A DNA stretch of 64,000 nt, from contig NZ_KB892438.1 of the NCBI RefSeq assembly GCF_000373805.1, positions 1 to 64,000 of the forward strand, written 5' to 3'. Position numbers and translations under genes: made by a program. The stretch comes from Corynebacterium pilosum DSM 20521 = CIP 103422. GTDB taxonomy: Bacteria; Actinomycetota; Actinomycetes; Mycobacteriales; Mycobacteriaceae. How positions within the stretch are numbered: position 1 is the first letter of the stretch; each line of letters begins with the position of its first letter. The notes beneath the pieces were generated by a model. It worked only from the letters and a program-made list of their open reading frames with translations, was not told the DNA's origin and searched no databases. Positions 1 to 64,000 of the stretch are shown one piece after another.

Positions 1-118
1 CCCCGAGCTCGCTGCCGATGGCGGTGCAGGTGGCGGTCAGTGATCGGTAGTCCTCGCGGTGCTGCTGGACCATCCGGACGGCCCGGGTCTTGAACTCGGG
101 GTCGTAGGACTTTTTCAT
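1..118 (-). CDS. IS3-family transposase OrfA, N-terminal fragment (window edge)
   Basis: Thirty-nine codons are visible, starting MKKSYDPEFKTRAVRMV. This is the typical start of the helix-turn-helix OrfA (HTH_Tnp_1) of IS3-family elements, which binds the IS ends and is joined to the OrfB integrase by programmed frameshifting. A strong ribosome site (GGAAGGA) sits 9-10 nt upstream of the ATG at 118. The gene runs off the left edge of the window, so completeness and activity cannot be judged. Confidence 0.8.
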   Translation of the reverse strand, partial: MKKSYDPEFKTRAVRMVQQHREDYRSLTATCTAIGSELG

Positions 119-168
119 GCTGGTGATCCTTCCTTATCGGAAGGCGGCAAGAAACCCGTGACGGTTCA
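1..168 (-). mobile_element. IS3-family insertion sequence, left end only
   Basis: Read on the minus strand, the outer end begins TGAACCGTCACGGG at 168, which fits the TGAACC-type terminal inverted repeats of many IS3-family elements. It is followed by a short leader and the first transposase frame. The rest lies beyond the window edge. The right flank is the interior of a glycerate kinase gene, so the element has inserted into or deleted part of that gene. Direct repeats cannot be checked because the other end is not visible. Confidence 0.75.
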
Positions 169-1067
169 ATATGCGCGATCCAGGCGCCACCACGACGACG
201 GGTGTGGGCCAGCAGCTGGCAGAGATTCTCGACCACGGCATTCGCCGCATCGTCGTGGGCTGCGGCGATTCCGGTACCTCTGATGGCGGTGCTGGTGCCC
301 TGCGCGCGCTCGGGCTAAAGATCCTGGACGAACACGGCGAGGAAATCCCCCAGGGTGGCGCGGCACTTGCTCAGGCACACAGCCTGGACGCCAGCGGAAT
401 GCACCCCGCACTCGCCGAAGCAGAGATCACCCTGGCCTGCAATATCCACAACATCCTCACCGGCCCACGTGGTGTGGCCCGCGTCTTCGGACCACAGAAG
501 GGCGCTACTCCAGAACAGGTTGAGCAGCTGGAACAGGGTTTGGAGCACTTCGCTGATTTGCTCGTCGATACGTTCCAGCCCCAGGCCGATATCCATTCCG
601 GGCGCGGCTCCGGAGCTTCCGGTGGGCTAGGCGCAGGGCTGATGGCGATCGGTGCGACCGCGCGCGACCGCTTCGACGTGCTTTTAGGCGACCTGCCCGC
701 CCCAGAGGACATCGACGTCCTGATTGAGAAGGCGGACCTGGTCATTACCGCGGAAGGCGCGGTTGACTTCCAGACTCCCCGCGGCAAGGTGCCCGCAGAA
801 ATCGCCCGCCGCGCGCAGAACACCGGCGTTCCGGTGATCGCTTTGGCCGGCTCGCTGGGCAAGGGCGCGGACAACGTTTATGAAGTCGGCATTTCCGCCA
901 TTCAGTCCATCATGACGGTGCCGATGGCTCTGGAAGACGCGGTACGCGACGGCCGCAAGCTGCTGATCGACGCCACCGAGCGCGCCATCCGCATGCTGCA
1001 GATCGGGTGTGTGGTCGCCGCCCGCCAAGAACAGGCAGTGCGCCACCGCTACCAGAACGCCAGCTAA
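169..1067 (+). pseudogene. Glycerate kinase, 5'-truncated by the IS element
   Basis: The surviving 299 codons match the C-terminal three quarters of the GlxK/GarK glycerate kinase family (D-glycerate to phosphoglycerate). Family-like stretches include IRRIVVGCGDSGTSDGGAG, the IHSGRGSGASGG loop, LVITAEGAVDFQ and VIALAGSLG. The usual protein is about 370-390 residues, so roughly the first 100, which help form the nucleotide-binding domain, are missing. The reading frame meets a stop inside the IS end at 159-161. An ATG at 171 could start a fragment, but it has no convincing ribosome site. The 3' end overlaps pptT by 4 bp tail to tail. Confidence 0.8.
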
Positions 1068-1723
1068 AGTACGGAGGTCGCGGCGATGATGAAATCGCCG
1101 CGCACCGCCCACCGCCCTTCAATGAACGGCACCGGCGTCGGCCGCACCAACAGGTAGGCGATGAAGGTGCCATCAGCGCGCACATCAATCTGCGCTTCCT
1201 CGAAGCCAAGCCAGCGGTGCGTCATAGGGAACCACGCCTTATACGTGGCTTCCTTGGCGCAGAACAGCAACCGGTCCACGTGGAGGTCGGGGAAATCGTC
1301 ATGAAGCGCCAAGAGGCCCTCAAGCTCACCTGCGCGCGCGATCTGCTCCAACACGCCCTCCGGCAACACACTGTTGGGCTCAGCATCGATGCCAAGCGAA
1401 CGCACCTTGGCAATCGGCGCGGCCACCGCTGCACGGAAACCTTCCGTGTGCGTCATCGATCCGGTGAAGCCTGCAGGCCACAGCGGCATGCCGCGCTCAC
1501 CCTTCAAGATCGGCCCGGCATCGACCACGCCTAGTTCGGCTAGAGCCCGGTGAGCGCACCAGCGCGCGTCACCGAACTCCGCTTTTCGACGATCCACTGA
1601 GTGACTCACCAACGTCTGCTCCTGCGGATCCAAGATCTCGAAATTAGCCATGTCCTTCGACTTTGGATCGGTGAGAATGTAGACGTAGCGGGCGGCTGAT
1701 GGAAACAGTTCCGTATCTTGCAC
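1064..1723 (-). CDS. pptT: 4'-phosphopantetheinyl transferase, PptT type
   Basis: This enzyme loads phosphopantetheine from CoA onto acyl- and peptidyl-carrier proteins, in this group including the mycolate condensing enzyme. The 219-residue protein has the family blocks FTGSMTHTEGF (about residue 90), the Mg-binding LGIDAEPN and the FCAKEATYKAWFP motif. I chose the GTG at 1723 because it overlaps the upstream phosphoesterase stop (TAGTG) and has a perfect GGAGGTG ribosome site. Longer ATG-started versions would run into the upstream gene. The overlap implies translational coupling. The gene converges on the broken glycerate kinase. Confidence 0.88.
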   Translation of the reverse strand: MQDTELFPSAARYVYILTDPKSKDMANFEILDPQEQTLVSHSVDRRKAEFGDARWCAHRALAELGVVDAGPILKGERGMPLWPAGFTGSMTHTEGFRAAVAAPIAKVRSLGIDAEPNSVLPEGVLEQIARAGELEGLLALHDDFPDLHVDRLLFCAKEATYKAWFPMTHRWLGFEEAQIDVRADGTFIAYLLVRPTPVPFIEGRWAVRGDFIIAATSVL

Positions 1724-2535
1724 TACTGTTTCACCTCCATCACCGGGTAAGGCCAGGGCTGCGAGTGGTGGCCCTCCCTCTCCCACTCCTTGGGATAACC
1801 CAGGGACACTTCGATGTGTTTGACTCCATCGATGATGTCCGTGGACGGCATATGGAGGTGCCCATAAATGACAGCTTTAGCGTTATAGCGCGTGGCCCAC
1901 CCGCGGGTATGCCGGGTGCCGCACCACAGGGCGATTTCACTCCAGCGCATCGCCATGGTCGGTTCTTGCACCAGCGGCCAGTGGTTCACCAGAATGGTTG
2001 GGCCGTTGATGCGCGACAGTCGCTTGATGGAATATGTCAGCCGATCCCAGCACCACGCGCGGATATCGACGAAGGGGGCGATGGCCACCTCATCCGTCAT
2101 CATGATCTGCTTCTGCTTCGCCGCGGCAATGGCTTCCTCCACGCTCATCCCCGGCCCGCGGAAGGAGTAGTCATACAGCGTAAACAGTGGCACCACGGTC
2201 ACACCACCAAAGACGGGGTAGGCATCCTCCGGGGTGATCACGCCGACCTGGCGCAGCTCTCGAACCAACTCCTCATATTTGGCCCGCCCCTGGTGCAGGT
2301 CCGTGGTGCGGGAGAAGAGCTCATGGTTGCCCGGCACCCAGATCACCTTCGCGTAGCGCTGGGTCAAGTCCTTGAGTACCCGGACGACCAGCTCTGTGCG
2401 CTCCGCGACATCACCTGCGACGATCAGCCAGTCCTTCGGATTGGGCGGGACAAGACCGTCGATACTGTCATGGTTAGCTTTGGCCGCCGCGTGAAGATCG
2501 GAGACGGCCCAGAGCGTGGTGGGGGTGGTGGCCAT
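1723..2535 (-). CDS. Metallophosphoesterase of the calcineurin-like family
   Basis: 270 residues. The dinuclear metal motifs of the calcineurin-like fold appear in order: SDLHAA (about residue 11), AGDVAER, VPGNHELFSR, a HWPL segment and the late YGHLH. It is probably cytoplasmic, since no signal peptide or membrane segment is seen. The substrate cannot be told from sequence. The start at 2535 is 2 nt after the MATE exporter stop and the end overlaps pptT, so it is the middle gene of a tight leftward operon. Orthologues sit beside pptT in mycobacteria and corynebacteria, which suggests, but does not show, a link with carrier-protein or CoA metabolism. Confidence 0.82.
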   Translation of the reverse strand: MATTPTTLWAVSDLHAAAKANHDSIDGLVPPNPKDWLIVAGDVAERTELVVRVLKDLTQRYAKVIWVPGNHELFSRTTDLHQGRAKYEELVRELRQVGVITPEDAYPVFGGVTVVPLFTLYDYSFRGPGMSVEEAIAAAKQKQIMMTDEVAIAPFVDIRAWCWDRLTYSIKRLSRINGPTILVNHWPLVQEPTMAMRWSEIALWCGTRHTRGWATRYNAKAVIYGHLHMPSTDIIDGVKHIEVSLGYPKEWEREGHHSQPWPYPVMEVKQ

Positions 2536-2537
2536 GG

Positions 2538-3839
2538 TTACAGATCTACCACGGCCCACGCCATCGAGCGGAAGCGAATGACCACGCCGACCAAACGAAT
2601 CAAAATGAAGGCGAGCAGGCCCACCCAAATGCCGGTCAGTCCCCCACCGACGAGGTGGCTGATCCACACGCCCGGCAAGAAGCCCAGCAGCACCGAGGCG
2701 ATAGTGAGGTTGCGCAAGAACGCCGCATCGCTAGCACCCAGCAGGACACCATCCAGGGCGAAGACCACGCCGCCGGCCACGATCATGACAAGCAACAACC
2801 ACCACGGCACAGCCATCTGGTCCAGCACCGCCTGGTCGTTGGTAAAGATCGACTGGATCCACGGCGCACCCAGACCAAAGACCAGCGCGAGCCCGCCAGC
2901 GAACACCGTGGAGTACAAGGTCACCTTAGTGCCCACCTTGCGCGCATCGTCCACGTTGCCGCTACCCAAGGCTGAACCGGTCAGCGTTTGCGCGGCGATC
3001 GCCAAGGAATCCAACACCAGCGTGATGAAGTTCCACAGCTGCAGCATGATCTGGTGTGCAGCCAGCGCCACCACGCCCACCCGGGCCGCCACCGCCGCCG
3101 CAGAGATGAACGCCACCTGGAAAGACAAAGAACGCAGGATCAGGTCGCGGCCCAGCACCAGCTGACGGCGCATCACATGCCACCGCGGGGCCCAACTGCC
3201 GTTGTGGCTTCGCGCCAAAGCGATGAGGAAACAACTAGAGGTAATGGTCACCCCCAAAACGTTCGCCGCGGCCGAGCCGACCAGCCCCCACCAGTTCACG
3301 AAGATGGGGATGGCGATCGCGCCGGGGATCACACCGGCCAGCGTGAAATACAGTGGCCAGCGCGTATTTTGAATGCCGCGCAGCCAACCGTTTCCGGCCA
3401 TCACAATCAGAGTGAGCGGAATCGCGAAAGCGGAGACATGGAGCCATTGAGCCGAGCGGGACGCCGTGTCCGCATTGCCCGTCAGGGCGAAAGCGATGGG
3501 ATACGCGAAGATCCACACCAAGGTGGCCAGCAAGAGCCCAACTCCGATCCCCACCCAGGTCGCCTGCACGCCTTCAGCCACTGCTTCGTCGCGTTTGCCC
3601 TGCCCGTAAAGCCGGGAGGCGCGCGCCGTAGTACCGTAGGACAGGAACGTCAGCTGTGTGGTCACGGTGGATTGCACGGTCGTGCCGGCGGCCAGGGCGG
3701 CCAGCTGTTCGGCACCCAGCCTGCCAATCACGGCGGTATCAAGCAGCAAGTACAGCGGGGTTGCTGCCAACACGCCGAGCGCGGGGAAAGCAAGCGAGAA
3801 GATCGTGCGTGCTGAAATCTCGCTCGCCTTGAGCGTCAC
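2538..3839 (-). CDS. MATE-family multidrug exporter, DinF type
   Basis: 433 residues with about 12 hydrophobic helices and the duplicated MATE architecture. The first half starts IFSLAFPALGVLAATPLY and carries LDTAVIGRLG, the usual helix-1/2 signature. The second half repeats the pattern after about residue 220. Such proteins export cationic drugs in exchange for Na+ or H+. The GTG start overlaps the nrnA stop by 4 bp (GTGA), so it is probably translated by coupling. In actinobacteria a dinF-like gene commonly follows nrnA. The substrate is unknown. Confidence 0.85.
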   Translation of the reverse strand: MTLKASEISARTIFSLAFPALGVLAATPLYLLLDTAVIGRLGAEQLAALAAGTTVQSTVTTQLTFLSYGTTARASRLYGQGKRDEAVAEGVQATWVGIGVGLLLATLVWIFAYPIAFALTGNADTASRSAQWLHVSAFAIPLTLIVMAGNGWLRGIQNTRWPLYFTLAGVIPGAIAIPIFVNWWGLVGSAAANVLGVTITSSCFLIALARSHNGSWAPRWHVMRRQLVLGRDLILRSLSFQVAFISAAAVAARVGVVALAAHQIMLQLWNFITLVLDSLAIAAQTLTGSALGSGNVDDARKVGTKVTLYSTVFAGGLALVFGLGAPWIQSIFTNDQAVLDQMAVPWWLLLVMIVAGGVVFALDGVLLGASDAAFLRNLTIASVLLGFLPGVWISHLVGGGLTGIWVGLLAFILIRLVGVVIRFRSMAWAVVDL

Positions 3840-4798
3840 GATTCGCGGAGGGCATCGATAAGCTTATCGACGACCTCCTCTGCACTCCCTGCTGCCGAAT
3901 AGCCAGCGGCTGGCTCATGACCGCCCCCACCGAGGCGCGCCGCCACCTTGGACACGTCCGTACTACTCGAACGAAGAGAGACGGACCAGAACCCCGGGTG
4001 CATCTCTTTCAACACCACTCCGATATCAGTGCCTTCGAGCACGCGCACATAATCAATCGCCGTCTCGATTGCTGGTTGAGACATGTGGTCATTGGCCGCA
4101 GCATCCACCACCAACACTGCAACGTGGTGCCCGTGCGCCTCGCGGATCTGTACCCCGGACATAATTTTGCCCAGATGGTGCAGGTCCGTCGCCGATATCC
4201 GGTCCATCAGGTCCATCGAAATCTGGCGCGGATCCAGGCCAAACTCCATCAGCTCTGCGGCCAACGTGTGCATGCGCGGGGTGCCCCATTTGAAGCTGCC
4301 GGTATCGGTGACCAGGCCTGCATAGAGGCAATATGCAAGCTCATAATCCAGTGGCACGCCAAGGTGTGTCAGCACGTCGCGCAGCAGCGTGGTGGTCGAT
4401 TCGGCATCCGCGACGAAGTTGTGGTGCCCGAAACCAGGATTGGTTACGTGGTGATCAATAACCAGCACCTGCGGTGCCGCAGCAATCGCATCAGCAAGCA
4501 TGCCGGTGCGATCCAGAGAGGCGCAGTCGACAGTGACAACCAAGGCATCGTCGTGAAGCTCGTCTCCCAGCTGAACCTCATCCGCACCGGGGATGCAGTG
4601 CAGGTTTTCCGGGAATGGGTGGGGCTGCCCAATCTGCACGATCACCTCTTTGCCCAGGCTGCGCAGCGCGCGCGCCAGGGCTGTGGCGGAGCCGATGGCA
4701 TCGGCGTCAGGGCGGATGTGCGTGACGACGACCACCCGTGGCGCCTCCTGCAGAATCCGGGCTGCGCCAACGCTATCGACGGCTGAAGGGGTAGACAT
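3836..4798 (-). CDS. nrnA: Bifunctional oligoribonuclease / pAp phosphatase
   Basis: 320-residue DHH-DHHA1 protein that degrades nanoRNAs and hydrolyses 3'-phosphoadenosine 5'-phosphate. The metal motifs are visible: THIRPDADAIGSA (about 26-38), VVTVDCASLD, and the DHH motif VIDHHVTNPGFG (about 113). The C-terminal substrate motif GGGGHEPAAG is near 296. The start overlaps the rbfA stop (TAATG). The 3' end contains a perfect palindrome TCGATAAGCTTATCGA (about 3856-3871), made of two facing partial copies of the dispersed motif. Confidence 0.9.
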   Translation of the reverse strand: MSTPSAVDSVGAARILQEAPRVVVVTHIRPDADAIGSATALARALRSLGKEVIVQIGQPHPFPENLHCIPGADEVQLGDELHDDALVVTVDCASLDRTGMLADAIAAAPQVLVIDHHVTNPGFGHHNFVADAESTTTLLRDVLTHLGVPLDYELAYCLYAGLVTDTGSFKWGTPRMHTLAAELMEFGLDPRQISMDLMDRISATDLHHLGKIMSGVQIREAHGHHVAVLVVDAAANDHMSQPAIETAIDYVRVLEGTDIGVVLKEMHPGFWSVSLRSSSTDVSKVAARLGGGGHEPAAGYSAAGSAEEVVDKLIDALRES

Positions 4799-5238
4799 TA
4801 CACCTCGTCGCTTTCCGTCTTATATGGGTTGGCATCGCCGGCCGGTTTCGCATTCTTCTTCAGCTCAGCCAATTCTTCGTCGCGGGCACGCGCCTTGGCC
4901 AGCAGTTCTTCCATGCGGGCCGATGCCTCGGGCACGGTATCCAGCTCAAAGCTCAGCGTCGGGGTAAATCGGACGCTCAGCTCGTCGCCGACGATCTTGC
5001 GCAGCTGGCCCCGCGCACGGTGCAGGGCCTCAGCCGCCTGATCATAATTGGGCTCGTCGTCAATGTTGACGCCACGCACCGTGTAGTAGACGGTGGCATC
5101 GTGCAAGTCGCCAGTCACCCGCGTGTCGGTGACGGTGATCAGTTCCATGCGGCGATCCTTGATGTCGTGTTCGATCGCACTCGCGACGATCGTCTGGATC
5201 CTCTTGGCCATTCGATTCGCACGTGGGTTCTCAGCCAT
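4798..5238 (-). CDS. rbfA: Ribosome-binding factor A
   Basis: 146 residues, a small KH-fold protein that binds immature 30S subunits and helps 16S 5'-end maturation. N-terminal [16 protein letters not shown] and the central [14 protein letters not shown] / [12 protein letters not shown] blocks are typical. The acidic, lysine-rich tail beyond about residue 115 is a common actinobacterial extension. A GAGGAG ribosome site precedes the ATG. The infB terminator lies just upstream, so this gene needs readthrough or its own promoter in the 86-bp gap before its start. Confidence 0.93.
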
Positions 5239-5324
5239 GTCATCTCCTCGCAGAAATTAAAGGGTTAATGGTCTTTTAGCTCTCCCAGTGTACCTAACAC
5301 AGTGCCAGATACCGCACCGCGCAG

Positions 5325-5375
5325 AAAAACGCCCCTCCTCTGATTCTGCAGCTGCAGAAAATGAGGAGGGGCGTT
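5325..5375 (-). terminator. Rho-independent terminator of infB, with a palindromic loop
   Basis: A 13-bp perfect stem (5363-5375 with 5328-5340, CGCCCCTCCTC/GAGGAGGGGCG core) is followed on the minus strand by five T. The loop is almost entirely the 16-bp palindrome TTCTGCAGCTGCAGAA (5344-5359), so the loop could itself form a second hairpin. A copy of the 13-bp dispersed motif (5375-5387) fills the space between the infB stop and the stem. Confidence 0.9.
5344..5359. repeat. 16-bp palindrome TTCTGCAGCTGCAGAA in the infB terminator loop
   Basis: Perfect copy of the element that forms the array at 20.24-20.94 kb. Here it occupies the loop of the infB terminator. Function unknown. Confidence 0.9.
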
Positions 5376-5390
5376 CGTCGTTAAGCGATA

Positions 5391-8219
5391 TTAATCGCGT
5401 GGGACTTCCACCATTTCGTACACCTGGATGATGTCGTCCACTTCGATGTTCGGGTAGCTGAGCACCATACCGCACTCATAACCCTTCTCCACCTCGGTGA
5501 CGTCATCCTTCTCGCGGCGCAGCGAGGTGATGGTCGCATTCTCGGTGACGACCGTGCCGTCGCGGACCAAGCGAGCCTTGGCATTGCGCACGACCTTGCC
5601 ATCGGTGACCATGCAACCTGCGATGAGGCCCACAGCGGATGCCTTGAAGATCTGGCGAATCTCGGCGGAACCGACTTCGCGCTCTTCGTAGATCGGCTTG
5701 AGCATGCCCTTGAGAGCGTTCTCGACGTCCTCGATCGCCTGGTAGATGACCGAGTAGTAGCGAATATCCACGCCCTCTTCGTTGGCTTCCTCGGTGGCCT
5801 TGCCCTCGGAGCGAACGTTGAACGCCAGGATCACAGCATCGGAGGCTGCTGCCAGCGTCACGTTGGTCTGGGTCACGGCACCAACACCACGGTCGATGAT
5901 GTTCACCTCGACCTCGTCGTCCACCTCGATCTTGAGCAACGCATCTTCCAGTGCCTCGACGGAACCAGCATTGTCGCCCTTGAGGATGAGGTTGAGCTGG
6001 TTGGTCTCCTTGAGCACCTGATCCAGGTTCTCCAGGGACACACGCTTCTGACGACGCGCCTGCAGCGCCGAACGCTGACGAGCATCACGCTGCGCCGCGA
6101 TCTGACGTGCCACGCGGTCATCTTCCACCACGAGCAAGTTGTCGCCAGGACCGGGAACACCGTTCAGGCCCTGGACCTGCACTGGGCGGGATGGACCAGC
6201 AGACTCGACGTCATTGCCCCACTCGTCCGACATGCGACGCACACGGCCGAAGGTGGAACCAACGACGATGGACTCGCCGACGTTCAAGGTACCGCGCTGC
6301 ACCAGAATCGTCGCGACAGGGCCACGGCCGCGATCAAGGTGAGCCTCGATGGCCAGACCCTGCGCGTCCATGTCCGGGTTCGCGGTCAGTTCAAGTGCTG
6401 CATCTGCGGTCAAGGTGATGGCCTCGAGCAGATCGTCGATACCCGTGCCCTGCTTTGCAGAGATGTCAATGAACATGGTGTCGCCGCCGTACTCTTCCGG
6501 CACCAGCCCGTACTCGGTGAGCTGGCCACGGATCTTCTCCGGCTGCGCTTCTTCCTTATCCACCTTGTTCACTGCCACGACGATCGGCAGGTCTGCTGCC
6601 TTCGCGTGGTTGATCGCCTCAACGGTCTGCGGCATCACGCCGTCATCCGCTGCGACAACAAGGACTGCCAAGTCAGTGGACTGGGCACCACGGGCACGCA
6701 TCGCCGTGAAGGCTTCGTGGCCTGGGGTATCCAGGAAGGTTAGAGTGCGCTCTTCACCCTCAACCTCAACATTGACCTGGTAAGCGCCAATGCCCTGGGT
6801 GATGCCGCCGGCCTCGCCGGAGCCCACGTTGGCCTGGCGGATGGTATCCAGCAGGCGGGTCTTACCGTGGTCGACGTGGCCCATGACAGACACCACCGGT
6901 GGGCGCTGTTCCAAAGCTTCCTCGTCGCCCTCGTCCTCACCGAACTGCAGGTCGAAGGACTCGAGCAGCTCGCGGTCCTCATCTTCTGGGGAGACGATCT
7001 TGACTTCGTAGTTGATCTCCGCAGCCAGCAGCTCGAGAGTTTCCTCCGGCACGGACTGGGTCGCGGTAACCATCTCGCCCAAGTTGAACAGTGCCTGGAC
7101 CAGGTTCGATGCCTCGGTACCGATCTTCTCCGCGAAGTCCGACAGGGTTGCACCCTGGCGCAAACGTACGGTCTTGCCGCCGCCATCTGGGAGGCGCACG
7201 CCACCGATTACGTTTGGTGCCTGCTGCTCCTCGTACTCGCTGCGCTTCTGACGCTTCGACTTACGTCCGCGACGCGGTGCGCCACCCGGACGTCCGAATG
7301 CACCAGCGGTTCCGCCGCGGCGTCCACCGCGTCCACGGAAACCGCCGCCTGGACGGCCACCAGGGCCGCCCTGGCCGCCACCACGGCGACCGCTGCGGTT
7401 GTTGGTCTTTTGTGGCATCACACCTGGTGTTGGTGCCGCCGCTGCCATATCCGCAGGTGTTGGCGCTGGACGACGACCGCCGCCAGACCCACCCGGGCGT
7501 GGTGCCGGGCGATCGCCCTGGCGCTGCTGGCCACCACGGTTACCTCCTGGCTTCGGGCTACCCTGGCCCTGTCCACCGCGACGGTTCTGCTGTCCACCAC
7601 GGCCACCTCCTGGGCGTGGGCCTGGTCGGCCGCCGCCGGAGCTGCCAGTGGAAAATGGGTTGTTGGCCACACGTGGTGCCCCGCCTGGCTTCGGGCGTGG
7701 GCGTGGCATTGCGCCTGGCTTCGCTGCTGCATCTTCCTCGCGGGATTCCGCTAGCTTCTTTGCGGTTTCGCCAGGCTTCGGGATGGTGCGTGCAGGCTTG
7801 TCCGCACCGGGCTTCGGCGCCGATGCTGCGGGCTTCTTTTCTGCCGGGGTCTCGGCCTTCTTTGCTGGCTTCGCCGGCTGCGGCTTGGCCTGCGTTTTGG
7901 CAGGGCCAGGCTTCGCGGGGCCAGGCTTTGCTGGACCGGGCTTGGCAGGGCCAGGCTTCGCAGCGCTGGGCTTTACCCCAGGCTTCGGTGCCTTGGATGC
8001 CTTCGAATCCCTCGACCCCTGTGATTCAGCGGTCTCGCCGCCCTTGTCGGACGGGTGCTTCTGCTCGTAGAGCGCCGTCATCTTCTTGACCACCGGTGGT
8101 TCGATGGTGCTTGATGCGGTCTTAACGAACTCTCCCTGCTCCTTGAGTGCGGCGAGTAGTTCCTTGCTTGTTACGCCGAGTCGTTTTGCGAGCTCGTGTA
8201 CACGTAGCTTTCCGGGCAC
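5391..8219 (-). CDS. infB: Translation initiation factor IF-2
   Basis: 942 residues. The N-terminal 60 residues carry the IF2_N segment ([14 protein letters not shown]). Residues about 60-350 are low-complexity, with Pro-Ala-Lys repeats followed by Gly-Arg-rich RGG-like runs. From about 430 the GTPase core is clear: G1 GHVDHGKT, G3 DTPGHEAF, G4 NKVDK, then the beta-barrel and C-terminal fMet-tRNA-binding domains, ending [10 protein letters not shown]. It places initiator tRNA on the 30S subunit. GTG start with a GAGGAG ribosome site. It is the last gene of the nusA-ylxR-infB run and has its own terminator. Confidence 0.96.
7900..7975 (-). repeat. 15-bp tandem repeats in infB encoding Pro-Gly-Pro-Ala-Lys
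   Basis: Four to five in-frame copies of a 15-bp unit (CCAGGCTTCGCAGGG-like on the plus strand) encode successive PGPAK pentapeptides in the disordered N-terminal part of IF-2. Units differ at synonymous positions, so copy number may vary between strains. This lies in the spacer region, not the GTPase core. Confidence 0.8.
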
Positions 8220-8323
8220 TTGTCTCCTCTTAGTTCAGCTAGAGAAGTGGCCGCGGAAAACGGGACCACCCTCTAGTCGCTTTTATTGACTTTCATCGCT
8301 GATGCTTCATCGTGTTGCGCTCA

Positions 8324-8644
8324 TCAGTGTTCGGTCTTCCTTACAATCTTGGGTCCATCTGCATATCTATCTGCATGTTCTGCGATGTACTCGCGTACAT
8401 GGCTTACGTCCACAGGAGTGGACACGCGGAGCGCACGCCCAAAAGCGCGCCTTTTCTCCGCAAGCTCAAATGCTTCCCATGTTGGGCTAATCCACGCTCC
8501 CCTGCCAGGCAACCGCCTCGCTGGGTCTGCAATCACTCGTGCCGCATCCGCGGGATCAATCACGCAGCGCAGGAGTTGGGTGTCAGGCATTACCCGCTTC
8601 AAAGCTATGCAGGTGCGTTGCCTAATACTCAAAGGGCTCCTCAC
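8324..8644 (-). CDS. ylxR: YlxR family RNA-binding protein (DUF448)
   Basis: 106 residues, in the canonical place between nusA and infB. The family core RQRTCIALKR, the LLRCVIDP strand, and RRLPGRGAWI, which matches the basic nucleic-acid-binding GRGAYV motif, are present. The usual second cysteine of the RTCIxC motif is replaced. The start is uncertain: GTG at 8644 gives the listed form, and a TTG four codons in is possible. YlxR-type proteins have been linked to RNase P and gene regulation elsewhere; its role here is not known. Confidence 0.85.
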   Translation of the reverse strand: MRSPLSIRQRTCIALKRVMPDTQLLRCVIDPADAARVIADPARRLPGRGAWISPTWEAFELAEKRRAFGRALRVSTPVDVSHVREYIAEHADRYADGPKIVRKTEH

Positions 8645-8773
8645 TGGTCAATTCCACGTCACGGCCCGGGCAATCGCTCCCTGAAAATAGGGAGCGCTCA
8701 AATGGGCCATCGCCCAGCCTACGCTAAAGTTACAAGAATTTGAACTTACTCGCGCTGACGCACCCGCATGGCC

Positions 8774-9775
8774 CTAGGCTTCCACGTCAGAATGGATGTC
8801 GATTTTCCACCCAGTCAGCCGCGCAGCAAGGCGCGCGTTTTGGCCTTCCTTGCCGATTGCCAGGGAAAGCTGGTAGTCCGGCACGACCACCTTCGCGGTC
8901 TGCGCTTCGGCATCAATTACCTCCACGCGCACCACCTTCGATGGGGCAAGCGCATTTCCGACGAACACAGCAGGATCCTCAGAGTAGTCGATGATGTCGA
9001 TCTTCTCGCCTCCAAGTGCCTTCATAATGTTGGTCACACGCGAGCCCTTCGGTCCAATGCAGGCACCCTTGGCGTTGATGCCCTTCGCCACGCCACGCAC
9101 GGCCACCTTGGAGCGGTGCCCTGCCTCACGTGCAATGGACACGATCTCGACCGCGCCGTCGGCCACCTCAGGCACCTCAAGCGCAAATAGGCCGCGCACC
9201 AGCTCTGGGTGAGTACGCGACAGGTTAACCTGGATCGCGCGCTCCCCACGGTTGACGCCCACCACGTAGGCCTTGACTCGATCGCCGTGCTTCAGCTTCT
9301 CGCCCGGGATCTGTTCGGCGGGTAGCAGGATACCGTCTTGCGGTTCGGCCTCGGTACCGATCTGCACAATGATCATGCCGCGCTCATTAGCGCGCACGTC
9401 TTGCTGCACCACACCGGAGACAATCTGGCCTTCGAAAGTGGCGTATTCGTCGTAGGCTTTCTCAGCCTCTGAGGTGCGCAGTCGCTTCACAATGGCTTCG
9501 CGCACGGCGGAGGCGCCGATGCGGGCGAAGTTCACTGGGGTGTCGTCATATTCGGAGATCACGGCACCTTCGTCGTCAAGCTCGCTGACGATCACGGCGA
9601 CATCGCCGGTCATGGTATCAATATCTACCCGCGCGGAGGTGCCGGGCTCGGCGGGCGCTTCTTTGGAGTCGCGGTATGCGAACAGCAGCGCCTGCGCAAT
9701 CGTTTCAAGGAGGTCATCAACGCCGATGCCTTCCTGCTTCTCGATGGCGTTCAGCGCTGAAATGTCGATATTCAC
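8774..9775 (-). CDS. nusA: Transcription termination/antitermination factor NusA
   Basis: 333 residues. An N-terminal RNA-polymerase-binding domain (about 1-120) is followed by S1 ([18 protein letters not shown] onward) and two KH domains with the [14 protein letters not shown]-like loop ([15 protein letters not shown]) and [16 protein letters not shown] near the end. No C-terminal acidic repeats are present, as in other actinobacteria. The GTG start overlaps the rimP stop by 4 bp (GTGA), so translation is probably coupled. Confidence 0.95.
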
Positions 9776-10341
9776 TTGTTTTCCTCTCGCCGGGCTACGG
9801 CAGTCTCGAACGATTCTTCGGCGACCTCAACTTCGGCCACCGGTGGCTTACCAAACTCAATTTCTACCACCGCGCGCGTCGATTCGGAAACCGGCAGCAC
9901 CGCTACCTCGGGGTTGGCCGTCTTCTTCTGCGCGTTGTGCTTCACGACGATCACCTCGCCACTATCATCACTGAGCGCACCAATGCGCCACAGCGTTTTT
10001 TGACCGTGCTCGTCCATCACTTGCACCAACCGCCCTCGGTTGCGCCGCCAGTGCCGCGGCAACGTCAGCGGATGCTCGATGCCAGGGGTGGTGACTTCCA
10101 GGCTGTAACCTGCACCGAAATTGACCTCGCCTGCGGCTTCGGCCTCGTCGAAAAGCTCGCCGATCTCATTGGAGACCACCTCAAGCTCGTCGAGCGTGGG
10201 GCGGGTATCCGAGTCCAGAGCGATCGACACGACAGACTTCTTGCCTGCTCGCGTTGCCCCGACGTGTTCGATGTCCATCGCGTGCGCGTCCGCGATGGGC
10301 TGGATCAGGGTGGTCAGTTCTTCAACAGTGGGAAAAGCCAT
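9772..10341 (-). CDS. rimP: Ribosome maturation factor RimP
   Basis: 189 residues. N-terminal half with [18 protein letters not shown] and the [17 protein letters not shown] motif typical of RimP, then the SH3-like C-terminal domain ([13 protein letters not shown]). It supports 30S maturation. It is first in the rimP-nusA-ylxR-infB run. TACGAT (10348-10353) lies 6 nt upstream of the ATG, so the transcript may be leaderless. Confidence 0.92.
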
Positions 10342-10347
10342 GGTGCC

Positions 10348-10353
10348 ATCGTA
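10348..10353 (-). promoter_or_regulatory. Candidate -10 box of a leaderless rimP promoter
   Basis: TACGAT on the minus strand, 6 nt before the rimP ATG. The spacing matches that seen before many other genes here. No clear -35 box is seen. Confidence 0.5.
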
Positions 10354-10372
10354 GCGATGCGCCGCCAGGCTG

Positions 10373-10378
10373 TACCAT
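10373..10378 (+). promoter_or_regulatory. Candidate -10 box of a leaderless lipoprotein promoter
   Basis: TACCAT, 7 nt upstream of the GTG at 10386. With the rimP box it forms a compact divergent promoter pair in a 44-bp gap. It supports the choice of GTG 10386 as the start. Confidence 0.5.
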
Positions 10379-10385
10379 CTTGTGT

Positions 10386-11219
10386 GTGTTTAGCTCCCGC
10401 AGGTTCGCCACCGTTCTCGCCGCCATCCCCCTCACCGCCGTGTCTCTGACCGGCTGTTCGCAAGTGGTCGAGGTGTTCGGCCCCCGCCCGGACGCAGAGT
10501 TGGTGCAGTTGGCCCAGCAGGCGGAGGCCGACGCGTCCACGCTTGACGACGAACAGGCCACAGCCTTACGCGACAAGCAGGCACGGGAGCTTTACGACGA
10601 GATCTTGCGCGTCTGCGGAGTCGATCCGGAAGGCCAGTCTCCAGAATCTTGCACGGTGGACCGCTCCACCAATGAGGCCACCGGCGCTACCTCCCTGGCG
10701 CAGTCCGGCGAGGAGATGGCACGGTTTGTGGCTGAAAATAGGGCGAAGCTGCCGGAGGATTCCATCGACCTAGTGGTCTCGCACGTCGTCGATACGCTGG
10801 CCGCGACAGATGTAAGCCTGCCGGAAAACCTGGGCGAAATTACTGATGAGCAGGACCTCCAGGCCGCGCAAGCGATGCTGGAACGCGAGTACGCGTTGCA
10901 GTATGGCCTCGGCCTGGCCAGCGCCTATGCTGACGACGGTTTGCAACAACGCATTGATATGCTCAACGACACATCGCAGGACCGGGTCACTGCTCTGACA
11001 CTGCTTGGTGCCGACCAGCCGGAGGATTCCGCCTTGGCGGCCGGCTATGAGTTTCAGGAGCTAGAGTCACCTACAACGACGGTGGCGGCGACCGCGCTTG
11101 TCGACGAGCTCGAGGCGAACCTTGTGGGCCAGTGGCGCACCACCGCGGCGGAAGCCTCCTCGGCGGAGTGGCAGTATGCTGCCAGCCACTTTGCAGCCCA
11201 TGCTCAACGTGGTGAATAA
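10386..11219 (+). CDS. Lipoprotein with probable ferritin-like DUF4439 domain
   Basis: 277 residues. An N-terminal signal with basic residues, a hydrophobic run and lipobox LTGC (Cys24) points to a lipid-anchored envelope protein. The mature part is helical and acidic. The C-terminal 140 residues (EREYALQYGLGLASAY onward, ending EWQYAASHFAAHAQRG) resemble the DUF4439 ferritin-like proteins found next to rimP in actinobacteria. The family assignment comes from context and a few motif residues. Its function is unknown. Confidence 0.65.
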   Translation: MFSSRRFATVLAAIPLTAVSLTGCSQVVEVFGPRPDAELVQLAQQAEADASTLDDEQATALRDKQARELYDEILRVCGVDPEGQSPESCTVDRSTNEATGATSLAQSGEEMARFVAENRAKLPEDSIDLVVSHVVDTLAATDVSLPENLGEITDEQDLQAAQAMLEREYALQYGLGLASAYADDGLQQRIDMLNDTSQDRVTALTLLGADQPEDSALAAGYEFQELESPTTTVAATALVDELEANLVGQWRTTAAEASSAEWQYAASHFAAHAQRGE

Positions 11220-11257
11220 TACGGGTGGTTTTTATTCTATAACTTAAGGAGCATATT

Positions 11258-13177
11258 GTGAACGCTTCGTCCGTTCGAACGATGCGCTGGATATCCTTGG
11301 CCATCATTGCGGTGGCCATTTTCTTAATGACACTAGGCCCTGCCGAGGCGCCGCCTTCGTCGACAAGCATGCTCCCAGATGACGCCGAGTCCACCGCGGT
11401 TGCCGAAGAGCGCGCCGCCTCTTCCGAAGATTCGGGTAACGCCGCCGTGGTGCTTTTCACCGGTTTAAGCCCCGAGACCTTCGGTGAGCTGCAAGCCAAG
11501 GCCGAGGAACTTGGCGGGCCGCTGATCCCGAACGAGGAGATGGATTCCGCCATCGTTCCCGTTGAGGTGAGCTCCGATTCCCTGTTGGGCAACGTTGACG
11601 CGGTGAAAGAGCTGCGCGCGAACGCGGCCGAAGGTCTTCCGGATGGGGTTGAGGCGCAGGTCACGGGACCTGCAGCGATCGATGCGGACCTGTCCGGCGT
11701 GTTCGAGGGCGCTAACTTCACCTTGCTTGCGGTGACGGCGATCATTGTGGCGATCCTGCTGATCGTCACCTACCGCTCCCCGATTCTGTGGATCATTCCG
11801 CTGCTGGTCATCGGCATTGCCGACCGCGTAGTGGCCACCGCGTACACCTGGTTCCTCGACGCTTTCGGCATGGTGTGGAACGAGTCGACCGGCGGCATCC
11901 TGTCCGTGCTGGTCTTTGGTGCCGGCACCAACTACGCGTTGCTGTTGATCTCCCGCTATCGCGACGAGCTGACCAATTATGAGGACCGATTCGAGGCAAT
12001 GGCCCGGGCGTGGAAGCCGACGGTGGAGACCATTTTGGCTTCTGCGTCCACAGTGGTCATCGGTGTGCTGTGCTTGCTGGTCTCGCTCACCCCGACCACG
12101 CGCGCACTCGGCACCGCGGCGGCTTTCGGCATTGTGATCGCTTTCCTCTTCGGCGCGTTCGTGCTGCCTGGCGTGCTGGTCTTGTTCGGTCGCTGGATTT
12201 TCTGGCCGCAGCGCCCGAAGGTCGGCGACGTCACCACCCACCGTGTATTCGATGCCGTGGGCAATCAGGTGGCCAAGCGCCCCGGCACGATCTTGACCAC
12301 CTCCCTGGTCTTCCTGGGCATCTTGTGCCTGGGCTACTTCCAGATCACGACGGGCCTGACGCAGTCCGACCAGTTCATCGACAAGCCGGAGTCCATCGCC
12401 GCCGCCGAGACGCTTCCCGACGAGTTCCCCGACGTTTCTGCAACCCCTGCACTTGTGTCTACTTCCGAACCGGCCGAAGCCACGGAGCTGCTGGAAGCAG
12501 AGGGCTACACCGTGACCGAGAGCGACGGGCTACTCCAGGTGTCTGGCGGCACGACAGAGGAGCTGCGATCGTCGTTAAGCGGTACCGATGCGAAGGTTGG
12601 CGGCGCGGATGCAGAACTGTACGACACGGAGCAGGCCGCCGAGCGCGACCGCATGTTCATCTTCCCGCTCGTGCTGGGCCTGGTATTTGTGGCGCTGGTC
12701 TTCCTGCTGCGCTCTCTGGTGGCGCCGGCAATCATGGTGGCCTCGGTTCTGCTGACCAACGTGGCAGCTTTGGGCCTGGGCTGGTGGGTCTCCAGCGGAC
12801 TGTTCGGTTTTGAGCGCTTCGATTCCACTACTCCGCTCTACGCTTTCGTGTTCTTGGTGGCGCTGGGTATTGACTACACAATATTTCTTGTTACCCGCGC
12901 ACGCGAGGCCGCAACACATGAGGGAACGCGCAGCGGAATTCTCACCGCGCTGTCTGCTACAGGTGGCGTGATTACGTCGGCAGGTATTTTGCTGGCGGCG
13001 GTTTTCGCAGCCCTCGGCGTGCTGCCGCTAGTAGTGTTGGCGCAGGTGGGCATTGTTATCTGTCTCGGCGTCCTCCTGGACACCCTGATTGTCCGCTCGC
13101 TGGTGGTGCCCAGCATCGTCCGGCTGTTGGGCGAGAAGTTCTGGTGGCCGGCTCGCCCTGACCACGCGGCGAAGTAA
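11258..13177 (+). CDS. MmpL/RND-superfamily membrane exporter
   Basis: 639 residues, the short MmpL form with two similar halves. Each half has one leading helix, an extracytoplasmic domain (about 35-150 and 385-470) and five clustered helices. Typical segments are VFGAGTNYALLLISRYRDEL in the first half and FLVALGIDYTIFLVTRARE in the second; the (G/A)xDY pattern of the proton relay is kept in the second and becomes GTNY in the first. Such proteins move lipids or drugs across the membrane by proton antiport. GTG start with AAGGAG 7 nt upstream. A strong terminator follows. The substrate is unknown. Confidence 0.85.
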   Translation: MNASSVRTMRWISLAIIAVAIFLMTLGPAEAPPSSTSMLPDDAESTAVAEERAASSEDSGNAAVVLFTGLSPETFGELQAKAEELGGPLIPNEEMDSAIVPVEVSSDSLLGNVDAVKELRANAAEGLPDGVEAQVTGPAAIDADLSGVFEGANFTLLAVTAIIVAILLIVTYRSPILWIIPLLVIGIADRVVATAYTWFLDAFGMVWNESTGGILSVLVFGAGTNYALLLISRYRDELTNYEDRFEAMARAWKPTVETILASASTVVIGVLCLLVSLTPTTRALGTAAAFGIVIAFLFGAFVLPGVLVLFGRWIFWPQRPKVGDVTTHRVFDAVGNQVAKRPGTILTTSLVFLGILCLGYFQITTGLTQSDQFIDKPESIAAAETLPDEFPDVSATPALVSTSEPAEATELLEAEGYTVTESDGLLQVSGGTTEELRSSLSGTDAKVGGADAELYDTEQAAERDRMFIFPLVLGLVFVALVFLLRSLVAPAIMVASVLLTNVAALGLGWWVSSGLFGFERFDSTTPLYAFVFLVALGIDYTIFLVTRAREAATHEGTRSGILTALSATGGVITSAGILLAAVFAALGVLPLVVLAQVGIVICLGVLLDTLIVRSLVVPSIVRLLGEKFWWPARPDHAAK

Positions 13178-13194
13178 CACTCCTTCTTTAACCC

Positions 13195-13227
13195 GCGCCT
13201 CCCCCGAAAAGGGGGAGGCGCTTTCTT
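13195..13227 (+). terminator. Rho-independent terminator of the MmpL-type gene
   Basis: An 11-bp perfect GC-rich stem (GCGCCTCCCCC / GGGGGAGGCGC) with a short GAAAA loop, followed by TTTCTTG. It begins 18 nt after the stop codon. Confidence 0.92.
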
Positions 13228-13469
13228 GTTGGCAAAAGATTTTTTCTACCCCCGCAAGACCACCCCCTTACCTGCCGTTTAGCCGACTTTCCTCGGTTGA
13301 AAAAAATTCCCTGCCTGCAGATATGACCGACGCTCCACACAGGAAATCGCTAGCGTTGTGAGTACGACATCCGAACGCGAGTTTTTACTCGGTCACCGGG
13401 GAACGTGCCCTAATTCCGGAATACCGGCACTGCCCTCTTTGGCCCGCCAAAGAAAGGAAATTATCGACT

Positions 13470-14621
13470 GTGACGACACAGCCTGATAACCGTATCGATT
13501 TCATCTACCTGTCCGAGCCGGACATGGTCGAAGCCGGCGTGGGGGACGCCGCCAAGTGTGTTGAGACCATGGAAGAAACCCTTATTCTTCTGGCCCGCGG
13601 TGATTACCGCATGGCCGGCGCGTCCGCTAACTCTCACGGCGCCCAGATCAACTTCCCGAAGGATCCAGAACACGAGGGCATGCCCGCCGATGGCCCGGAT
13701 CGCCGCTTCATGGCGATGCCGGCCTACCTTGGCGGGCGCTTCCGCAACACCGGCGTGAAATGGTACGGCTCCAACGCGGAGAACCGCAAGCGCAGCCTGC
13801 CACGTTCCATCCACCTGTTCATCCTGAATGACACCGATACCGGCGCGCCGCTGGCCGTCATGAGCGCCAACACCTTGTCCGCGTACCGCACCGGCGCTGT
13901 CCCAGGGGTCGGCGTGAAGCACCTCGCCGTGGAAAACGCGGAGACCGTGGGCATCATCGGCCCAGGCGTGATGAGCCGCACGATTTTCTCGTCGGCAATG
14001 TCCCAACGCCCAAGCATCAAGAACCTGAAGATCAAGGGCCGCTCTCCTGAGTCCACCGAGCGCGCTGCGAACTGGTTCCGCGAAAAGTTCCCAGAGGTCA
14101 ACGTGACCGTCGTCGACTCTGAGCAGGCAGCGATCGAGGATTCGGACATCCTCATCGGCGGCACCTCCACCTCGAAGGATGGCCCATCCGGCTTCCCATA
14201 CTTCAAGACCGAGTGGCTCAAGCCCGGCGCACTGGTGCTGTGCCCCGCTGCCGCGCGTTTCGACGATGATTTCGTCTCCTCCGACAAGGCCAACTTGGTT
14301 GTGGACTACCGTGGCCTGTACTCCGAGTGGTTCCACGAGAACGGCAAGGATGTCACCTACGAGGACCTGCTGGGCATTCCAGGTAACCGCTGGTGGGACA
14401 TGATCCAAGAAGGCTCCCTGAAGGAGGAGCAGCTGGTCAACATCGGCGACATCGCCGACGGAAAGGCACCTGGCCGCGAGAACGATGACCAGATCTTCCT
14501 CTACTCCATCGGCGGCATGCCCGTCGAGGACGTCGCTTGGGCGACCGACCTCTACGAGAATGCGATGAAGAAGGGCATCGGCACCAAGCTGAACCTGTGG
14601 GAAGACCCACTGCTGTCCTAA
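13470..14621 (+). CDS. Ornithine cyclodeaminase/mu-crystallin family protein, tyramine oxidase subunit B-like
   Basis: 383 residues. The NAD-binding Rossmann part of the family is clear (AETVGIIGPGVMSRTIFSSA, about 152), preceded by VMSANTLSAYRTGAVPGVG, the conserved TA-x-RTG-like substrate loop. Overall it resembles proteins named tyramine oxidase subunit B, but I give that as a resemblance only. GTG start with AAAGGA 11 nt upstream. The 240-bp stretch between the previous terminator and this gene must hold its promoter, but I could not place the boxes with confidence. A glutamine synthetase paralogue follows 42 nt downstream, probably in one operon, suggesting amine or amino-acid catabolism. 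Confidence 0.75.
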   Translation: MTTQPDNRIDFIYLSEPDMVEAGVGDAAKCVETMEETLILLARGDYRMAGASANSHGAQINFPKDPEHEGMPADGPDRRFMAMPAYLGGRFRNTGVKWYGSNAENRKRSLPRSIHLFILNDTDTGAPLAVMSANTLSAYRTGAVPGVGVKHLAVENAETVGIIGPGVMSRTIFSSAMSQRPSIKNLKIKGRSPESTERAANWFREKFPEVNVTVVDSEQAAIEDSDILIGGTSTSKDGPSGFPYFKTEWLKPGALVLCPAAARFDDDFVSSDKANLVVDYRGLYSEWFHENGKDVTYEDLLGIPGNRWWDMIQEGSLKEEQLVNIGDIADGKAPGRENDDQIFLYSIGGMPVEDVAWATDLYENAMKKGIGTKLNLWEDPLLS

Positions 14622-14663
14622 ACGATTCACCACCAACCACCACAGAATTGAGTGTTAGCTCCC

Positions 14664-16100
14664 ATGGCTTTTGAAACAGCCGAAGAACTCCGCAAGTTTA
14701 TGAAGGACGAGGAGGTGGAATACCTCGACATTCGCTTCACGAACTTGACCGGAGTGGAGCACGCTCTGACCGTGCCTGTCCACGAATTCGATGACGATGC
14801 TGTAGAAAACGGCTTCGCTTTCGACGGTTCCTCGGTCGCGGGTTTCACCACTGTCGAGGCCTCCGACATGACCTTGGTGCCCGACATTGGCACGGCACAC
14901 GTGGACCCATTCCGGGATCGCAAGACGGTGAACATGAAGTTCTTCGTCCACGACCCATTCACGATGGAGCCTTTCAGCCGCGACCCACGCAACGTCGCGC
15001 GCAAGGCCGAAGAGTACTTGCAGGAAACCGGTATCGCGGACTCCTGCTCCATCGGCGCGGAGGCGGAATTCTACGTCTTCGACTCCGTCCAGTACTCCAC
15101 CGAAATTAACGCCGCTTTCCACAAGGTGGATTCCGACGAGGGCTGGTGGAATTCCGGCGCGGACACGATGATCGATGGTACCCCGAACCGCGGTAACCAG
15201 ATCCGTGTCAACGACGGCTACTTCCCCACCGCTCCCTACGATAAGACGATTCCTGTCCGTGATGAGATTGCGGCCATCTTGACCCAGGTGGGCTTCAAGA
15301 TTGAGCGCTTCCACCACGAGGTCGCTACCGGCGGCATCCAGGAAGTCAACTACCGCTTCAACACTCTGCTGCGCGCGGGTGATGATCTGCAGACCTTCAA
15401 GTACATCGTCAAGGGCACCGCTGAGAAGATGGGCCAGACCGCGACCTTCATGCCGAAGCCTCTCGACGGCGACGGTGGCTGCGGCATGCACGCCCACCAG
15501 TCCCTGTGGAAGGACGGCAAGCCACTGTTCTACGACGAGCACGGCTACGCCGGCCTGAGCGACATCGCCCGCTGGTACATCGGTGGCCTGCTCAAGCACG
15601 CCCCTGCTGTCATGGCCCTGACCAACCCGACGACGAACTCCTACCGTCGCTTGTACTCCGGGTTCGAGGCTCCAGTGAACCTGGCTTACTCCCAGCGCAA
15701 CCGCTCGGCCGCGATTCGTATCCCGGTCACGGGTAACTCGCCTTCGGCGAAGCGCTTGGAGTTCCGCGCACCGGACCCATCCGGCAACCCATACTTGGGC
15801 TTCACGGCCCAGATGATGGCGGGCCTAGACGGAATCAAGAACCGCATCGATCCAGGCGAGGCAGTGGACAAGGACCTCTACGAGCTAGAGGTCCAGGAGG
15901 AGTTCAATGTGCCGAAGGTGCCGCACTCCCTCGAGGAATCTCTGAACGCGCTTGCCGACGATCACGACTTCCTCACCGAGGGCGACGTGTTCACCGATGA
16001 TCTCATCGACACGTACATCAAGTTGAAGTACGACAATGAGATCATGCCGCTGCGTCAGGGCCCGACCCCGAAGGAATTCGAGCTCTACTACAACGTTTAA
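14664..16100 (+). CDS. Type I glutamine synthetase paralogue
   Basis: 478 residues, full length for GSI. The beta-grasp and catalytic domains are intact: FAFDGSS (ammonium-site Asp/Ser), GAEAEFYVFD, HHEVATGG, the ATP-site FKYIVKGTA, FMPKPL, FEAPVNLAYSQRNRSAAIRIP and EFRAPDPSGNPYL. The adenylylation-type loop reads DKDLYEL. A usually near-invariant glutamate-entrance loop, DNGSGMH in housekeeping enzymes, is DGGCGMH here. Pairing with the cyclodeaminase-like gene suggests it could join glutamate to another amine or serve nitrogen recovery; that is inference. ATG 14664 fits family length, though a GTG 12 nt upstream is possible; neither has a good ribosome site. Confidence 0.85.
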   Translation: MAFETAEELRKFMKDEEVEYLDIRFTNLTGVEHALTVPVHEFDDDAVENGFAFDGSSVAGFTTVEASDMTLVPDIGTAHVDPFRDRKTVNMKFFVHDPFTMEPFSRDPRNVARKAEEYLQETGIADSCSIGAEAEFYVFDSVQYSTEINAAFHKVDSDEGWWNSGADTMIDGTPNRGNQIRVNDGYFPTAPYDKTIPVRDEIAAILTQVGFKIERFHHEVATGGIQEVNYRFNTLLRAGDDLQTFKYIVKGTAEKMGQTATFMPKPLDGDGGCGMHAHQSLWKDGKPLFYDEHGYAGLSDIARWYIGGLLKHAPAVMALTNPTTNSYRRLYSGFEAPVNLAYSQRNRSAAIRIPVTGNSPSAKRLEFRAPDPSGNPYLGFTAQMMAGLDGIKNRIDPGEAVDKDLYELEVQEEFNVPKVPHSLEESLNALADDHDFLTEGDVFTDDLIDTYIKLKYDNEIMPLRQGPTPKEFELYYNV

Positions 16101-16443
16101 GAAGTTGGCGGAAGGTCTCCAGTTCGCTGGACCTTCCCCGCTTCCTCATCCCACGTGAACGTGGACTCGGGTCGCTGTCTTGTACGAAGCGATAGGTCAC
16201 GCTGATCGTCGAATCGTCGACACGCGTAACCGCCTGAGGAAAACTGTAGACCTCATCGGTGGCCGGCCGAGCAAATTCGCCGTAGTTGTAGAGCATAATT
16301 TGGTCCGGTGACCCACCGGTGCCGCCATAGATGGGGACCACGATCCACGACAATGCTGCGCACGGATCGTACCCTTCAGTATTCGCGTGGTCAGCTGACC
16401 ACGGATACTCCTGGTGCGGAAGATCGCCGACGTGCGCATGCAC
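16097..16443 (-). pseudogene. Remnant of an LppP/LprE-family lipoprotein
   Basis: The frame from 16443 gives WSADHANTEGYDPCAALSW, then PDQIMLYNYGEF and TRVDDSTISVTYRF, the conserved core of the actinobacterial LppP/LprE lipoproteins. It then leaves the family pattern. A +1 shift near 16170-16180 recovers the expected C-terminus TFTWDEEAGKVQRTGDLPP and a stop at 16097. No signal peptide or lipobox exists, because the gene begins 9 nt after the proS stop. N-terminal loss plus a frameshift indicates decay; a sequencing error could explain the shift but not the missing start. Confidence 0.7.
16109..16138 (+). terminator. Possible terminator hairpin after the glutamine synthetase
   Basis: GGAAGGT-CTCCAG / CTGG-ACCTTCC hairpin capped by a TTCG tetraloop starts 9 nt after the stop. 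There is no T-run, so it may only slow polymerase or stabilise the 3' end. It also lies inside the decayed gene on the other strand. Confidence 0.4.
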
Positions 16444-16451
16444 GCAGTACC

Positions 16452-18203
16452 TTAGCCGCGAACATAGCCAAGCACCTTGGCGACGACCTCCTTGTATGGA
16501 ACCTCGGTGGTTTCGCCACCGCGGATGCGCAGTTCGACGTTGCCGTCCTTGAACGCACGGCCCAGGATGACGGCGTATGGCATGCCCAAAAGCTCGGCAT
16601 CCTTGAACTTCACGCCTGGGGAAACCTTGGGGCGATCGTCGAAAAGCACCTCGATGCCCGCCGCGTCGAGTTCAGCCACCAGCTTGTCGCCGGCCTCAAG
16701 TGCTTCCTTGTCCTTGTTGGCCACGGCCACGTGCACCTGGTACGGGGCAACCTCGGCTGGCCAGACCAGGCCCTTGTCGTCGTGCATCTGCTCCACCAGC
16801 ACGGCCATCATGCGCGAGATGCCGATGCCGTAGGAACCCATGGTCGGTACTGCTTGGCGGCCATTTTCGTCGAGGATCTGCACGTCCATGGCCTCGGTGT
16901 ACTTGCGACCCAGCTGGAAAATGTGGCCCAGCTCAATGCCGCGTGCCAGCTCCAGGGTGCCCTCGCCTACTGGCGCCGGGTCGCCTTCGTGGATTTCGGC
17001 GGCTTCGATGGTCTCGTCGACTTGGAAGTCACGGCCAGCGACGAGGCCGACCACGTGACGCTGCTTCTGGTCCGCGCCGGTGATCCATGCGGTGCCGTCA
17101 ACGATGCGGGGGTCTGCGAAGATCTTGACGCCGTTGGCTTGCAGGCCACGCGGGCCCACATAGCCCTTGACTAGGAAGTCCGACTTCGCGAATTCTTCAT
17201 CGGAGACGAATTCCCAGGTTGCAGGCTCCAGTGCTGCGTCGAGGCGGTCCTCATCAAGTTCGCGGTCGCCGGGGATGAGCACGCCGGCAAGTTCTGGGCC
17301 TTCGCCCGCGTCGATCTTGATCACCATGCACTTCAGGGTGTCTGCGGCGACGGCCTCGCGGCCCTCCACCTGCACACCGGCGCTGTTGGCCCAGTTCACC
17401 AGGGTCTCGATCGTTTCAGAGTCCGGGGTCTCGTACACCACAGCCTCAGGAAGGCCCTCAACAGAACGCGGCTGCGGGGCCACAGTGGTCACCGCTTCCA
17501 CGTTGGCCGCGTAGTCGCCAGCAGTGGAGATCACGAAAGTGTCCTCGCCGTTCTCCGAGTACGCTAGGAACTCCTCCGACGCGGAGCCACCCATGGCCCC
17601 AGAAGTCGCCTGGCAGATCTCATAGCGCACGCCCAAGGAGTCGAAGATTCGTCGATAAGCCTCGCGGTGTTTCGCGTAGGACTCGTCCAAGCCCTCGTCG
17701 GACATGTCGAAGGAGTAGGAATCCTTCATCACAAACTCACGTCCGCGCAGAATGCCGGCGCGGGGGCGGGCCTCATCGCGGTACTTCGTCTGGATCTGGT
17801 ACAGCGTGACCGGGAAGTCCTTGTAGGAGGTGTACAGGTCTTTCACCGTGGAGGTGAACATTTCCTCATGGGTGGGGCCCAGCAGCATGTCATTGCCACG
17901 GCGGTCCTTCAGGCGGAACAGCTCAGGGCCGTATTCGTCCCAGCGCCCGGTCGCCTCATAGGGTTCACGCGGCAGCAGAGCTGGGAACAGCATTTCCTGG
18001 GCGCCGATGGCGTCCATCTCGCGGCGCACCACACCCTCGATCTTGCGCAGGGTGCGCAGGCCCAGCGGCAGCCAGCTATAAATGCCAGGCGCGGCGCGAC
18101 GGATGTAGCCGGCGCGCACCAGCAGCTTGTGGCTGGGGACTTCGGCGTCGGCAGGGTCTTCGCGCAGAGTGCGCAGGAAAAGCTCAGACATGCGGGTAAT
18201 CAT
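16452..18203 (-). CDS. proS: Prolyl-tRNA synthetase
   Basis: 583 residues, bacterial type with the editing insertion between motifs 2 and 3. Motif 1 region ([17 protein letters not shown]), motif 2 ([19 protein letters not shown]), the insertion domain (about 225-400) and motif 3 ([17 protein letters not shown]) are present. The C-terminal anticodon domain ends [11 protein letters not shown] 18203 is preceded by TACGAT exactly 7 nt upstream, a leaderless arrangement; the much longer upstream open frame overlaps yaaA and is not used. Confidence 0.95.
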
Positions 18204-18210
18204 GGGGATT

Positions 18211-18227
18211 ATCGTACCCGTTAGGCT
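18211..18227. promoter_or_regulatory. Divergent leaderless promoter pair for proS and yaaA
   Basis: TACGAT (18211-18216, minus) lies 7 nt from the proS ATG, and TAGGCT (18222-18227, plus) 7 nt from the yaaA ATG. Both genes are served from a 31-bp gap, leaving almost no room for leaders. The -35 regions lie inside the opposite gene and are not well conserved. Confidence 0.6.
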
Positions 18228-18234
18228 TGGACCC

Positions 18235-18963
18235 ATGCTTATTGTGTTGCCCCCTTCCGAAACGAAGGCCTCCGGCGGCGAACATGACCCGATGTCGCTG
18301 TCATTCCCACAGCTTGATCCGGTGCGCGAGGACATCATGGCGGACCTCGCCGCGTTGCCTATCGACGAGCAACTCACCGCTCTCAAACTCAGCGATCGGC
18401 AACGCCCCGAAGCCGAAGCCAACCTCACCCTTACCACTGCCCCGGTCATGCCCGCCATCTACCGCTACACCGGCGTGCTTTACGACGCGCTCCAGGCCGA
18501 TTCGCTTTCCGACGAAGCCCTCAAACGCTTAGCTATCGGTTCCGCCCTGTTTGGCGTGGTGCGTGCCGACGATATGATCCCCAAGTACCGCCTCTCCGCA
18601 GGATCGAAACTGCCCCGCCGCACCGATGGAAGCACGCCAACAATGAAGGCGCGGTGGGGATCCCACATCACTAAGGCACTGCAGGACACGGGCGGGTTTA
18701 TCGTCGATATGCGATCGGGCGCCTACCAGCAGCTAGGAAAAGTGCCCGGCGCGATGACGGTTCGTGTCGAGTCTGTGCAGGACGACGGCTCGCGCAAGGT
18801 GGTCAGCCACTTCAACAAGTTCTATAAGGGCGAGCTGGCCCGGGTGCTGGCGGGGTCGCCACAGAACGCGGATTCGGTGGAGGGCGTGGCCGAAATCGCC
18901 GAGACCGCCGGCATGCAGGTTGAGGTGACGGGCAGCGAGCTGACCCTCGTCGTTAAGCCTTAG
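18235..18963 (+). CDS. yaaA: YaaA family peroxide-stress protein (DUF328)
   Basis: 242 residues starting [14 protein letters not shown], the family hallmark, with [12 protein letters not shown] (about 80), [19 protein letters not shown] and [15 protein letters not shown]. In Escherichia coli the homologue limits intracellular iron during peroxide stress. No membrane or signal segment is seen, so it is cytoplasmic. It overlaps the convergent MFS gene by 11 bp. A copy of the dispersed motif covers the last codons (LVVKP). Confidence 0.9.
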
Positions 18964-20170
18964 CAGCGCGGGCCCCGATCAACTGCACTCCGATGGTGGC
19001 CACCACGCAGGCGAGGAACATGACGATGGCCATCGCGATCGGTTGAGACATGCCGAAACCTGCGACGATGCCCACCACCGGGCTGACGATTCCCGCAAAG
19101 AGGAACTGGCCCGCGCCCATGATCGCGGAGGCGGTGCCGGTCACGCCCTCGGCGCGGTCGATGGCCAGCGCCGAGTTGTTGCTCAGGTTGATGCCATTAG
19201 ACGCCACGACGACAAACAGGCCAACCAGAATGAACCAGCGATTCAGTTCCAGGACGGTCACCGCTCCGAGATAGATGGTGGCGACAAGCTGCACCACGTT
19301 GAAAATGCGCGCTAAGATTAGAGGGCCGGTGCGTCCGACAATGCGGCGGTTGATGATAGTGAGGATCGCCAAGCCTGTGGTGTTCACGGCGAAGATGATC
19401 GCGTATTGGATCGGCGAGAAACCGTAGTGTTCCTGCAGCACATAAGGCGACGCGGAGACGTAGGCGAACATGGTGACGAAGGAGAACATGAAGCCCAGCG
19501 AAAAGCCCACGAACTCGCGATCTTTCGTGAGCTGAGCGAAGGCATCGCGCCCCGATTTCAGAGTGAAGGGGCGCCGCTTCTCTACTGGCAGGGATTCCGG
19601 AACGAAGCGCCACACGCCGAGCCAGATCACTAGATTGAGTGCCGCCAGCACCCAGAACACGCCACGCCAGCCCACGAAGTCCACGATCAGGCCACCGAGG
19701 ATCGGGCCAACGACGGGCGCAACGGAGCCGAGCATCATTAACAAGGCGAAGACGCGAGCGAGTTCTTTACCGCGGGCAAGGTCGCCTGCGACCGCACGAG
19801 CCAGCACTACTGCTGTGCCACCTGCCAGGCCTTGGGCGACGCGAGCCACGTACAGCACCCAGATATTGGGTGCGATTGCCGCCAGCACTGATGCGAACAT
19901 GAGAGCCAGCGTTCCGCCGACGAAGAGCCGGCGGCGGCCAACTGAGTCAGAGATTGGGCCGACGACGATCTGCCCCACCGCAATACCCACCATAAATGCG
20001 GTCAGTGTGAGCTGGCCTGCGGTCTGATCCACGCCTAAGTCCCGCGACAGCTGCGGCATGCCGGAGAGATACATGTTGATCGTCAACGGTTCAATTGCCG
20101 ACACCAGTGCCAGCACCGTCAACAGCAATGGCGGGATTGCACCACCCTGCTTTTGTGTACGCGTCATCAC
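18953..20170 (-). CDS. MFS drug exporter, Bcr/CflA type
   Basis: 405 residues, 12 predicted helices. The family pattern IEPLTINMYLSGMPQLSRDLGV near the start and the motif-A GPISDSVGRRR (about 75-85) identify the Bcr/CflA 12-helix drug:proton antiporters; the substrate is not predictable. GTG 20170 is 7 nt from the TAGTCT -10 box, and the ATG next to it (20167) is equally possible. A perfect 14-bp palindrome sits inside the promoter, suggesting a dedicated repressor. Confidence 0.85.
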   Translation of the reverse strand: MMTRTQKQGGAIPPLLLTVLALVSAIEPLTINMYLSGMPQLSRDLGVDQTAGQLTLTAFMVGIAVGQIVVGPISDSVGRRRLFVGGTLALMFASVLAAIAPNIWVLYVARVAQGLAGGTAVVLARAVAGDLARGKELARVFALLMMLGSVAPVVGPILGGLIVDFVGWRGVFWVLAALNLVIWLGVWRFVPESLPVEKRRPFTLKSGRDAFAQLTKDREFVGFSLGFMFSFVTMFAYVSASPYVLQEHYGFSPIQYAIIFAVNTTGLAILTIINRRIVGRTGPLILARIFNVVQLVATIYLGAVTVLELNRWFILVGLFVVVASNGINLSNNSALAIDRAEGVTGTASAIMGAGQFLFAGIVSPVVGIVAGFGMSQPIAMAIVMFLACVVATIGVQLIGARAAKA

Positions 20171-20177
20171 GAACCTT

Positions 20178-20206
20178 AGACTAGTGCCCCCGGGGGCATA
20201 GTGCAA
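20178..20206 (-). promoter_or_regulatory. MFS exporter promoter with embedded 14-bp operator
   Basis: On the minus strand, -35 TTGCAC (20201-20206), a 17-bp spacer and -10 TAGTCT (20178-20183). The spacer contains the perfect palindrome TGCCCCCGGGGGCA (20185-20198), with outer CTA/TAG arms adding to the symmetry. A protein bound there would block RNA polymerase, as repressors of drug exporters often do. The regulator is not encoded next door. Confidence 0.6.
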
Positions 20207-20241
20207 ACGATTGTCAATAGTCGTGTTTTGGGGTTAAGGGA

Positions 20242-20940
20242 TTCTGCCGCTGCAGAATTCCCGCGTCAACTAAACTGGAAAGGCCTTCATCCTCTACTTG
20301 GTTAGCCCCAGGCCCCGCCGATATTCTGCAGCTGCAGAATTTTCAGACCAACAAGCGCCAAAACCAGGCGCCAAAATGAAACACTCGCCTTGAGAATTTT
20401 CTGCAGAATGTAGAGGCCGATTTGAGCAGTGCCCCCCAAAGAAACAGGTTTCGCTCGACTACAGAAAAGTTCGTATTCTGCAGCCGCAGAATTTCTACGT
20501 CAACTAACTGAAGGGCCGGACATACCCGTGGACATCGCCCGCTGCAGACATCACTCACGTTCTGCAGCTGCAGAATGACCTCCTTCAAAGCGGACCAGCA
20601 GACAGCGACCCTGAAACAGTTGCTCCGCCCGTGATTTTTCTGCAGCTGCAGAATTTGTAGACTGACGACCATCAAAAACCCAATGGCTAAAACGCATCCC
20701 TCCCCGACCACGAAGCCCAGCCGCATTCTGCCGAATATTCGTCAGAATACCGACAAGGAACAGCGGATACTTGCGAACCAAATTTTCTGCAGCTCCAGAC
20801 CACTTAGATCGACTTGGGTCAGCGTGGCACTACAAACGGTCTTTTTCTACCTCAAAACTTGTCGCCATTCTGCAGACCAACGATCTTCGACACCCGGCCT
20901 CTGACAACGAAACTCTCGCCCTTATTCTGCAGCTGCAGAA
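20242..20940. repeat. Array of 16-bp palindromes at 60-87 bp spacing
   Basis: The 835-bp gap between the MFS and ATPase genes holds no credible gene. Perfect TTCTGCAGCTGCAGAA copies lie at 20324, 20560, 20638 and 20925. One-mismatch copies lie at 20242 and 20476. Degenerate or half copies lie at 20399, about 20725, 20785 and 20868. Steps are 82, 75, 77, 84, 78, 87, 60, 83 and 57 bp. Flanks also share words: CGTCAACTAA lies 22 nt into two units (from 20242 and 20476), and AGACCAAC follows two others. The array therefore looks like decayed tandem units of about 78 bp that kept the palindrome. Open frames across it, such as repeated ILQLQN peptides, are by-products. Confidence 0.9.
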
Positions 20941-20989
20941 TCACCCCGCCCCATTTATCAATTTATCAATCACGTTCTGTGCCCCGCGC

Positions 20990-20995
20990 TACACT
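20990..20995 (+). promoter_or_regulatory. Candidate -10 box of the ATPase gene
   Basis: TACACT, exactly 7 nt before the ATG at 21003 and 50 bp after the last palindrome of the array. It fits the leaderless pattern of this window. No good -35 box is seen. Confidence 0.5.
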
Positions 20996-21002
20996 GATCA
21001 CC

Positions 21003-22130
21003 ATGCCGCCTCGCAATCCATTCCGCCCCACGTTCGGCGCAAGCCCTAAAGTCTGGGCAGGCCGCGCCACGGTCCTCGACGAATTTTCCACAGCTATCGA
21101 CGCCGGCCCCGGCCACCCCAACCGTTCACTGATCATTTCGGGCTCGCGCGGCATCGGCAAAACGGTCCTGCTTACCGAACTTGAAGATCTCGCGCGCAAG
21201 CAAGGCTGGGTGGTCGTCCGCGCATCAGGCCGCCAAGGCATGGCCGAAACGCTCACCAATTCCACGATCCCAGAGCTCATGGAATCCATCGACCCCAGCG
21301 CCAAACGCCATGTGACTGGGGTCTCGGTTGCGGGACTCGGCTCGGTATGCAGCGAACTTAACGACAATCAACCCGTGGTCCCCCGCTTGGTCACCCGCCT
21401 GCATGAGCTACTCAACCTGCTCAAGGGCACCGGCGTGCTGATCACCATCGACGAAATCCAGGACGCTAACCCTGACGATCTCGCCGAAATCGCTGTCGCC
21501 TACCAGGACCTCATCCGTGACGATTCCGAAGTTTCACTAGCCATGGCGGGGCTCACCCAGGGCATCAACCGGCTTCTCAACTTGCCCGGCGCGACTTTTC
21601 TGCGCCGCGCCCGGCACTATGAGCTTGGCCCTTTAACCGTCGACGATGCCACCACAACGCTGGCGGAGACCGCGGCAGAAGCTGGCAAACCTTTCACCTC
21701 CGGCGCCGCAGAGTATGCGGGCGAACTCACGCAGGGCTATCCGTATTTGGTGCAGCTCATTGGCTTTTTGGCGTGGAACGCGGCAAAGAATTCGGAGATC
21801 ACGCGGGCGGATGTGTCGTCGATAAGCGAGGAGGCGATTGAGATCCTGGGGACGCAAGTGCATCAACCCAGCCTGCGGTCCGTGCCTCCGCGGCAGCGCG
21901 AGTACTTGGATGCGATGGCGCATATCCAGGTTCAGACGGGGCGTTCGCGCGTGTCGACGACCGACCTGACTACTGCGCTGGAGCGGCCGACGACGGCGCT
22001 ATCGGATACGCGGAGCAAGCTGATTGACCGCGATCTGATTGTGGCCGCCGGGTGGGGCGAAGTAGAATTCGCCCAGCCTTACCTGGGCGAATTCCTGCGC
22101 CGCGAGCAGCGGCCACAAAGGGTGAACTAG
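21003..22130 (+). CDS. AAA (AAA_16/Orc-like) ATPase of unknown role
   Basis: 375 residues. The N-terminal PFRPTFGASPKVWAGR leads to a P-loop GSRGIGKT (about 48-55), a Walker B LITIDEIQD (about 143-151) and a sensor-like LAMAGLTQG. A helical lid follows (YPYLVQLIGFLAWNA), then a C-terminal winged-helix-like segment (about 290-370) with a YLDAMAHIQ and RSKLIDRDLI pattern. Such AAA_16 proteins are STAND/Orc-like switches; most are uncharacterised. No signal or membrane segment is seen. It sits directly beside the palindrome array and might bind it, which is inference from position only. It converges on dctM with 1 bp between the stop codons. Confidence 0.75.
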   Translation: MPPRNPFRPTFGASPKVWAGRATVLDEFSTAIDAGPGHPNRSLIISGSRGIGKTVLLTELEDLARKQGWVVVRASGRQGMAETLTNSTIPELMESIDPSAKRHVTGVSVAGLGSVCSELNDNQPVVPRLVTRLHELLNLLKGTGVLITIDEIQDANPDDLAEIAVAYQDLIRDDSEVSLAMAGLTQGINRLLNLPGATFLRRARHYELGPLTVDDATTTLAETAAEAGKPFTSGAAEYAGELTQGYPYLVQLIGFLAWNAAKNSEITRADVSSISEEAIEILGTQVHQPSLRSVPPRQREYLDAMAHIQVQTGRSRVSTTDLTTALERPTTALSDTRSKLIDRDLIVAAGWGEVEFAQPYLGEFLRREQRPQRVN

Positions 22131-22131
22131 A

Positions 22132-23445
22132 TTAGGCGGGCGCCATCAGACCCAGCGTGGTCGGCAGCCACGTGGACAGCGCCGGCACGAACGCGACGAT
22201 GAACAGGGCGATGATAAGCGCTAGGAGGAATGGCCACAGGCGCGCGATCACCGGCTCGATGCGTAGGCCGGCCACTTGGGCGCCGACGAACAGCACGTTG
22301 CCCACGGGCGGAGTGATCACGCCGAGCGACAGGTTCATCACGACCATCGCACCGAAGTGGACCGGATCCACGCCGAGTTCGGTGACGATCGGCAGGAAGA
22401 TCGGCACGAAGATCAAGATGGCCGGTGTCGGGTCCATGAAGGTACCGATGACCAGCAAGATCAGCATGATGATCAGCAGGATGACCACCTTGCTGGTGGA
22501 CACGGACAACAGCCCCTGCGAGATCAGCGCTGGGATGCCGGCGAACGCCATCACCCAGGACAGCGCAGACGATGCGGCGACCAGCATCATCACGATGCAT
22601 GTGGTGCGCGTGGCATTCAGCAGGACCTTGGGCAGATCCTTGACGCTCAGTTCGCGGTAGATGAAGCCGAGCGCCAGGCAGTAGAGCACAGCGATCGCGG
22701 CGGATTCGGTTGGGGTGAACCAGCCGAGCAGGATACCGCCGACGACGATGAAGATCATCAGCAGCGAGGGCACCGCGCGCCAGATCACCAGCATGGCCTG
22801 GCCAACGGTGGGGTGCACGTCGTCTCGTCGATAGTTTTCCTTGCGCGCAAGCCACACGCCGACGATCAACACTGCGATCAACCAGAGGATGCCGGGACCA
22901 ACGCCCGCCATGAACAGGGCTGCGATCGATGTCGATGAGACCAGCGAGTACACGATGAAGGTATTCGACGGTGGAAGCAGCATGCCCGCCGGGGCGGAGG
23001 CCACGTTCACGGCCGCGGAAAATGGTCGCGAATAACCGTCGCGGCGCATCTGCGGGGTCATCACGGTACCGACAGCAGACGCCGCCGCAACGGCAGCACC
23101 AGACACAGATCCGAACAGGCCGTTGGCCACGACGTTGGTTTGCACCATCGACGCAGGAAGCTTGCCGACGATCACCCGTGCGGCATCAATCAGACGTGAA
23201 GCGATACCGCCGGAGTTCATTAACGCGCCGGCCAGCACGAAAAACGGGATAGCCAGAAGCGAGAAGGAGTTGGCGCCGGTAAACATGCGCTGGGTAATCG
23301 CGGCGGCACCGTTTTCCACGCCCAGGACGGCCATCGCGGCCAGCATCGACGGCAGGCCGATAGCGATGGCGATGGGGACCGAGCTGGCGATCAGGACGAC
23401 GACGCCAACAAGCAAAATGAGAGCTGCAACTGCTGCGGGTGACAT
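22132..23445 (-). CDS. TRAP transporter large permease, DctM type
   Basis: 437 residues, 11-12 hydrophobic helices. DctM hallmarks include AIPFFVLAGALMNSGGI (about 65), GSVSGAAVAAASAVGTVMTPQM, the MLLPPSN motif and the second-half GTFMDPTPAILIFVPIFLPI and ITPPVGNVLFV repeats. With the small subunit it drives Na+-coupled uptake of an organic acid delivered by the binding protein. The start overlaps the dctQ stop (TAATG), giving coupled translation. Confidence 0.92.
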   Translation of the reverse strand: MSPAAVAALILLVGVVVLIASSVPIAIAIGLPSMLAAMAVLGVENGAAAITQRMFTGANSFSLLAIPFFVLAGALMNSGGIASRLIDAARVIVGKLPASMVQTNVVANGLFGSVSGAAVAAASAVGTVMTPQMRRDGYSRPFSAAVNVASAPAGMLLPPSNTFIVYSLVSSTSIAALFMAGVGPGILWLIAVLIVGVWLARKENYRRDDVHPTVGQAMLVIWRAVPSLLMIFIVVGGILLGWFTPTESAAIAVLYCLALGFIYRELSVKDLPKVLLNATRTTCIVMMLVAASSALSWVMAFAGIPALISQGLLSVSTSKVVILLIIMLILLVIGTFMDPTPAILIFVPIFLPIVTELGVDPVHFGAMVVMNLSLGVITPPVGNVLFVGAQVAGLRIEPVIARLWPFLLALIIALFIVAFVPALSTWLPTTLGLMAPA

Positions 23446-24002
23446 TATTTCTTCTCTCCTGTCGCAGACGTGTTCTCTGGGGTGACCTCGACCGCGGCAA
23501 GTTCTTCCGCGTCCTCAATTTCTGGGTAAGGCTCGAGGCTCCCGTTGGCGACCTCGATCAGATCAATCAAGGCGAAGATGGCGATGCACACACCGGCAAT
23601 GGGGATCACAATGTAGACCCAGCCGATCGCAAAAGGCAGCGCCGTCAGGTTCTGGTACCACGCATTGCTGGCGGCCAGGATGCCGCCCCACACCATGCCG
23701 ACGGCCGCGAAGATCAGGATCATCGCTTGGACAAAGATCTGCGTGGCGCGCTGGCCGCCCATTGGCAGCTTGCATGCCAGGAAGTCAACGGCGATGTGGC
23801 CACGCTCCCCGAAGAGGAACGCGGACCCTAGGAAGGTCAGCCACACGAAACAGATCTTGGCGAACTCCTCAGACCACGTGGATGGGGCGTTGAGAATTTG
23901 GCGGCTAATCACCTGCCAGGACGTGGTGATCACCAACACGGCGAACAACACGATGGACACGGCTGCAAGAATATTACGCAGCCCTACTTTCAGGCCGTGC
24001 AT
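23445..24002 (-). CDS. TRAP transporter small permease, DctQ type
   Basis: 185 residues, four membrane helices with the family segments WQVISRQILNAPSTWSEEFA (about 30-49) and FVWLTFLGSAFLFGERGHIAVDF. The C-terminal 35 residues are acidic and probably cytoplasmic. It pairs with the large permease downstream. It starts 1 nt after the end of the binding-protein gene, so all three genes form one unit. Confidence 0.88.
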   Translation of the reverse strand: MHGLKVGLRNILAAVSIVLFAVLVITTSWQVISRQILNAPSTWSEEFAKICFVWLTFLGSAFLFGERGHIAVDFLACKLPMGGQRATQIFVQAMILIFAAVGMVWGGILAASNAWYQNLTALPFAIGWVYIVIPIAGVCIAIFALIDLIEVANGSLEPYPEIEDAEELAAVEVTPENTSATGEKK

Positions 24003-24003
24003 T

Positions 24004-25038
24004 TTACTGGCCTCCTTCAGCGGCGCGGATGTCGTCGTAAAGCTTGTTCTGGAAATCCGTAGTCAGGAATTCTTCACGGATCGGTGCCAAGGATTCTTGG
24101 AAGGCTTCGTCGTCAACGTCGACGAACTCAGCGCCCTCAGACTCGGCTTCTTCGATGGCCTTCTCGGTCTCCACGGCCCACAGCTCGGTGTGCTCGGTCA
24201 TGGCCTTGTCCCACTCTTCGTCGAAAATCGCACGATCTTCGGGGCTCATGGCATTGCGCAGGTCAGCGCGCATGATCATGTAGTCCAGGCCGACGAGGTG
24301 CTCCGTCTGGTTGAAGTAGGGCGCGACCTCATTGTGCTGCTGGGTGGTGTAGGAGACCTCGTTGTTCTCCGCGCCGTCGAGCACGCCCGATTGGATCGCG
24401 GTGTACACCTCGCCGTAGGACAGCGGGGTGGCCGAAGCGCCCATGAGCTGAATCATGCGGATGTGCATGTCTGATTCCTGGACGCGGATCTTCAAACCGG
24501 CCAGATCCTCCGGGGTGCGCACCGGGGCATCCTTGGTGTACACGTTGCGGGTTCCTTGGGTGAAGCCGCCGATCACGGTGATGTTGTCGCGATCCTCCAG
24601 GGAGGTAAACAGCGGCTCCATGAGGTCCTGGTCGCGGATCACGCTCATCTGGTGGTCGATCGAACTGAAGGTGGTGGGCATGTTCAGCACCTGGAAGTCC
24701 TTGTTCAGGTTTTCCAACTGGGTGCCGGAGACGATCGCCATCTCAATCGCACCGGAAGTGACGAACTGCACCACTTCCTGCTGCGAACCCAACTGTTCGT
24801 TAGGGAAAATGGTGATCTTCCAGCGCCCATCGGTGCGTTCCTCGAAGCGCTGGGAAAAGTTCTCCAGCGCCACGTAGGACGGGTGGGACTCTGTCTGGTT
24901 GAGGGCAAGCTTCACGTAGGTAGTTTTCTCTGGATCACCTACGGTTTCCAGGTTGAGCCCACCCAAATCGCCGCACGCGGACAATGTCAGCGCGGCGACC
25001 ATGGTCAACCCGGCAGTTGCAAGGCGTGATCGTTTCAC
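24004..25038 (-). CDS. TRAP transporter solute-binding lipoprotein, DctP type
   Basis: 344 residues. A signal peptide with lipobox LSAC (Cys22) means the receptor is lipid-anchored, as expected without a true periplasm. DctP features include TESHPSYVALENFSQ, the substrate-binding loop containing TRNVYTKD and LAGLKIRVQES, with the Arg of KIRVQES as the usual carboxylate ligand, and GVLDGAENNEVSY. A dicarboxylate or sugar-acid ligand is likely but not specified. GTG 25038 has GGAG 6 nt upstream. A 14-bp palindrome (25114-25127) lies in its promoter region. Confidence 0.88.
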   Translation of the reverse strand: MKRSRLATAGLTMVAALTLSACGDLGGLNLETVGDPEKTTYVKLALNQTESHPSYVALENFSQRFEERTDGRWKITIFPNEQLGSQQEVVQFVTSGAIEMAIVSGTQLENLNKDFQVLNMPTTFSSIDHQMSVIRDQDLMEPLFTSLEDRDNITVIGGFTQGTRNVYTKDAPVRTPEDLAGLKIRVQESDMHIRMIQLMGASATPLSYGEVYTAIQSGVLDGAENNEVSYTTQQHNEVAPYFNQTEHLVGLDYMIMRADLRNAMSPEDRAIFDEEWDKAMTEHTELWAVETEKAIEEAESEGAEFVDVDDEAFQESLAPIREEFLTTDFQNKLYDDIRAAEGGQ

Positions 25039-25113
25039 ATGCAGCTCCAATGTTGATATGACGAAAAAGGTTATGACCAGAGTCTGACACCCGGAAACCA
25101 AATCACAAAAATC

Positions 25114-25127
25114 ACATCATATGATGT
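25114..25127. promoter_or_regulatory. Palindromic operator candidate ACATCATATGATGT upstream of the TRAP operon
   Basis: A perfect 14-bp AT-rich palindrome, 76 bp before the dctP start. Its ATCATATGAT core resembles sites bound by GntR-type regulators, which often control TRAP operons in response to sugar acids. No GntR gene is nearby. The promoter boxes could not be fixed. Confidence 0.5.
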
Positions 25128-25172
25128 AGGTCACTACAATCGTGTTCGCCCAGCGCACAACGCTTAACGACG

Positions 25173-25219
25173 AAAAACGCCTCCCCCGCGCTACCCCCAT
25201 TATGCGCGGAAAGAGGCGT
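25173..25219 (-). terminator. Terminator after the RsmC-like gene
   Basis: On the minus strand, ACGCCTC and CCGCGC arms pair with GCGCGG and GAGGCGT to give a two-part hairpin, followed by TTTTT. A copy of the dispersed motif (25161-25173) abuts the T-run. Confidence 0.8.
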
Positions 25220-25232
25220 ATCAAATATGGGT

Positions 25233-26228
25233 TTAACCCCGAGCCTTCAACACCGAGTAGCGCTTATTGCGGGCCACTTCCTCTACGCGCGCGAACCTCT
25301 GCTGCACCTCATCGCGGTATCGCAGGTGCGAATTATGCACCACGAACAACTCTCCCCCATCGGCCAATAACCGCGCAGCGCCGTCCAGCAGGTGCTGGAC
25401 CAGGGTCGCGTCAACACTCGTGCCCTCATGGAAAGGCGGGTTCAACGCGATCACATCAAACCCGGGTTCCAGCTGCGCACCGGCGTCATCCCACGTCACT
25501 TCCGCGCGATCGCCAAAGTCCGCAAGGGTCGCTCGCGCAGACACCACGGCATCGGCATCCGAATCCGTCGCCAGAACCTGCGCCTGCGGCCACGCCTCCA
25601 GCACGCGCTTGGCCACCGACCCATTGCCGCAACCTAGGTCTAAAAAGCGCCGCGAGTGATCGCACGTATCGACGATCACCTCAGCCAAAAGTTGACCCCC
25701 GAAGTCTTCCTTCGCCCCACTGAACACCCCGCCCACTCCGACGAGGCCACCGCGCACCGCCGGCTCATACGTGCCCGGCTTCGGGCCCGAGGCCACAAGG
25801 CAGCGGAATTTGCCCCGCCCGCGGGAGGCACGCACATCACTAAAGGAGCGCGCCAGCACATCATTCATGCCGCGCGACAAATGCTTATTGTTCGCGCCCA
25901 GCACCACGGTCACCTCGTCAAAACCCGCTGCGGCCACTGCGCGTGCCACATAGTCCAGGCGTTCCAAAGATTTGGGCATCTGGCCTACCACCACGGCACT
26001 GCCGGAACCGGAAAGGTGCTCGTCGTAACGCACATCCCCGATCACCTCCGCCCCGGCCGCGCGCGCCGCCTGGGCCTGGGAGAAATCGGACTGCAGCGAG
26101 ATCACGCGCCCCGGCGCGGCCTCAAGGAGGCTGCCGGTGGGATCGTCGACGATGATCCACGTGTCGGCTGCCGGGGTGTTGTCCAGGATGAGGGCATCAA
26201 GAGTGCGCAAGACCAGCAACCTTTCCAA
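25233..26228 (-). CDS. RsmC/RlmG-like rRNA guanine-N2 methyltransferase
   Basis: 331 residues with the two-part RsmC layout: a degenerate N-terminal methyltransferase-like half (about 1-150), and an active C-terminal half with SAM-binding FLDLGCGNGSVAKRVLE (about 195), the acidic ATDSDAD strand end and catalytic LNPPFHEG (about 258). The NPPFH motif marks enzymes that methylate guanine N2 in rRNA; 16S or 23S cannot be told apart here. The TTG at 26228 gives the listed length and lies inside the cobA 3' end, so translation is probably coupled. The exact start is uncertain. Confidence 0.78.
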   Translation of the reverse strand: MERLLVLRTLDALILDNTPAADTWIIVDDPTGSLLEAAPGRVISLQSDFSQAQAARAAGAEVIGDVRYDEHLSGSGSAVVVGQMPKSLERLDYVARAVAAAGFDEVTVVLGANNKHLSRGMNDVLARSFSDVRASRGRGKFRCLVASGPKPGTYEPAVRGGLVGVGGVFSGAKEDFGGQLLAEVIVDTCDHSRRFLDLGCGNGSVAKRVLEAWPQAQVLATDSDADAVVSARATLADFGDRAEVTWDDAGAQLEPGFDVIALNPPFHEGTSVDATLVQHLLDGAARLLADGGELFVVHNSHLRYRDEVQQRFARVEEVARNKRYSVLKARG

Positions 26229-26934
26229 TCACGTACACGGCGGGATTAGTGATGGAATGGGCCTCCATCTCGTCGGCAAGCGTACCGGCCGTTGCCCGGA
26301 CGACGCGCTGCTGCGGGGTCTCGCCGTCCTGGATCACCACCGCAGGTGTTGTGGCTTCGAGGCCGTGGCCGACCAGGGTCTGGGTGATCGCGCGCGCATT
26401 CTTCACGCCCATGATCACCACGATCGTCCCGCCCACGCGCGCGAGTGCTTCCCAATCGATCAGGCTTTTCGGGTGATCCGGCGCAAGGTGGCCGGAGACC
26501 AGCGTGAAGGAGTGCGTCAGACCACGATGCGTGACCGGGGTCTGCGCGGCCGCCGGAACCGAAACCGCGCTAGTCACCCCCGGAACCACCGTGCACGGGA
26601 TCCCGGCCTTCACGCACTCTAGGTACTCCTCGAAGCCGCGGCCGAAGACGTAGGGGTCCCCGCCTTTCAGGCGCACCACCTTTTTGCCCGCCTGCGCGTG
26701 CTCGATCAGCAGGGCGTTCGTCTTCTCCTGCGCGACCTGCATGCCGTAGGGAAGCTTCGCCACGTCGATGATCTCCTTGCCCGCGGTATCGAGGAAATCG
26801 TCCAACTGGTTGGCAGGACCGAGATGGTCGGTCAGGATCACATCGGCGGCCTCAAGGGCGCGCAGCCCGCGGATCGTGAGCAGATCCCACGCGCCTGGGC
26901 CACCGCCGACGAGGGTTACTTCTCCTATACTCAT
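26197..26934 (-). CDS. cobA: Uroporphyrinogen-III C-methyltransferase (SUMT)
   Basis: 245 residues, a single-domain CobA that makes precorrin-2 from uroporphyrinogen III for sirohaem or cobalamin. Family motifs: VTLVGGGPGAWDLLTIRG, VVRLKGGDPYVFGRGFEE, VVPGVTSAVSVPAAAQTPVTHRG, and the C-terminal TIVVIMGVKNA. No CysG-type oxidase domain is attached. A TAGACT box 8 nt from the ATG suggests a leaderless transcript, divergent from selO. Confidence 0.93.
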   Translation of the reverse strand: MSIGEVTLVGGGPGAWDLLTIRGLRALEAADVILTDHLGPANQLDDFLDTAGKEIIDVAKLPYGMQVAQEKTNALLIEHAQAGKKVVRLKGGDPYVFGRGFEEYLECVKAGIPCTVVPGVTSAVSVPAAAQTPVTHRGLTHSFTLVSGHLAPDHPKSLIDWEALARVGGTIVVIMGVKNARAITQTLVGHGLEATTPAVVIQDGETPQQRVVRATAGTLADEMEAHSITNPAVYVIGKVAGLAHS

Positions 26935-26942
26935 AAGGCTTA

Positions 26943-26952
26943 AGTCTAGGCT
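26943..26952. promoter_or_regulatory. Overlapping divergent -10 boxes for cobA and selO
   Basis: TAGACT (26943-26948, minus) is 8 nt from the cobA ATG, and TAGGCT (26947-26952, plus) is 7 nt from the selO ATG. The two boxes share the bases at 26947-26948, so polymerase could hardly bind both ways at once, giving mutually exclusive firing. Confidence 0.55.
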
Positions 26953-26959
26953 GGGGCTT

Positions 26960-28147
26960 ATGGCTTACCCCAACCTGCACCATAGTTTCGCCGACGCGCT
27001 ACCCGAACTGGCCATCGCCACCGAGGCCGCCACCCCGCCGGCACCCAAGCTTGTTGTGCTTAACGACGAGCTGGCCCGCGATTTGAAGCTGGACCCAGAG
27101 TGGTTGCGCAGCGACGAAGGAGTGTCCTGGCTCTGTGGCGCCGGTGGCGGTCACGCCACCGGTTATGCGGGCCACCAGTTCGGGCAGTTCTCCGGAATAC
27201 TTGGCGACGGGCGCGCCTTACTGCTGGGCGACCGCGGCGGCTGGGAAATCCAAACCAAAGGTTCCGGCCGCACCCCCTTTTCCCGCGGCTATTCCGACGG
27301 CAAGGGCGCGCTAGGCCCGATGCTGCGCGAGTACCTGATCAGCGAGTTCATGCACGCGATCGGGGTGCCCACCACACGAGCACTAGCTGCGGTGACCACC
27401 GGCGAGCAGATCCGCCGCGAACGCGGACTGGAGAACGGCGCGATCCTGGTCCGGGCGGCCAAATCCCACCTGCGCGTGGGCAGCTTCGAGCTCGCCGCCA
27501 CACAGTCCGATGATCTAGTGGCGCGCATGATTGAGTTCGCTGGTTTCGCCAGCGCCCGCGAGCTGCTAGAGACAGTCACCCGCCGCCAGTTCGATCTTGT
27601 GGCCCAGTGGATGCGCATCGGGTTCGTCCACGGCGTGATGAACACCGACAACACAACGATCTCCGGGGAAACCATCGACTACGGCCCCTGCGCCTTCACC
27701 GAAAAGTTCGACCTGTCGGCCGTCTACTCCTCCATCGATACTCAGGGCCGCTACGCTTTTGGCAACCAGCCGGACATCATGGCGTGGAACCTCACCGTGC
27801 TGGCCCGCGCCCTCGGCGACCACCTGGACGAGCACGCCACCCAGGACTTGTTCGACCAGCTCCCCACGGTGTGGGAGGAGGCCCAGAACAAGCACATGCC
27901 ACAGATCGACGAGCTGGCGCGTGCCGACGACATCACCACCTTTAACCGTGAGCACCACGGCGGGCCTCTGTTCATCCCCCGCAATCAGATGCTGGCCAAC
28001 GCCCTAGTCTCTGCGGAAGCCGGCGAGTTTGGCCCCTACTTCCTGCTCCTTGGCGCGGTGACCGACCCCTTCAACCCGGAGGCCGGGCCTGAGTGGTTGG
28101 CGCAGCCCGAGGGCCCGCTCGATTTCACTACCTTCTGCGGGACCTAA
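26960..28147 (+). CDS. selO: SelO/YdiU-family protein adenylyltransferase, internally shortened
   Basis: 395 residues. The pseudokinase-fold AMPylator core is recognisable: AGHQFGQFSGILGDGRALLLG, WEIQTKGSGRTPFSRGYSDGK cut by Gly-rich loops, LREYLISEFMHAIGVPTTRAL, FVHGVMNTDN (metal ligands) and the DYGPCAF motif. The C-terminus ends TTFCGT, as in the family. It is about 80 residues shorter than the usual 470-490; the missing part maps between about 295 and 325, in the helical region after the catalytic core. Whether this is lineage-specific trimming or loss of function is unknown. It overlaps the convergent VOC gene by 4 bp. Confidence 0.85.
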   Translation: MAYPNLHHSFADALPELAIATEAATPPAPKLVVLNDELARDLKLDPEWLRSDEGVSWLCGAGGGHATGYAGHQFGQFSGILGDGRALLLGDRGGWEIQTKGSGRTPFSRGYSDGKGALGPMLREYLISEFMHAIGVPTTRALAAVTTGEQIRRERGLENGAILVRAAKSHLRVGSFELAATQSDDLVARMIEFAGFASARELLETVTRRQFDLVAQWMRIGFVHGVMNTDNTTISGETIDYGPCAFTEKFDLSAVYSSIDTQGRYAFGNQPDIMAWNLTVLARALGDHLDEHATQDLFDQLPTVWEEAQNKHMPQIDELARADDITTFNREHHGGPLFIPRNQMLANALVSAEAGEFGPYFLLLGAVTDPFNPEAGPEWLAQPEGPLDFTTFCGT

Positions 28148-28869
28148 CCAGCAACGATCTGCCAGGACACGCCCCAGGCGTCCTGCACCCAGCCGTCCTC
28201 CTCCGCGGCCGGGTCCGCAGACAGCGCCGCACGCAGCCTCTCGCACTCCTCTTGGTCCGCGGCGTAGAGCCGCAGGGACAGGCCCTCGGTGAAGGTGAAG
28301 TTCTGGTCCACGGCGGAGTCCATGGCGGCACACCACTGGCCGTACAGGGTGAAATTGGAGAAGACGATGTTTGCCCCGTTGTCCGGCATCTGCCCCATGT
28401 CGGCATAGCGCACGCGCGAGCCAGGAGCGCTGTGCGGGATGACGGAAATGTAGTAGTCCGTCGCCTCGGCCGCTTTGTTCTGCGCGGCACCGCAAAACAT
28501 CAGCTGGGGGACGGCGCGGGGTGCGTCCTCGTCCTCGTTCAGCATCAGCTGCCAGTTCACCCCGAACCTGTCCTCTACCCAGCCGTAGAGCGGGGAATGC
28601 GCGTAGGAATCTAGGTCCATCAGGGCCGTGCCGCCCTCGAGCAGTCCGGCCCAGACCCGGCGAAGCTTCTCTGCGTCACTGAAAGTGAGCAGGAAGTTGA
28701 TCGCGGGGTTCGGGCGCGGCCGCTCACCGCCATCGGCCAGCAGGATGTGCAGGCCGCCGATCACGATCTCTTCGCCGGCACCGGTCACATCAGGCAGGAC
28801 CTCGCGGTAGAAGGTGGCGGCTTCGTGGGCGCTGGGCTTGCACCAGATTGTGGGCACAATTTTCTGCAT
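28144..28869 (-). CDS. VOC-superfamily (PhnB-like glyoxalase) protein with two domains
   Basis: 241 residues made of two similar PhnB-like halves: IVPTIWCKPSAHEAATFYRE with GWVEDRFGVNWQ (1-110), and PQLMFCGAAQNKAAEATDYY with GWVQDAWGVSWQIV (120-241). The W-V-x-D-x-[FW]-G-V-x-W pattern ends each half, as in 3-demethylubiquinone-9 methyltransferase-like VOC proteins. The metal ligands usual in true glyoxalase I are not obvious, so no reaction is assigned. It probably has its own short transcript. Confidence 0.8.
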   Translation of the reverse strand: MQKIVPTIWCKPSAHEAATFYREVLPDVTGAGEEIVIGGLHILLADGGERPRPNPAINFLLTFSDAEKLRRVWAGLLEGGTALMDLDSYAHSPLYGWVEDRFGVNWQLMLNEDEDAPRAVPQLMFCGAAQNKAAEATDYYISVIPHSAPGSRVRYADMGQMPDNGANIVFSNFTLYGQWCAAMDSAVDQNFTFTEGLSLRLYAADQEECERLRAALSADPAAEEDGWVQDAWGVSWQIVAG

Positions 28870-28882
28870 ACCCGAAACGCTA

Positions 28883-28920
28883 CACCCCCACCTGCACTGG
28901 AGTTGGCGCGGGCGGGGGTG
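28883..28920 (-). terminator. Weak terminator-like hairpin after mqo
   Basis: CACCCCC (minus strand, just after the dispersed-motif copy at 28922) pairs with GGGGGTG across a 24-nt loop. There is no T-run, so termination is doubtful. The order stop codon, motif, hairpin matches infB and rplS. Confidence 0.35.
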
Positions 28921-28938
28921 ATCGTCGTTAAGCGATGT

Positions 28939-30438
28939 TTAGCGGTCCAGCTTGAGCATCTTCTGGGTGTAGTCCCACTGCTCCTGGAACTTGGACTGGT
29001 CGCGGATCAGTGGCTCCCCGTAGGTTGGGATCATTTCGTAGAGCTTCGGGCCCCACTCGATCATGTGCTCGCCGAAGCAACGCTCGATGAGCTCCAGCAT
29101 GGCGGCCGGTGCGATGGACGCACCAGGGGATGCACCGAGGATACCGGCGATGGAGCCTTCCTGGTTGTTCACAAGCGCGGTGCCGAACTCCAGGGAGCCG
29201 AAACGTGGTGGTGCCGATGGCTTGATCACCTGCACGCGCTGGCCGGCAACGATGGTCTCCCAATCCGAGCCCTCAGCGGAGGGGACATATTCCTTCAGGG
29301 TTTCGATCTTCGCGTCGAAGTCCTTCATCACTTCCTCGACCAGGTACTTCACCAGGCCGAAGTTGGTTGCCGCAACGCCCAGGTAGGACGGGATATTGTC
29401 CAGGCGAATGGACTTGAACAGGTCCAGGTAGGAACCTTCCTTGAGGAACTTCGGGGTCCAGCCACCGTATGGGCCGAACAGCAGACCCTTCTCGCCATCG
29501 ATCACGCGGGTATCCAGGTGAGGCACCGACATTGGTGGAGCGCCCACCTTGGCCTTGCCGTAGACCTTGGCGTTGTGCTGCCCGATCAGCTCTGGGTTGG
29601 TGGAGCGCAGCCACATACCGGAGATGGGGAAGCCTGCGTAGCCGCGGACCTCTGGCACGCCTGCCTTGCGCAGCAGGTCCAGGGCGTAGCCGCCGGCGCC
29701 GACGAAGACGAAGCGGGCCTTGGTGACCTTCTTGTCGCCGGTATGCACGTTCTTCACGGTCACGCGCCAGGAGTTGCCGTCCTTCTTCAGGCCGATGACT
29801 TCGTGGCCGTAGCGGACCTCAGTGCCTGCAGCTTCGGCAGCGGTGAGGAACTGGCGGGTCAGCGCGCCGAAGTTGACGTCGGTGCCTTCCTTGGTCCAGG
29901 AGATCGCCACTGGCTCTGCGCCGAAGTCGCGCTCCTTGGCCATCAGCGGCAGCTTCTCGGCGAACTCGGAGTGGTCGTCGGTGAATTCCATCGCCGGGAA
30001 GAGGTGGTTATCGTTCAGCAGTTCGTAGCGACGACGCAGGTAGTCAATCTGGTCCGGGCCCTGTGCGAAGGAGACATGCGGGACGGGGTTGATGAACTCC
30101 TTTGGGTTGGTCAGAATGCCATTGCCCAGCTGGTGTGCCCAGAACTGGCGGGAGACCTGGAACTTCTCGTTGATGTTCACCGCCTTGGTGATGTCAATCT
30201 TGCCGTTCTTTTCTGGCGTGTAGTTGAGCTCACACAGTGCGGAGTGACCAGTACCGGCGTTGTTCCAAGGGGAGGAAGATTCCTCTGCGGGGCCGTCCAG
30301 GCGCTCGTAGATCATCTGCGTCCAGCTTGGCTCCAGCTCACGCAACATGGCGCCGAGGGTTGCGCTCATCACGCCTGCGCCGATCAGGGGGACGTCGACC
30401 TCATCTTGGGCATTGCCGGTTGTATTTTCGTTCGTCAC
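28939..30438 (-). CDS. mqo: Malate:quinone oxidoreductase
   Basis: 499 residues, membrane-associated FAD enzyme oxidising malate to oxaloacetate and passing electrons to menaquinone. FAD-binding N-terminus DVPLIGAGVMSATLGAML, then WNNAGTGHSALCELNYTP (about 57), ARFVFVGAGGYALDLLRKAG, GFPISGMWLRS and the C-terminal LGASPGASIAPAAMLEL. Length and motif order are canonical. GTG start with an AGAGG-containing leader. The 256-bp gap upstream, shared with the divergent hydrolase, contains GC-rich inverted repeats (about 30596-30625), but I could not place the mqo promoter. Confidence 0.95.
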   Translation of the reverse strand: MTNENTTGNAQDEVDVPLIGAGVMSATLGAMLRELEPSWTQMIYERLDGPAEESSSPWNNAGTGHSALCELNYTPEKNGKIDITKAVNINEKFQVSRQFWAHQLGNGILTNPKEFINPVPHVSFAQGPDQIDYLRRRYELLNDNHLFPAMEFTDDHSEFAEKLPLMAKERDFGAEPVAISWTKEGTDVNFGALTRQFLTAAEAAGTEVRYGHEVIGLKKDGNSWRVTVKNVHTGDKKVTKARFVFVGAGGYALDLLRKAGVPEVRGYAGFPISGMWLRSTNPELIGQHNAKVYGKAKVGAPPMSVPHLDTRVIDGEKGLLFGPYGGWTPKFLKEGSYLDLFKSIRLDNIPSYLGVAATNFGLVKYLVEEVMKDFDAKIETLKEYVPSAEGSDWETIVAGQRVQVIKPSAPPRFGSLEFGTALVNNQEGSIAGILGASPGASIAPAAMLELIERCFGEHMIEWGPKLYEMIPTYGEPLIRDQSKFQEQWDYTQKMLKLDR

Positions 30439-30681
30439 CTGTTTAAACCTCTTTTGTTGTCTCTCTTCCGCCTGCGTTCACGTTCCCGTCACGTGTTAGC
30501 TGCCGGAACACCCGCAGGCGATGGCTTCTTTTCCATAGTACGCCGATACACGGCGGGGGTGCCATCTATGGCCTGGTTCATCCCCTTTTGTTGGTATCCC
30601 CTCCCCTTCCGGGGGTACTGCGGGGTCATCCGTGCACCCTGACGCTTGACGACGAGCACCTAGCCCATCCCGCTTGTCGCC

Positions 30682-30687
30682 TAGAGT
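30682..30687 (+). promoter_or_regulatory. Candidate -10 box of a leaderless hydrolase transcript
   Basis: TAGAGT, 7 nt upstream of the ATG at 30695. The spacing agrees with the other leaderless genes in this window. No -35 box was identified. Confidence 0.5.
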
Positions 30688-30694
30688 AGGTGGC

Positions 30695-31696
30695 ATGACA
30701 CCTTCCGCACGACATTTCGACGATGCCGGCTGGCATCCCGACGAATTAGGTGACCACTTCGAATCCACCGATATCCACTTAGGCCCAGACCCAGAGGGCG
30801 AAGGCGAGGCCGTAGCCACGCTGGTGCGCCATCTTCCCGACGAGCCCACAGGAAAACCCGCGCTGCTGTGGGTCCACGGGATGACGGACTACTTCTTCCA
30901 CGACCACGTGGCTCGCTTCTTCGCCGCCGAAGGCTACCCCTTCTACGCCGTCGATCTGCGTAAATGCGGGCGGGCACGCCAGAAGGGCCAGACGTGGCAC
31001 TATGCGGAGGATCTAGAGCACTACTTTCCTGACCTGTCCGCGGTCGCGCAGATGCTTGCCGAACGCCACGGCTCGTTCGTACCCATTGCGCATTCCACCG
31101 GCGGCTTGATCGTTCCCTTGTGGGCGGACCATGTGCGCCGCACCGCTTCTGAGATCCACCAGGGGCTTGCCGGTATCGTTCTTAACAGCGCGTGGTTGGA
31201 CATGATGTACCCGCAGTGGGCGTTGACGCTGGCCAAGCCCGTGATCAAGTTCGTCGGCAAGCGCTGGCCGCGGATCGCTATCCCAGGCGGAAACCTGGGC
31301 TCCTACGGCAAGTCCATCCACTCCAGCGCGCATGGCCTGTGGGATTTTGATCTTGAGAAGAAGCCACTGGGCGGACATGAGAAGTATCTGGGCTGGGTGC
31401 GTGCGGTGATGGCTGGCCAGGCGCAGATCCACCGCGGCGATATCGATGTCGGCGCACCCGTCTTAAGTTTGTGCTCGAACAAGTCCTACTTGAATCAGCC
31501 TTATTCTGCAGCTGCAGACACCGCAGACACGGTCCTGGACGTGGACCAGATTCAGCGCTGGTCTCCGCGACTGTCCCATGACGTGCGCGTAGTGGAGATC
31601 CCCGGCGCCCGCCACGACGTATTCTTGTCCCTAGAAAACCCGCGCCAGCAGGCTTTTCAGACAACACTGCGGTGGCTTTCCCAGTTGGGTCAGTAG
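30695..31696 (+). CDS. Alpha/beta hydrolase (serine aminopeptidase S33/lysophospholipase-like)
   Basis: 333 residues. An alpha/beta fold with LLWVHGMTDYFFHDHVARFF (oxyanion region, about 55-75), YAVDLRKCGRA, and the nucleophile elbow as IAHSTGG (Ser at about 137). A late acidic residue and the His of IPGARHDVF (about 305) complete a plausible triad. It is close to monoacylglycerol-lipase-like proteins, but the substrate is unknown. No signal peptide. Residues about 270-276 (YSAAADT) are encoded by a near-perfect copy of the 16-bp palindrome. Confidence 0.82.
   Translation: MTPSARHFDDAGWHPDELGDHFESTDIHLGPDPEGEGEAVATLVRHLPDEPTGKPALLWVHGMTDYFFHDHVARFFAAEGYPFYAVDLRKCGRARQKGQTWHYAEDLEHYFPDLSAVAQMLAERHGSFVPIAHSTGGLIVPLWADHVRRTASEIHQGLAGIVLNSAWLDMMYPQWALTLAKPVIKFVGKRWPRIAIPGGNLGSYGKSIHSSAHGLWDFDLEKKPLGGHEKYLGWVRAVMAGQAQIHRGDIDVGAPVLSLCSNKSYLNQPYSAAADTADTVLDVDQIQRWSPRLSHDVRVVEIPGARHDVFLSLENPRQQAFQTTLRWLSQLGQ
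31504..31519. repeat. 16-bp palindrome copy (one mismatch) inside the hydrolase gene
   Basis: TTCTGCAGCTGCAGAC, encoding SAAAD in frame. Alanine here uses GCA-GCT-GCA although neighbouring codons favour GCC or GCG, which suggests that the DNA word, not the peptide, is kept. Confidence 0.85.
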
Positions 31697-31794
31697 GCCC
31701 GCGGGAATCAACTAGGCACACCCCGCGTTAGTCCTCTATATATAGGTATAGTTCGCGCGTTACTCGTCCCTTCACAATTGTCAGGAGTTTTACT

Positions 31795-33210
31795 GTGACC
31801 ACCCCCGCAGCACCCGCTGTCGATGCTCATTATGACTACATCATTATCGGCGCCGGTTCCGGCAACTCGATCCCAACGGAGGACTTCGACGACAAGTCCA
31901 TCGCCATCGTCGAAAAGGGCCTCTTCGGTGGCACCTGCATGAACGTCGGTTGCATCCCGACGAAGATGTACGTGGTGGCTGCGGATACCGCACTGTCCGC
32001 ATCCGACTCTTCCCACTTGAACCTGGATACTGAGTTCCATGGTGCAGATTGGAAGTCCATCATCGAGCGCGTTTTCCACAACCGCATCGACCTGATCGCC
32101 CAGGGCGGCGAGGAGTACCGCCGCGGCCCGGAGACACCGAATATCACGGTCTACGATCACCACGCTTCCTTCCTAGCGCCGAAGACCATTCAGACCGGCC
32201 AGGGCGATGAGCAGAAGATCATTTCGGGCGAGACGATCATCATCGCCACCGGTTCGCGCCCCGTGATCCCCGAGGTGATCCAGGAGTCGGGCGTGCCTTT
32301 CCACACCAATGAGACGATTATGCGCTTGGACAAGCAGCCGGAGTCCCTGACCATCGTCGGCGGCGGTTTCATCGCCATGGAGTTTGCCCACGTATTCCAG
32401 TCCCTAGGCACGAAGGTCACGGTGGTGAACCGCTCGCCACTGCTGCGCACCCTTGATAAGGACCTGACCGAGCGCTTCAATGATCTGACGCAGCAGCGCT
32501 ACACCACGCACATCGGGCGTACGGTCGCTGGCGCGCGTTCCGACGATCACAGCGTCACCCTCGTGCTTGACGACGACACCGAGGTCACCTCAGAAGCTCT
32601 GCTGGTTGCGACGGGCCGCAAGCCCAACGGGGATCAGATGAATCTGGATTCTGCTGGCATTGAGATGCGCCCGGATGGCCGGATCGCTGTCGACGAGTTT
32701 GGCCGCACCACAGCCGAGGGCGTGTGGGCGCTGGGCGATGTGTCCTCGCCTTACCAGCTGAAGCACGTGGCAAATGCGGAGACCCGCGCTGTGCGCCACA
32801 ACATCCTGCACCCAGACGAGATGGTGCCGATGCCACATGACAATGTGCCGTCCGCCATCTTCACCCATCCGCAGATCGCCACCGTGGGATTGACGGAGGA
32901 ACAGGCCCGCGAGCAAGGCTATTACGTAACGACGAAGGTCCAGAACTATGGCGATGTCGCCTACGGCTGGGCACTGGAGGATAAGACCGGCATAGTGAAG
33001 CTGGTAGCTGATCGCCAGTCTGGCAAATTGCTGGGTGCGCATTACATGGGTCCACAGGCGGCCACGTTGATCCAGCAGATGATTACCGTTATGGCCTTTG
33101 ATCTGGACGTTCGCGAGGTAGCCACCCACCAGTACTGGATCCACCCCGCCCTGCCGGAAGTCACAGAGAATGCCTTGCTTGGGCTGGACTTTGAGTTTCC
33201 TGACGTTTAA
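31795..33210 (+). CDS. mtr: Mycothione reductase
   Basis: 471 residues, flavoprotein disulfide reductase that regenerates mycothiol from its disulfide with NADPH. FAD motif YIIIGAGSGNS, the redox pair GGTCMNVGC (Cys48/Cys53), NADPH-binding TIVGGGFIAMEFAHVF (about 182), second FAD motif GVWALGDV, and the C-terminal active-site HQYWIHPALPEV. The GNSIP variation after the first glycines separates it from lipoamide dehydrogenase. GTG start with CAGGAG 8 nt upstream. Upstream, TATATATAGGTATAGT (31737-31752) offers overlapping -10 candidates. Confidence 0.93.
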   Translation: MTTPAAPAVDAHYDYIIIGAGSGNSIPTEDFDDKSIAIVEKGLFGGTCMNVGCIPTKMYVVAADTALSASDSSHLNLDTEFHGADWKSIIERVFHNRIDLIAQGGEEYRRGPETPNITVYDHHASFLAPKTIQTGQGDEQKIISGETIIIATGSRPVIPEVIQESGVPFHTNETIMRLDKQPESLTIVGGGFIAMEFAHVFQSLGTKVTVVNRSPLLRTLDKDLTERFNDLTQQRYTTHIGRTVAGARSDDHSVTLVLDDDTEVTSEALLVATGRKPNGDQMNLDSAGIEMRPDGRIAVDEFGRTTAEGVWALGDVSSPYQLKHVANAETRAVRHNILHPDEMVPMPHDNVPSAIFTHPQIATVGLTEEQAREQGYYVTTKVQNYGDVAYGWALEDKTGIVKLVADRQSGKLLGAHYMGPQAATLIQQMITVMAFDLDVREVATHQYWIHPALPEVTENALLGLDFEFPDV

Positions 33211-33559
33211 CTAGCACCTCAGTGGTCTGGGCCCTACCCCATTCGGGTAGATGAGACCCAGGTCACTGTTAATTTTTCTCAGGAACTGCATATTTCCAAA
33301 ACTTGAGGTCATTGCCTGAATCATCAACACTCTCCTGATCAAGTGGTGATCCGAACTCAGTATGTTCACAGACTCTTATCTGCTGGCTTACGGGAATAAC
33401 TGCGTCCGCGTCAAGTTTCGGTTACAGTTACTCAACGACACCGGGACCGAGCCTGCCAAAGGCAACCGGGTGATCATGGCAAGCATGCAGGGTTTGCCAC
33501 GATATGTGCAGATTTCCAACCCGGAAGTCTTGTCAGAACTACAGAGAAGGAATAGTTTC
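33211..33559 (+). other. Long gene-free leader before the exported protein pair
   Basis: No credible gene. 33221-33271 folds into a two-helix structure (AGTG..CTGGG with CCCAG..CACT, inner CTACCC/GGGTAG), followed by TTAATTTTTCTC to 33280. It could terminate mtr. The remaining 280 bp up to the next ATG (33560) is open in frame with it, but lacks an earlier start with a ribosome site. It is likelier a promoter plus a long 5' leader, whose start I cannot place. Confidence 0.5.
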
Positions 33560-33943
33560 ATGCGCAATTTCCGCAAGGCAGCACTGGCTGGAGCAACTGC
33601 ACTGGCAGTTGCATTCGGCTCCACCTCCGTCGCAGTCGCGGCAGAAGGCAGCAGCTTCGACAAGGTACCTACGCAGGTCGCTAATGAACTCGGCGTTGAC
33701 AATAACTCTGAGTCCAAGATTAACCAGGAAGAGTATGAATCCTGGGAAGAAGTCAGCAAAAACCACCCAGACGGTCAGCAGAACTGGGCTGACGGCCGAG
33801 CAATCTTCGGTTCCTCCAAGGACTTCTCCGAGCAGCCACTGTGGGCGAAGCTGTTCTACGGCGGCACCATCTTCGCTGCAGTCGCAGGCTTCATCGGCAC
33901 GATTGTCGGCCCACTGTACTACTACGTCGTACACGGCCGCTAA
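33560..33943 (+). CDS. Small exported protein, first of a tandem pair
   Basis: 127 residues. A Sec signal peptide (MRNFRKAALAG, hydrophobic core, AVAA cleavage region near residue 29) precedes an acidic, polar mature part. It ends in a hydrophobic span (LFYGGTIFAAVAGFIGTIVG) and a short tail VVHGR. It shares the signal sequence and overall plan with the next gene, so the two are duplicates that have diverged. I do not recognise the family with certainty. The size and C-terminal helix suit a small cell-envelope protein of mycolate-containing bacteria. An AGAAGGA ribosome site precedes the ATG. Confidence 0.75.
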   Translation: MRNFRKAALAGATALAVAFGSTSVAVAAEGSSFDKVPTQVANELGVDNNSESKINQEEYESWEEVSKNHPDGQQNWADGRAIFGSSKDFSEQPLWAKLFYGGTIFAAVAGFIGTIVGPLYYYVVHGR

Positions 33944-34001
33944 TCTGCGGAACCCCGCACACAACCCAGACATTCAATCTTTTCGAAAGTAGGAAATCAT
34001 C

Positions 34002-34406
34002 ATGCGTAAGTTCCGCAACGCAGCACTGGCTGCAGCAACCGCAGTCACCGTCACCTTCGCAGGCGTGTCCGTCGCAGACGCTCAGACCAATGGCACCGAC
34101 GTCACCTGGAAAAACCCTGGCCTCTCTTCCGCCCGCGACGCAGACGCAGATACGGTCGACCGTCTGTCCAGCACCTGGGTCGATGGCGGCTCCTCCGCTG
34201 TCGGCGAGGCTACCGATGCAGGCAAGCCAGTCAACGCCATCAACCTCCTGGGCTCCTCTGTTGACGATTCGCAGAACCCACTGTGGTCGCTCCTCTGGCG
34301 TGACGGCGCAGGCATCGCAGCTATCGCAGCTGCAGTCGGTGGCGTCATCGCTGCCTACAACTACGCTGTCTACCAGGGCATCATCCCTCACGCTATCCAG
34401 TTCTAA
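34002..34406 (+). CDS. Small exported protein, second of a tandem pair
   Basis: 134 residues. Signal peptide MRKFRNAALAAATAVTV with a VADA-Q type cleavage site near 27, an acidic Ser/Asp-rich mature region, and a C-terminal hydrophobic span (AGIAAIAAAVGGVIAAYNYAVY) ending HAIQF. It starts 58 nt after its paralogue with a GAAAGTAGGA-type ribosome site and ends before a good terminator, so the pair forms one unit. Function unknown; a role in the envelope is inferred from signal, size and hydrophobic tail. Confidence 0.75.
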   Translation: MRKFRNAALAAATAVTVTFAGVSVADAQTNGTDVTWKNPGLSSARDADADTVDRLSSTWVDGGSSAVGEATDAGKPVNAINLLGSSVDDSQNPLWSLLWRDGAGIAAIAAAVGGVIAAYNYAVYQGIIPHAIQF

Positions 34407-34429
34407 TCACTAGATAAGCGATACAGCTT

Positions 34430-34462
34430 AAAGCCCACCGGAGCTTTCCGGTGGGTTTTATT
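34430..34462 (+). terminator. Terminator of the exported protein pair
   Basis: Perfect CCCACCGGA / TCCGGTGGG stem with a GCTT loop, then TTTTATT. It lies between this unit and the convergent map gene and may partly act for both. Confidence 0.9.
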
Positions 34463-34469
34463 CATTTTC

Positions 34470-35357
34470 TTAGTCCCAGGGCGAGGTGAACTCGTCGTCG
34501 GGAAGCGTCAAAATCTCATTGCCGTCCTCCGTGATCACGATGGTGTGCTCGAACTGGGCGGTGAACTTGCCATCCAAGTTTTGGATCGTCCAGCCGTCGT
34601 CCCACATGCGGTAGGGCAACTCGCCCAGATTGATCATCGGCTCAATCGTCAGCGTCATACCCGGCTCCAGAACATCCGTGTAGGCATCGGAATCATAATG
34701 CAGCACCACCAGCCCATTGTGGAAGGTGGGGCCCACACCGTGGCCCGTGAAGTCCGTGACCACGTTGTATCCGAAGCGCTTCGCGTAGGACTCGATCACG
34801 CGCCCAATCACGTTCACCTGCCGGCCAGGCTTGGCCACCTTGATGCCGCGCATCGTCGCCTCGCGGGTACGTTCCACCAGCAGGCGATGTTCCTCGCTGA
34901 CGTTGCCGGCCAGGAAGGTAGCGTTCGTGTCGCCGTGCACGCCGTTCTTGTACGCGGTCACATCAATGTTGACGATGTCCCCGTCCTGAATCACCGTGGT
35001 ATCCGGGATACCGTGGCACACAATCTCATTGAGGGACACACACGTGGCCTTGGTGAAACCCCGGTAGCCCAGGCAGGAAGGGTAGGCGCCGTGGTCAATC
35101 ATGTACTCGTGGGCCACCGCATCGATCTCGTCGGTCGTCTTGCCGGGCTCCACAGCCTCCCCCGCCAGTGCCAGAGCGTTGGCAGCGATCTTCGAGGCCT
35201 CGCGCATTGTCTCAATCACCTCAGGCGTCTGCACGAAAGGCTCGCCCACGTTCTCTTGGACAGTGTCCTTCCACACATACTCGGGCCGCTCGATGTGCTT
35301 GGGCACATCGCGGATCGGGGTGGGTTTTCCTGGGGTCAACATTGCGCGTTCAGTCAT
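34470..35357 (-). CDS. map: Methionine aminopeptidase, type I
   Basis: 295 residues. The dinuclear metal ligands are in place: [19 protein letters not shown] (two Asp), [10 protein letters not shown] (His), TIEPMI (Glu) and QFEHTIVIT (Glu). The N-terminal 45 residues ([16 protein letters not shown] and beyond) form the extension seen in actinobacterial MapB, which binds the ribosome region or SH3-like partners. It removes the initiator Met co-translationally. TAGCAT lies 7 nt from ATG 35357, again a leaderless arrangement. Confidence 0.95.
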
Positions 35358-35364
35358 GGCAACC

Positions 35365-35370
35365 ATGCTA
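35365..35370 (-). promoter_or_regulatory. Candidate -10 box of leaderless map transcript
   Basis: TAGCAT on the minus strand, 7 nt before the map ATG. It lies in the short gap after the PBP-lipo gene. Confidence 0.5.
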
Positions 35371-35391
35371 GTCCTTGCTTGCCGACGAAGC

Positions 35392-37206
35392 CTAAGCCGG
35401 GTTGACCGCCTGATCGTAGTTAACCAACATATTGTCGGTGATGGCCACCGCTGCTTCCGAACCGCCGCCGAGAACCACGAGCGTGGCAAAAGCAATATCG
35501 TCCCGGTAGCCCGCAAACCAGGAGTGCGAACCCTGGTTGATTTCGGCCTCACCGGTCTTGCCGTGGATCTCTCCGCCGGCGCTCATGCCCCGGGCCGTAC
35601 CCTCCGTGACCACTGAGCGCATCATTTGGCGCACCCCGTCGATGGATTCGGGGCTGAGTGGCGGCACCTCTTCGCTGACCTTCGTCTCTTGCCCCTCAAT
35701 CAGATATGGCACCGGGCTGGCACCATTGGCTGCGGTGGCTGCCACCATCGCCAAGCCGAACGGACTGGCTAGGTCATAGCCCTGACCGTAGCCGGCCTCG
35801 GTGCGCTCCAGTGGGGTCTCGCCTTCGGGGATAGAGCCGGTCATCGTATCCAGCCCCGGAATGTCATAGTCGATGCCCAAGCCGAATTGCTTGCCCACCT
35901 CCTGCAGCTCGCCCGGAGCAAGCTTCGTCGACATGTCCGCGAATGTGGTGTTGCACGAGCTCGCGAATGCACGCTGCAAGGGCACGCTGCCCAGCGAGAA
36001 GCCCGCGTAGTTGGTCACCACACGCCCATAAATATCCATGGTGCCTGGGCACGGAACGATCGAGCTTGTAGCCAGCCCCTGACGCTCAAGACCCGCAGCG
36101 GCGGTGACGATCTTGAACACCGAGCCCGGCGGGTACTGCCCCATCAGCCCAATATTGCCGTCCTTATCAGCGGCAGGCGTCTGCGCCACCGCCAGGATCT
36201 GGCCTGTCGACGGGCGCACCGCCACAATCACCGCCTGCTGGCCCGCCACCGGCTCCAGGGCAGCCTCGGCTGCGCGCTGCAGCTTGTGGTCCAAGCTGAT
36301 CCGGACCGCAGGCGACGGCGTGGGTGCGTGGTACTCCACGTCCTCCATCGCAGCACCCTCCTGGTTCACCTTGGCCACGCGCCAGCCGTTCGCCCCGTCC
36401 AGCTGATCACCTACGATGCGTCCCACACGCGCCATAATGTCAGGCGCGAACGTCGGATCCGCATTCACCATGGCGGCCTCTTCGTTCAGGCGCACGCCGG
36501 GTTCGTCGGCAAGCGCATCCGCTACCTCCTGGCCCCCTGCCTGTGGGATCATCGCCACCGAAAAAGTACCTTGGGCATTTTCCAGTGCTGCGGTCAGCTC
36601 ACCGGCATCGCGCGTGGGCACCTGCGGATTGCGTTCGTGGGCTGCGGCGAGCGCCTCAGAAATCGCGAAGGCGGTCTCGGGGGCGCGACGCATCGCAGAC
36701 GTATCGACGAGCAACCGGAACGCCACGCCAGGTTTCAATAGTTCAGCACCGTCCGAAGAGACCACGGACGCTTTCTCCGCCTCTACGGGCCGCAGCTCTA
36801 GGTGCTGGTGCGCGCCCAAGGAGGGGTGCAGCAAGGAGGGCTGCCAGCGCACCGTCCACTCCTCGTCCGTCTGGGTCAGAATCATGGAGGTGTCATAGGC
36901 CAGCTCGCGATCGCGCGGCAGCTGCCACCGCAGCGAATAGCTCGCGGTAGCAAGGTTGTCATTTTGCTCAAGACCTGTGAGTTCGGCTTCCAGGCCCTCC
37001 GCTTGCAAACCGGCGAAGGTGGCGTCGATGGCGGCAGTCGCCGTGGGGGAATCGTCGATAAGCGAACCAAGCGTGTCCGAATCGTGCGCGGCCAGCGCGT
37101 CCAGAAATTCTTGGGCGGTAGGCTCGGCTGAATTCGGCTTCGGCGTGCATGCGACGAAGCCGGCACCGAGGAGCATCACGGTGAGCAGAACCCAGAGGCG
37201 TCTCAT
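35392..37206 (-). CDS. Penicillin-binding lipoprotein (transpeptidase)
   Basis: 604 residues, the PBP-lipo of mycobacteria and corynebacteria, in its usual place near ispG and map. N-terminal signal with Cys20 (GFVAC, a relaxed lipobox). An NTF2-like MecA-N domain (about 25-140), a dimerisation domain, then the transpeptidase with SVFK (active Ser in PPGSVFKI), SSCN (SxN) and HGKTGEAE (KTG). It cross-links peptidoglycan outside the membrane. ATG 37206 directly follows the ispG terminator, whose T-run also reads as a -10 box (TATTTT, 6 nt upstream). No ribosome site is present. Confidence 0.92.
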
Positions 37207-37210
37207 AGCT

Positions 37211-37246
37211 AAAAAATAGCAGCGCCGACCAATTAGTCGGCGCTGC
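37211..37246 (-). terminator. ispG terminator overlapping the PBP-lipo promoter
   Basis: An 11-bp stem GCAGCGCCGAC / GTCGGCGCTGC with a 6-nt loop, followed by TATTTTTT. The TATTTT (37213-37218) is also 6 nt upstream of the PBP-lipo ATG and can serve as its -10 box, so one short sequence probably ends one transcript and starts the next. Confidence 0.85.
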
Positions 37247-37267
37247 CACATACGAAACCCCCAGAGT

Positions 37268-38431
37268 CTAGCGAGTAACCTTGACTTCCGCCTTGGCCCC
37301 CGCCTTCGCCTCGAGGCCTTCTTCCTCAGCGATCTGGTGTGCCATCTCAATGAGCGTATCGACGATCTCCTCCTCCGGAACCGTCTTGACAACCTCGCCC
37401 TTGACAAAGATCTGGCCCTTGCCGTTACCGGAGGCAACACCCAAGTCCGCGTCGCGCGCCTCGCCCGGGCCGTTGACAACGCAACCCATAACCGCAACGC
37501 GGAGTGGGTACTCCAGGTTCTCCAGACCGGCGGTAACATTTTCTGCCAGGCTAAACACGTCCACCTGGGCGCGACCACAGGACGGGCAAGAGACGATCTC
37601 CAAGCCGCGCTCGCGCAGGTTCATCGACTGGAGGATCTGGTCGCCGACCTTGATCTCCTCTACTGGGTCCGCGGACAGGGACACGCGGATGGTGTCACCG
37701 ATACCCTGGCTCAGCAACGCGCCGAAAGCCACGGAAGACTTGATGGTGCCGCGGAACTTCGGGCCGGCCTCCGTCACGCCGAGGTGCAGCGGGTAGTCCG
37801 TCTGCGCGGCCAGCTGGCGGTAGGCCTCCACCATCAGCACTGGGTCCGAGTGCTTCACGGAGATGGCGATATCGCCAAAGCCGTGCTCCTCGAACAGGTT
37901 AGCCTCCCAGATCGCGGACTCCACCAGTGCCTCTGGAGTTGCTCGTCCGTATTTTTCCAGCAGGCGCTTATCCAAAGAACCGCCGTTAACGCCGATGCGG
38001 ATGGGGATGCCCGCATCGCCCGCTGCCTGTGCGACTTCCTTGACGCGGCCGTCGAACTCCTTGATATTGCCCGGGTTCACGCGCACTGCGGCACAGCCGG
38101 CGTCGATCGCCGCAAAAATGTACTTCGGCTGGAAGTGGATGTCAGCGATGACGGGGATGGGCGATTTCTTCGCGATGATCGGCAGTGCTTCTGCATCGAC
38201 CGTCTTCGGGCAGGCCACGCGCACAATATCGCAGCCCGCGGTGGTCAGCTGCGCGATCTGTTGCAGGGTGGCGTTGATGTCATGCGTTTTCGTCGTGGTC
38301 ATCGACTGCACGGTCACCGGGTGATCGGAGCCGACCCCTACCCCGCCGACGGACAGCTGGCGGGTCTTACGGCGCGGTGCGAGTGTGGGGGCTGGGCCTT
38401 CCGGCATTCCGAGGCCGATGGGTGAATTCAT
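37268..38431 (-). CDS. ispG: 4-hydroxy-3-methylbut-2-enyl diphosphate synthase (flavodoxin)
   Basis: 387 residues, penultimate enzyme of the MEP isoprenoid pathway. TIM-barrel part with [19 protein letters not shown] and [17 protein letters not shown]. The [4Fe-4S] Cys ligands appear in IVSCPSCGR (two) and [18 protein letters not shown] precedes ATG 38431. The next genes, rip1 and dxr, are in the usual actinobacterial order, but the hairpin after ispG separates it from PBP-lipo. Confidence 0.96.
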
Positions 38432-38495
38432 TATTCTCCTCAATCACGACAAACTAGGCAGATAGAGCTGCCACCCAGACTAGCATTGGTGTCAA

Positions 38496-39707
38496 CTACC
38501 CGAACAGCCTAATCGGGTTCACCACATCGGCAACGATCACGATCACACCAATGGTCAATAGCGTTGCCGCCATCACAAATGTCAGAGGCATCAGCTTCTC
38601 ATAATTCGCCGGTGGTCCCGGCGCCAGGCCGCGGAGGCGGCGGATGTCGTCGCGAAGCTTCTCATAGAGCACCACCGCGATATGGCCGCCGTCCAGCGGC
38701 GGCAACGGCACAAGGTTGAACATGGCTAAGAAGAAGTTCAGGTTGGCCAGCAGCATCCAGAACACGCTCCACAGGGAGCGTTCCACCAGTTCGCCGCCGG
38801 CCATCGAGGCACCTACCACGCTCATCGGACCCTCAAGGTCGCGTTCGGCACCGAAGATTGCGGCGACCACACCGGGGATCTTCGCGGGGAACTGCAGCAG
38901 GGCCTCGAAAGTGGCATTCAGGGTTTGGCCGGTAAAGGTGAAGGTCGCGGGTACGGCCTCGAGCGGGCCGAAGGTGCGGATCGGATCCTCAATCGGGGCG
39001 TTGACTAGTCCGATGGCCCCGGCATCGACCATCTCTCCTTGCGCGTTGAGGCGCTGCACCGGGTCCACCTCGATCGGGAACATGAGTTCCTGCCCGTCGC
39101 GTTCGACGACGAGTTCCACCGTTTGGCCTGGGCGCACCATCACGTAGTCGCGCAGTTCGGTGAAGTGCTCTAGCTCGTGGCCGTCCACCGACATCAGCTT
39201 GTCGCCGACTTCCACCCCGGCCTCACCCGCCGGGCCGGCCCCTGCGCAGTCCGCCACCGTTTCGGTGTCGATCTGGTCGGAGGTACAGGAGACTTCCCCC
39301 ACGGTAGGTGTGCGATCCGCATAAGGGTTCGGGATACCAGCGGTGACCGCCACGAAGTACAAGATGATGAACCCCAAAAACAGGTTCATCAACACGCCGC
39401 CAGACAGCACGATCACGCGCTGCCACCACGGCTTATTTACCATGGCGTGCGGCGCCTCTTCTTCAGTGACGGGGTCTTGGGCCGTCATGCCCGCGATGTC
39501 GCAGAACCCGCCGAAAGGCAGGGCCGCCACGCCATATTCGGTGTGACCCTTGGTGGTGGACCACACCGTTGGCCCAAACCCGATGAAATAGCGGCGCACG
39601 CGCATGCCAAAGGCGCGCGCGGCTAGCAGGTGCCCCAGCTCATGAAGCGCGATTGCTGCGGCGATGCCCAGCGCAAAGAGGACAACCCCCAATAAATATG
39701 ACCCCAC
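38496..39707 (-). CDS. rip1: Site-2 membrane metalloprotease, Rip1/RseP family
   Basis: 403 residues. Zinc motif HELGH (22-26) in the first helix, one PDZ domain (about 160-255, GEAGVEVGDKLMSVDGHE), and the second active-site segment LVPLPPLDGGH (about 337) in a later helix. It cuts anti-sigma factors inside the membrane in regulated proteolysis and thereby controls envelope functions. A cysteine pair near 138/150 could stabilise the PDZ region. GTG start. It is followed by ispG and preceded by dxr, as in mycobacteria. Confidence 0.93.
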   Translation of the reverse strand: MGSYLLGVVLFALGIAAAIALHELGHLLAARAFGMRVRRYFIGFGPTVWSTTKGHTEYGVAALPFGGFCDIAGMTAQDPVTEEEAPHAMVNKPWWQRVIVLSGGVLMNLFLGFIILYFVAVTAGIPNPYADRTPTVGEVSCTSDQIDTETVADCAGAGPAGEAGVEVGDKLMSVDGHELEHFTELRDYVMVRPGQTVELVVERDGQELMFPIEVDPVQRLNAQGEMVDAGAIGLVNAPIEDPIRTFGPLEAVPATFTFTGQTLNATFEALLQFPAKIPGVVAAIFGAERDLEGPMSVVGASMAGGELVERSLWSVFWMLLANLNFFLAMFNLVPLPPLDGGHIAVVLYEKLRDDIRRLRGLAPGPPANYEKLMPLTFVMAATLLTIGVIVIVADVVNPIRLFG

Positions 39708-39722
39708 CAGGTCAGCCCCTTT

Positions 39723-40892
39723 CTAGCGGGCGAGTTCGTCGATCAGCACGTTGGCGCGACGACGAGCCTCTGCTTCTACGGTCACCACATCTTCAAACGA
39801 GTGGGCCGGAACCGCAAAATCGCCTGCCCCACCGACGATCTCCCCGACCACATCCACGATCTGCGGGAAACGGATCCTACCAGCCAAAAAGGCCGCGGCC
39901 GCTTCCTCGTTCGCAGCGTTATACACCGCGGAGAACGTGCCGCCCTTACCAGCGACCTCGCGGGCGATTTGGACTGCGGGGAACGCTTCGTCGTCAAGCG
40001 GTTCGAAGCGCCAGTCGTGAGCCTGGCTGAAGTCCAAGGCGGGCTGGGCACCGGCGACGCGCTGCGGCCAGGCGAGTGCGTGGCTGATCGGCAGTTTCAT
40101 GCTCGGTGGGCTGGCCTGCGCGATGGTGCAGCCGTCGACAAAAGTCACCGCGGAATGGATGATGGACTGCGGGTGCACCGTCACGTCGATCAGGTCTGGG
40201 TCGACGTCGAAAAGCAGCGTCGCTTCGATCAGCTCCAGGCCTTTGTTGACCATGGTGGCCGAGTTCAGCGTGTTCATCTGCCCCATCGACCACGTCGGGT
40301 GCGCCGCTGCCTGCTCGGGCGTGACATCCCACATCTGCTCGCGTGTCTGGCCACGAAACGGCCCACCGGACGCCGTCAGCACAAAACGCGCAACCTCGTC
40401 GACACGCCCTGCACGCAGGCACTGCGCCATCGCCGAATGCTCCGAATCCACCGGCACGATCTGCCCTGGCTTCGCCTGATTGGTCACAAAAGTACCACCG
40501 GCCACCAGTGATTCCTTATTCGCCAGCGCCAGTGTGGCGCCCGTCTGCAGCGCGGCCAGCGTTGCGGCCAAGCCCATCGACCCGACAAGCCCATTAAGGA
40601 CAGTGTCCGCAGACTGATTATCGACGAGCTCCCGCGCGGACTCCTCCCCCGCTAGCACCGCCCCGCCGAGGGCTTCGCCGACGATCTGCGCCGCCTCCGG
40701 CTTGGCCACCGCCACCTGCTCAGGCGCCAGGCCCAAAAGTCGTGCCTGCTGGACCACCTGGTCCGGGTTGGAACCCGCGGCGGCAATGCCGACGACCTCG
40801 AAGCGGCCCGGGTTCTCCTCAATCACTTCGATGGCTTGGGTACCGATGGAGCCGGTAGACCCCAGAATTAAGATTTTCTTCTTCGTGCTCAC
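39723..40892 (-). CDS. dxr: 1-deoxy-D-xylulose 5-phosphate reductoisomerase
   Basis: 389 residues, second step of the MEP pathway. NADPH-binding [17 protein letters not shown], substrate/metal region with [34 protein letters not shown] and [11 protein letters not shown]. The GTG at 40892 begins [11 protein letters not shown] and suits the family start. A CACAAT box 7 nt upstream supports it; a TTG 21 nt further up is less likely. It sits with rip1 and ispG, so two isoprenoid genes flank the protease. Confidence 0.95.
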
Positions 40893-41046
40893 GGCATCTA
40901 TTGTGGCACCCAAAAACTCTCAAGCGAAAGTATGAAACATTTAGGGGGTGACAACTCCCTGGTTGGGGTATTTATGTGCCAAGATAGAGCACAGGTATCA
41001 GTGCATGTCTTGTGCTGCTTTTAATTGTGAATGACAAGGAGAACAC

Positions 41047-41547
41047 ATGGCTACGTCCCATGAGAAGACCTACGAGGTGTACAACGGCGTCTCTGAGCAG
41101 GACGTCCCATCGGCAAAGTGGGGCTGGTCTGAGCTGAGCCCGAAGACCATCCAGCTTGCTGGTTGGGGTTCCGTGATCTTCCTTGTCGCGTACAACTTCG
41201 GTAACCACGAAGGCCACGTGGAGACCATCTGGCTGCTCTCGATCGCAGCGATTATCGCTATTGGTCTGATCCTCTTCGCCCTGCGCCCACAACTGTCTCA
41301 GGTGCGCACCCTCACCGGTGCGAACCAGCCAGTCGGCTACCAGGAGAAGGACTGGGACTACGACCAGAAGACCCTCTCCGGCGAATACGCCACGCTGACC
41401 GATTCTCAGCTGCGCGCTCTGAACATCGACCCAGCCCGCGTTGCACACCTGCGCGAGCTGGACAATGGCAGCACCGCCGCGAAGCCCGTCGAGGCCAACA
41501 CCACCCGTGTTGACCGCTCCGGCTCCACCGTGGCGGACGAGAAGTAA
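41047..41547 (+). CDS. DUF2631 membrane protein
   Basis: 166 residues. A polar N-terminus (VYNGVSEQDVPSAKWGWSE) is followed by two membrane helices (about 36-55 and 60-80), then a hydrophilic C-terminal 85 residues. This is the DUF2631 protein found beside dxr in mycolate-forming actinobacteria. Function unknown. AAGGAG lies 7 nt before the ATG. A probable promoter, TTGGGG / TAGAGC with a 16-bp spacer, lies at 40963-40990. A very strong terminator follows. Confidence 0.82.
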   Translation: MATSHEKTYEVYNGVSEQDVPSAKWGWSELSPKTIQLAGWGSVIFLVAYNFGNHEGHVETIWLLSIAAIIAIGLILFALRPQLSQVRTLTGANQPVGYQEKDWDYDQKTLSGEYATLTDSQLRALNIDPARVAHLRELDNGSTAAKPVEANTTRVDRSGSTVADEK

Positions 41548-41565
41548 AAAGCTTTCTCCTAGCGC

Positions 41566-41598
41566 AACGCCCCGGCTCCTTTAAGGAGCCGGGGCGTT
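41566..41598. terminator. Bidirectional terminator between the DUF2631 gene and rlmN
   Basis: A near-continuous 15-bp stem (AACGCCCCGGCTCCT / AGGAGCCGGGGCGTT) with a TTA loop. A TTTTC tract follows on the plus side, and the convergent genes on either side can both use it. Confidence 0.92.
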
Positions 41599-41606
41599 GT
41601 CCTTTT

Positions 41607-42713
41607 CTAACCCGTCTTTTCGTCGGCAGCCAACTGGCCACAGGCCGCCGCGATCTCCTGGCCCTTCGTGTCACGCACCGTGCACGGCACCCCCTGGGCG
41701 ATCACGCGGCGCACGAATTCGTCCTGGCGTGCCTTCGGGGAAGCGTCCCACTTCGAGCCCGGGGTCGGGTTCAGCGGGATCAGGTTCACGTGCACCTTGG
41801 AACCCAGCGCGTCGTGCAGCTTCTGCCCCAGCATGTCTGCACGGAAGTCCTGGTCGTTGATGTCACGGATCAAGGCGTACTCGATGGACACGCGGCGCGA
41901 AGACTTGTCCGCGTAGTAGCGTGCAGCCTCCAGCACCTCGTCGACCGAGTAGCGCAAGTTGATGGGCACCAACGTGTCGCGCAGCTCGTCGTCAGGCGTG
42001 TGCAGTGACACCGCGAGAGTGCAGGAGAGGTCTTCGTCGGCAAGCTTCCTGATCGCAGGCGCGAGCCCCACCGTGGAGACCGTGATGTTGCGCTGCGAAA
42101 TGCCGAACCCGTCTGGGGACGGCTGGGTGATCTGGCGCACCGCAGAGACCACGCGCTTGTAGTTGGCAAGCGGTTCACCCATGCCCATGAACACGATATT
42201 GGACAGGCGCGAGCCTTCGGACTCCATGCGTGCGGCGGCTTCGCGTACCTGGTCGACGATCTCCGCGGCGGACAGGTTGCGGTCCAGACCGCCCTGACCG
42301 GTCGCGCAGAATGGGCATGCCATGCCGCAGCCAGCCTGGGAAGAAATGCACAAGGTCGCGCGGTCCGAGTAGCGCATCAGAACGGACTCCAGCAAGATGC
42401 CATCATGCAGGCGCCACAGAGTCTTGGTCGTATCGCCCTCATCGGTTTCCACGGTGCGCACCGGGCGCAGCAGCGTGGGGAACAAAGCATCCTTAACTAG
42501 GTCGCGCTGCGCGGCCGGCAGGTCCGTCATGGTGCTTGGGTCCGCCTCGAAGCGGCCATAGTAGTGACGGGCGATCTGATCCGCGCGGAACTTCGGCAGG
42601 CCCAACTCCTGGATTGCCTCCTGCCGCTCCTGCTTGGTCAGGTCAGCAAAGTGCTTCGGGGGCATGCCGTGCTTCGGTGCGAGTAGCTGGATCTTTGGAA
42701 TATTGTCACTCAT
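41607..42713 (-). CDS. rlmN: Dual-specificity 23S rRNA/tRNA m2A methyltransferase RlmN
   Basis: 368 residues, radical-SAM enzyme that methylates A2503 of 23S rRNA and A37 of some tRNAs. The radical SAM motif [14 protein letters not shown] (about 125) supplies the three cluster cysteines. [14 protein letters not shown], the N-terminal [18 protein letters not shown] accessory domain and the C-terminal catalytic Cys (about 345) in [14 protein letters not shown] complete the family set. An ACGGAG ribosome site precedes the ATG. Confidence 0.95.
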
Positions 42714-42797
42714 CAGGTTTGGGCTCCGTAGGTGGTTCTAATAAAAAATATGTGTGGGCAGGGCGACGGGAGTAACGCCGCAGACGCGCCGTCAGTT

Positions 42798-42803
42798 TAA
42801 ACT
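42798..42803 (+). promoter_or_regulatory. Candidate -10 box of the LapA-like gene
   Basis: TAAACT, 6 nt before the ATG at 42810, consistent with a leaderless transcript. Confidence 0.45.
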
Positions 42804-42809
42804 GGGGGC

Positions 42810-43226
42810 ATGACACGTGATTACAATCCCGTAGACCAGCCGGGCGACAACCCGGACCAGTACGATTCCACCGGGCCTGCCCCCACTGCTGGCGAGCCAG
42901 TCTACATCACAGAAGAGACGAACTCCACGCCGCCACCTGCGCCCCAGCCGCAGGAACCCGCCCATGGCGACGGCAAAGTCAAGGGATCCATCGCAGGCGG
43001 CACGTGGGCAGCACTGATCATCGGCGCGCTGCTGCTCATCGTGCTGATCATTTTCATTCTGCAGAACCAGCAGCAGGTGGAAATCAACTTCCTATCGTGG
43101 ACGGTCCAGTTCCCGGCCGGGATCGCCTACCTGATTTCTGCGATTACGGGCGCGCTGATCATGGCGCTTGTTGGTGGCTGGCGCATGTTTGAGCTGCGCC
43201 GCCAGGTGAAAAAGGCCGCCCGCTAG
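42810..43226 (+). CDS. LapA-family (DUF1049) membrane protein
   Basis: 138 residues. A proline-rich acidic cytoplasmic N-terminus (about 1-60) is followed by two helices (ALIIGALLLIVLIIFILQN and GIAYLISAITGALIMALVGG) separated by the loop QQQVEINFLSWTVQFP, the usual LapA pattern. The family is linked to lipopolysaccharide assembly in Gram-negatives; its role in actinobacteria is not known. The CTAG overlap joins it tail to tail with cdsA. Confidence 0.8.
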   Translation: MTRDYNPVDQPGDNPDQYDSTGPAPTAGEPVYITEETNSTPPPAPQPQEPAHGDGKVKGSIAGGTWAALIIGALLLIVLIIFILQNQQQVEINFLSWTVQFPAGIAYLISAITGALIMALVGGWRMFELRRQVKKAAR

Positions 43227-44170
43227 CTCGCGAGAAAGCTGAGCACCAGCCACGTGGCTGCGGCTGCTGGAAGCATGCCGTCCAGTCGATCCATCAGGCC
43301 GCCGTGTCCAGGCAGAAGCGCGGACATATCTTTAATGCCTAGTTCGCGCTTGAACTGGCTTTCTACCAGGTCGCCCATCGTCGCGCAGACGACAAGCGCG
43401 AACCCGAGGATCAGGCCGATCCACCATTCTGTCTTCAGCAGGAAGACCACGCACGCAACGCCGGTGATCATGCCGAAGATGACGGATCCCGCGAAGCCTT
43501 CCCAGGATTTCTTCGGGCTCACCGCGGGGGCCATGGGGTGGGCACCGAACATCACGCCGGCGATATAACCACCGATATCCGAGGCCACCACGCACAACAT
43601 GAACGTGAGGATGAACCGCGGGCCGGTAACGTCCCACGTCTCAAGGTTGGAGAGCATGGCGCCAAAACCGCCGAAGAGCGGCACCCATGCCAGGACGAAG
43701 ATGCACACCGCCGTGTCGCGGAGATAATTCTTCGGGGGTGTTGTTCGGCCGTGGTGGAACAGTCTGCCAAACATGAGCAGCAACACGCTGAGCGTGAAAG
43801 TAAAGAGCAGCCCAGTGGCATCGAAAAACCAGGTGGACCACACCATCACCTGGCCCAGGATGATCATGACGGTGCGCGGGAGCACGTAGCCTGCCTCGCG
43901 CAGCCTGGTGAGCACCTCGAACATGGCCACGCCCACCGCTACGGCGACCAGCGGGTACCACCCGATTGGTCCTGCGATTAGCGCGACAATGACCAAAGCG
44001 CCAAGGCCGGCGCCGACAAGGATAGCTTGGCGCAGATCCCGGCCCGCCGAATTCCTCGGCTTGGGCATATCAAGGCGCAGCTTGTCCTCTAGGACGGCGC
44101 GTGCCCGGTCCCTCTTGCGCCGCCGCTTCCGTTCTTGTTCTGTGCTCACCGTCGTGGATTTGTGCTTCAA
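43223..44170 (-). CDS. cdsA: Phosphatidate cytidylyltransferase
   Basis: 315 residues. An N-terminal basic stretch (EQERKRRRKRDRAR) precedes eight or so helices. The CDP-diglyceride synthase signature is at about 255-290 (KRELGIKDMSALLPGHGGLMDRLDG). It makes CDP-diacylglycerol for phospholipid synthesis. The TTG at 44170 lies 6 nt after the frr stop and GGAGG is in the frr 3' end; a GTG 21 nt inward is the alternative. It forms an operon with frr. Confidence 0.93.
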   Translation of the reverse strand: MKHKSTTVSTEQERKRRRKRDRARAVLEDKLRLDMPKPRNSAGRDLRQAILVGAGLGALVIVALIAGPIGWYPLVAVAVGVAMFEVLTRLREAGYVLPRTVMIILGQVMVWSTWFFDATGLLFTFTLSVLLLMFGRLFHHGRTTPPKNYLRDTAVCIFVLAWVPLFGGFGAMLSNLETWDVTGPRFILTFMLCVVASDIGGYIAGVMFGAHPMAPAVSPKKSWEGFAGSVIFGMITGVACVVFLLKTEWWIGLILGFALVVCATMGDLVESQFKRELGIKDMSALLPGHGGLMDRLDGMLPAAAATWLVLSFLAS

Positions 44171-44176
44171 GAGGAC

Positions 44177-44734
44177 TTAGACCTCCATCAGCTCCGCTTC
44201 TTTATTTTCGACGAGGTCATCGACCTGCTTGACGTACTTCGCGGTCACACCGTCCAGTTCCTTTTCTGCTGCGGTCACTTCGTCCTCGCCTGCATCGCCA
44301 TCCTTCTGGATCTTCTTCAGACCCTCCATGCCGCTGCGGCGGATGTTACGGATAGCAATCTTGCCGTCCTCACCCTTCGACTTGGCAAGCTTGACCATGT
44401 CGCGGCGACGCTCCTCAGTCAGCTGCGGGATGGTCACGCGCAGGACCTGGCCGTCATTGGTGGGGTTCACACCGAGGTCAGAGTTGCGGATCGCGTTTTC
44501 GATCTCACCCATGGTGGACATGTCGTAAGGCTTAATCAGGAGCATGCGTGGCTCCGGTACCGAAATAGTGGCCATCTGGTTGATCGGGGTTGGCACGCCG
44601 TAGAAGTCTGCGACAACGCCGTTGAACATCGCCGGGTTCGCGCGTCCTGTGCGAATGGTCACCAGCTCCTCGCGGGTGTGTTCCACGGAGTTACCCATGC
44701 GTTCTTCAGCGTCCAACAAAATGTCATCAATCAT
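44177..44734 (-). CDS. frr: Ribosome recycling factor
   Basis: 185 residues, splits terminated ribosomes together with EF-G. Starts [19 protein letters not shown] and shows the family core [46 protein letters not shown] and [27 protein letters not shown] lies upstream. The usual actinobacterial neighbour pyrH is 3.1 kb away because two genes have been inserted between them. Confidence 0.96.
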
Positions 44735-44810
44735 AATGGTCCCTTCGATTCTCGGTTTAGATCTAACTTCTAATCTAGCAGCGCGAGCTATCACCTCACT
44801 CTACCCGACG

Positions 44811-46685
44811 TCACACCCCACACACGCCGGGCACGACCTTGTCTTTCGGGTCTTTTGTACTTGCCTGCCTCAAAGCGTCCATGACAGCATCGGTGTACGC
44901 GTATGTCCCCTCCACCGAGGGGTGGATGAAGTCATCGCGCAAGAGCACAGGATTATCCCTCACCGCGTGGCACCAGTCGGCCACGTACACATTGGGGTAC
45001 TTCGCCGCTCGATCAAGTACCTCGGCTTCCGCTTCGGGCATGTACCAGCGATCACCATAAGGCAACACGATCACCACTGTGCGGTCCTCCCCCAAGGTCT
45101 GGATGATCGAATCCAACAGCTGCTCATCACCCGCACCATTCGACGCACCGTTGGTGCCGAAGCCCAGCACAATATTCTCGCGCAGCATCCCCTGCGCCTC
45201 ATAGGTGGCGATCAAACCTGGCACCGATTCGTAGTGGCGCGACACCGCACCGTCGACATAAATGCCCGGCAAGCGTTCGTACATCGCAGTTGATGCGGCC
45301 AGCATCACCGAGTCACCGATCGCCAGGATCTCCGTGCCTTCAGGCACAGTCGGTTCCACGGACGCTGGCGCCTCCGAATGCTGCGTAGCCGTGGTCTTCT
45401 TCGCCTGAACCAGCGCCTCTTGTTGGGCACGCTTTTGCTCTTCCTCACGCGCGGCGAGTTCATACTCCATCTCCGTCATCTGCGGCGCATAGACCAACCC
45501 GCCGATGGTGGCCAGCACAGCGGCAATGGACACAGCAGAGGTGGACAGCATTCGCGCCGGTGAGGAGTTCTTTTCGACGATCGACCCCACCACCGACGCA
45601 TAACCGCGACGCCGGAAGGGGTCCTCCACCAATCGCACGGAAACTTCCGACAAAATCCACGAGACCACTAGGGCTACCCACGCGGCAGCCTGCGTATCTC
45701 CCATGATCTCGCGGCAGAACACGATCACCGGCCAGTGCCAGAGATACAGGCTGAACGACAGCCTGCCCAGGTGGCGCAGGACCCACAGGCTAAACAGTGG
45801 CGCCAGCACGCGGTTGCCCTTAATCACCCCGTGCATCACCACAGCGGTGAGCGCAGAGGCAAGGAAGAGGCCCCCGTTATAGGTTTCGGGTGCTTCGTCG
45901 GAAAGCGTGGCCTTGAGCAGCAGCACACCGACCAGGGCCGCGACCTCGAGTGTGCCGGTCAGCCCGCGCAGACGAGTGCGCTCCCGCCACACCACATCTG
46001 AATGGCGGTGGCCCTGCATCCAGATCGCCATCCCGGCGCCAATCAGAAGCCCGAAGGCGTGCGTGTCGGTGCCGTAGTACACGCGCGACGGGTCATCGCC
46101 GGGGACGTAGAGCTGAATCATCCACCACAGCGACAGGCCAGCCAGCGCAAAGCACACCAGGGCGATCCAGCGCAGCCGGTACACGCCCCACAGCGCCAGT
46201 AGCGCGATGACGATGACCGGCCAGAAGATATAGAACTGTTCCTCGATGGACAGGGACCAGTAGTGGGCGAAGACTTCCGTGTCGGCGAAGTAGGACTGGC
46301 TGGCGGCGATCTGTCCCCAGTTATTCACGAAGAACAAGGTGGTCAAAAACTGCCTAGCTAGGTCCACGGTGGCATCGCCGCGCACGATGGCTGCCACGAT
46401 GGTGCAGATCATGAGCACGAACACGGCCGCCGGCACGATGCGCCTGAAGCGCTTGAGCCAGAAATACTTCAGATCAATGCGCCCGGTAGCGGTCTTCTCG
46501 CGGATCAGCAGCGAGGTGATCAGGAAACCGGACAACACGAAGAAGATGTCAACGCCCAGGTAGCCGCCCGGCAGCACCGCCCCGAAGAGGTGATAAATGA
46601 CCACTGCTGTTACCGCCAGGCCTCGGACGCCGTCCAAGCCGGGGACACGTGGGATGGAACGCTTCGCAGCGGTCAGGGTACTCAT
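44811..46685 (-). CDS. OafA/YrhL-type acyltransferase with C-terminal SGNH domain
   Basis: 624 residues. Acyltransferase-3 domain (about 12-370) with ten or more helices, starting PGLDGVRGLAVTAVVIYHLF and including the YWSLSIEEQFYIFWP motif and LYLWHWPVIVF. After another helix and a charged linker comes a SGNH-like hydrolase domain (about 450-620): block I ILAIGDSVML, and the catalytic DDFIHPSVEG. Such proteins O-acylate cell-wall sugars or lipids. ATG 46685 gives the canonical N-terminus but has no clear ribosome site. A second family member begins at 63762. Confidence 0.9.
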   Translation of the reverse strand: MSTLTAAKRSIPRVPGLDGVRGLAVTAVVIYHLFGAVLPGGYLGVDIFFVLSGFLITSLLIREKTATGRIDLKYFWLKRFRRIVPAAVFVLMICTIVAAIVRGDATVDLARQFLTTLFFVNNWGQIAASQSYFADTEVFAHYWSLSIEEQFYIFWPVIVIALLALWGVYRLRWIALVCFALAGLSLWWMIQLYVPGDDPSRVYYGTDTHAFGLLIGAGMAIWMQGHRHSDVVWRERTRLRGLTGTLEVAALVGVLLLKATLSDEAPETYNGGLFLASALTAVVMHGVIKGNRVLAPLFSLWVLRHLGRLSFSLYLWHWPVIVFCREIMGDTQAAAWVALVVSWILSEVSVRLVEDPFRRRGYASVVGSIVEKNSSPARMLSTSAVSIAAVLATIGGLVYAPQMTEMEYELAAREEEQKRAQQEALVQAKKTTATQHSEAPASVEPTVPEGTEILAIGDSVMLAASTAMYERLPGIYVDGAVSRHYESVPGLIATYEAQGMLRENIVLGFGTNGASNGAGDEQLLDSIIQTLGEDRTVVIVLPYGDRWYMPEAEAEVLDRAAKYPNVYVADWCHAVRDNPVLLRDDFIHPSVEGTYAYTDAVMDALRQASTKDPKDKVVPGVCGV

Positions 46686-46780
46686 GAGGTCGCGCAGACT
46701 TTCGCCGAAGAAACTTAGTTGACACAAAGAGTGTGCCTGCGCAATGAAGGAAAACCAAACCGAATGTCCAACTGGCGGGG

Positions 46781-46786
46781 TAATCT
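46781..46786 (+). promoter_or_regulatory. Candidate -10 box of leaderless amidase transcript
   Basis: TAATCT, 6 nt before the amidase ATG at 46793. No ribosome site lies between. Confidence 0.55.
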
Positions 46787-46792
46787 TTTAGA

Positions 46793-47875
46793 ATGCCTCA
46801 TCCCGCACTCACCTTTCTGGACAGCACCGCCACACCAACAACCACCGGCAGGCTGGCCGGCTGGATGATGCCGGCCAAAGACTTAAGCGACGTCGCCGGC
46901 ATGCCCACCACCCTCGGCGCACCCCACCGCCGCTATATCGCCGAGCACACGGACCCGTTTCTGCAAGCGCTTATCGACGAAGGCCTGACCATCACCGGTA
47001 AGTCTGTCACTTCGGAGCTAGGTGCCACGATCTACTGCGAGCGCGAGGACACTCCTCTTCTGGAGTCTGCCGCTTACCCCGGATGCACACCTGGCGGGTC
47101 CTCTTCTGGTGCGGCGGTGGCGGTGGCTACTGGCATGTACCGGGCCGCCCACGGTTCCGATGCCGGCGGTTCCTTGCGCGTTCCCGCTGCCGCGAACGAT
47201 GTGGTGGGCTTCAAGCCCGCGGCCGACGGGTTTTCCGCCCAGGGTTTCATCACGCGTTCGGTGGCCGACCAGGCACTACTCCACAACCACGAGTTGGAGG
47301 AGGTCTCCGGGCTACGCATCGGGGTGCTCACCGATCCACTAGTCATCGACACGGACGTGTCTGCGGATCGTATCGCCGCAGTGATGACGGCCGCCGATCA
47401 ACTCGCAACGAGCAACGACGTGGTGCAGATCACCCCATATTCTGCAGCTGCAGAAACTTTCGCGCATTTCCGCAACCGCTTCTTCGCCCACTACGCCTCA
47501 CTTGACGACGAGACCGGCGGCTACCTCGGCTGGGTGCGTGACTTCGGCCGGACTATCACCCCAGCGCAGCTGCGTGAGGCGGAGCGGCACTTCTCCACGC
47601 TCGCCACGCGCCTGCGCCATGAGTGGGGCGTGGACTTTGTTCTTACTCCGACGGTGGCCTTCGATCCCCCACCGATCGGCTACTTCCCCGGCTTGGATCA
47701 CCCTGAGAATTTTGCGGCCCAGACGCGTTGGTCGCCGTGGTGCTCTCTGTTTAATGTGACTGGCGGCCCGGCAATAGCAATCGGCGCGGTCCACCTGGGA
47801 AGTCTCCAAGGTAGGACGCGCGCCGATGATAGAACGCTGCTTTCAGCCGCAGCGATCGTCGAAAAGCGACCTTAA
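46793..47875 (+). CDS. Amidase-signature family hydrolase
   Basis: 360 residues. The Ser-cisSer-Lys triad is readable: Lys70 in ITGKS, the cis-Ser in GGSSSG (103-106) and nucleophile Ser127 in SDAGGS. It is about 100 residues shorter than typical 450-500-residue amidases, mainly in the middle. The substrate is unknown; urea-type and aliphatic amides are both possible. Residues about 216-222 (YSAAAET) are encoded by a perfect 16-bp palindrome copy. The stop codon overlaps that of pyrH. A dispersed-motif copy lies just before the end. Confidence 0.85.
47440..47455. repeat. Perfect 16-bp palindrome inside the amidase gene
   Basis: TTCTGCAGCTGCAGAA encodes SAAAE in the same frame as the copy in the hydrolase gene at 31504, with a preceding Tyr and following Thr in both. 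Shared frame and atypical Ala codons suggest selection on DNA or a common origin. Confidence 0.9.
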
Positions 47876-48600
47876 GCGACCAGGGTGCCGATTTGCTCGC
47901 CGCCGACCGCACGCTTGATGTTGCCGTGCTCGAGCAGGTTGAACACCAGGATTGGCATGTTGTTGTCCATGCACAGGGAGAAGGCGGTGGCGTCGGCGAC
48001 CTTCAGGCCCTTCTCGATGACCTCGCGCGGGGTGATCTCGGTGAAGAGTTCCGCGTCTGGGTTGGTTCGTGGGTCATCCGAGTAGACACCGTCGACGGCC
48101 TTGGCCATGAGCAGCACCTCGCACCCGATCTCTAGGGCACGCTGGGCTGCGGTGGTGTCGGTGGAGAAGTACGGCATACCCATGCCCGCGCCGAAGATGA
48201 CCACGCGGCCCTTCTCCAAGTGGCGGACAGCGCGCAGCGGCAGGTAGGGCTCGGCGATCTGCGCCATGTTGATGGCGGTCTGCACGCGGGTGTCGATGCC
48301 GCGCTGCTGCAGGAAGTCCTGGAGGGCCAGGCAGTTCATGACGGTGCCGAGCATGCCCATGTAGTCGGAGCGCGCCCGGTCCATGCCACGTTGCTGCAGC
48401 TCAGCGCCGCGGAAGAAGTTTCCGCCGCCGATCACCACGGCGATCTCTGCCCCGGTGGAGGCCACTTCGGCGATCTGCGCGGCGACATTCTCCACGACAT
48501 CCGGGTCGATGCCGACTTCTCCGCCGCCGAACATCTCACCACCCAGCTTGAGCATCACACGCTTGTAACCATGACGTTTGGGGGTTTCGGGGGCAGTCAC
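47872..48600 (-). CDS. pyrH: UMP kinase
   Basis: 242 residues, hexameric bacterial UMP kinase (UMP to UDP). [60 protein letters not shown] and [15 protein letters not shown] are all present. GTG 48600 is chosen because AAGGAG lies 9 nt upstream; a TTG further up would put the ribosome site inside the gene. It follows tsf in the same direction. A tsf terminator lies between. Confidence 0.95.
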
Positions 48601-48680
48601 TGCTGTTGGCTCCTTATAGGTGGTGGGCAAAACTGTCCCATATCCTACCCTTTCGGCTCCTGGGAAGAGAAAACGCAGGA

Positions 48681-48718
48681 ACCCCCCTAGCGCCTACCTG
48701 CGTAGGTACTAGGGGGTT
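48681..48718 (-). terminator. Terminator of tsf
   Basis: On the minus strand, ACCCCCTAGT pairs with CTAGGGGGGT around a loop containing CTACGCAGGTAG, with TTCC and then a TTTT stretch about 12 nt later. The long stem supports a terminator, though the T-run is displaced. Confidence 0.65.
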
Positions 48719-48731
48719 CGGGTGGGAAGGC

Positions 48732-49559
48732 TTACTGCTGGCCAACCTCGAAGCGAGCGAACTGGGTGATCTCTACACCGTTCTCCTCGCAGAACTGCTT
48801 GGTGGTCTTCTTGGAGTCTGCCAGTGCTGGCTGCTCCAGCAGGACGATGTCCTTGAAGAATGCGCCAACGCGGCCTTCGACGATCTTGTCGATGGCAGCC
48901 TCAGGCTTGCCCTCGTTGCGGGTAATCTCTTCCTGAACTGCGCGCTCCTTCTCAACGGTCTCCGCTGGGACGTCCTCGCGGGTCAGGTAGCGTGCCTTCA
49001 TTGCAGCGATCTGCAGAGCAACCTGGTGCGCGGCCTCATCGGCCTTATCGCCCTCGCCGGAGTAAGCGATCAGTACGCCGACTGCTGGTGGCAGGTCAGC
49101 GGAGCGCTGGTGCAGGTACTCGTGGGTCTTCTCACCCTTGACGGTGACTGCGCGACGCAGTTCCAGCTTCTCACCGATCTTTGCGGAGAGCTCCTGCAGA
49201 ACCTCGTGTGCGGTCTTGCCGTCCACGTCTGCGTTTGCCAGCTCTTCCTGGGAGTTTGCGTTGACTGCTGCTGCAGCGTCGGCGATCTTTGCTGCGAGGT
49301 CCTTGAACTCCTGGTTCTTCGCCACGAAGTCGGTCTCTGCGTTGACCTCGATCATGGTGTTGCCGGAGACAGCAACCAGGCCCTCAAGAGCGTTGCGCTC
49401 TGCGCGCTTGCCCACGTCCTTTGCACCCTGAACGCGCAGGATTTCGACGGCCTTGTCGAAGTCGCCACCGGACTCTTCCAGTGCCTTCTTGCAGTCCATC
49501 ATGCCGGAGCCGGTCATCTCGCGGAGCTTCTTAACATCAGCAGCGGTGTAGTTCGCCAT
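48732..49559 (-). CDS. tsf: Elongation factor Ts
   Basis: 275 residues, nucleotide-exchange factor of EF-Tu. N-terminal UBA-like [28 protein letters not shown] contact motif ([10 protein letters not shown], about 80) and two dimerisation/core subdomains. No dispersed-motif or palindrome copy lies in this highly expressed gene. It is the second gene of the rpsB-tsf pair, after a 188-bp gap in which no gene is seen. Confidence 0.96.
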
Positions 49560-49747
49560 AGTGGGCGATCCTCCTCGTTAATTCGTGATCAGTGTCAGTT
49601 GTTGATCTTGTAGAAAGATTAGTCGACTACCAGTGCACTGGCATGTCGAAACGACGACACCCCCGGCATACCGCGCGTGCGCCCTGATTGAAGTGATCGG
49701 ACGTCGTGCAGGACACAAGGGGTGACTATCGTGCGTGAAGCGCGGGC

Positions 49748-50581
49748 TTATGCCTCGGTCTTCTCCTCAGCCTTGTCTTCCGACTCAGCCTGGGCTGGGG
49801 CCTCAGATGCCTCTGCTGCTGCAGTTGCGTCGTTCGCGGCCTTCTCCTCGGTGTCACCAGCCTGCTCGCGTGCAGCTGCCAGCTGGCGCTCTTCGCGTGC
49901 CTGCTTACCAGCGACGACAGCCTCGCCGATGATGTGGGTGAGGACCTTGACGGAACGGATTGCGTCGTCGTTGCCTGGGATCGGGAAGTCCACAACGTCT
50001 GGGTCACAGTTGGTGTCCAGGATTGCGACAACAGGGATACGCAGCTTCTCTGCCTCAGAGACAGCGATGTGCTCCTTGTTGGTGTCCACGATCCACAGTG
50101 CGGAAGGCACCTTGGTCATCTCAGAGATGCCGCCCAGGACGCGCTCGAGCTTGTTGCGCTCGCGAGTCAGCATCAGGACTTCCTTCTTGCCGCGGCCTGC
50201 GTAGCCGTCCTCGGCTGCGTCCATGGCCTGCAGTTCCTTCATGCGGCGCAGACGCTTGGACACGGTCTGGAAGTTGGTCAGCATGCCGCCGAGCCAGCGG
50301 TGGTTGACATATGGCATACCAACGCGGTCTGCCTCTTCCTGTACCGCTTCCTGTGCCTGCTTCTTGGTGCCGACGAACAGGATGGTGCCGCCGTGTGCGA
50401 CGGTCTCCTTGACGAATTCGAATGCTTCGTCGATGTAGGTCAGCGTCTGCTGCAGGTCGATGATGTAGATGCCGTTACGGTCGGTGAAGATGAAGCGACG
50501 CATCTTCGGGTTCCAGCGACGGGTCTGGTGGCCAAAGTGCACACCAGCGTCGAGGAGTTCGCGCATGGTTACAACTGCCAT
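49748..50581 (-). CDS. rpsB: 30S ribosomal protein S2
   Basis: 277 residues. Opens [20 protein letters not shown] and shows the S2 signatures [22 protein letters not shown] and [20 protein letters not shown]. The last 40 residues are an Ala/Glu-rich extension typical of actinobacteria. GAAGGAGAG precedes the ATG, and a GC hairpin lies in the leader. Confidence 0.97.
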
Positions 50582-50626
50582 GGGAAGCTCTCCTTCGGAG
50601 TAAAATCAGTTCGGTTAATGTCATGT

Positions 50627-50647
50627 GCGCGGGTTTTTGTCCCGCGC
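50627..50647 (-). promoter_or_regulatory. Hairpin in the rpsB leader
   Basis: A perfect 7-bp stem GCGCGGG / CCCGCGC with an ACAAAAA loop, about 46 nt before the rpsB start. It lies within the probable 5' leader and could be a binding site for autoregulation by S2, as known in other bacteria; that is inference. Confidence 0.45.
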
Positions 50648-50777
50648 CCTAGCGACGAGCCACTCCGACACCCAGAAAACCCTGGGACCGTTGTTGGAGG
50701 TGGCGCCACAAAAATCGTGGTCGTTCGCCGCGCGTAGTCAGCCTGGCCAGAAGGTTCTGGACACACTGCTGTCGCTT

Positions 50778-50806
50778 AGTGTAAACCCTCTTGACGCTTT
50801 CGCCAA
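50778..50806 (-). promoter_or_regulatory. Probable rpsB promoter
   Basis: -35 TTGGCG (50801-50806), a 17-bp spacer, and -10 TACACT (50778-50783) on the minus strand. It would give a leader of about 190 nt that includes the hairpin. Two DnaA boxes lie directly upstream. Confidence 0.5.
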
Positions 50807-50821
50807 ACGCACGCGGCTCCT

Positions 50822-50848
50822 TTATCCACAGGCACCTAGTTATCCACA
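50822..50848 (+). other. Two DnaA boxes in tandem
   Basis: Perfect TTATCCACA at 50822-50830 and 50840-50848, 18 bp apart, same orientation, directly upstream of the rpsB promoter. They match the DnaA consensus and may let DnaA act on rpsB or titrate DnaA. The origin itself is not here, since dnaA and dnaN are absent. Confidence 0.75.
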
Positions 50849-50900
50849 GGTTTTCGCCAGCGCCTCTGCACGGTCCCTCGCTTCCTGCCACGATCAGGCT

Positions 50901-51401
50901 ATGAATCTCACGCGATCGTCGTTAAGCGCACTCCTGCTCTGTGCCCTGCTCTCCCCTGCCCTTGCCTGGGCTTATGTCGACCCGACGACGGGGGCACCGT
51001 CCGCCACGCGCGTGCTGCGTGGCCCGGATATCCCGGAGCAGAATTGGTTACCCGGCCACCGCGGCGTCGACTTGGCGCTGGGTATCGGCGATGATGTGCT
51101 TGCCGCCGAGGACGGCACCGTCGCTTTCGCTGGGATGGTCGCGGGCACGCCTGTGATCTCGATTGATCATGACGACGGGATCCGCACCACCTATCAGCCC
51201 GTGCATGCGCTTGTCGACGAGGGCGAGCGCGTTACATCAGGCACCGTGATCGGGCGGCTGGGCCATCCCACCGACGGCTACCCCGGCCTGCACTGGGGCG
51301 CGCTGATCGCCAAGGACACGTATATCAATCCGCTGTCGCTTCTCGACGATCCCATGATCCGCCTCAAGCCCGTGGATGCGCCCGCGCGTAGACCTCTTTA
51401 A
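50901..51401 (+). CDS. Exported M23-family (LytM) peptidoglycan-binding or peptidase protein
   Basis: 166 residues. Signal peptide MNLTRSSLSALLLCALLSP with cleavage near WAYV. The M23 domain has HRGVDLALGIGDDVLAAEDG (first His/Asp pair, about 51-55), a VISIDHDDGIRTTYQPV strand, VTSGTVIGRLG and GLHWGALIAKD. The usual HxH zinc end (HLHFEVR) reads LHWGAL, retaining one His. It may be a degenerate or atypical peptidase. It converges on xerC with a 38-bp overlap. Confidence 0.85.
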   Translation: MNLTRSSLSALLLCALLSPALAWAYVDPTTGAPSATRVLRGPDIPEQNWLPGHRGVDLALGIGDDVLAAEDGTVAFAGMVAGTPVISIDHDDGIRTTYQPVHALVDEGERVTSGTVIGRLGHPTDGYPGLHWGALIAKDTYINPLSLLDDPMIRLKPVDAPARRPL

Positions 51402-52254
51402 GCCGCTGCGCCGACACGTGCGTGTAGATCTGGGTGGTCTGCAAGGAGGAGTGCCCCAAAAGTTCCTGCACCACGCGCAGGTCCGCGCCACCTTCCAGCA
51501 GGTGGGTGGCGGCGGAGTGGCGCAGTTCGTGCGGGGTAAGCTCGCTGACACCTGCCTGCTTCCCGGCGCGCTCGGCGACGCGGCGGACCTGGCGTTGGTC
51601 GATCCGCCCGCCACGCACCCCGACGAAGAGCGCCTCGGTGTCTCCTGCTAGTTCCTCGCGCCCGTGGTCGAGCCAGCTGCGGATCGCGGTGGCCGCTTCC
51701 GTGCCGAAGGGGACGACGCGTTGTTTGTTGCCCTTGCCCGTTACGCGGGCTTGCGCGCGGTTGAGGTCAATGTCATGCAGGTTCAGGCCGGTCAGTTCGG
51801 CGACGCGCATGCCGGTGGCGTAGAGCAGCTCAAGCATGGCGTGGTCGCGCAGGCTCTCTGGGGTCTCGCCTTCGGGCGAGGTGACGATCTCGTCGGCACG
51901 CTCCGGGTTGACAACCGTGGGCAGGTGGCGGTTGATTTTTGGCGTGACCAGGCGTGCGGCCACATCGGAGTTGAGGTGGCCGTGGTTGTAGGCCCAGGTG
52001 GAAAAGGCGCGCACGGCGGCGGTGCGCCGGGCCAGGGTGGTGCGCGCCAAGCCGTTGCGGACGGCGTCGGCAAGCCAGGACCGCAACGTCACGATGGAGA
52101 AGGCGCGGAAGGTGGGCGCAAACTCGGTGAGCGTGGCCAAGTCGGAGGTGTACCCGGCCACGGTGGCTTCGCTGCGGCCTTGGACATACCTGAGGTGGTC
52201 GGCGAAGTCCTCGATCGCCGCTCCGACTTGGGTTACTTCACTTGCGTCACTCAC
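51364..52254 (-). CDS. xerC: Tyrosine recombinase XerC
   Basis: 296 residues. SAM-like N-terminal core-binding domain (about 10-95), catalytic domain with the full set Arg150, Lys174, His242, Arg245, His268 and nucleophile Tyr277. With XerD it resolves chromosome dimers at dif. Its place between rpsB and dprA is standard for actinobacteria, so it is the housekeeping recombinase, not a phage integrase. Confidence 0.93.
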   Translation of the reverse strand: MSDASEVTQVGAAIEDFADHLRYVQGRSEATVAGYTSDLATLTEFAPTFRAFSIVTLRSWLADAVRNGLARTTLARRTAAVRAFSTWAYNHGHLNSDVAARLVTPKINRHLPTVVNPERADEIVTSPEGETPESLRDHAMLELLYATGMRVAELTGLNLHDIDLNRAQARVTGKGNKQRVVPFGTEAATAIRSWLDHGREELAGDTEALFVGVRGGRIDQRQVRRVAERAGKQAGVSELTPHELRHSAATHLLEGGADLRVVQELLGHSSLQTTQIYTHVSAQRLKEVYARAHPRA

Positions 52255-52263
52255 GCCTCATTA

Positions 52264-53427
52264 CTATACCCGCGCCCACGCATTCCCCTCGCGGACCACC
52301 ACCCCACGCTTGGCTAGGTCCACCAGCAGGTGCACCGTCAGCCCGATCGGCATATTTGCCAGACTCGCGATCTCTTCGGCGGTATGGCGCTGCTCCCCCG
52401 GTTTCGCCATCGCGTCGAAGACCCGCAGCTCATTGCGCGACAACTGCTGGATCGGCGAGGGCGCGAACTCGAATTCCATCTGCTGGTCCACATCCACCTC
52501 GCCCACCTTCGACAGGTGCGCGTGCACCTCCCGGATATCCGCGATCGCGGTAACGCCAGGGTCCCGCAGGCGGGCGTTGCAGCCCATTGAGTTGGCATCA
52601 TTGATCGGTCCGGGAACCACCATGGCCAAGCGCCCGAACGTGCCCGCCCGCGTCAAAGTGTTCAACGCACCAGAGCGAAAGCCCGCCTGTGTCACCAGCG
52701 TGCCCTGCGCCATCGCCGCAACCAGCCGGTTGCGCTCCAGGAAGCGGTAGCGCTGCGCATGCGAGCCCGGATAGTACTCGGCCACCAGAGTTCCGCCGGC
52801 CTCCACCACCCGCTCAAACATGGGGATATTGGACTGCGGGTACCACCAGCCCGGCCCGCTGGCCATCACGACCATCGTGCTCCCGCCCAGCTCCAGGGCC
52901 GTCTCATGCGCCACTGTGTCCACGCCCAACGCCCCACCGGAAATGATGGTGTACTGGTTGGCCACCATGTGGGTCGCCACAGCTTTCGTGACATCAGTGC
53001 CGTACGTCGTGGCCGTGCGCGTGCCGACGATCGCCACCGACCTGGCGGACAAACGGGATAGGTCCGTTTCACCACGCACCCACAGCCCATGCGGCGCAGT
53101 CAACTCACCAATGGAGGTCTTCTGGTTCACCGCACTGCTTTCCGCCGCCGCGTTAAACGCGGTAGAAAACTCGGCGGCTGGCCACCGCGGGTCCCCAGGA
53201 TGAATCAGTTCGAACCCGTAACGGTCTGCGTGCTCCAGCATCTGGTGCGGGTTCGCCGACGCCCGGGCGGCCGTCTCGTCGTACAGCGGACCGATCCACC
53301 CCTCGCGATTTTTCACCGCCGCAGCGATCTCTGGCGCGCTGTGGCCCGCCCGCAACAACTGCTGCAGGTGCTGCGAAGGCCCATCCAGCACAGCCTTTAG
53401 GTACGCCCATGCCATCAGGTCACTCAT
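52264..53427 (-). CDS. dprA: DNA-processing protein DprA/Smf
   Basis: 387 residues. Rossmann-like ssDNA-binding core (about 115-290) with SVAIVGTRTATTYG, SGGALGVDTVAHETAL, and RFLERNRLVAAMAQGTLVTQAG. A C-terminal winged helix (about 320-387) is present. DprA loads RecA on incoming DNA in competent bacteria, but is widely conserved in species without proven competence. The start overlaps the comM stop (ATGA). Confidence 0.93.
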   Translation of the reverse strand: MSDLMAWAYLKAVLDGPSQHLQQLLRAGHSAPEIAAAVKNREGWIGPLYDETAARASANPHQMLEHADRYGFELIHPGDPRWPAAEFSTAFNAAAESSAVNQKTSIGELTAPHGLWVRGETDLSRLSARSVAIVGTRTATTYGTDVTKAVATHMVANQYTIISGGALGVDTVAHETALELGGSTMVVMASGPGWWYPQSNIPMFERVVEAGGTLVAEYYPGSHAQRYRFLERNRLVAAMAQGTLVTQAGFRSGALNTLTRAGTFGRLAMVVPGPINDANSMGCNARLRDPGVTAIADIREVHAHLSKVGEVDVDQQMEFEFAPSPIQQLSRNELRVFDAMAKPGEQRHTAEEIASLANMPIGLTVHLLVDLAKRGVVVREGNAWARV

Positions 53428-54941
53428 GCCGCCACCTGCCCGCCCGGCGCGTCGCGCAGATCAACCGCCTGCGCCACGTGTTCAAGTTCTGGCTGGTCGG
53501 CTCCTGCGAGATCAGCAAGCGTCCACGCCAGCTTGATCGACTTATCCACCCCGCGCTGGGTCACATCCCCCTGCGACAAAAGCGCGGAGAGCAGCGCCAT
53601 GCCGGATTCGGTCGCCGGATACTCCCGGCGCAGCAGCGCACCAGATACCGTCGCGTTGATGATCCCTTCCAGCCCTGCGCGCTGCCACCGCGCGGTACTG
53701 CGCTCCCGGGCCAGAGCCACACGTTCCGCAATCATCGCCGAACTTTCCGCGTTAGCGGCATGCAGCACCGCGGTATCGGCGGCAGTCTCCACGGCGATGT
53801 CGATGCGATCCCGCAGCGGGACCGACACATTATTCAGATACGTCGCACGGTGCCGCGAAGAACAGGTACACCTGCGCCAATCGGCGGCACCACACCTGCA
53901 CGGGTTCGCAGCCAGGATCAGCTGGAAGCGTGCCGGGAAGGTCACTTCGCGCTGCGCCCGTGACAATCGCACAGCACCCTCTTCCAGTGGTACCCGCAAC
54001 CCGTCCAGCACCACCGCCGGTATCTCGCTGACCTCGTCCAAGAACAGCACGCCGTGGTGGGCCAAGCTCACCGCGCCGGGCATGGGCCTCCCGCTTCCAC
54101 CGCCGATCAGCGCCGCTTTAGTGATTGCTGGGTGCGGCGCCACATACGGCGCGTGGGTGATCACCTGGCTGGCGGACTCCGCCGCCACCGAGTGGACGGC
54201 GGTCGCCTCCACCATCTGGGTGGTGCTCAGCGGTGGGAGGATCGATGGGAGGCGGGCAGCCAGCATCGATTTTCCCGATCCCGGAGGTCCCGTCATGAAG
54301 ACGTGGTGCCCACCAGCCGCGGCGACCTCCAAGGCGTGCTTGGCCGAGGACTGCCCGGCGATATCCTGAAAGTCCTCACGCTGGGGTGGCGCCGGCCGTG
54401 GCCCTGCAACATCGACTGCCGCCAGCAGCTCTCCTCCTCCCTGTAGCCACTGCCATACCTCCTGCAAGGTGTCTGCCACCAGGATGGAGCGGTCCCCCAA
54501 CAGCGCAGCCTCGTCGGCGTTGTCCGTGGGGATCACTTTAAAGTCCACATCCGTCTTCGCCGCCAGCATGGGCAGCACACCGTCGACCCCGCGCAGCCGC
54601 CCGTCCAAGCCTAATTCGCCGGCCAGCAACGTGCGCGACAAGCGCGGCGCAAGCTCCGGCAGAAAGGTGCTCAGCACCGCGATGGCCACCGGCAGGTCAA
54701 AATGGGATCCGGCTTTCGGCAGGTTCGCCGGCGATAAAGACACGGTGATCTTCGTCTTCGGCCACGGCAGGCGCGCGTTCATCACCGCGGTGCGGATCCG
54801 GTCGCGCGACTCTTTCACCGCCGTTCCTGCCAAGCCGACGATAAACATGCCCGGCAACCCTTTGCCGATATTCGCCTCCACCTTCACTGGGTGCGCTACC
54901 ACCCCTTCGACAGTGGCGGTATAAGTGCTAGCAAGCGCCAT
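53424..54941 (-). CDS. comM: ComM/YifB-family Mg-chelatase-like ATPase
   Basis: 505 residues. N-terminal Lon-like domain (GLPGMFIVGLAGTAVKESRDR, MNARLPWPKTKITVSLSPANLPK cut into blocks, SHFDLPVA), AAA core with Walker A TGPPGSGKSMLA (about 226) and Walker B VLFLDEVSEIP, then a Cys-rich patch NPCRCGAADWRRCTCS and lid domain. In competent species ComM is a helicase for branch migration during transformation. ATG 54941 lies inside the yraN 3' end, so it is translationally coupled. Confidence 0.92.
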   Translation of the reverse strand: MALASTYTATVEGVVAHPVKVEANIGKGLPGMFIVGLAGTAVKESRDRIRTAVMNARLPWPKTKITVSLSPANLPKAGSHFDLPVAIAVLSTFLPELAPRLSRTLLAGELGLDGRLRGVDGVLPMLAAKTDVDFKVIPTDNADEAALLGDRSILVADTLQEVWQWLQGGGELLAAVDVAGPRPAPPQREDFQDIAGQSSAKHALEVAAAGGHHVFMTGPPGSGKSMLAARLPSILPPLSTTQMVEATAVHSVAAESASQVITHAPYVAPHPAITKAALIGGGSGRPMPGAVSLAHHGVLFLDEVSEIPAVVLDGLRVPLEEGAVRLSRAQREVTFPARFQLILAANPCRCGAADWRRCTCSSRHRATYLNNVSVPLRDRIDIAVETAADTAVLHAANAESSAMIAERVALARERSTARWQRAGLEGIINATVSGALLRREYPATESGMALLSALLSQGDVTQRGVDKSIKLAWTLADLAGADQPELEHVAQAVDLRDAPGGQVAA

Positions 54942-55290
54942 CGTCGACCCCCTCGAAAAGCTCCACGGCAAAGGAGTCGCCCACCACGTTTAAGGCCAGC
55001 ACGTCGAAACGCACCGGCGCATAAGGCTTGTCCATCAGCCAGCGCAGCGCGGCCTGGCGCATCCGGTACAGCTTGCGCTGGGTGACGGATTCCGCGTTGC
55101 CGAACCCGAGCCCGGAGCGCGTTTTCACCTCGACGAACACGATCGTGCCGTCTGGCTCGCGCACGATGAGGTCAAGTTCCCCCACCGTGTAATAGACGTT
55201 GCGCGCAAGAACCGTCGCCCCACGCTGTTCATAGAATGTGGCCGCCGCCTGTTCCCCGCGGCGCGCCAAAGATTGACGAGCAGTAGTCAT
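54928..55290 (-). CDS. yraN: YraN/UPF0102 endonuclease-fold protein
   Basis: 120 residues. GEQAAATFYEQRGATVLARN, GELDLIVREPDGTIVFVEVKTR (cut: GELDLI and FVEVKTR) forms the PD-(D/E)xK-like core. Its role is unknown. A GGGGGAGA ribosome site precedes the ATG. It is first of a small downstream set with comM, dprA and xerC. Confidence 0.9.
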   Translation of the reverse strand: MTTARQSLARRGEQAAATFYEQRGATVLARNVYYTVGELDLIVREPDGTIVFVEVKTRSGLGFGNAESVTQRKLYRMRQAALRWLMDKPYAPVRFDVLALNVVGDSFAVELFEGVDDGAC

Positions 55291-55346
55291 AATCTCCCCC
55301 TGAGAAAGTGTGTTGGTACACCTTCATCATGAGGGCCCGGGAGGCG

Positions 55347-55406
55347 TTCGTCGATACGCGACGAAAAAATGCCCGAAATCTGTGGAAAACAACATTGTTA
55401 TCCACA
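55347..55406. other. Inverted repeat and inverted DnaA-box pair between yraN and DUF2469
   Basis: 55347-55365 is an inverted repeat TTCGTCG-ATACG-CGACGAA whose arms equal half of the dispersed motif. 55381-55406 holds TGTGGAAAA (DnaA box with one mismatch, reversed) and a perfect TTATCCACA 17 bp apart. The 147-bp gap contains no gene. Confidence 0.6.
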
Positions 55407-55437
55407 GGTTCCGGGCGAAAAGCCGAATTTTACCTAT

Positions 55438-55746
55438 CTATTTATCGGGGAACACAAGGTCTGGCTTATCAAGCTCTTCGATGTTGACGTCCTTGTACGT
55501 GATCACACGCACATAACGCACGAAACGCACGGCGCGGTACATGTCCCACACCCACGCGTCCGACATACGCACCTCGTAGTACACATCCTTGCCTTCCGTG
55601 TGCGGAATCAGCTCAACGGCATTGGCCAGATAAAACCGGCGATCCGTCTCCACCACGTAGGAAAACTGACTGACCACGTCGCGATACTCGCGGTACAGGC
55701 TCAGCTCGACCTCTGCCTCGTAGTTATCCAATTCCTCAGCGCTCAT
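55438..55746 (-). CDS. DUF2469 family protein
   Basis: 102 residues. Starts MSAEELDNYEAEVELSLYREYRD, the hallmark of this small actinobacterial family, and contains TDRRFYLANAVEL and YEVRMSDAWVWDMYR. Function unknown; always near rnhB and lepB. It overlaps the rnhB stop by 11 bp and is likely coupled to it. Confidence 0.9.
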   Translation of the reverse strand: MSAEELDNYEAEVELSLYREYRDVVSQFSYVVETDRRFYLANAVELIPHTEGKDVYYEVRMSDAWVWDMYRAVRFVRYVRVITYKDVNIEELDKPDLVFPDK

Positions 55747-56392
55747 GGGCACGCACTCCTTCTTGGTACAACGCGTCTGCTGCAGCAACGTTGGAATAAG
55801 TGTAGCGATGCAAAGGGGTCGCACCGTGGCGGCGCACCGCATCCATATGCGCCTTTGTGCCATAACCCTTATGCCTGTCCAACCCATACTCCGGATAATC
55901 CTGCGCAAGTTTGCCGACGAGGCGATCGCGACTTACCTTCGCCAACACACTCGCCGCGGCAATACACCGCGCTGAATAATCCCCACCGATCACCGGCAGC
56001 TGCGGCTGCACAAGCCCTGGCACACAAAACGCATCCACCAGCACATACTCCGGCCTCACGCCAAGGCGGGACACCGCCAAACGCGCCCCGTCCAGGTTCG
56101 CGTTCTGAATCCCTCGGGCATCGATCGTCGCCGCGTCAATATGGACCACGCTGTGTGCGAGGCACTTATCGACGATCACCTCAAACAGTTTCTCGCGGCG
56201 CACCGGAGAAAGCTTCTTCGAATCCGTTAGCCCCTCCAACTCCGGGATGATGCGCTGCGGGAGGATGCACGCCGCAATGGTGATCGGCCCGAAGCACGCC
56301 CCGCGACCGGCCTCGTCGATGCCTGCCACAGGCCCCAAGCCAGCCTTTGCCAGGGCGACCTCGAAGGTGCGCAGCTGCTTCAGCCGGCGCAC
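55736..56392 (-). CDS. rnhB: Ribonuclease HII
   Basis: 218 residues, removes RNA from RNA:DNA hybrids, including single ribonucleotides. The first metal-binding segment reads AGIDEAGRGACFGPITIAA (GRG with an atypical A-C-F in place of P-L-A/V). Later: LTDSKKLSPVRREKLF, DAFCVPG, SVLAKVSRDR and HKGYGTKAHMDAV. GTG 56392 lies 1 nt after the lepB stop. Confidence 0.93.
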   Translation of the reverse strand: MRRLKQLRTFEVALAKAGLGPVAGIDEAGRGACFGPITIAACILPQRIIPELEGLTDSKKLSPVRREKLFEVIVDKCLAHSVVHIDAATIDARGIQNANLDGARLAVSRLGVRPEYVLVDAFCVPGLVQPQLPVIGGDYSARCIAAASVLAKVSRDRLVGKLAQDYPEYGLDRHKGYGTKAHMDAVRRHGATPLHRYTYSNVAAADALYQEGVRAHER

Positions 56393-56393
56393 G

Positions 56394-57149
56394 CTACTGC
56401 TGGATGTCCGGGTCGTCCACGCCACCGAACCGGCTGAGTGGAAGGATGATCATCTGCACCTTGCCGCGCAGGTTCTCCTCCGGGATCGCACCCTGGTGCG
56501 GGTCACCAATGTGGTAGCGCGAGTCAAGAGAGTTGGTGCGGTTATCGCCCATCATGAAGTAGTGATCCTCTGGCACCTGGACCGGCCCGAAGTAGTCGCC
56601 GCCACAGGCCTCCGAGCCCGTGGCTGGATTCACCGGGTAGTACGGTGGCTGCAACGTGTAGGACTGATCAATCGGCTGGCCGTCCACCATCACAGCAGGG
56701 TCGCCCTCCTGGCAGGACACGGTCTGCCCACCCGTGGCGATGATGCGCTTGACCAGGTTATTCTCATCCGGTGCAACCAGCCCCACGTAGGAGCCCAGGT
56801 TCTGCAACCCGCGCACCACGCCGTTATCGCTGCGCTGGGACACAAAGCCCTGGTTCCACGAGTCGGTCCCCTCAAACACGACCACGTCGCCGGCTTCGGG
56901 CTCACTGAAATAGTAGGAGACCTTTTCGACGAAGATCCGGTCCCCCGTACACCCCTCACACCCATGCAGGGTCGGCTCCATCGACGCCGAAGGGATCAAG
57001 TAGACGCGCCCCACAAACGTCTGCAGCACAAAGATGATCGCGAGAGTAAGAACGATCACCACAGGGATTTCGATATACCACGGAGTAGTCTTCTCTTCTC
57101 CCTCTTCGCGGTTCTGCCCCGAGTCTGCTGCATCAGTTGAAGTCGTCAC
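56394..57149 (-). CDS. lepB: Signal peptidase I
   Basis: 251 residues. An acidic cytoplasmic N-terminus, one membrane helix (about 26-45), catalytic Ser56 in IPSASMEPTL and Lys134 in NLVKRIIATGG, then YFMMGDNRTNSLDSRY. It has a CxxC pair (CEGC, 64-67) near the active site that is often seen in actinobacterial type I peptidases. GTG start. It is the first gene of the lepB-rnhB-DUF2469 run after the rplS terminator. Confidence 0.94.
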   Translation of the reverse strand: MTTSTDAADSGQNREEGEEKTTPWYIEIPVVIVLTLAIIFVLQTFVGRVYLIPSASMEPTLHGCEGCTGDRIFVEKVSYYFSEPEAGDVVVFEGTDSWNQGFVSQRSDNGVVRGLQNLGSYVGLVAPDENNLVKRIIATGGQTVSCQEGDPAVMVDGQPIDQSYTLQPPYYPVNPATGSEACGGDYFGPVQVPEDHYFMMGDNRTNSLDSRYHIGDPHQGAIPEENLRGKVQMIILPLSRFGGVDDPDIQQ

Positions 57150-57179
57150 AAGGGGCTACTCTAGCAGCACACAAGAACA

Positions 57180-57222
57180 ACAAACGCCCCGCCACACTGT
57201 TTGTGAACAGTGTGGCGGGGCG
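57180..57222 (-). terminator. Terminator of rplS
   Basis: A perfect 17-bp stem CGCCCCGCCACACTGTT / AACAGTGTGGCGGGGCG, with a CACA loop, then TTTGTTGTT on the minus strand. A copy of the dispersed motif (57224-57236) lies between the rplS stop and the stem. Confidence 0.92.
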
Positions 57223-57244
57223 CTCGTCGATAAGCGCGCTAAAA

Positions 57245-57592
57245 CTAGCGGCGCTCCTTAATACGTGCAGCCTTACCGCGCAGCTCACGCATGTAGTACA
57301 GCTTCGCGCGACGGACCTTGCCGTGGCGGTCCACCTCGATGGACTCGATGTTCGGGGAGTGCACCGGGAAGGTACGCTCCACGCCAATGCCGAAGGAGAC
57401 CTTGCGGACGGTGAAGGTCTCGCGGATGCCGTCGCCCTGGCGGCGGATGCACACGCCCTTGAACAGCTGGGTACGGGTGGTGGAGCCCTCGATGACCTTC
57501 ACGTTCACGTCCAGGGTGTCGCCTGGGCGGAAGGATGGGATGTCGTCGCGCAGCTGTGCTGCATCAATCTTGTCGATAATGCCGTTGCTCAT
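57245..57592 (-). CDS. rplS: 50S ribosomal protein L19
   Basis: 115 residues. [56 protein letters not shown] and [16 protein letters not shown] are diagnostic. The 117-nt gap before tex on the other side probably holds its promoter (TTGCTT/TATGAA-like boxes), not firmly placed. Confidence 0.96.
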
Positions 57593-57709
57593 TGAAGCAA
57601 TCCTTTTCAATTCTGGATAGAGGATCCTGGCGGCTTCTCCCACGCGGGGCGCACGTACCGGTTCATATCAGCTACAAAGTACAAGCAAATATTGTGCCAC
57701 AGGCCGTGC

Positions 57710-59974
57710 TTAGCGGCCAAATCCAGCCTGGCGCAGCGCGTCCGCCATGCTGCCGGACTGAGACTGTTGTTTCTTCTTGCCGCGCTTCTGCTCCTTGGCC
57801 TTGCGCTTCGGCTTGTTGCTCGCGCCGGGTTCGTCGTCGAGGCGCAGACTGAGTCCGATGCGCTGGCGCTCCACGTCCACATCCATGACCTTGACTTTCA
57901 CCACTTCGCCGGAACGGACCACGTCGTGCGGATCCTCCACGAACTTGTGGCTCATCGCCGACACGTGCACCAAACCGTCCTGGTGAACGCCCACGTCTAC
58001 GAAGGCGCCGAACGCGGCCACGTTCGTCACGGTGCCCTCCAGGATCATGCCCGGGGTCAAGTCAGAAACCTTGTTTACGCCTTCTTTGAAGGTGGCCGTC
58101 TTGAACTCGGGGCGTGGGTCGCGGCCCGGCTTGTCCAGCTCGGCGATGATATCGGTCACCGTGGGAACGCCGAACGTGTCGTCAGCAAAGTCCGCCGGCT
58201 TCAGCTTCTCCAACACGCGTGTGTTCCCGATCAACTCATCGACAGCCAGCCCGGTACTCTGCGCGATCTTTTCGACGACAGGATACGCCTCTGGGTGCAC
58301 CGCCGACGCATCCAAAGGCTGGTCGCCACCATTGATGCGCAGGAAGCCGGCACACTGCTCAAAAGCCTTCGGGCCCAAGCGCGGCACCTTGCCCAGTTCC
58401 TTACGGGTGGCAAAAACACCATTGTCGTCGCGGTAGGCCACGATATTTTTCGCCACGGTGTTAGAGATGCCTGCCACGCGTTCCAGAAGCGGCACGGACG
58501 CCGTGTTCAGGTCCACGCCGACGGCGTTCACCGCGTCTTCCACCACGTCATCCAAGGTCTTCGCTAGGGCCGTCTGGTTCACATCGTGCTGGTACTGCCC
58601 CACTCCGATCGATTTGGGGTCCACCTTCACCAGCTCCGCCAGCGGGTCCTGCAGGCGACGCGCGATGGAAACGGCCGAGCGCAACGAGACATCCATGTCC
58701 GGGAATTCCTTCGCCGCGATCTCACTGGCCGAGTACACCGACGCACCCGATTCACTAACGACGACCGGCGTCGGCCTTGTGCCACCCGCCTTCTCGATCA
58801 GGTCAGCGACTTCCCCGGCAAGCTTTTCAGACTCGCGGCTGGCCGTGCCATTACCCACGGCGATCAGCTCCACGCCGTGCGTGGCCACCAGGGTGGACAG
58901 CTGCTGTACAGCCTGGCTCCACTGGTTCTGAGGCTGGTGCGGATAGACGATCGCGGTATCCATCACCTTGCCGGTCTCGTCTACCACCGCGCACTTCACA
59001 CCGTTGCGGTAGCCCGGGTCCAGCGCCAACGTGGAACGCTGACCGGCCGGTGCCGCGAGCAGGACGTCGCGCAGGTTGGTGGCGAAGATGTCTAGCGCCC
59101 CCTCCTCCGCCTTTTCCTTCAGGCGCATCCGCACATCCAGACCGGAGGAGACCAGCAGTTTGGTCCGCCAGCCCCAACGCACCGCGTTGGCCAACCACGT
59201 CGAGGTCTTCGTGTCTAGGTCGAAGCGGTCCGCGATCTTTGCCTCATAGGTGGCGTCCTCCCCCGGATCCAGGTTGAGGTTCAGCACGCCCTCCTTCTCC
59301 CCTCGCAGCAACGCCAGGATGCGGTGGGACGGCAGGGAGGTGAAGTCCTCATTGAAGTCGAAGTAGTCCTTAAACTTCGCACCTTCCTGTTCCTTGCCCT
59401 CGACCACGCTGGCACGCATGGTACCGGTGGAGTACATTTCCTCGCGGACCTCGCCGACCAGGTCCGCATCGAGTGCGAAGCGGTCGATCAAGATGGCGCG
59501 GGCACCCTCCAGCACGGCCTTCGTGTCGGCGAAGCCCTCGGTCACATACTCCTGGGCCAGGGCCTCAGGATCAGCGGAGGGATCGTCGATAAGCGAATCC
59601 GTGAGCGGCTCGATGCCGGCCTCGCGAGCGATGTCCGCCTTCGTCTTGCGGCGCTTCTTGTAGGGCAGGTAGAGGTCCTCAAGGCGGGCCTTCGTATCGG
59701 TGGCCTCGATCAGCGCGCGCAACTCGTCGGTGAGTTTGCCCTGCTCATCGATCGCCTCGATGATCGCTTCCTTGCGCTCGGCCAGTTCGACGAGGTAGGT
59801 GTTGCGTTCCTCGATGTGGCGCAGCTGGGCGTCATCCAGCCCGCCGGTGGCTTCCTTGCGGTAGCGGGAGATGAACGGGACCGTGTTGCCTTCGGCAAGT
59901 AGGGTCAGCGCGGCATCAACCTGTGACTGCTTAATGCCAAGTTCTTCTGCAATAGTGCGGGCGATAAATGTCAT
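57710..59974 (-). CDS. tex: Tex family RNA-binding transcription accessory protein
   Basis: 754 residues, multi-domain nucleic-acid-binding protein. Helical N-terminus (about 1-320; PFISRYRKEATGGLD), YqgF/RNase-H-like domain (about 325-450; LALDPGYRNGVKCAVVD), helix-hairpin-helix (about 490-560; VGVDLNTASVPLLERVAGI), and S1 domain (about 640-715; GMILEGTVTNVAAFGAFVDVGVHQDGLVH in blocks). The Lys-rich tail (KRKAKEQKRGKKKQQ) probably adds RNA binding. Its role in actinobacteria is not settled. Confidence 0.93.
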   Translation of the reverse strand: MTFIARTIAEELGIKQSQVDAALTLLAEGNTVPFISRYRKEATGGLDDAQLRHIEERNTYLVELAERKEAIIEAIDEQGKLTDELRALIEATDTKARLEDLYLPYKKRRKTKADIAREAGIEPLTDSLIDDPSADPEALAQEYVTEGFADTKAVLEGARAILIDRFALDADLVGEVREEMYSTGTMRASVVEGKEQEGAKFKDYFDFNEDFTSLPSHRILALLRGEKEGVLNLNLDPGEDATYEAKIADRFDLDTKTSTWLANAVRWGWRTKLLVSSGLDVRMRLKEKAEEGALDIFATNLRDVLLAAPAGQRSTLALDPGYRNGVKCAVVDETGKVMDTAIVYPHQPQNQWSQAVQQLSTLVATHGVELIAVGNGTASRESEKLAGEVADLIEKAGGTRPTPVVVSESGASVYSASEIAAKEFPDMDVSLRSAVSIARRLQDPLAELVKVDPKSIGVGQYQHDVNQTALAKTLDDVVEDAVNAVGVDLNTASVPLLERVAGISNTVAKNIVAYRDDNGVFATRKELGKVPRLGPKAFEQCAGFLRINGGDQPLDASAVHPEAYPVVEKIAQSTGLAVDELIGNTRVLEKLKPADFADDTFGVPTVTDIIAELDKPGRDPRPEFKTATFKEGVNKVSDLTPGMILEGTVTNVAAFGAFVDVGVHQDGLVHVSAMSHKFVEDPHDVVRSGEVVKVKVMDVDVERQRIGLSLRLDDEPGASNKPKRKAKEQKRGKKKQQSQSGSMADALRQAGFGR

Positions 59975-59991
59975 TCGTGTAACTCTAGCAA

Positions 59992-61197
59992 CTAGTCCTT
60001 GTGGTTCCACGCACACGCAGCGGTCACGCCGGGCTCCTTGTAGCCCTCGTCGGTGGTGCCATACCAGTAGGTGCCGGCGGGAAGGGCGGCGACGACAGCC
60101 TTCGTGGCATCGCGCAGGTCCAGCGCGCTGCGCCCGTTGACCACCACGCGGTACAGCGCCTCCGCCACCGGCACGTGCCCCTCGGCCTGTTCGAACTGGC
60201 AGACCAGCATGTTGTCCGGTTCGCAGGTTAAATCCACCAGATCTGTATTAATGTCATAGGGCTCAAAACCGGCCTTGCGCAGCTTCTTCGGCATCTTTTT
60301 CGCGGAGCGTTCCCACTCCGTCGGGGTGATCAGCACGTTCAGGTCGGTCGCAATATCGCGTGCATGCAAAGTAAACAGGTCCTCCTCGGTCAGGGTGTTC
60401 TCGTCGATAAGTTCAGGCCGTACGCGCTGGGTCCGCAAGAGCGACTGGTCGCGGCGCCACCGCTCGACCTTGGCGTGGTTGCCGCTGAGCAGCACCTCGG
60501 GCGCCTCGATCCCGCGCCACACGCGCGGCTTGGTGTAGGACGGCCCCTCCAGCAGCCCGTCGGAGAAGCTGTCCTCCTCGTGGCTGGCCGCGTTACCCAG
60601 TACGCCGGGGATCAGGCGGGTCACCGCCTCCGCGATCACCAGCGCGGCCACTTCCCCGCCGATCAGCACATAATCGCCGATGGAGACCTCGCGCACGCGG
60701 TAGCGCTTCTCCGCATCCTCGAACACGCGCTGGTCGATGCCCTCGTAGCGGCCACATGCGATCACGATATGTTCCTCGCGCGACCACGCCTGCGCGTCCG
60801 CCTGGGTAAAAGGTTTACCCGCGGGGGTGGGCACCAGCAGCAGCGGCTTGGAGCGGTCCTCGCCCGTGTCGGCGTAGGGCCGCGGTGCCTTACCCAGCAG
60901 TTCGTCGTGACGCAGCTGGTCCGCGCGGTGTTCGCTTGCCGACGATAGCTCGTACCCCACCCGGCCGTCCGCCACGTCGTCGAGCGCCGGACCCCACACC
61001 TCTGGTTTCATCACCATGCCGGGACCGCCGCCGAGCGGCGTGTCGTCGACGGACTTGTGGCGATCGGTTGCCCAGTCCCGCAAATTGTGAACGCCGATCT
61101 CGATGATGCCGTCCTCGATCGCCTTGCCCAGCAGGGCATGCCTTAAAGGTTCGAGGTAGTCGGGAAAGATGGTGATGATATCGAGTCGCTGAGCCAT
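59992..61197 (-). CDS. trmD: tRNA (guanine-N1)-methyltransferase with long C-terminal extension
   Basis: 401 residues. The TrmD knot is complete: DIITIFPDYLEPLRHALLGKA, NLRDWATDRHKSVDDTPLGGGPGMVMKPE in blocks, CGRYEGIDQRV and SIGDYVLIGGEVAALV, followed by the C-terminal tRNA-binding helices through TLTEEDLFTLHARD (about 280). It methylates G37 of tRNA. TrmD is normally 230-275 residues; here about 125 extra residues follow, with ITPTEWERSAKKMPKKLRK, LTCEPDNMLVCQFEQAEGH and AALPAGTYWYGTTDEGYKEP. I do not recognise that segment. ATG 61197 has AAAGGTGA upstream. Confidence 0.93.
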   Translation of the reverse strand: MAQRLDIITIFPDYLEPLRHALLGKAIEDGIIEIGVHNLRDWATDRHKSVDDTPLGGGPGMVMKPEVWGPALDDVADGRVGYELSSASEHRADQLRHDELLGKAPRPYADTGEDRSKPLLLVPTPAGKPFTQADAQAWSREEHIVIACGRYEGIDQRVFEDAEKRYRVREVSIGDYVLIGGEVAALVIAEAVTRLIPGVLGNAASHEEDSFSDGLLEGPSYTKPRVWRGIEAPEVLLSGNHAKVERWRRDQSLLRTQRVRPELIDENTLTEEDLFTLHARDIATDLNVLITPTEWERSAKKMPKKLRKAGFEPYDINTDLVDLTCEPDNMLVCQFEQAEGHVPVAEALYRVVVNGRSALDLRDATKAVVAALPAGTYWYGTTDEGYKEPGVTAACAWNHKD

Positions 61198-61215
61198 TTG
61201 AGTCACCTTTTCAAC

Positions 61216-61221
61216 GATACT
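61216..61221 (+). promoter_or_regulatory. Candidate -10 box of the DUF4232 lipoprotein gene
   Basis: GATACT, 7 nt before the ATG at 61229; leaderless spacing. Confidence 0.4.
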
Positions 61222-61228
61222 AGGGGCC

Positions 61229-61837
61229 ATGCCGAAGTTGAATCGTCTCTTGATCGTCGCCGCCACCGCCGCCCTCCTCACGGCGTGTGGCTCCGGCGCC
61301 GAATCTGCCGCCCCCAGCCCGACTGCTGCACCAGAGGTTCTGCAAAATGACCTCCCCAGCGAGTCCCCTGCACCTGAGATGGCACCAGAGACGACCGGCA
61401 ACCGCCAAGAGGATCTGACCGCAGGCACGGATAAGGATGCGTGCATCGCATCGAACCTCGACGTGACGCTGGCGAACGAAGAAGGCTCCGCCGGCTCCCG
61501 CGCCTTAGAGCTTGAATTCACCAACACGGGTGACACGTGCGAAATGATTGGTTTCCCCACGGTCACCGTGGTCGGCGACGGCACCGGCCGCCAGATCGGC
61601 GCGACCGCTTCCCGCGAGCCCGTCTCCACCGACTACGTCACTTTGAAGAAGGGCGATTCCGCCACGAGCACCGTGACCGTTGCCGAATCCGACGCCGCCA
61701 CCTGCAACCCCACCGACGCCGACGGCCTACGCGTGTTCCCACCAGCCAACACGAACTCCATCTATGTGCCCGTGCCTGGCCTCGAGGGTTGCGATAACCC
61801 AGACTTGTCCACGCTGACGGTGGGCCCAGTTCTCTAG
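61229..61837 (+). CDS. DUF4232 family lipoprotein
   Basis: 202 residues. Signal with lipobox LTAC (Cys20), then a Pro/Ser/Glu-rich linker (to about 68), and a DUF4232 beta-sandwich domain with two disulfide-type Cys (about 73, 108) and PGLEGCDNPDLSTL at the end. Such lipoproteins are common in actinobacteria; function unknown. It overlaps rimM tail to tail. Confidence 0.82.
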   Translation: MPKLNRLLIVAATAALLTACGSGAESAAPSPTAAPEVLQNDLPSESPAPEMAPETTGNRQEDLTAGTDKDACIASNLDVTLANEEGSAGSRALELEFTNTGDTCEMIGFPTVTVVGDGTGRQIGATASREPVSTDYVTLKKGDSATSTVTVAESDAATCNPTDADGLRVFPPANTNSIYVPVPGLEGCDNPDLSTLTVGPVL

Positions 61838-62331
61838 AGTTCGAAGAGCCCTTCCGGCGGGGTGACCACTAGCAGGCCCTCGTCGAGGTCTACTTCGGGC
61901 ACGATGTCATAGACGAAGGGCACGAGCACCTCGCGGCCTTTATAGTCCACCTCAAGGATCTGGCGTCCCGGCGTGTGCATCACTCCGGTGACTTCGCCGC
62001 TTTCCTCGTCGTCACGCACCACTTTCAGCCCGATCAACTCATGGTCATAGAAGCCGTCATCGTCGTCATCCTCCAGCGGAGGGGCGAAGAAGATAGTGCC
62101 GCGCAGCGTCTCTGCCATGTTCCGGTCCGGCACTTCCTTGAATTTGATCAAGAGGCGTCCCTTGTGCGGGCGCATGGTCTCCACCGTCAGCTCATGCTCT
62201 TTCCCGGCCTGCTTGCCGTGGAGGACTTCGTCGATAGCAAAGCGCGTCTCCGGCTCATCCGTGGTGGGGTCCACCACCACTTCGCCTTTGATGCCGTGGC
62301 ATTTAATCACGCGTCCGATCTGCAATTCCAT
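61834..62331 (-). CDS. rimM: Ribosome maturation factor RimM
   Basis: 165 residues. The N-terminal RimM barrel (LQIGRVIKCHGIKGEVVV, RLLIKFKEVPDRNMAETLRG) and C-terminal PRC-like domain (HELIGLKVV, GRQILEVDYKGREVLVPFV) are both present. It assists 30S head assembly with S19. No ribosome site is obvious before ATG 62331. In its usual cluster it sits between rpsP and trmD, as here. Confidence 0.94.
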   Translation of the reverse strand: MELQIGRVIKCHGIKGEVVVDPTTDEPETRFAIDEVLHGKQAGKEHELTVETMRPHKGRLLIKFKEVPDRNMAETLRGTIFFAPPLEDDDDDGFYDHELIGLKVVRDDEESGEVTGVMHTPGRQILEVDYKGREVLVPFVYDIVPEVDLDEGLLVVTPPEGLFEL

Positions 62332-62385
62332 GGTCGCTGATTTTAGCGCAGATTAATTAAAGCCCTTGCATGAGAAGCCCTACGA

Positions 62386-62401
62386 TTCTGCAGCTGCAGA
62401 A
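62386..62401. repeat. Perfect 16-bp palindrome between rimM and the Nudix gene
   Basis: TTCTGCAGCTGCAGAA in an 80-bp gap, just downstream of the Nudix stop. It is a stand-alone copy outside the array and outside any gene. Confidence 0.9.
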
Positions 62402-62411
62402 AATACCATGC

Positions 62412-62924
62412 TTACCGGTTGAAAACGTCAGGCTTATCGACGAAATCCCAGACGAACTGGATCACCGATTCGCGGTAAGGCAAAAAGTGGCCGGCGCGCA
62501 TAAGATCGATCACCTCGTCGTCACGCGCCCACCGCACCTCCGCCACTTCGCGGTTCGGAACGGCTAGCGCACTCGCATCCACCTCGTGGCGCAGCACATA
62601 CACATCGTCGAAGCCGTGGGCATAGTTCGCCGTGAAAGCGGGCCGGCCAAGCTCCAACTCAAGGCCAAGTTCCTCCCTGGTTTCGCGCTGCATCGCCTCC
62701 CGCGACGTCTCGCCGGCCATGGCGGAGCCGCCCACGGTCACGTCCCACAAGCTGGGCCACAAGGTCTTCTCGTCGGCACGCCGCTGGACCAACAGGCGGT
62801 CCTGGGCATCGAAAAGACACAACGTGACCACTAGGTGAAACTCGCCCGGCCCATGTTCCGTGCCGGTCTCGACGATTTTTCCGGTCCGAATACGGTTCTC
62901 GTCGTAAATGTCCCAGTGCTCCAT
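62412..62924 (-). CDS. Nudix hydrolase (YfcD/IPP-isomerase-like)
   Basis: 170 residues. Starts MEHWDIYDENRIRTGK, a common start in YfcD-like Nudix proteins. The Nudix box is complete: G-x5-E-x7-RETREELGL (about 75-97). The substrate is not predicted. I place the start at 62924 because TATTTT lies exactly 7 nt upstream, and the ATG six bases earlier lies only 1 nt past it. The T-run of the rpsP terminator supplies that box. The gene ends with a dispersed-motif copy. Confidence 0.82.
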   Translation of the reverse strand: MEHWDIYDENRIRTGKIVETGTEHGPGEFHLVVTLCLFDAQDRLLVQRRADEKTLWPSLWDVTVGGSAMAGETSREAMQRETREELGLELELGRPAFTANYAHGFDDVYVLRHEVDASALAVPNREVAEVRWARDDEVIDLMRAGHFLPYRESVIQFVWDFVDKPDVFNR

Positions 62925-62930
62925 GGGCAT

Positions 62931-62965
62931 AAAAATACCCCACACCGCGGAATATGCGGTGCGGG
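62931..62965 (-). terminator. rpsP terminator overlapping the Nudix gene promoter
   Basis: An 11-bp stem CCCCGCACCGC / GCGGTGTGGGG with a 7-nt loop and TATTTTT tail. TATTTT (62932-62937) is 7 nt upstream of the Nudix ATG and probably doubles as its -10 box, as at ispG/PBP-lipo. Confidence 0.85.
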
Positions 62966-62982
62966 GCAGGAGTACGCGAGAT

Positions 62983-63483
62983 TTACTCTGCGTCCTTCTC
63001 CTCAGCAGCTTCTTCAGCTGGAGCCTCTGCCTCTTCAGCCTCAGCCTTCGCAGCAGCCTCGGCCTCAGCAGCGGCCTTTGCCTCTGCTTCTTCCTTAGCC
63101 TTCTTGCGCTTCTCGGTGATTGCCTCAGCGGTTGGGCCGTTGTTGGCCTCTTCCAGAGCCTGGTTGAACAGGTCGAGCTTGGATGGCTTCTCCTCAGCGG
63201 TCTTCAGAGTGCCCTCTGCGCCAGCCTCGCCCTTGTGCTTCTGCCAGTCACCGGTGACCTTCAGCAGAGCAGCGACAGGCTCGGTTGGCTGCGCGCCAAC
63301 GCCCAGCCAGTACTGTGCGCGCTCGGAGTCGATCTGGATGAGCGATGGCTCTTCCTTTGGGTGGTAGATGCCGATGTTCTCGATGATCTTGCCATCGCGG
63401 CGGGTGCGTGCATCAGCGATGACAACGCGGTACTGCGCGTTGCGGATCTTACCGACGCGCTGCAGCTTAATCTTGACAGCCAT
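62983..63483 (-). CDS. rpsP: 30S ribosomal protein S16
   Basis: 166 residues. The conserved core ([47 protein letters not shown]) covers the first 80 residues. The rest is an Ala/Glu/Lys-rich tail, a frequent actinobacterial addition. The 278-bp gap upstream to 63761 holds its promoter and that of the acyltransferase; I saw no gene there. Confidence 0.96.
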
Positions 63484-63761
63484 AATTGTTTCCTTCAGGT
63501 CACTGGGCAGTTCAGTCACCCGCCTCTTCTCGGCGGGCCGGTTCAGCCCTTGGTTTGGTCTGCGCGTGACACGACCGGCGGGACGTACCCGGAATCGGCG
63601 CTTACGCAGTTCGTTACACGCTTTTCGACGAGCGCATAACCCGAACAATGTTACTAGGCACCTGCATCCTTTCCAAACCGGTGCGCCGAAAGCTGGTGGC
63701 GACAACAAAACGCGCTACAGTCTGGGTGATAAAAAATTGTTCTGCTACACAGGGTGGTGTC

Positions 63762-64000
63762 ATGACTTCCACACAGAGCAGGCCCGCTTATCGGTACGAC
63801 TTGGATGGTTTGCGCGGTTACGCGATTGCTCTTGTCGTGCTTTTTCACGTTTACGTCGGCCGCGTTTCCGGTGGCGTGGACGTGTTCCTGCTGTTATCCG
63901 GTTTCTTCTTTTTGGGCTCCCAGCTGCGTTACGCATTAAGACCACACGCTAGCTTGAATCCGTGGTGGCCGATCTGGCGGACAGCACGCCGCCTCTTGCC
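63762..64000 (+). CDS. Acyltransferase-3 (OafA-like) family protein, N-terminal fragment (window edge)
   Basis: Seventy-nine codons are visible. DLDGLRGYAIALVVLFHVY is the start motif of acyltransferase-3 proteins, followed by GGVDVFLLLSGFFFLGSQL, the second helix. A related gene lies at 44811-46685. AGGGTGGTG precedes the ATG. It runs off the right edge. Confidence 0.85.
   Translation, partial: MTSTQSRPAYRYDLDGLRGYAIALVVLFHVYVGRVSGGVDVFLLLSGFFFLGSQLRYALRPHASLNPWWPIWRTARRLL

Follow-up and report, generated by a model that had tools for sequence, protein, structure and literature searches.

A Corynebacterium-restricted domain, fused to TrmD in some genomes and separately encoded in others, with a basic first helix in most fused copies

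The TrmD protein of Corynebacterium pilosum DSM 20521 ends in a real extra domain and not in a chance open frame, and profile searches showed this domain to belong to an unannotated protein family that, at the sensitivity used, is restricted to Corynebacterium. The domain is fused to TrmD in some genomes and encoded as a separate gene in others, usually directly behind trmD, and the basic first helix of most fused copies is newly found here. We tentatively read it as an accessory domain that, once fused, may help TrmD to grip tRNA, a reading that we hold at somewhat less than even confidence. The DNA analyzed, hereafter the window, was a stretch of 64,000 nucleotides (positions 1 to 64,000 of contig NZ_KB892438.1).

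In the window, trmD occupies 59992..61197 on the minus strand (401 codons plus a TAG stop) and encodes a TrmD core, residues 1 to 279, followed by the extra domain, residues 280 to 401 (59995..60360, minus strand). The original prediction held that neither a stop codon nor a frameshift lies between the two; the frame list and the translation bore this out, with the frame open from 61197 to the TAG at 59992-59994, and the three sequence blocks it had named, among them LVCQFEQAEGH, are all found in the 401-residue product. Judged by its family matches, the core is an ordinary TrmD and presumably an m1G37 methyltransferase, passing the curated cut-offs of NCBIfam NF000648 (311 bits, cut-off 220) and TIGR00088 (242 bits, cut-off 195) and matching Pfam PF01746 with 208 bits. 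Both catalytic residues have a counterpart (E. coli and H. influenzae numbering): D209 aligns to D169, and R194, identical in the E. coli alignment, stands at Arg154, since the block is gap-free to I196, which is I156 in E. coli. According to two abstracts (PMC12751012, PMC7641325), TrmD is essential in various bacteria and serves as a drug target.

Matches to known TrmD proteins ended at residues 264 and 271 (NCBIfam) or between 256 and 288 (27 PDB sequences), so more than 110 C-terminal residues are extra, and the proposed extension of about 125 residues is confirmed at about 122. Compared with the TrmD families (NF000648, TIGR00088 and PF01746), the window protein adds these ~122 residues and, relative to E. 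coli TrmD, an insert of ~29 residues at about 80 to 108 (60874-60960); matches from other genera of the family likewise break at about 76 to 118. The tail is not a chance frame, since 137 of 201 Corynebacterium genomes, the window's own included, encode a match to the domain (E ≤ 0.01) and since its dN/dS is low. Approximate NG86 values, with dS near saturation, were 0.05 to 0.18 for the tail in all six pairs among four members, the window protein plus the three fused relatives closest to it, and 0.05 to 0.11 for the core in the five of six pairs that could be computed.

The tail had further been claimed to be an ordered but unrecognized fused domain, with structure prediction proposed as a check, and both parts of this claim stood. 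AlphaFold2, run on a tail alignment of 26 members (A2), gave a pLDDT of 88 and a pTM of 0.80, and together with the family alignments it predicted a ferredoxin-like strand-helix-strand-helix-strand-helix-strand order, that is, the ferredoxin-like arrangement plus one additional helix. The predicted elements were strands at 6-16, 37-47, 73-83 and 103-110 and helices at 18-34, 56-65 and 87-96, in a model numbering that equals P0001 numbers minus 274. When the full-length protein was modeled with AlphaFold2, the helix that ends TrmD (271-278) was followed at once by the first strand of the domain (280-290), suggesting that the domain proper begins at about residue 280 and is joined to TrmD without a flexible linker; with a pTM of 0.57, this model does not fix the position of the domain relative to the core.

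Searches for a named family gave no significant match. The window tail alone had no Pfam match at E ≤ 10 and a best NCBIfam E-value of 0.12, which is meaningless; none of the 26 A2 tails matched at E ≤ 0.001 (best values 0.034 for Pfam, 0.021 for NCBIfam and 0.0048 for PHROG), and the A2 profile had no significant match among PDB sequences. Foldseek with the tail model returned nothing at E ≤ 0.001. VIA-align, with a best Z of 8.2, placed bS6-type, MgtC C-terminal, NikR-C, PII and other chains close, with the families tied. These domains have the general fold arrangement in common with the tail model, at 2 to 18% identity in the aligned rows and with no significant sequence match, and Z values up to 8.2 may reflect merely a common fold; among the fold families listed, none could be named for the tail.

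Three motifs were traced through the family alignments. The Cys of CEPDN (residues 325 to 329; 60211..60225, minus strand) was present in 34/34 fused and 47/51 separate copies, while in YWYGT (residues 377 to 381; 60055..60069, minus strand) the Trp was found in 34/34 and 49/51 and the Gly in all copies of both kinds (34/34 and 51/51). The C-terminal CAW motif (residues 395 to 397; 60007..60015, minus strand) is present in the window and occurs in only 13 of the 34 fused copies, the other 21 being without it; among the 20 full fused rows of the main clade, just four (the window, G141, G085 and G088) retain its Cys.

As for distribution, the tail is not general to TrmD, and matches were found only in Corynebacterium, fused in some genomes and separate in others. 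A family-wide profile search of 301 genomes from 31 genera gave 15 matches, all of them in Corynebacterium and none in the 30 other sampled genera; a phylum-wide search of 296 genomes returned the window's own genome as the single match; and 27 contig loci with a domain match all belonged to Corynebacterium. A divergent ancestor at the trmD loci of other genera was sought in 27 loci (L213-L239, ~1500 bases on each side), and none was found at E ≤ 1. Since some eroded congeners, G120 and G041 among them, escaped the profile in the family-wide search, very divergent relatives may still exist elsewhere. Reuse of the domain in open reading frames of 543 to 689 residues in four genomes was considered and rejected; these proteins (L074-L077) are membrane-protein-like, and their similarity to the domain is confined to a short FEQAEGH-like stretch.

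We examined 121 trmD regions, the window's own and those of 120 congeners, the domain search covering the trmD strand. Genomes with a TrmD match numbered 200; 126 regions were prepared from a part of the matches listed, and 120 of these were retrieved. An iterated profile found the domain in 99 of them. The domain was fused in 34 regions, fused but eroded in 13, a separate gene in 57 and absent from 17; the fused state, eroded copies included, thus accounts for 47/121, with 13/47 eroded, and three eroded rows (G020, G058 and G117), which had no profile match, were classed by the length and sequence of their TrmD. The 13 eroded and 17 absent cases show that the domain is dispensable. A standalone version, the existence of which the original prediction had raised for checking, is present within the genus. 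The regions held 55 separate copies, of which 48 start, as given by the profile, -16 to +127 nucleotides from the trmD stop and the remaining 7 at 586 to 877 nucleotides from it, while in G008 and G171, which are counted among the 57, the copy lies away from trmD. In G184, G187, G019 and G011, trmD and the separate gene share one frame with a single in-frame TAG between them, among the matches listed, which shows how a fusion could arise.

Several loci were irregular. Separate copies away from trmD were located at 4191-4589 of L245 and 3827-4201 of L246, the latter followed by a gene that we take to encode an FtsY-like protein. The separate copies of C. oculi (L069) and C. lowii (L070) look truncated or frameshifted, and the domain match of G082 falls in two pieces. 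In C. pacaense (L048, 3088-4258), trmD apparently falls into two frames that overlap and contain a repeated stretch; either the assembly is at fault, or the gene is broken or duplicated in part.

Downstream of trmD in the window, 17 bases beyond its stop, lies tex (57710..59974, minus strand), identified by its Pfam Tex domains. Its start was assumed to be the ATG at 59974, with Tex_N beginning four residues in; the earliest start codon of the frame is a GTG at 60016. The order with tex behind trmD, or behind the separate gene, recurs in many relatives, and five genomes with a fused TrmD (G070, G113, G034, G161 and G148) had no Tex match at E ≤ 1e-50. On the other side of trmD, a gene at 61229-61837 on the plus strand encodes a DUF4232 protein whose signal resembles that of a lipoprotein; it stands antisense between the minus-strand rimM and trmD, and its end overlaps that of rimM by a few bases. 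A NUDIX-domain gene (62412-62930, minus strand) lies just upstream of rimM, before a frame that is presumably ribosomal S16-like.

In the TrmD-core tree, the window fell into a clade of 33 rows with a support of 98, all of them fused (20 full, 13 eroded), and 9 changes were counted for fused rows, eroded ones included, against the rest. A rooted TrmD+Tex tree (104 rows, two outgroup genomes), built without the long-branch rows G083, G166, G131 and G183 and without rows lacking Tex, gave 8 changes between the fused and separate states. Our own reading is fusion followed by repeated erosion, with change counts that cannot tell fusions from splits.

The clearest difference between fused and separate copies lay in helix 1 (residues 292 to 308; 60274..60324, minus strand; TEWERSAKKMPKKLRKA in the window), located on the AlphaFold2 models and identified as basic in a charge comparison. 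Of the 99 regions in which the tail was matched, this comparison covered 85, omitting 10 eroded copies and the short separate matches G031, G082, G112 and G174. The mean net charge of helix 1 was +4.18 in fused copies (n=34) and -1.65 in separate copies (n=51), and 28 of the 34 fused copies reached +3 or more, compared to none of the 51 separate copies, all of which stayed at or below +1. Six fused copies were not strongly basic (G197, +2; G118, 0; G083, G023 and G166, -1; G047, -2), and the fused domain as a whole is slightly acidic, with a median net charge of -2.5. Helix 2 came second, with a shift of about one unit in the opposite direction (-1.68 in fused and -0.63 in separate copies). 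Among the 13 eroded tails, 12 matched a basic-helix pattern that we wrote ourselves, with net charges of +1 to +7.

In sister contrasts of fused and separate rows, helix 1 was more basic on the fused side in 6/6 cases, while the other eight elements went both ways; this contrast is post hoc, helix 1 having been singled out after the pooled comparison. It drew on 15 fused rows out of the 20 in the main clade, omitted G168 (whose sister is without the domain) as well as G083 and G166 (absent from the tree), and placed G183 from a separate analysis. An independent-pairs test of fusion against the basic helix on the TrmD+Tex tree gave five starred pairs, with means of 3.2 going the same way, 0.0 the opposite way and 1.8 showing no difference; at a median p of 0.25 it was underpowered, as were the other such tests, with one or two starred pairs each. 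In one pairs test, when the threshold was at its loosest (+1), a few of the 200 random pairings opposed the reading. Helix 1 is not explained by proteins becoming more basic in general, given that the whole TrmD core showed no significant charge difference (p 0.08) and that Tex is more acidic in fused species. TrmD segments 91-120 and 181-210 also differ in charge (for 181-210, -3.8 in fused species compared to -2.2), and shared ancestry explains part of the correlations between fusion and charge.

A second difference concerned the interdomain linker of TrmD, which, according to passages in two papers, becomes a helix over the G37 pocket when tRNA binds (PMC5372744, PMC9508554). Residues 203 and 204 (AA in the window; 60586..60591, minus strand) directly follow VLGN and align with E. 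coli 163-164, just before E. coli S165 and D169. Among TrmDs with a separate gene, 47 of 57 have a doubly basic pair here (RR or KR); the corresponding counts were 4/34 for fused, 0/13 for eroded and 7/17 for domain-free TrmDs. When adjacent pairs of the TrmD core were ranked by correlation with helix 1 charge, 204-205 and 203-204 came first and second (rho -0.70 and -0.69), with residues 90-91 nearly as correlated (rho +0.64). The correlation was weak within fused rows (rho -0.37, p 0.03), and within separate rows there was none (rho -0.04). The separate-gene TrmDs without a doubly basic pair numbered 10 of 57, and the 8 that were scored have no basic helix, reaching +1 at most. Pair loss against the basic helix, tested on a Tex-only tree with four starred pairs, went the same way in 0.8, the opposite way in 0.1 and showed no difference in 3.1; being mostly without difference, the test barely supports compensation. 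The coupling of pair and helix is thus a lead, and one that shared ancestry could explain.

That the domain acts together with tRNA methylation, as originally suggested, is plausible from its neighborhood, its repeated fusion and the basic helix of the fused copies, and the positive charge of this helix suggests that the domain may help to hold tRNA. The mechanism we propose starts from a family so far found in Corynebacterium alone and often encoded right behind trmD, which has been joined to the TrmD C-terminus in several lineages, the window's included. In the model no flexible linker separates it from the C-terminal domain of TrmD. In unfused TrmD the basic linker pair may contribute to phosphate binding, and a part of this role would pass to basic helix 1 (MPKKLRKAG), lying on the tRNA backbone. 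We infer the tRNA contact, the placement of helix 1 on it, the offset of the lost linker charge and any effect on m1G37. Against the accessory reading counts that 20 of the 34 fused rows belong to one clade. It seems doubtful that an orphan protein born within the genus was recruited several times independently into this essential and universally conserved methyltransferase, gaining the basic helix in most fused lineages as the basic pair of the linker closing on G37 was lost, in a convergent transfer of part of the tRNA clamp from the enzyme to a new domain.

The separate protein could instead have a job independent of TrmD, with fusion a neutral loss of the stop codon between neighbors and the passenger decaying thereafter. 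The single TAG between in-frame genes in the four genomes named above, among the matches listed, the copies away from trmD in G008 and G171, the 13/47 eroded tails and the 21/34 others without CAW are all in keeping with such a passenger, which we nevertheless hold to be on the unlikely side. Low dN/dS values for the tail in the window's group speak against it, as do the 6/6 contrasts in which the fused side has the more basic helix 1 and the eroded tails, most of which retain a basic helix.

Alternatively, the basic helix might dock on an acidic TrmD surface or across the dimer, so that the domain would stabilize the enzyme without contacting RNA. The more acidic segment 181-210 of fused species (-3.8 compared to -2.2) and the modeled junction without a flexible linker speak for docking, but the changed pair sits in the linker that closes on tRNA and the full-length model shows no confident docking, leaving this a rather unlikely account. 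A small-molecule sensor of the ACT or PII kind, tuning TrmD activity, would fit the PII, MgtC-C and NikR-C chains among the fold neighbors and the conserved CEPDN and YWYGT motifs; it is improbable, with nothing from Foldseek at E ≤ 0.001, a best Z of 8.2 that is typical of a common fold and no sequence link to ACT/PII-type families. An untranslated or mis-joined tail, for which we found no supporting point, is hardly conceivable given the in-frame conservation in relatives and the low dN/dS.

Fusions of TrmD are already known, and it is the second domain that sets the Corynebacterium fusion apart. PDB entry 8b1n (436 residues) is, we assume, an example of the TrmD-Tm1570 fusion. Such proteins (PF01746-PF09936) join two SPOUT domains, as stated in passages of two papers (PMC1829167, PMC11187310). 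The Corynebacterium protein is like TrmD-Tm1570 in having its second domain at the TrmD C-terminus; unlike the knotted SPOUT domain of the latter, this one is small and predicted to be ferredoxin-like, and PF09936 was found neither in the whole protein or its tail (Pfam, E ≤ 10) nor in any of the 26 tails. Among open-licence PMC papers, we found no description of the corynebacterial TrmD extension.

With the accessory domain read as a tentative aid to tRNA binding, the findings offer an initial clue to a protein family without annotation, encoded by 137 of the 201 sampled genomes of the genus. A genus in which TrmD has gained a lineage-specific domain more than once, remodeled it and let it erode would amount to a natural experiment on how substrate grip changes in an otherwise fixed tRNA enzyme.
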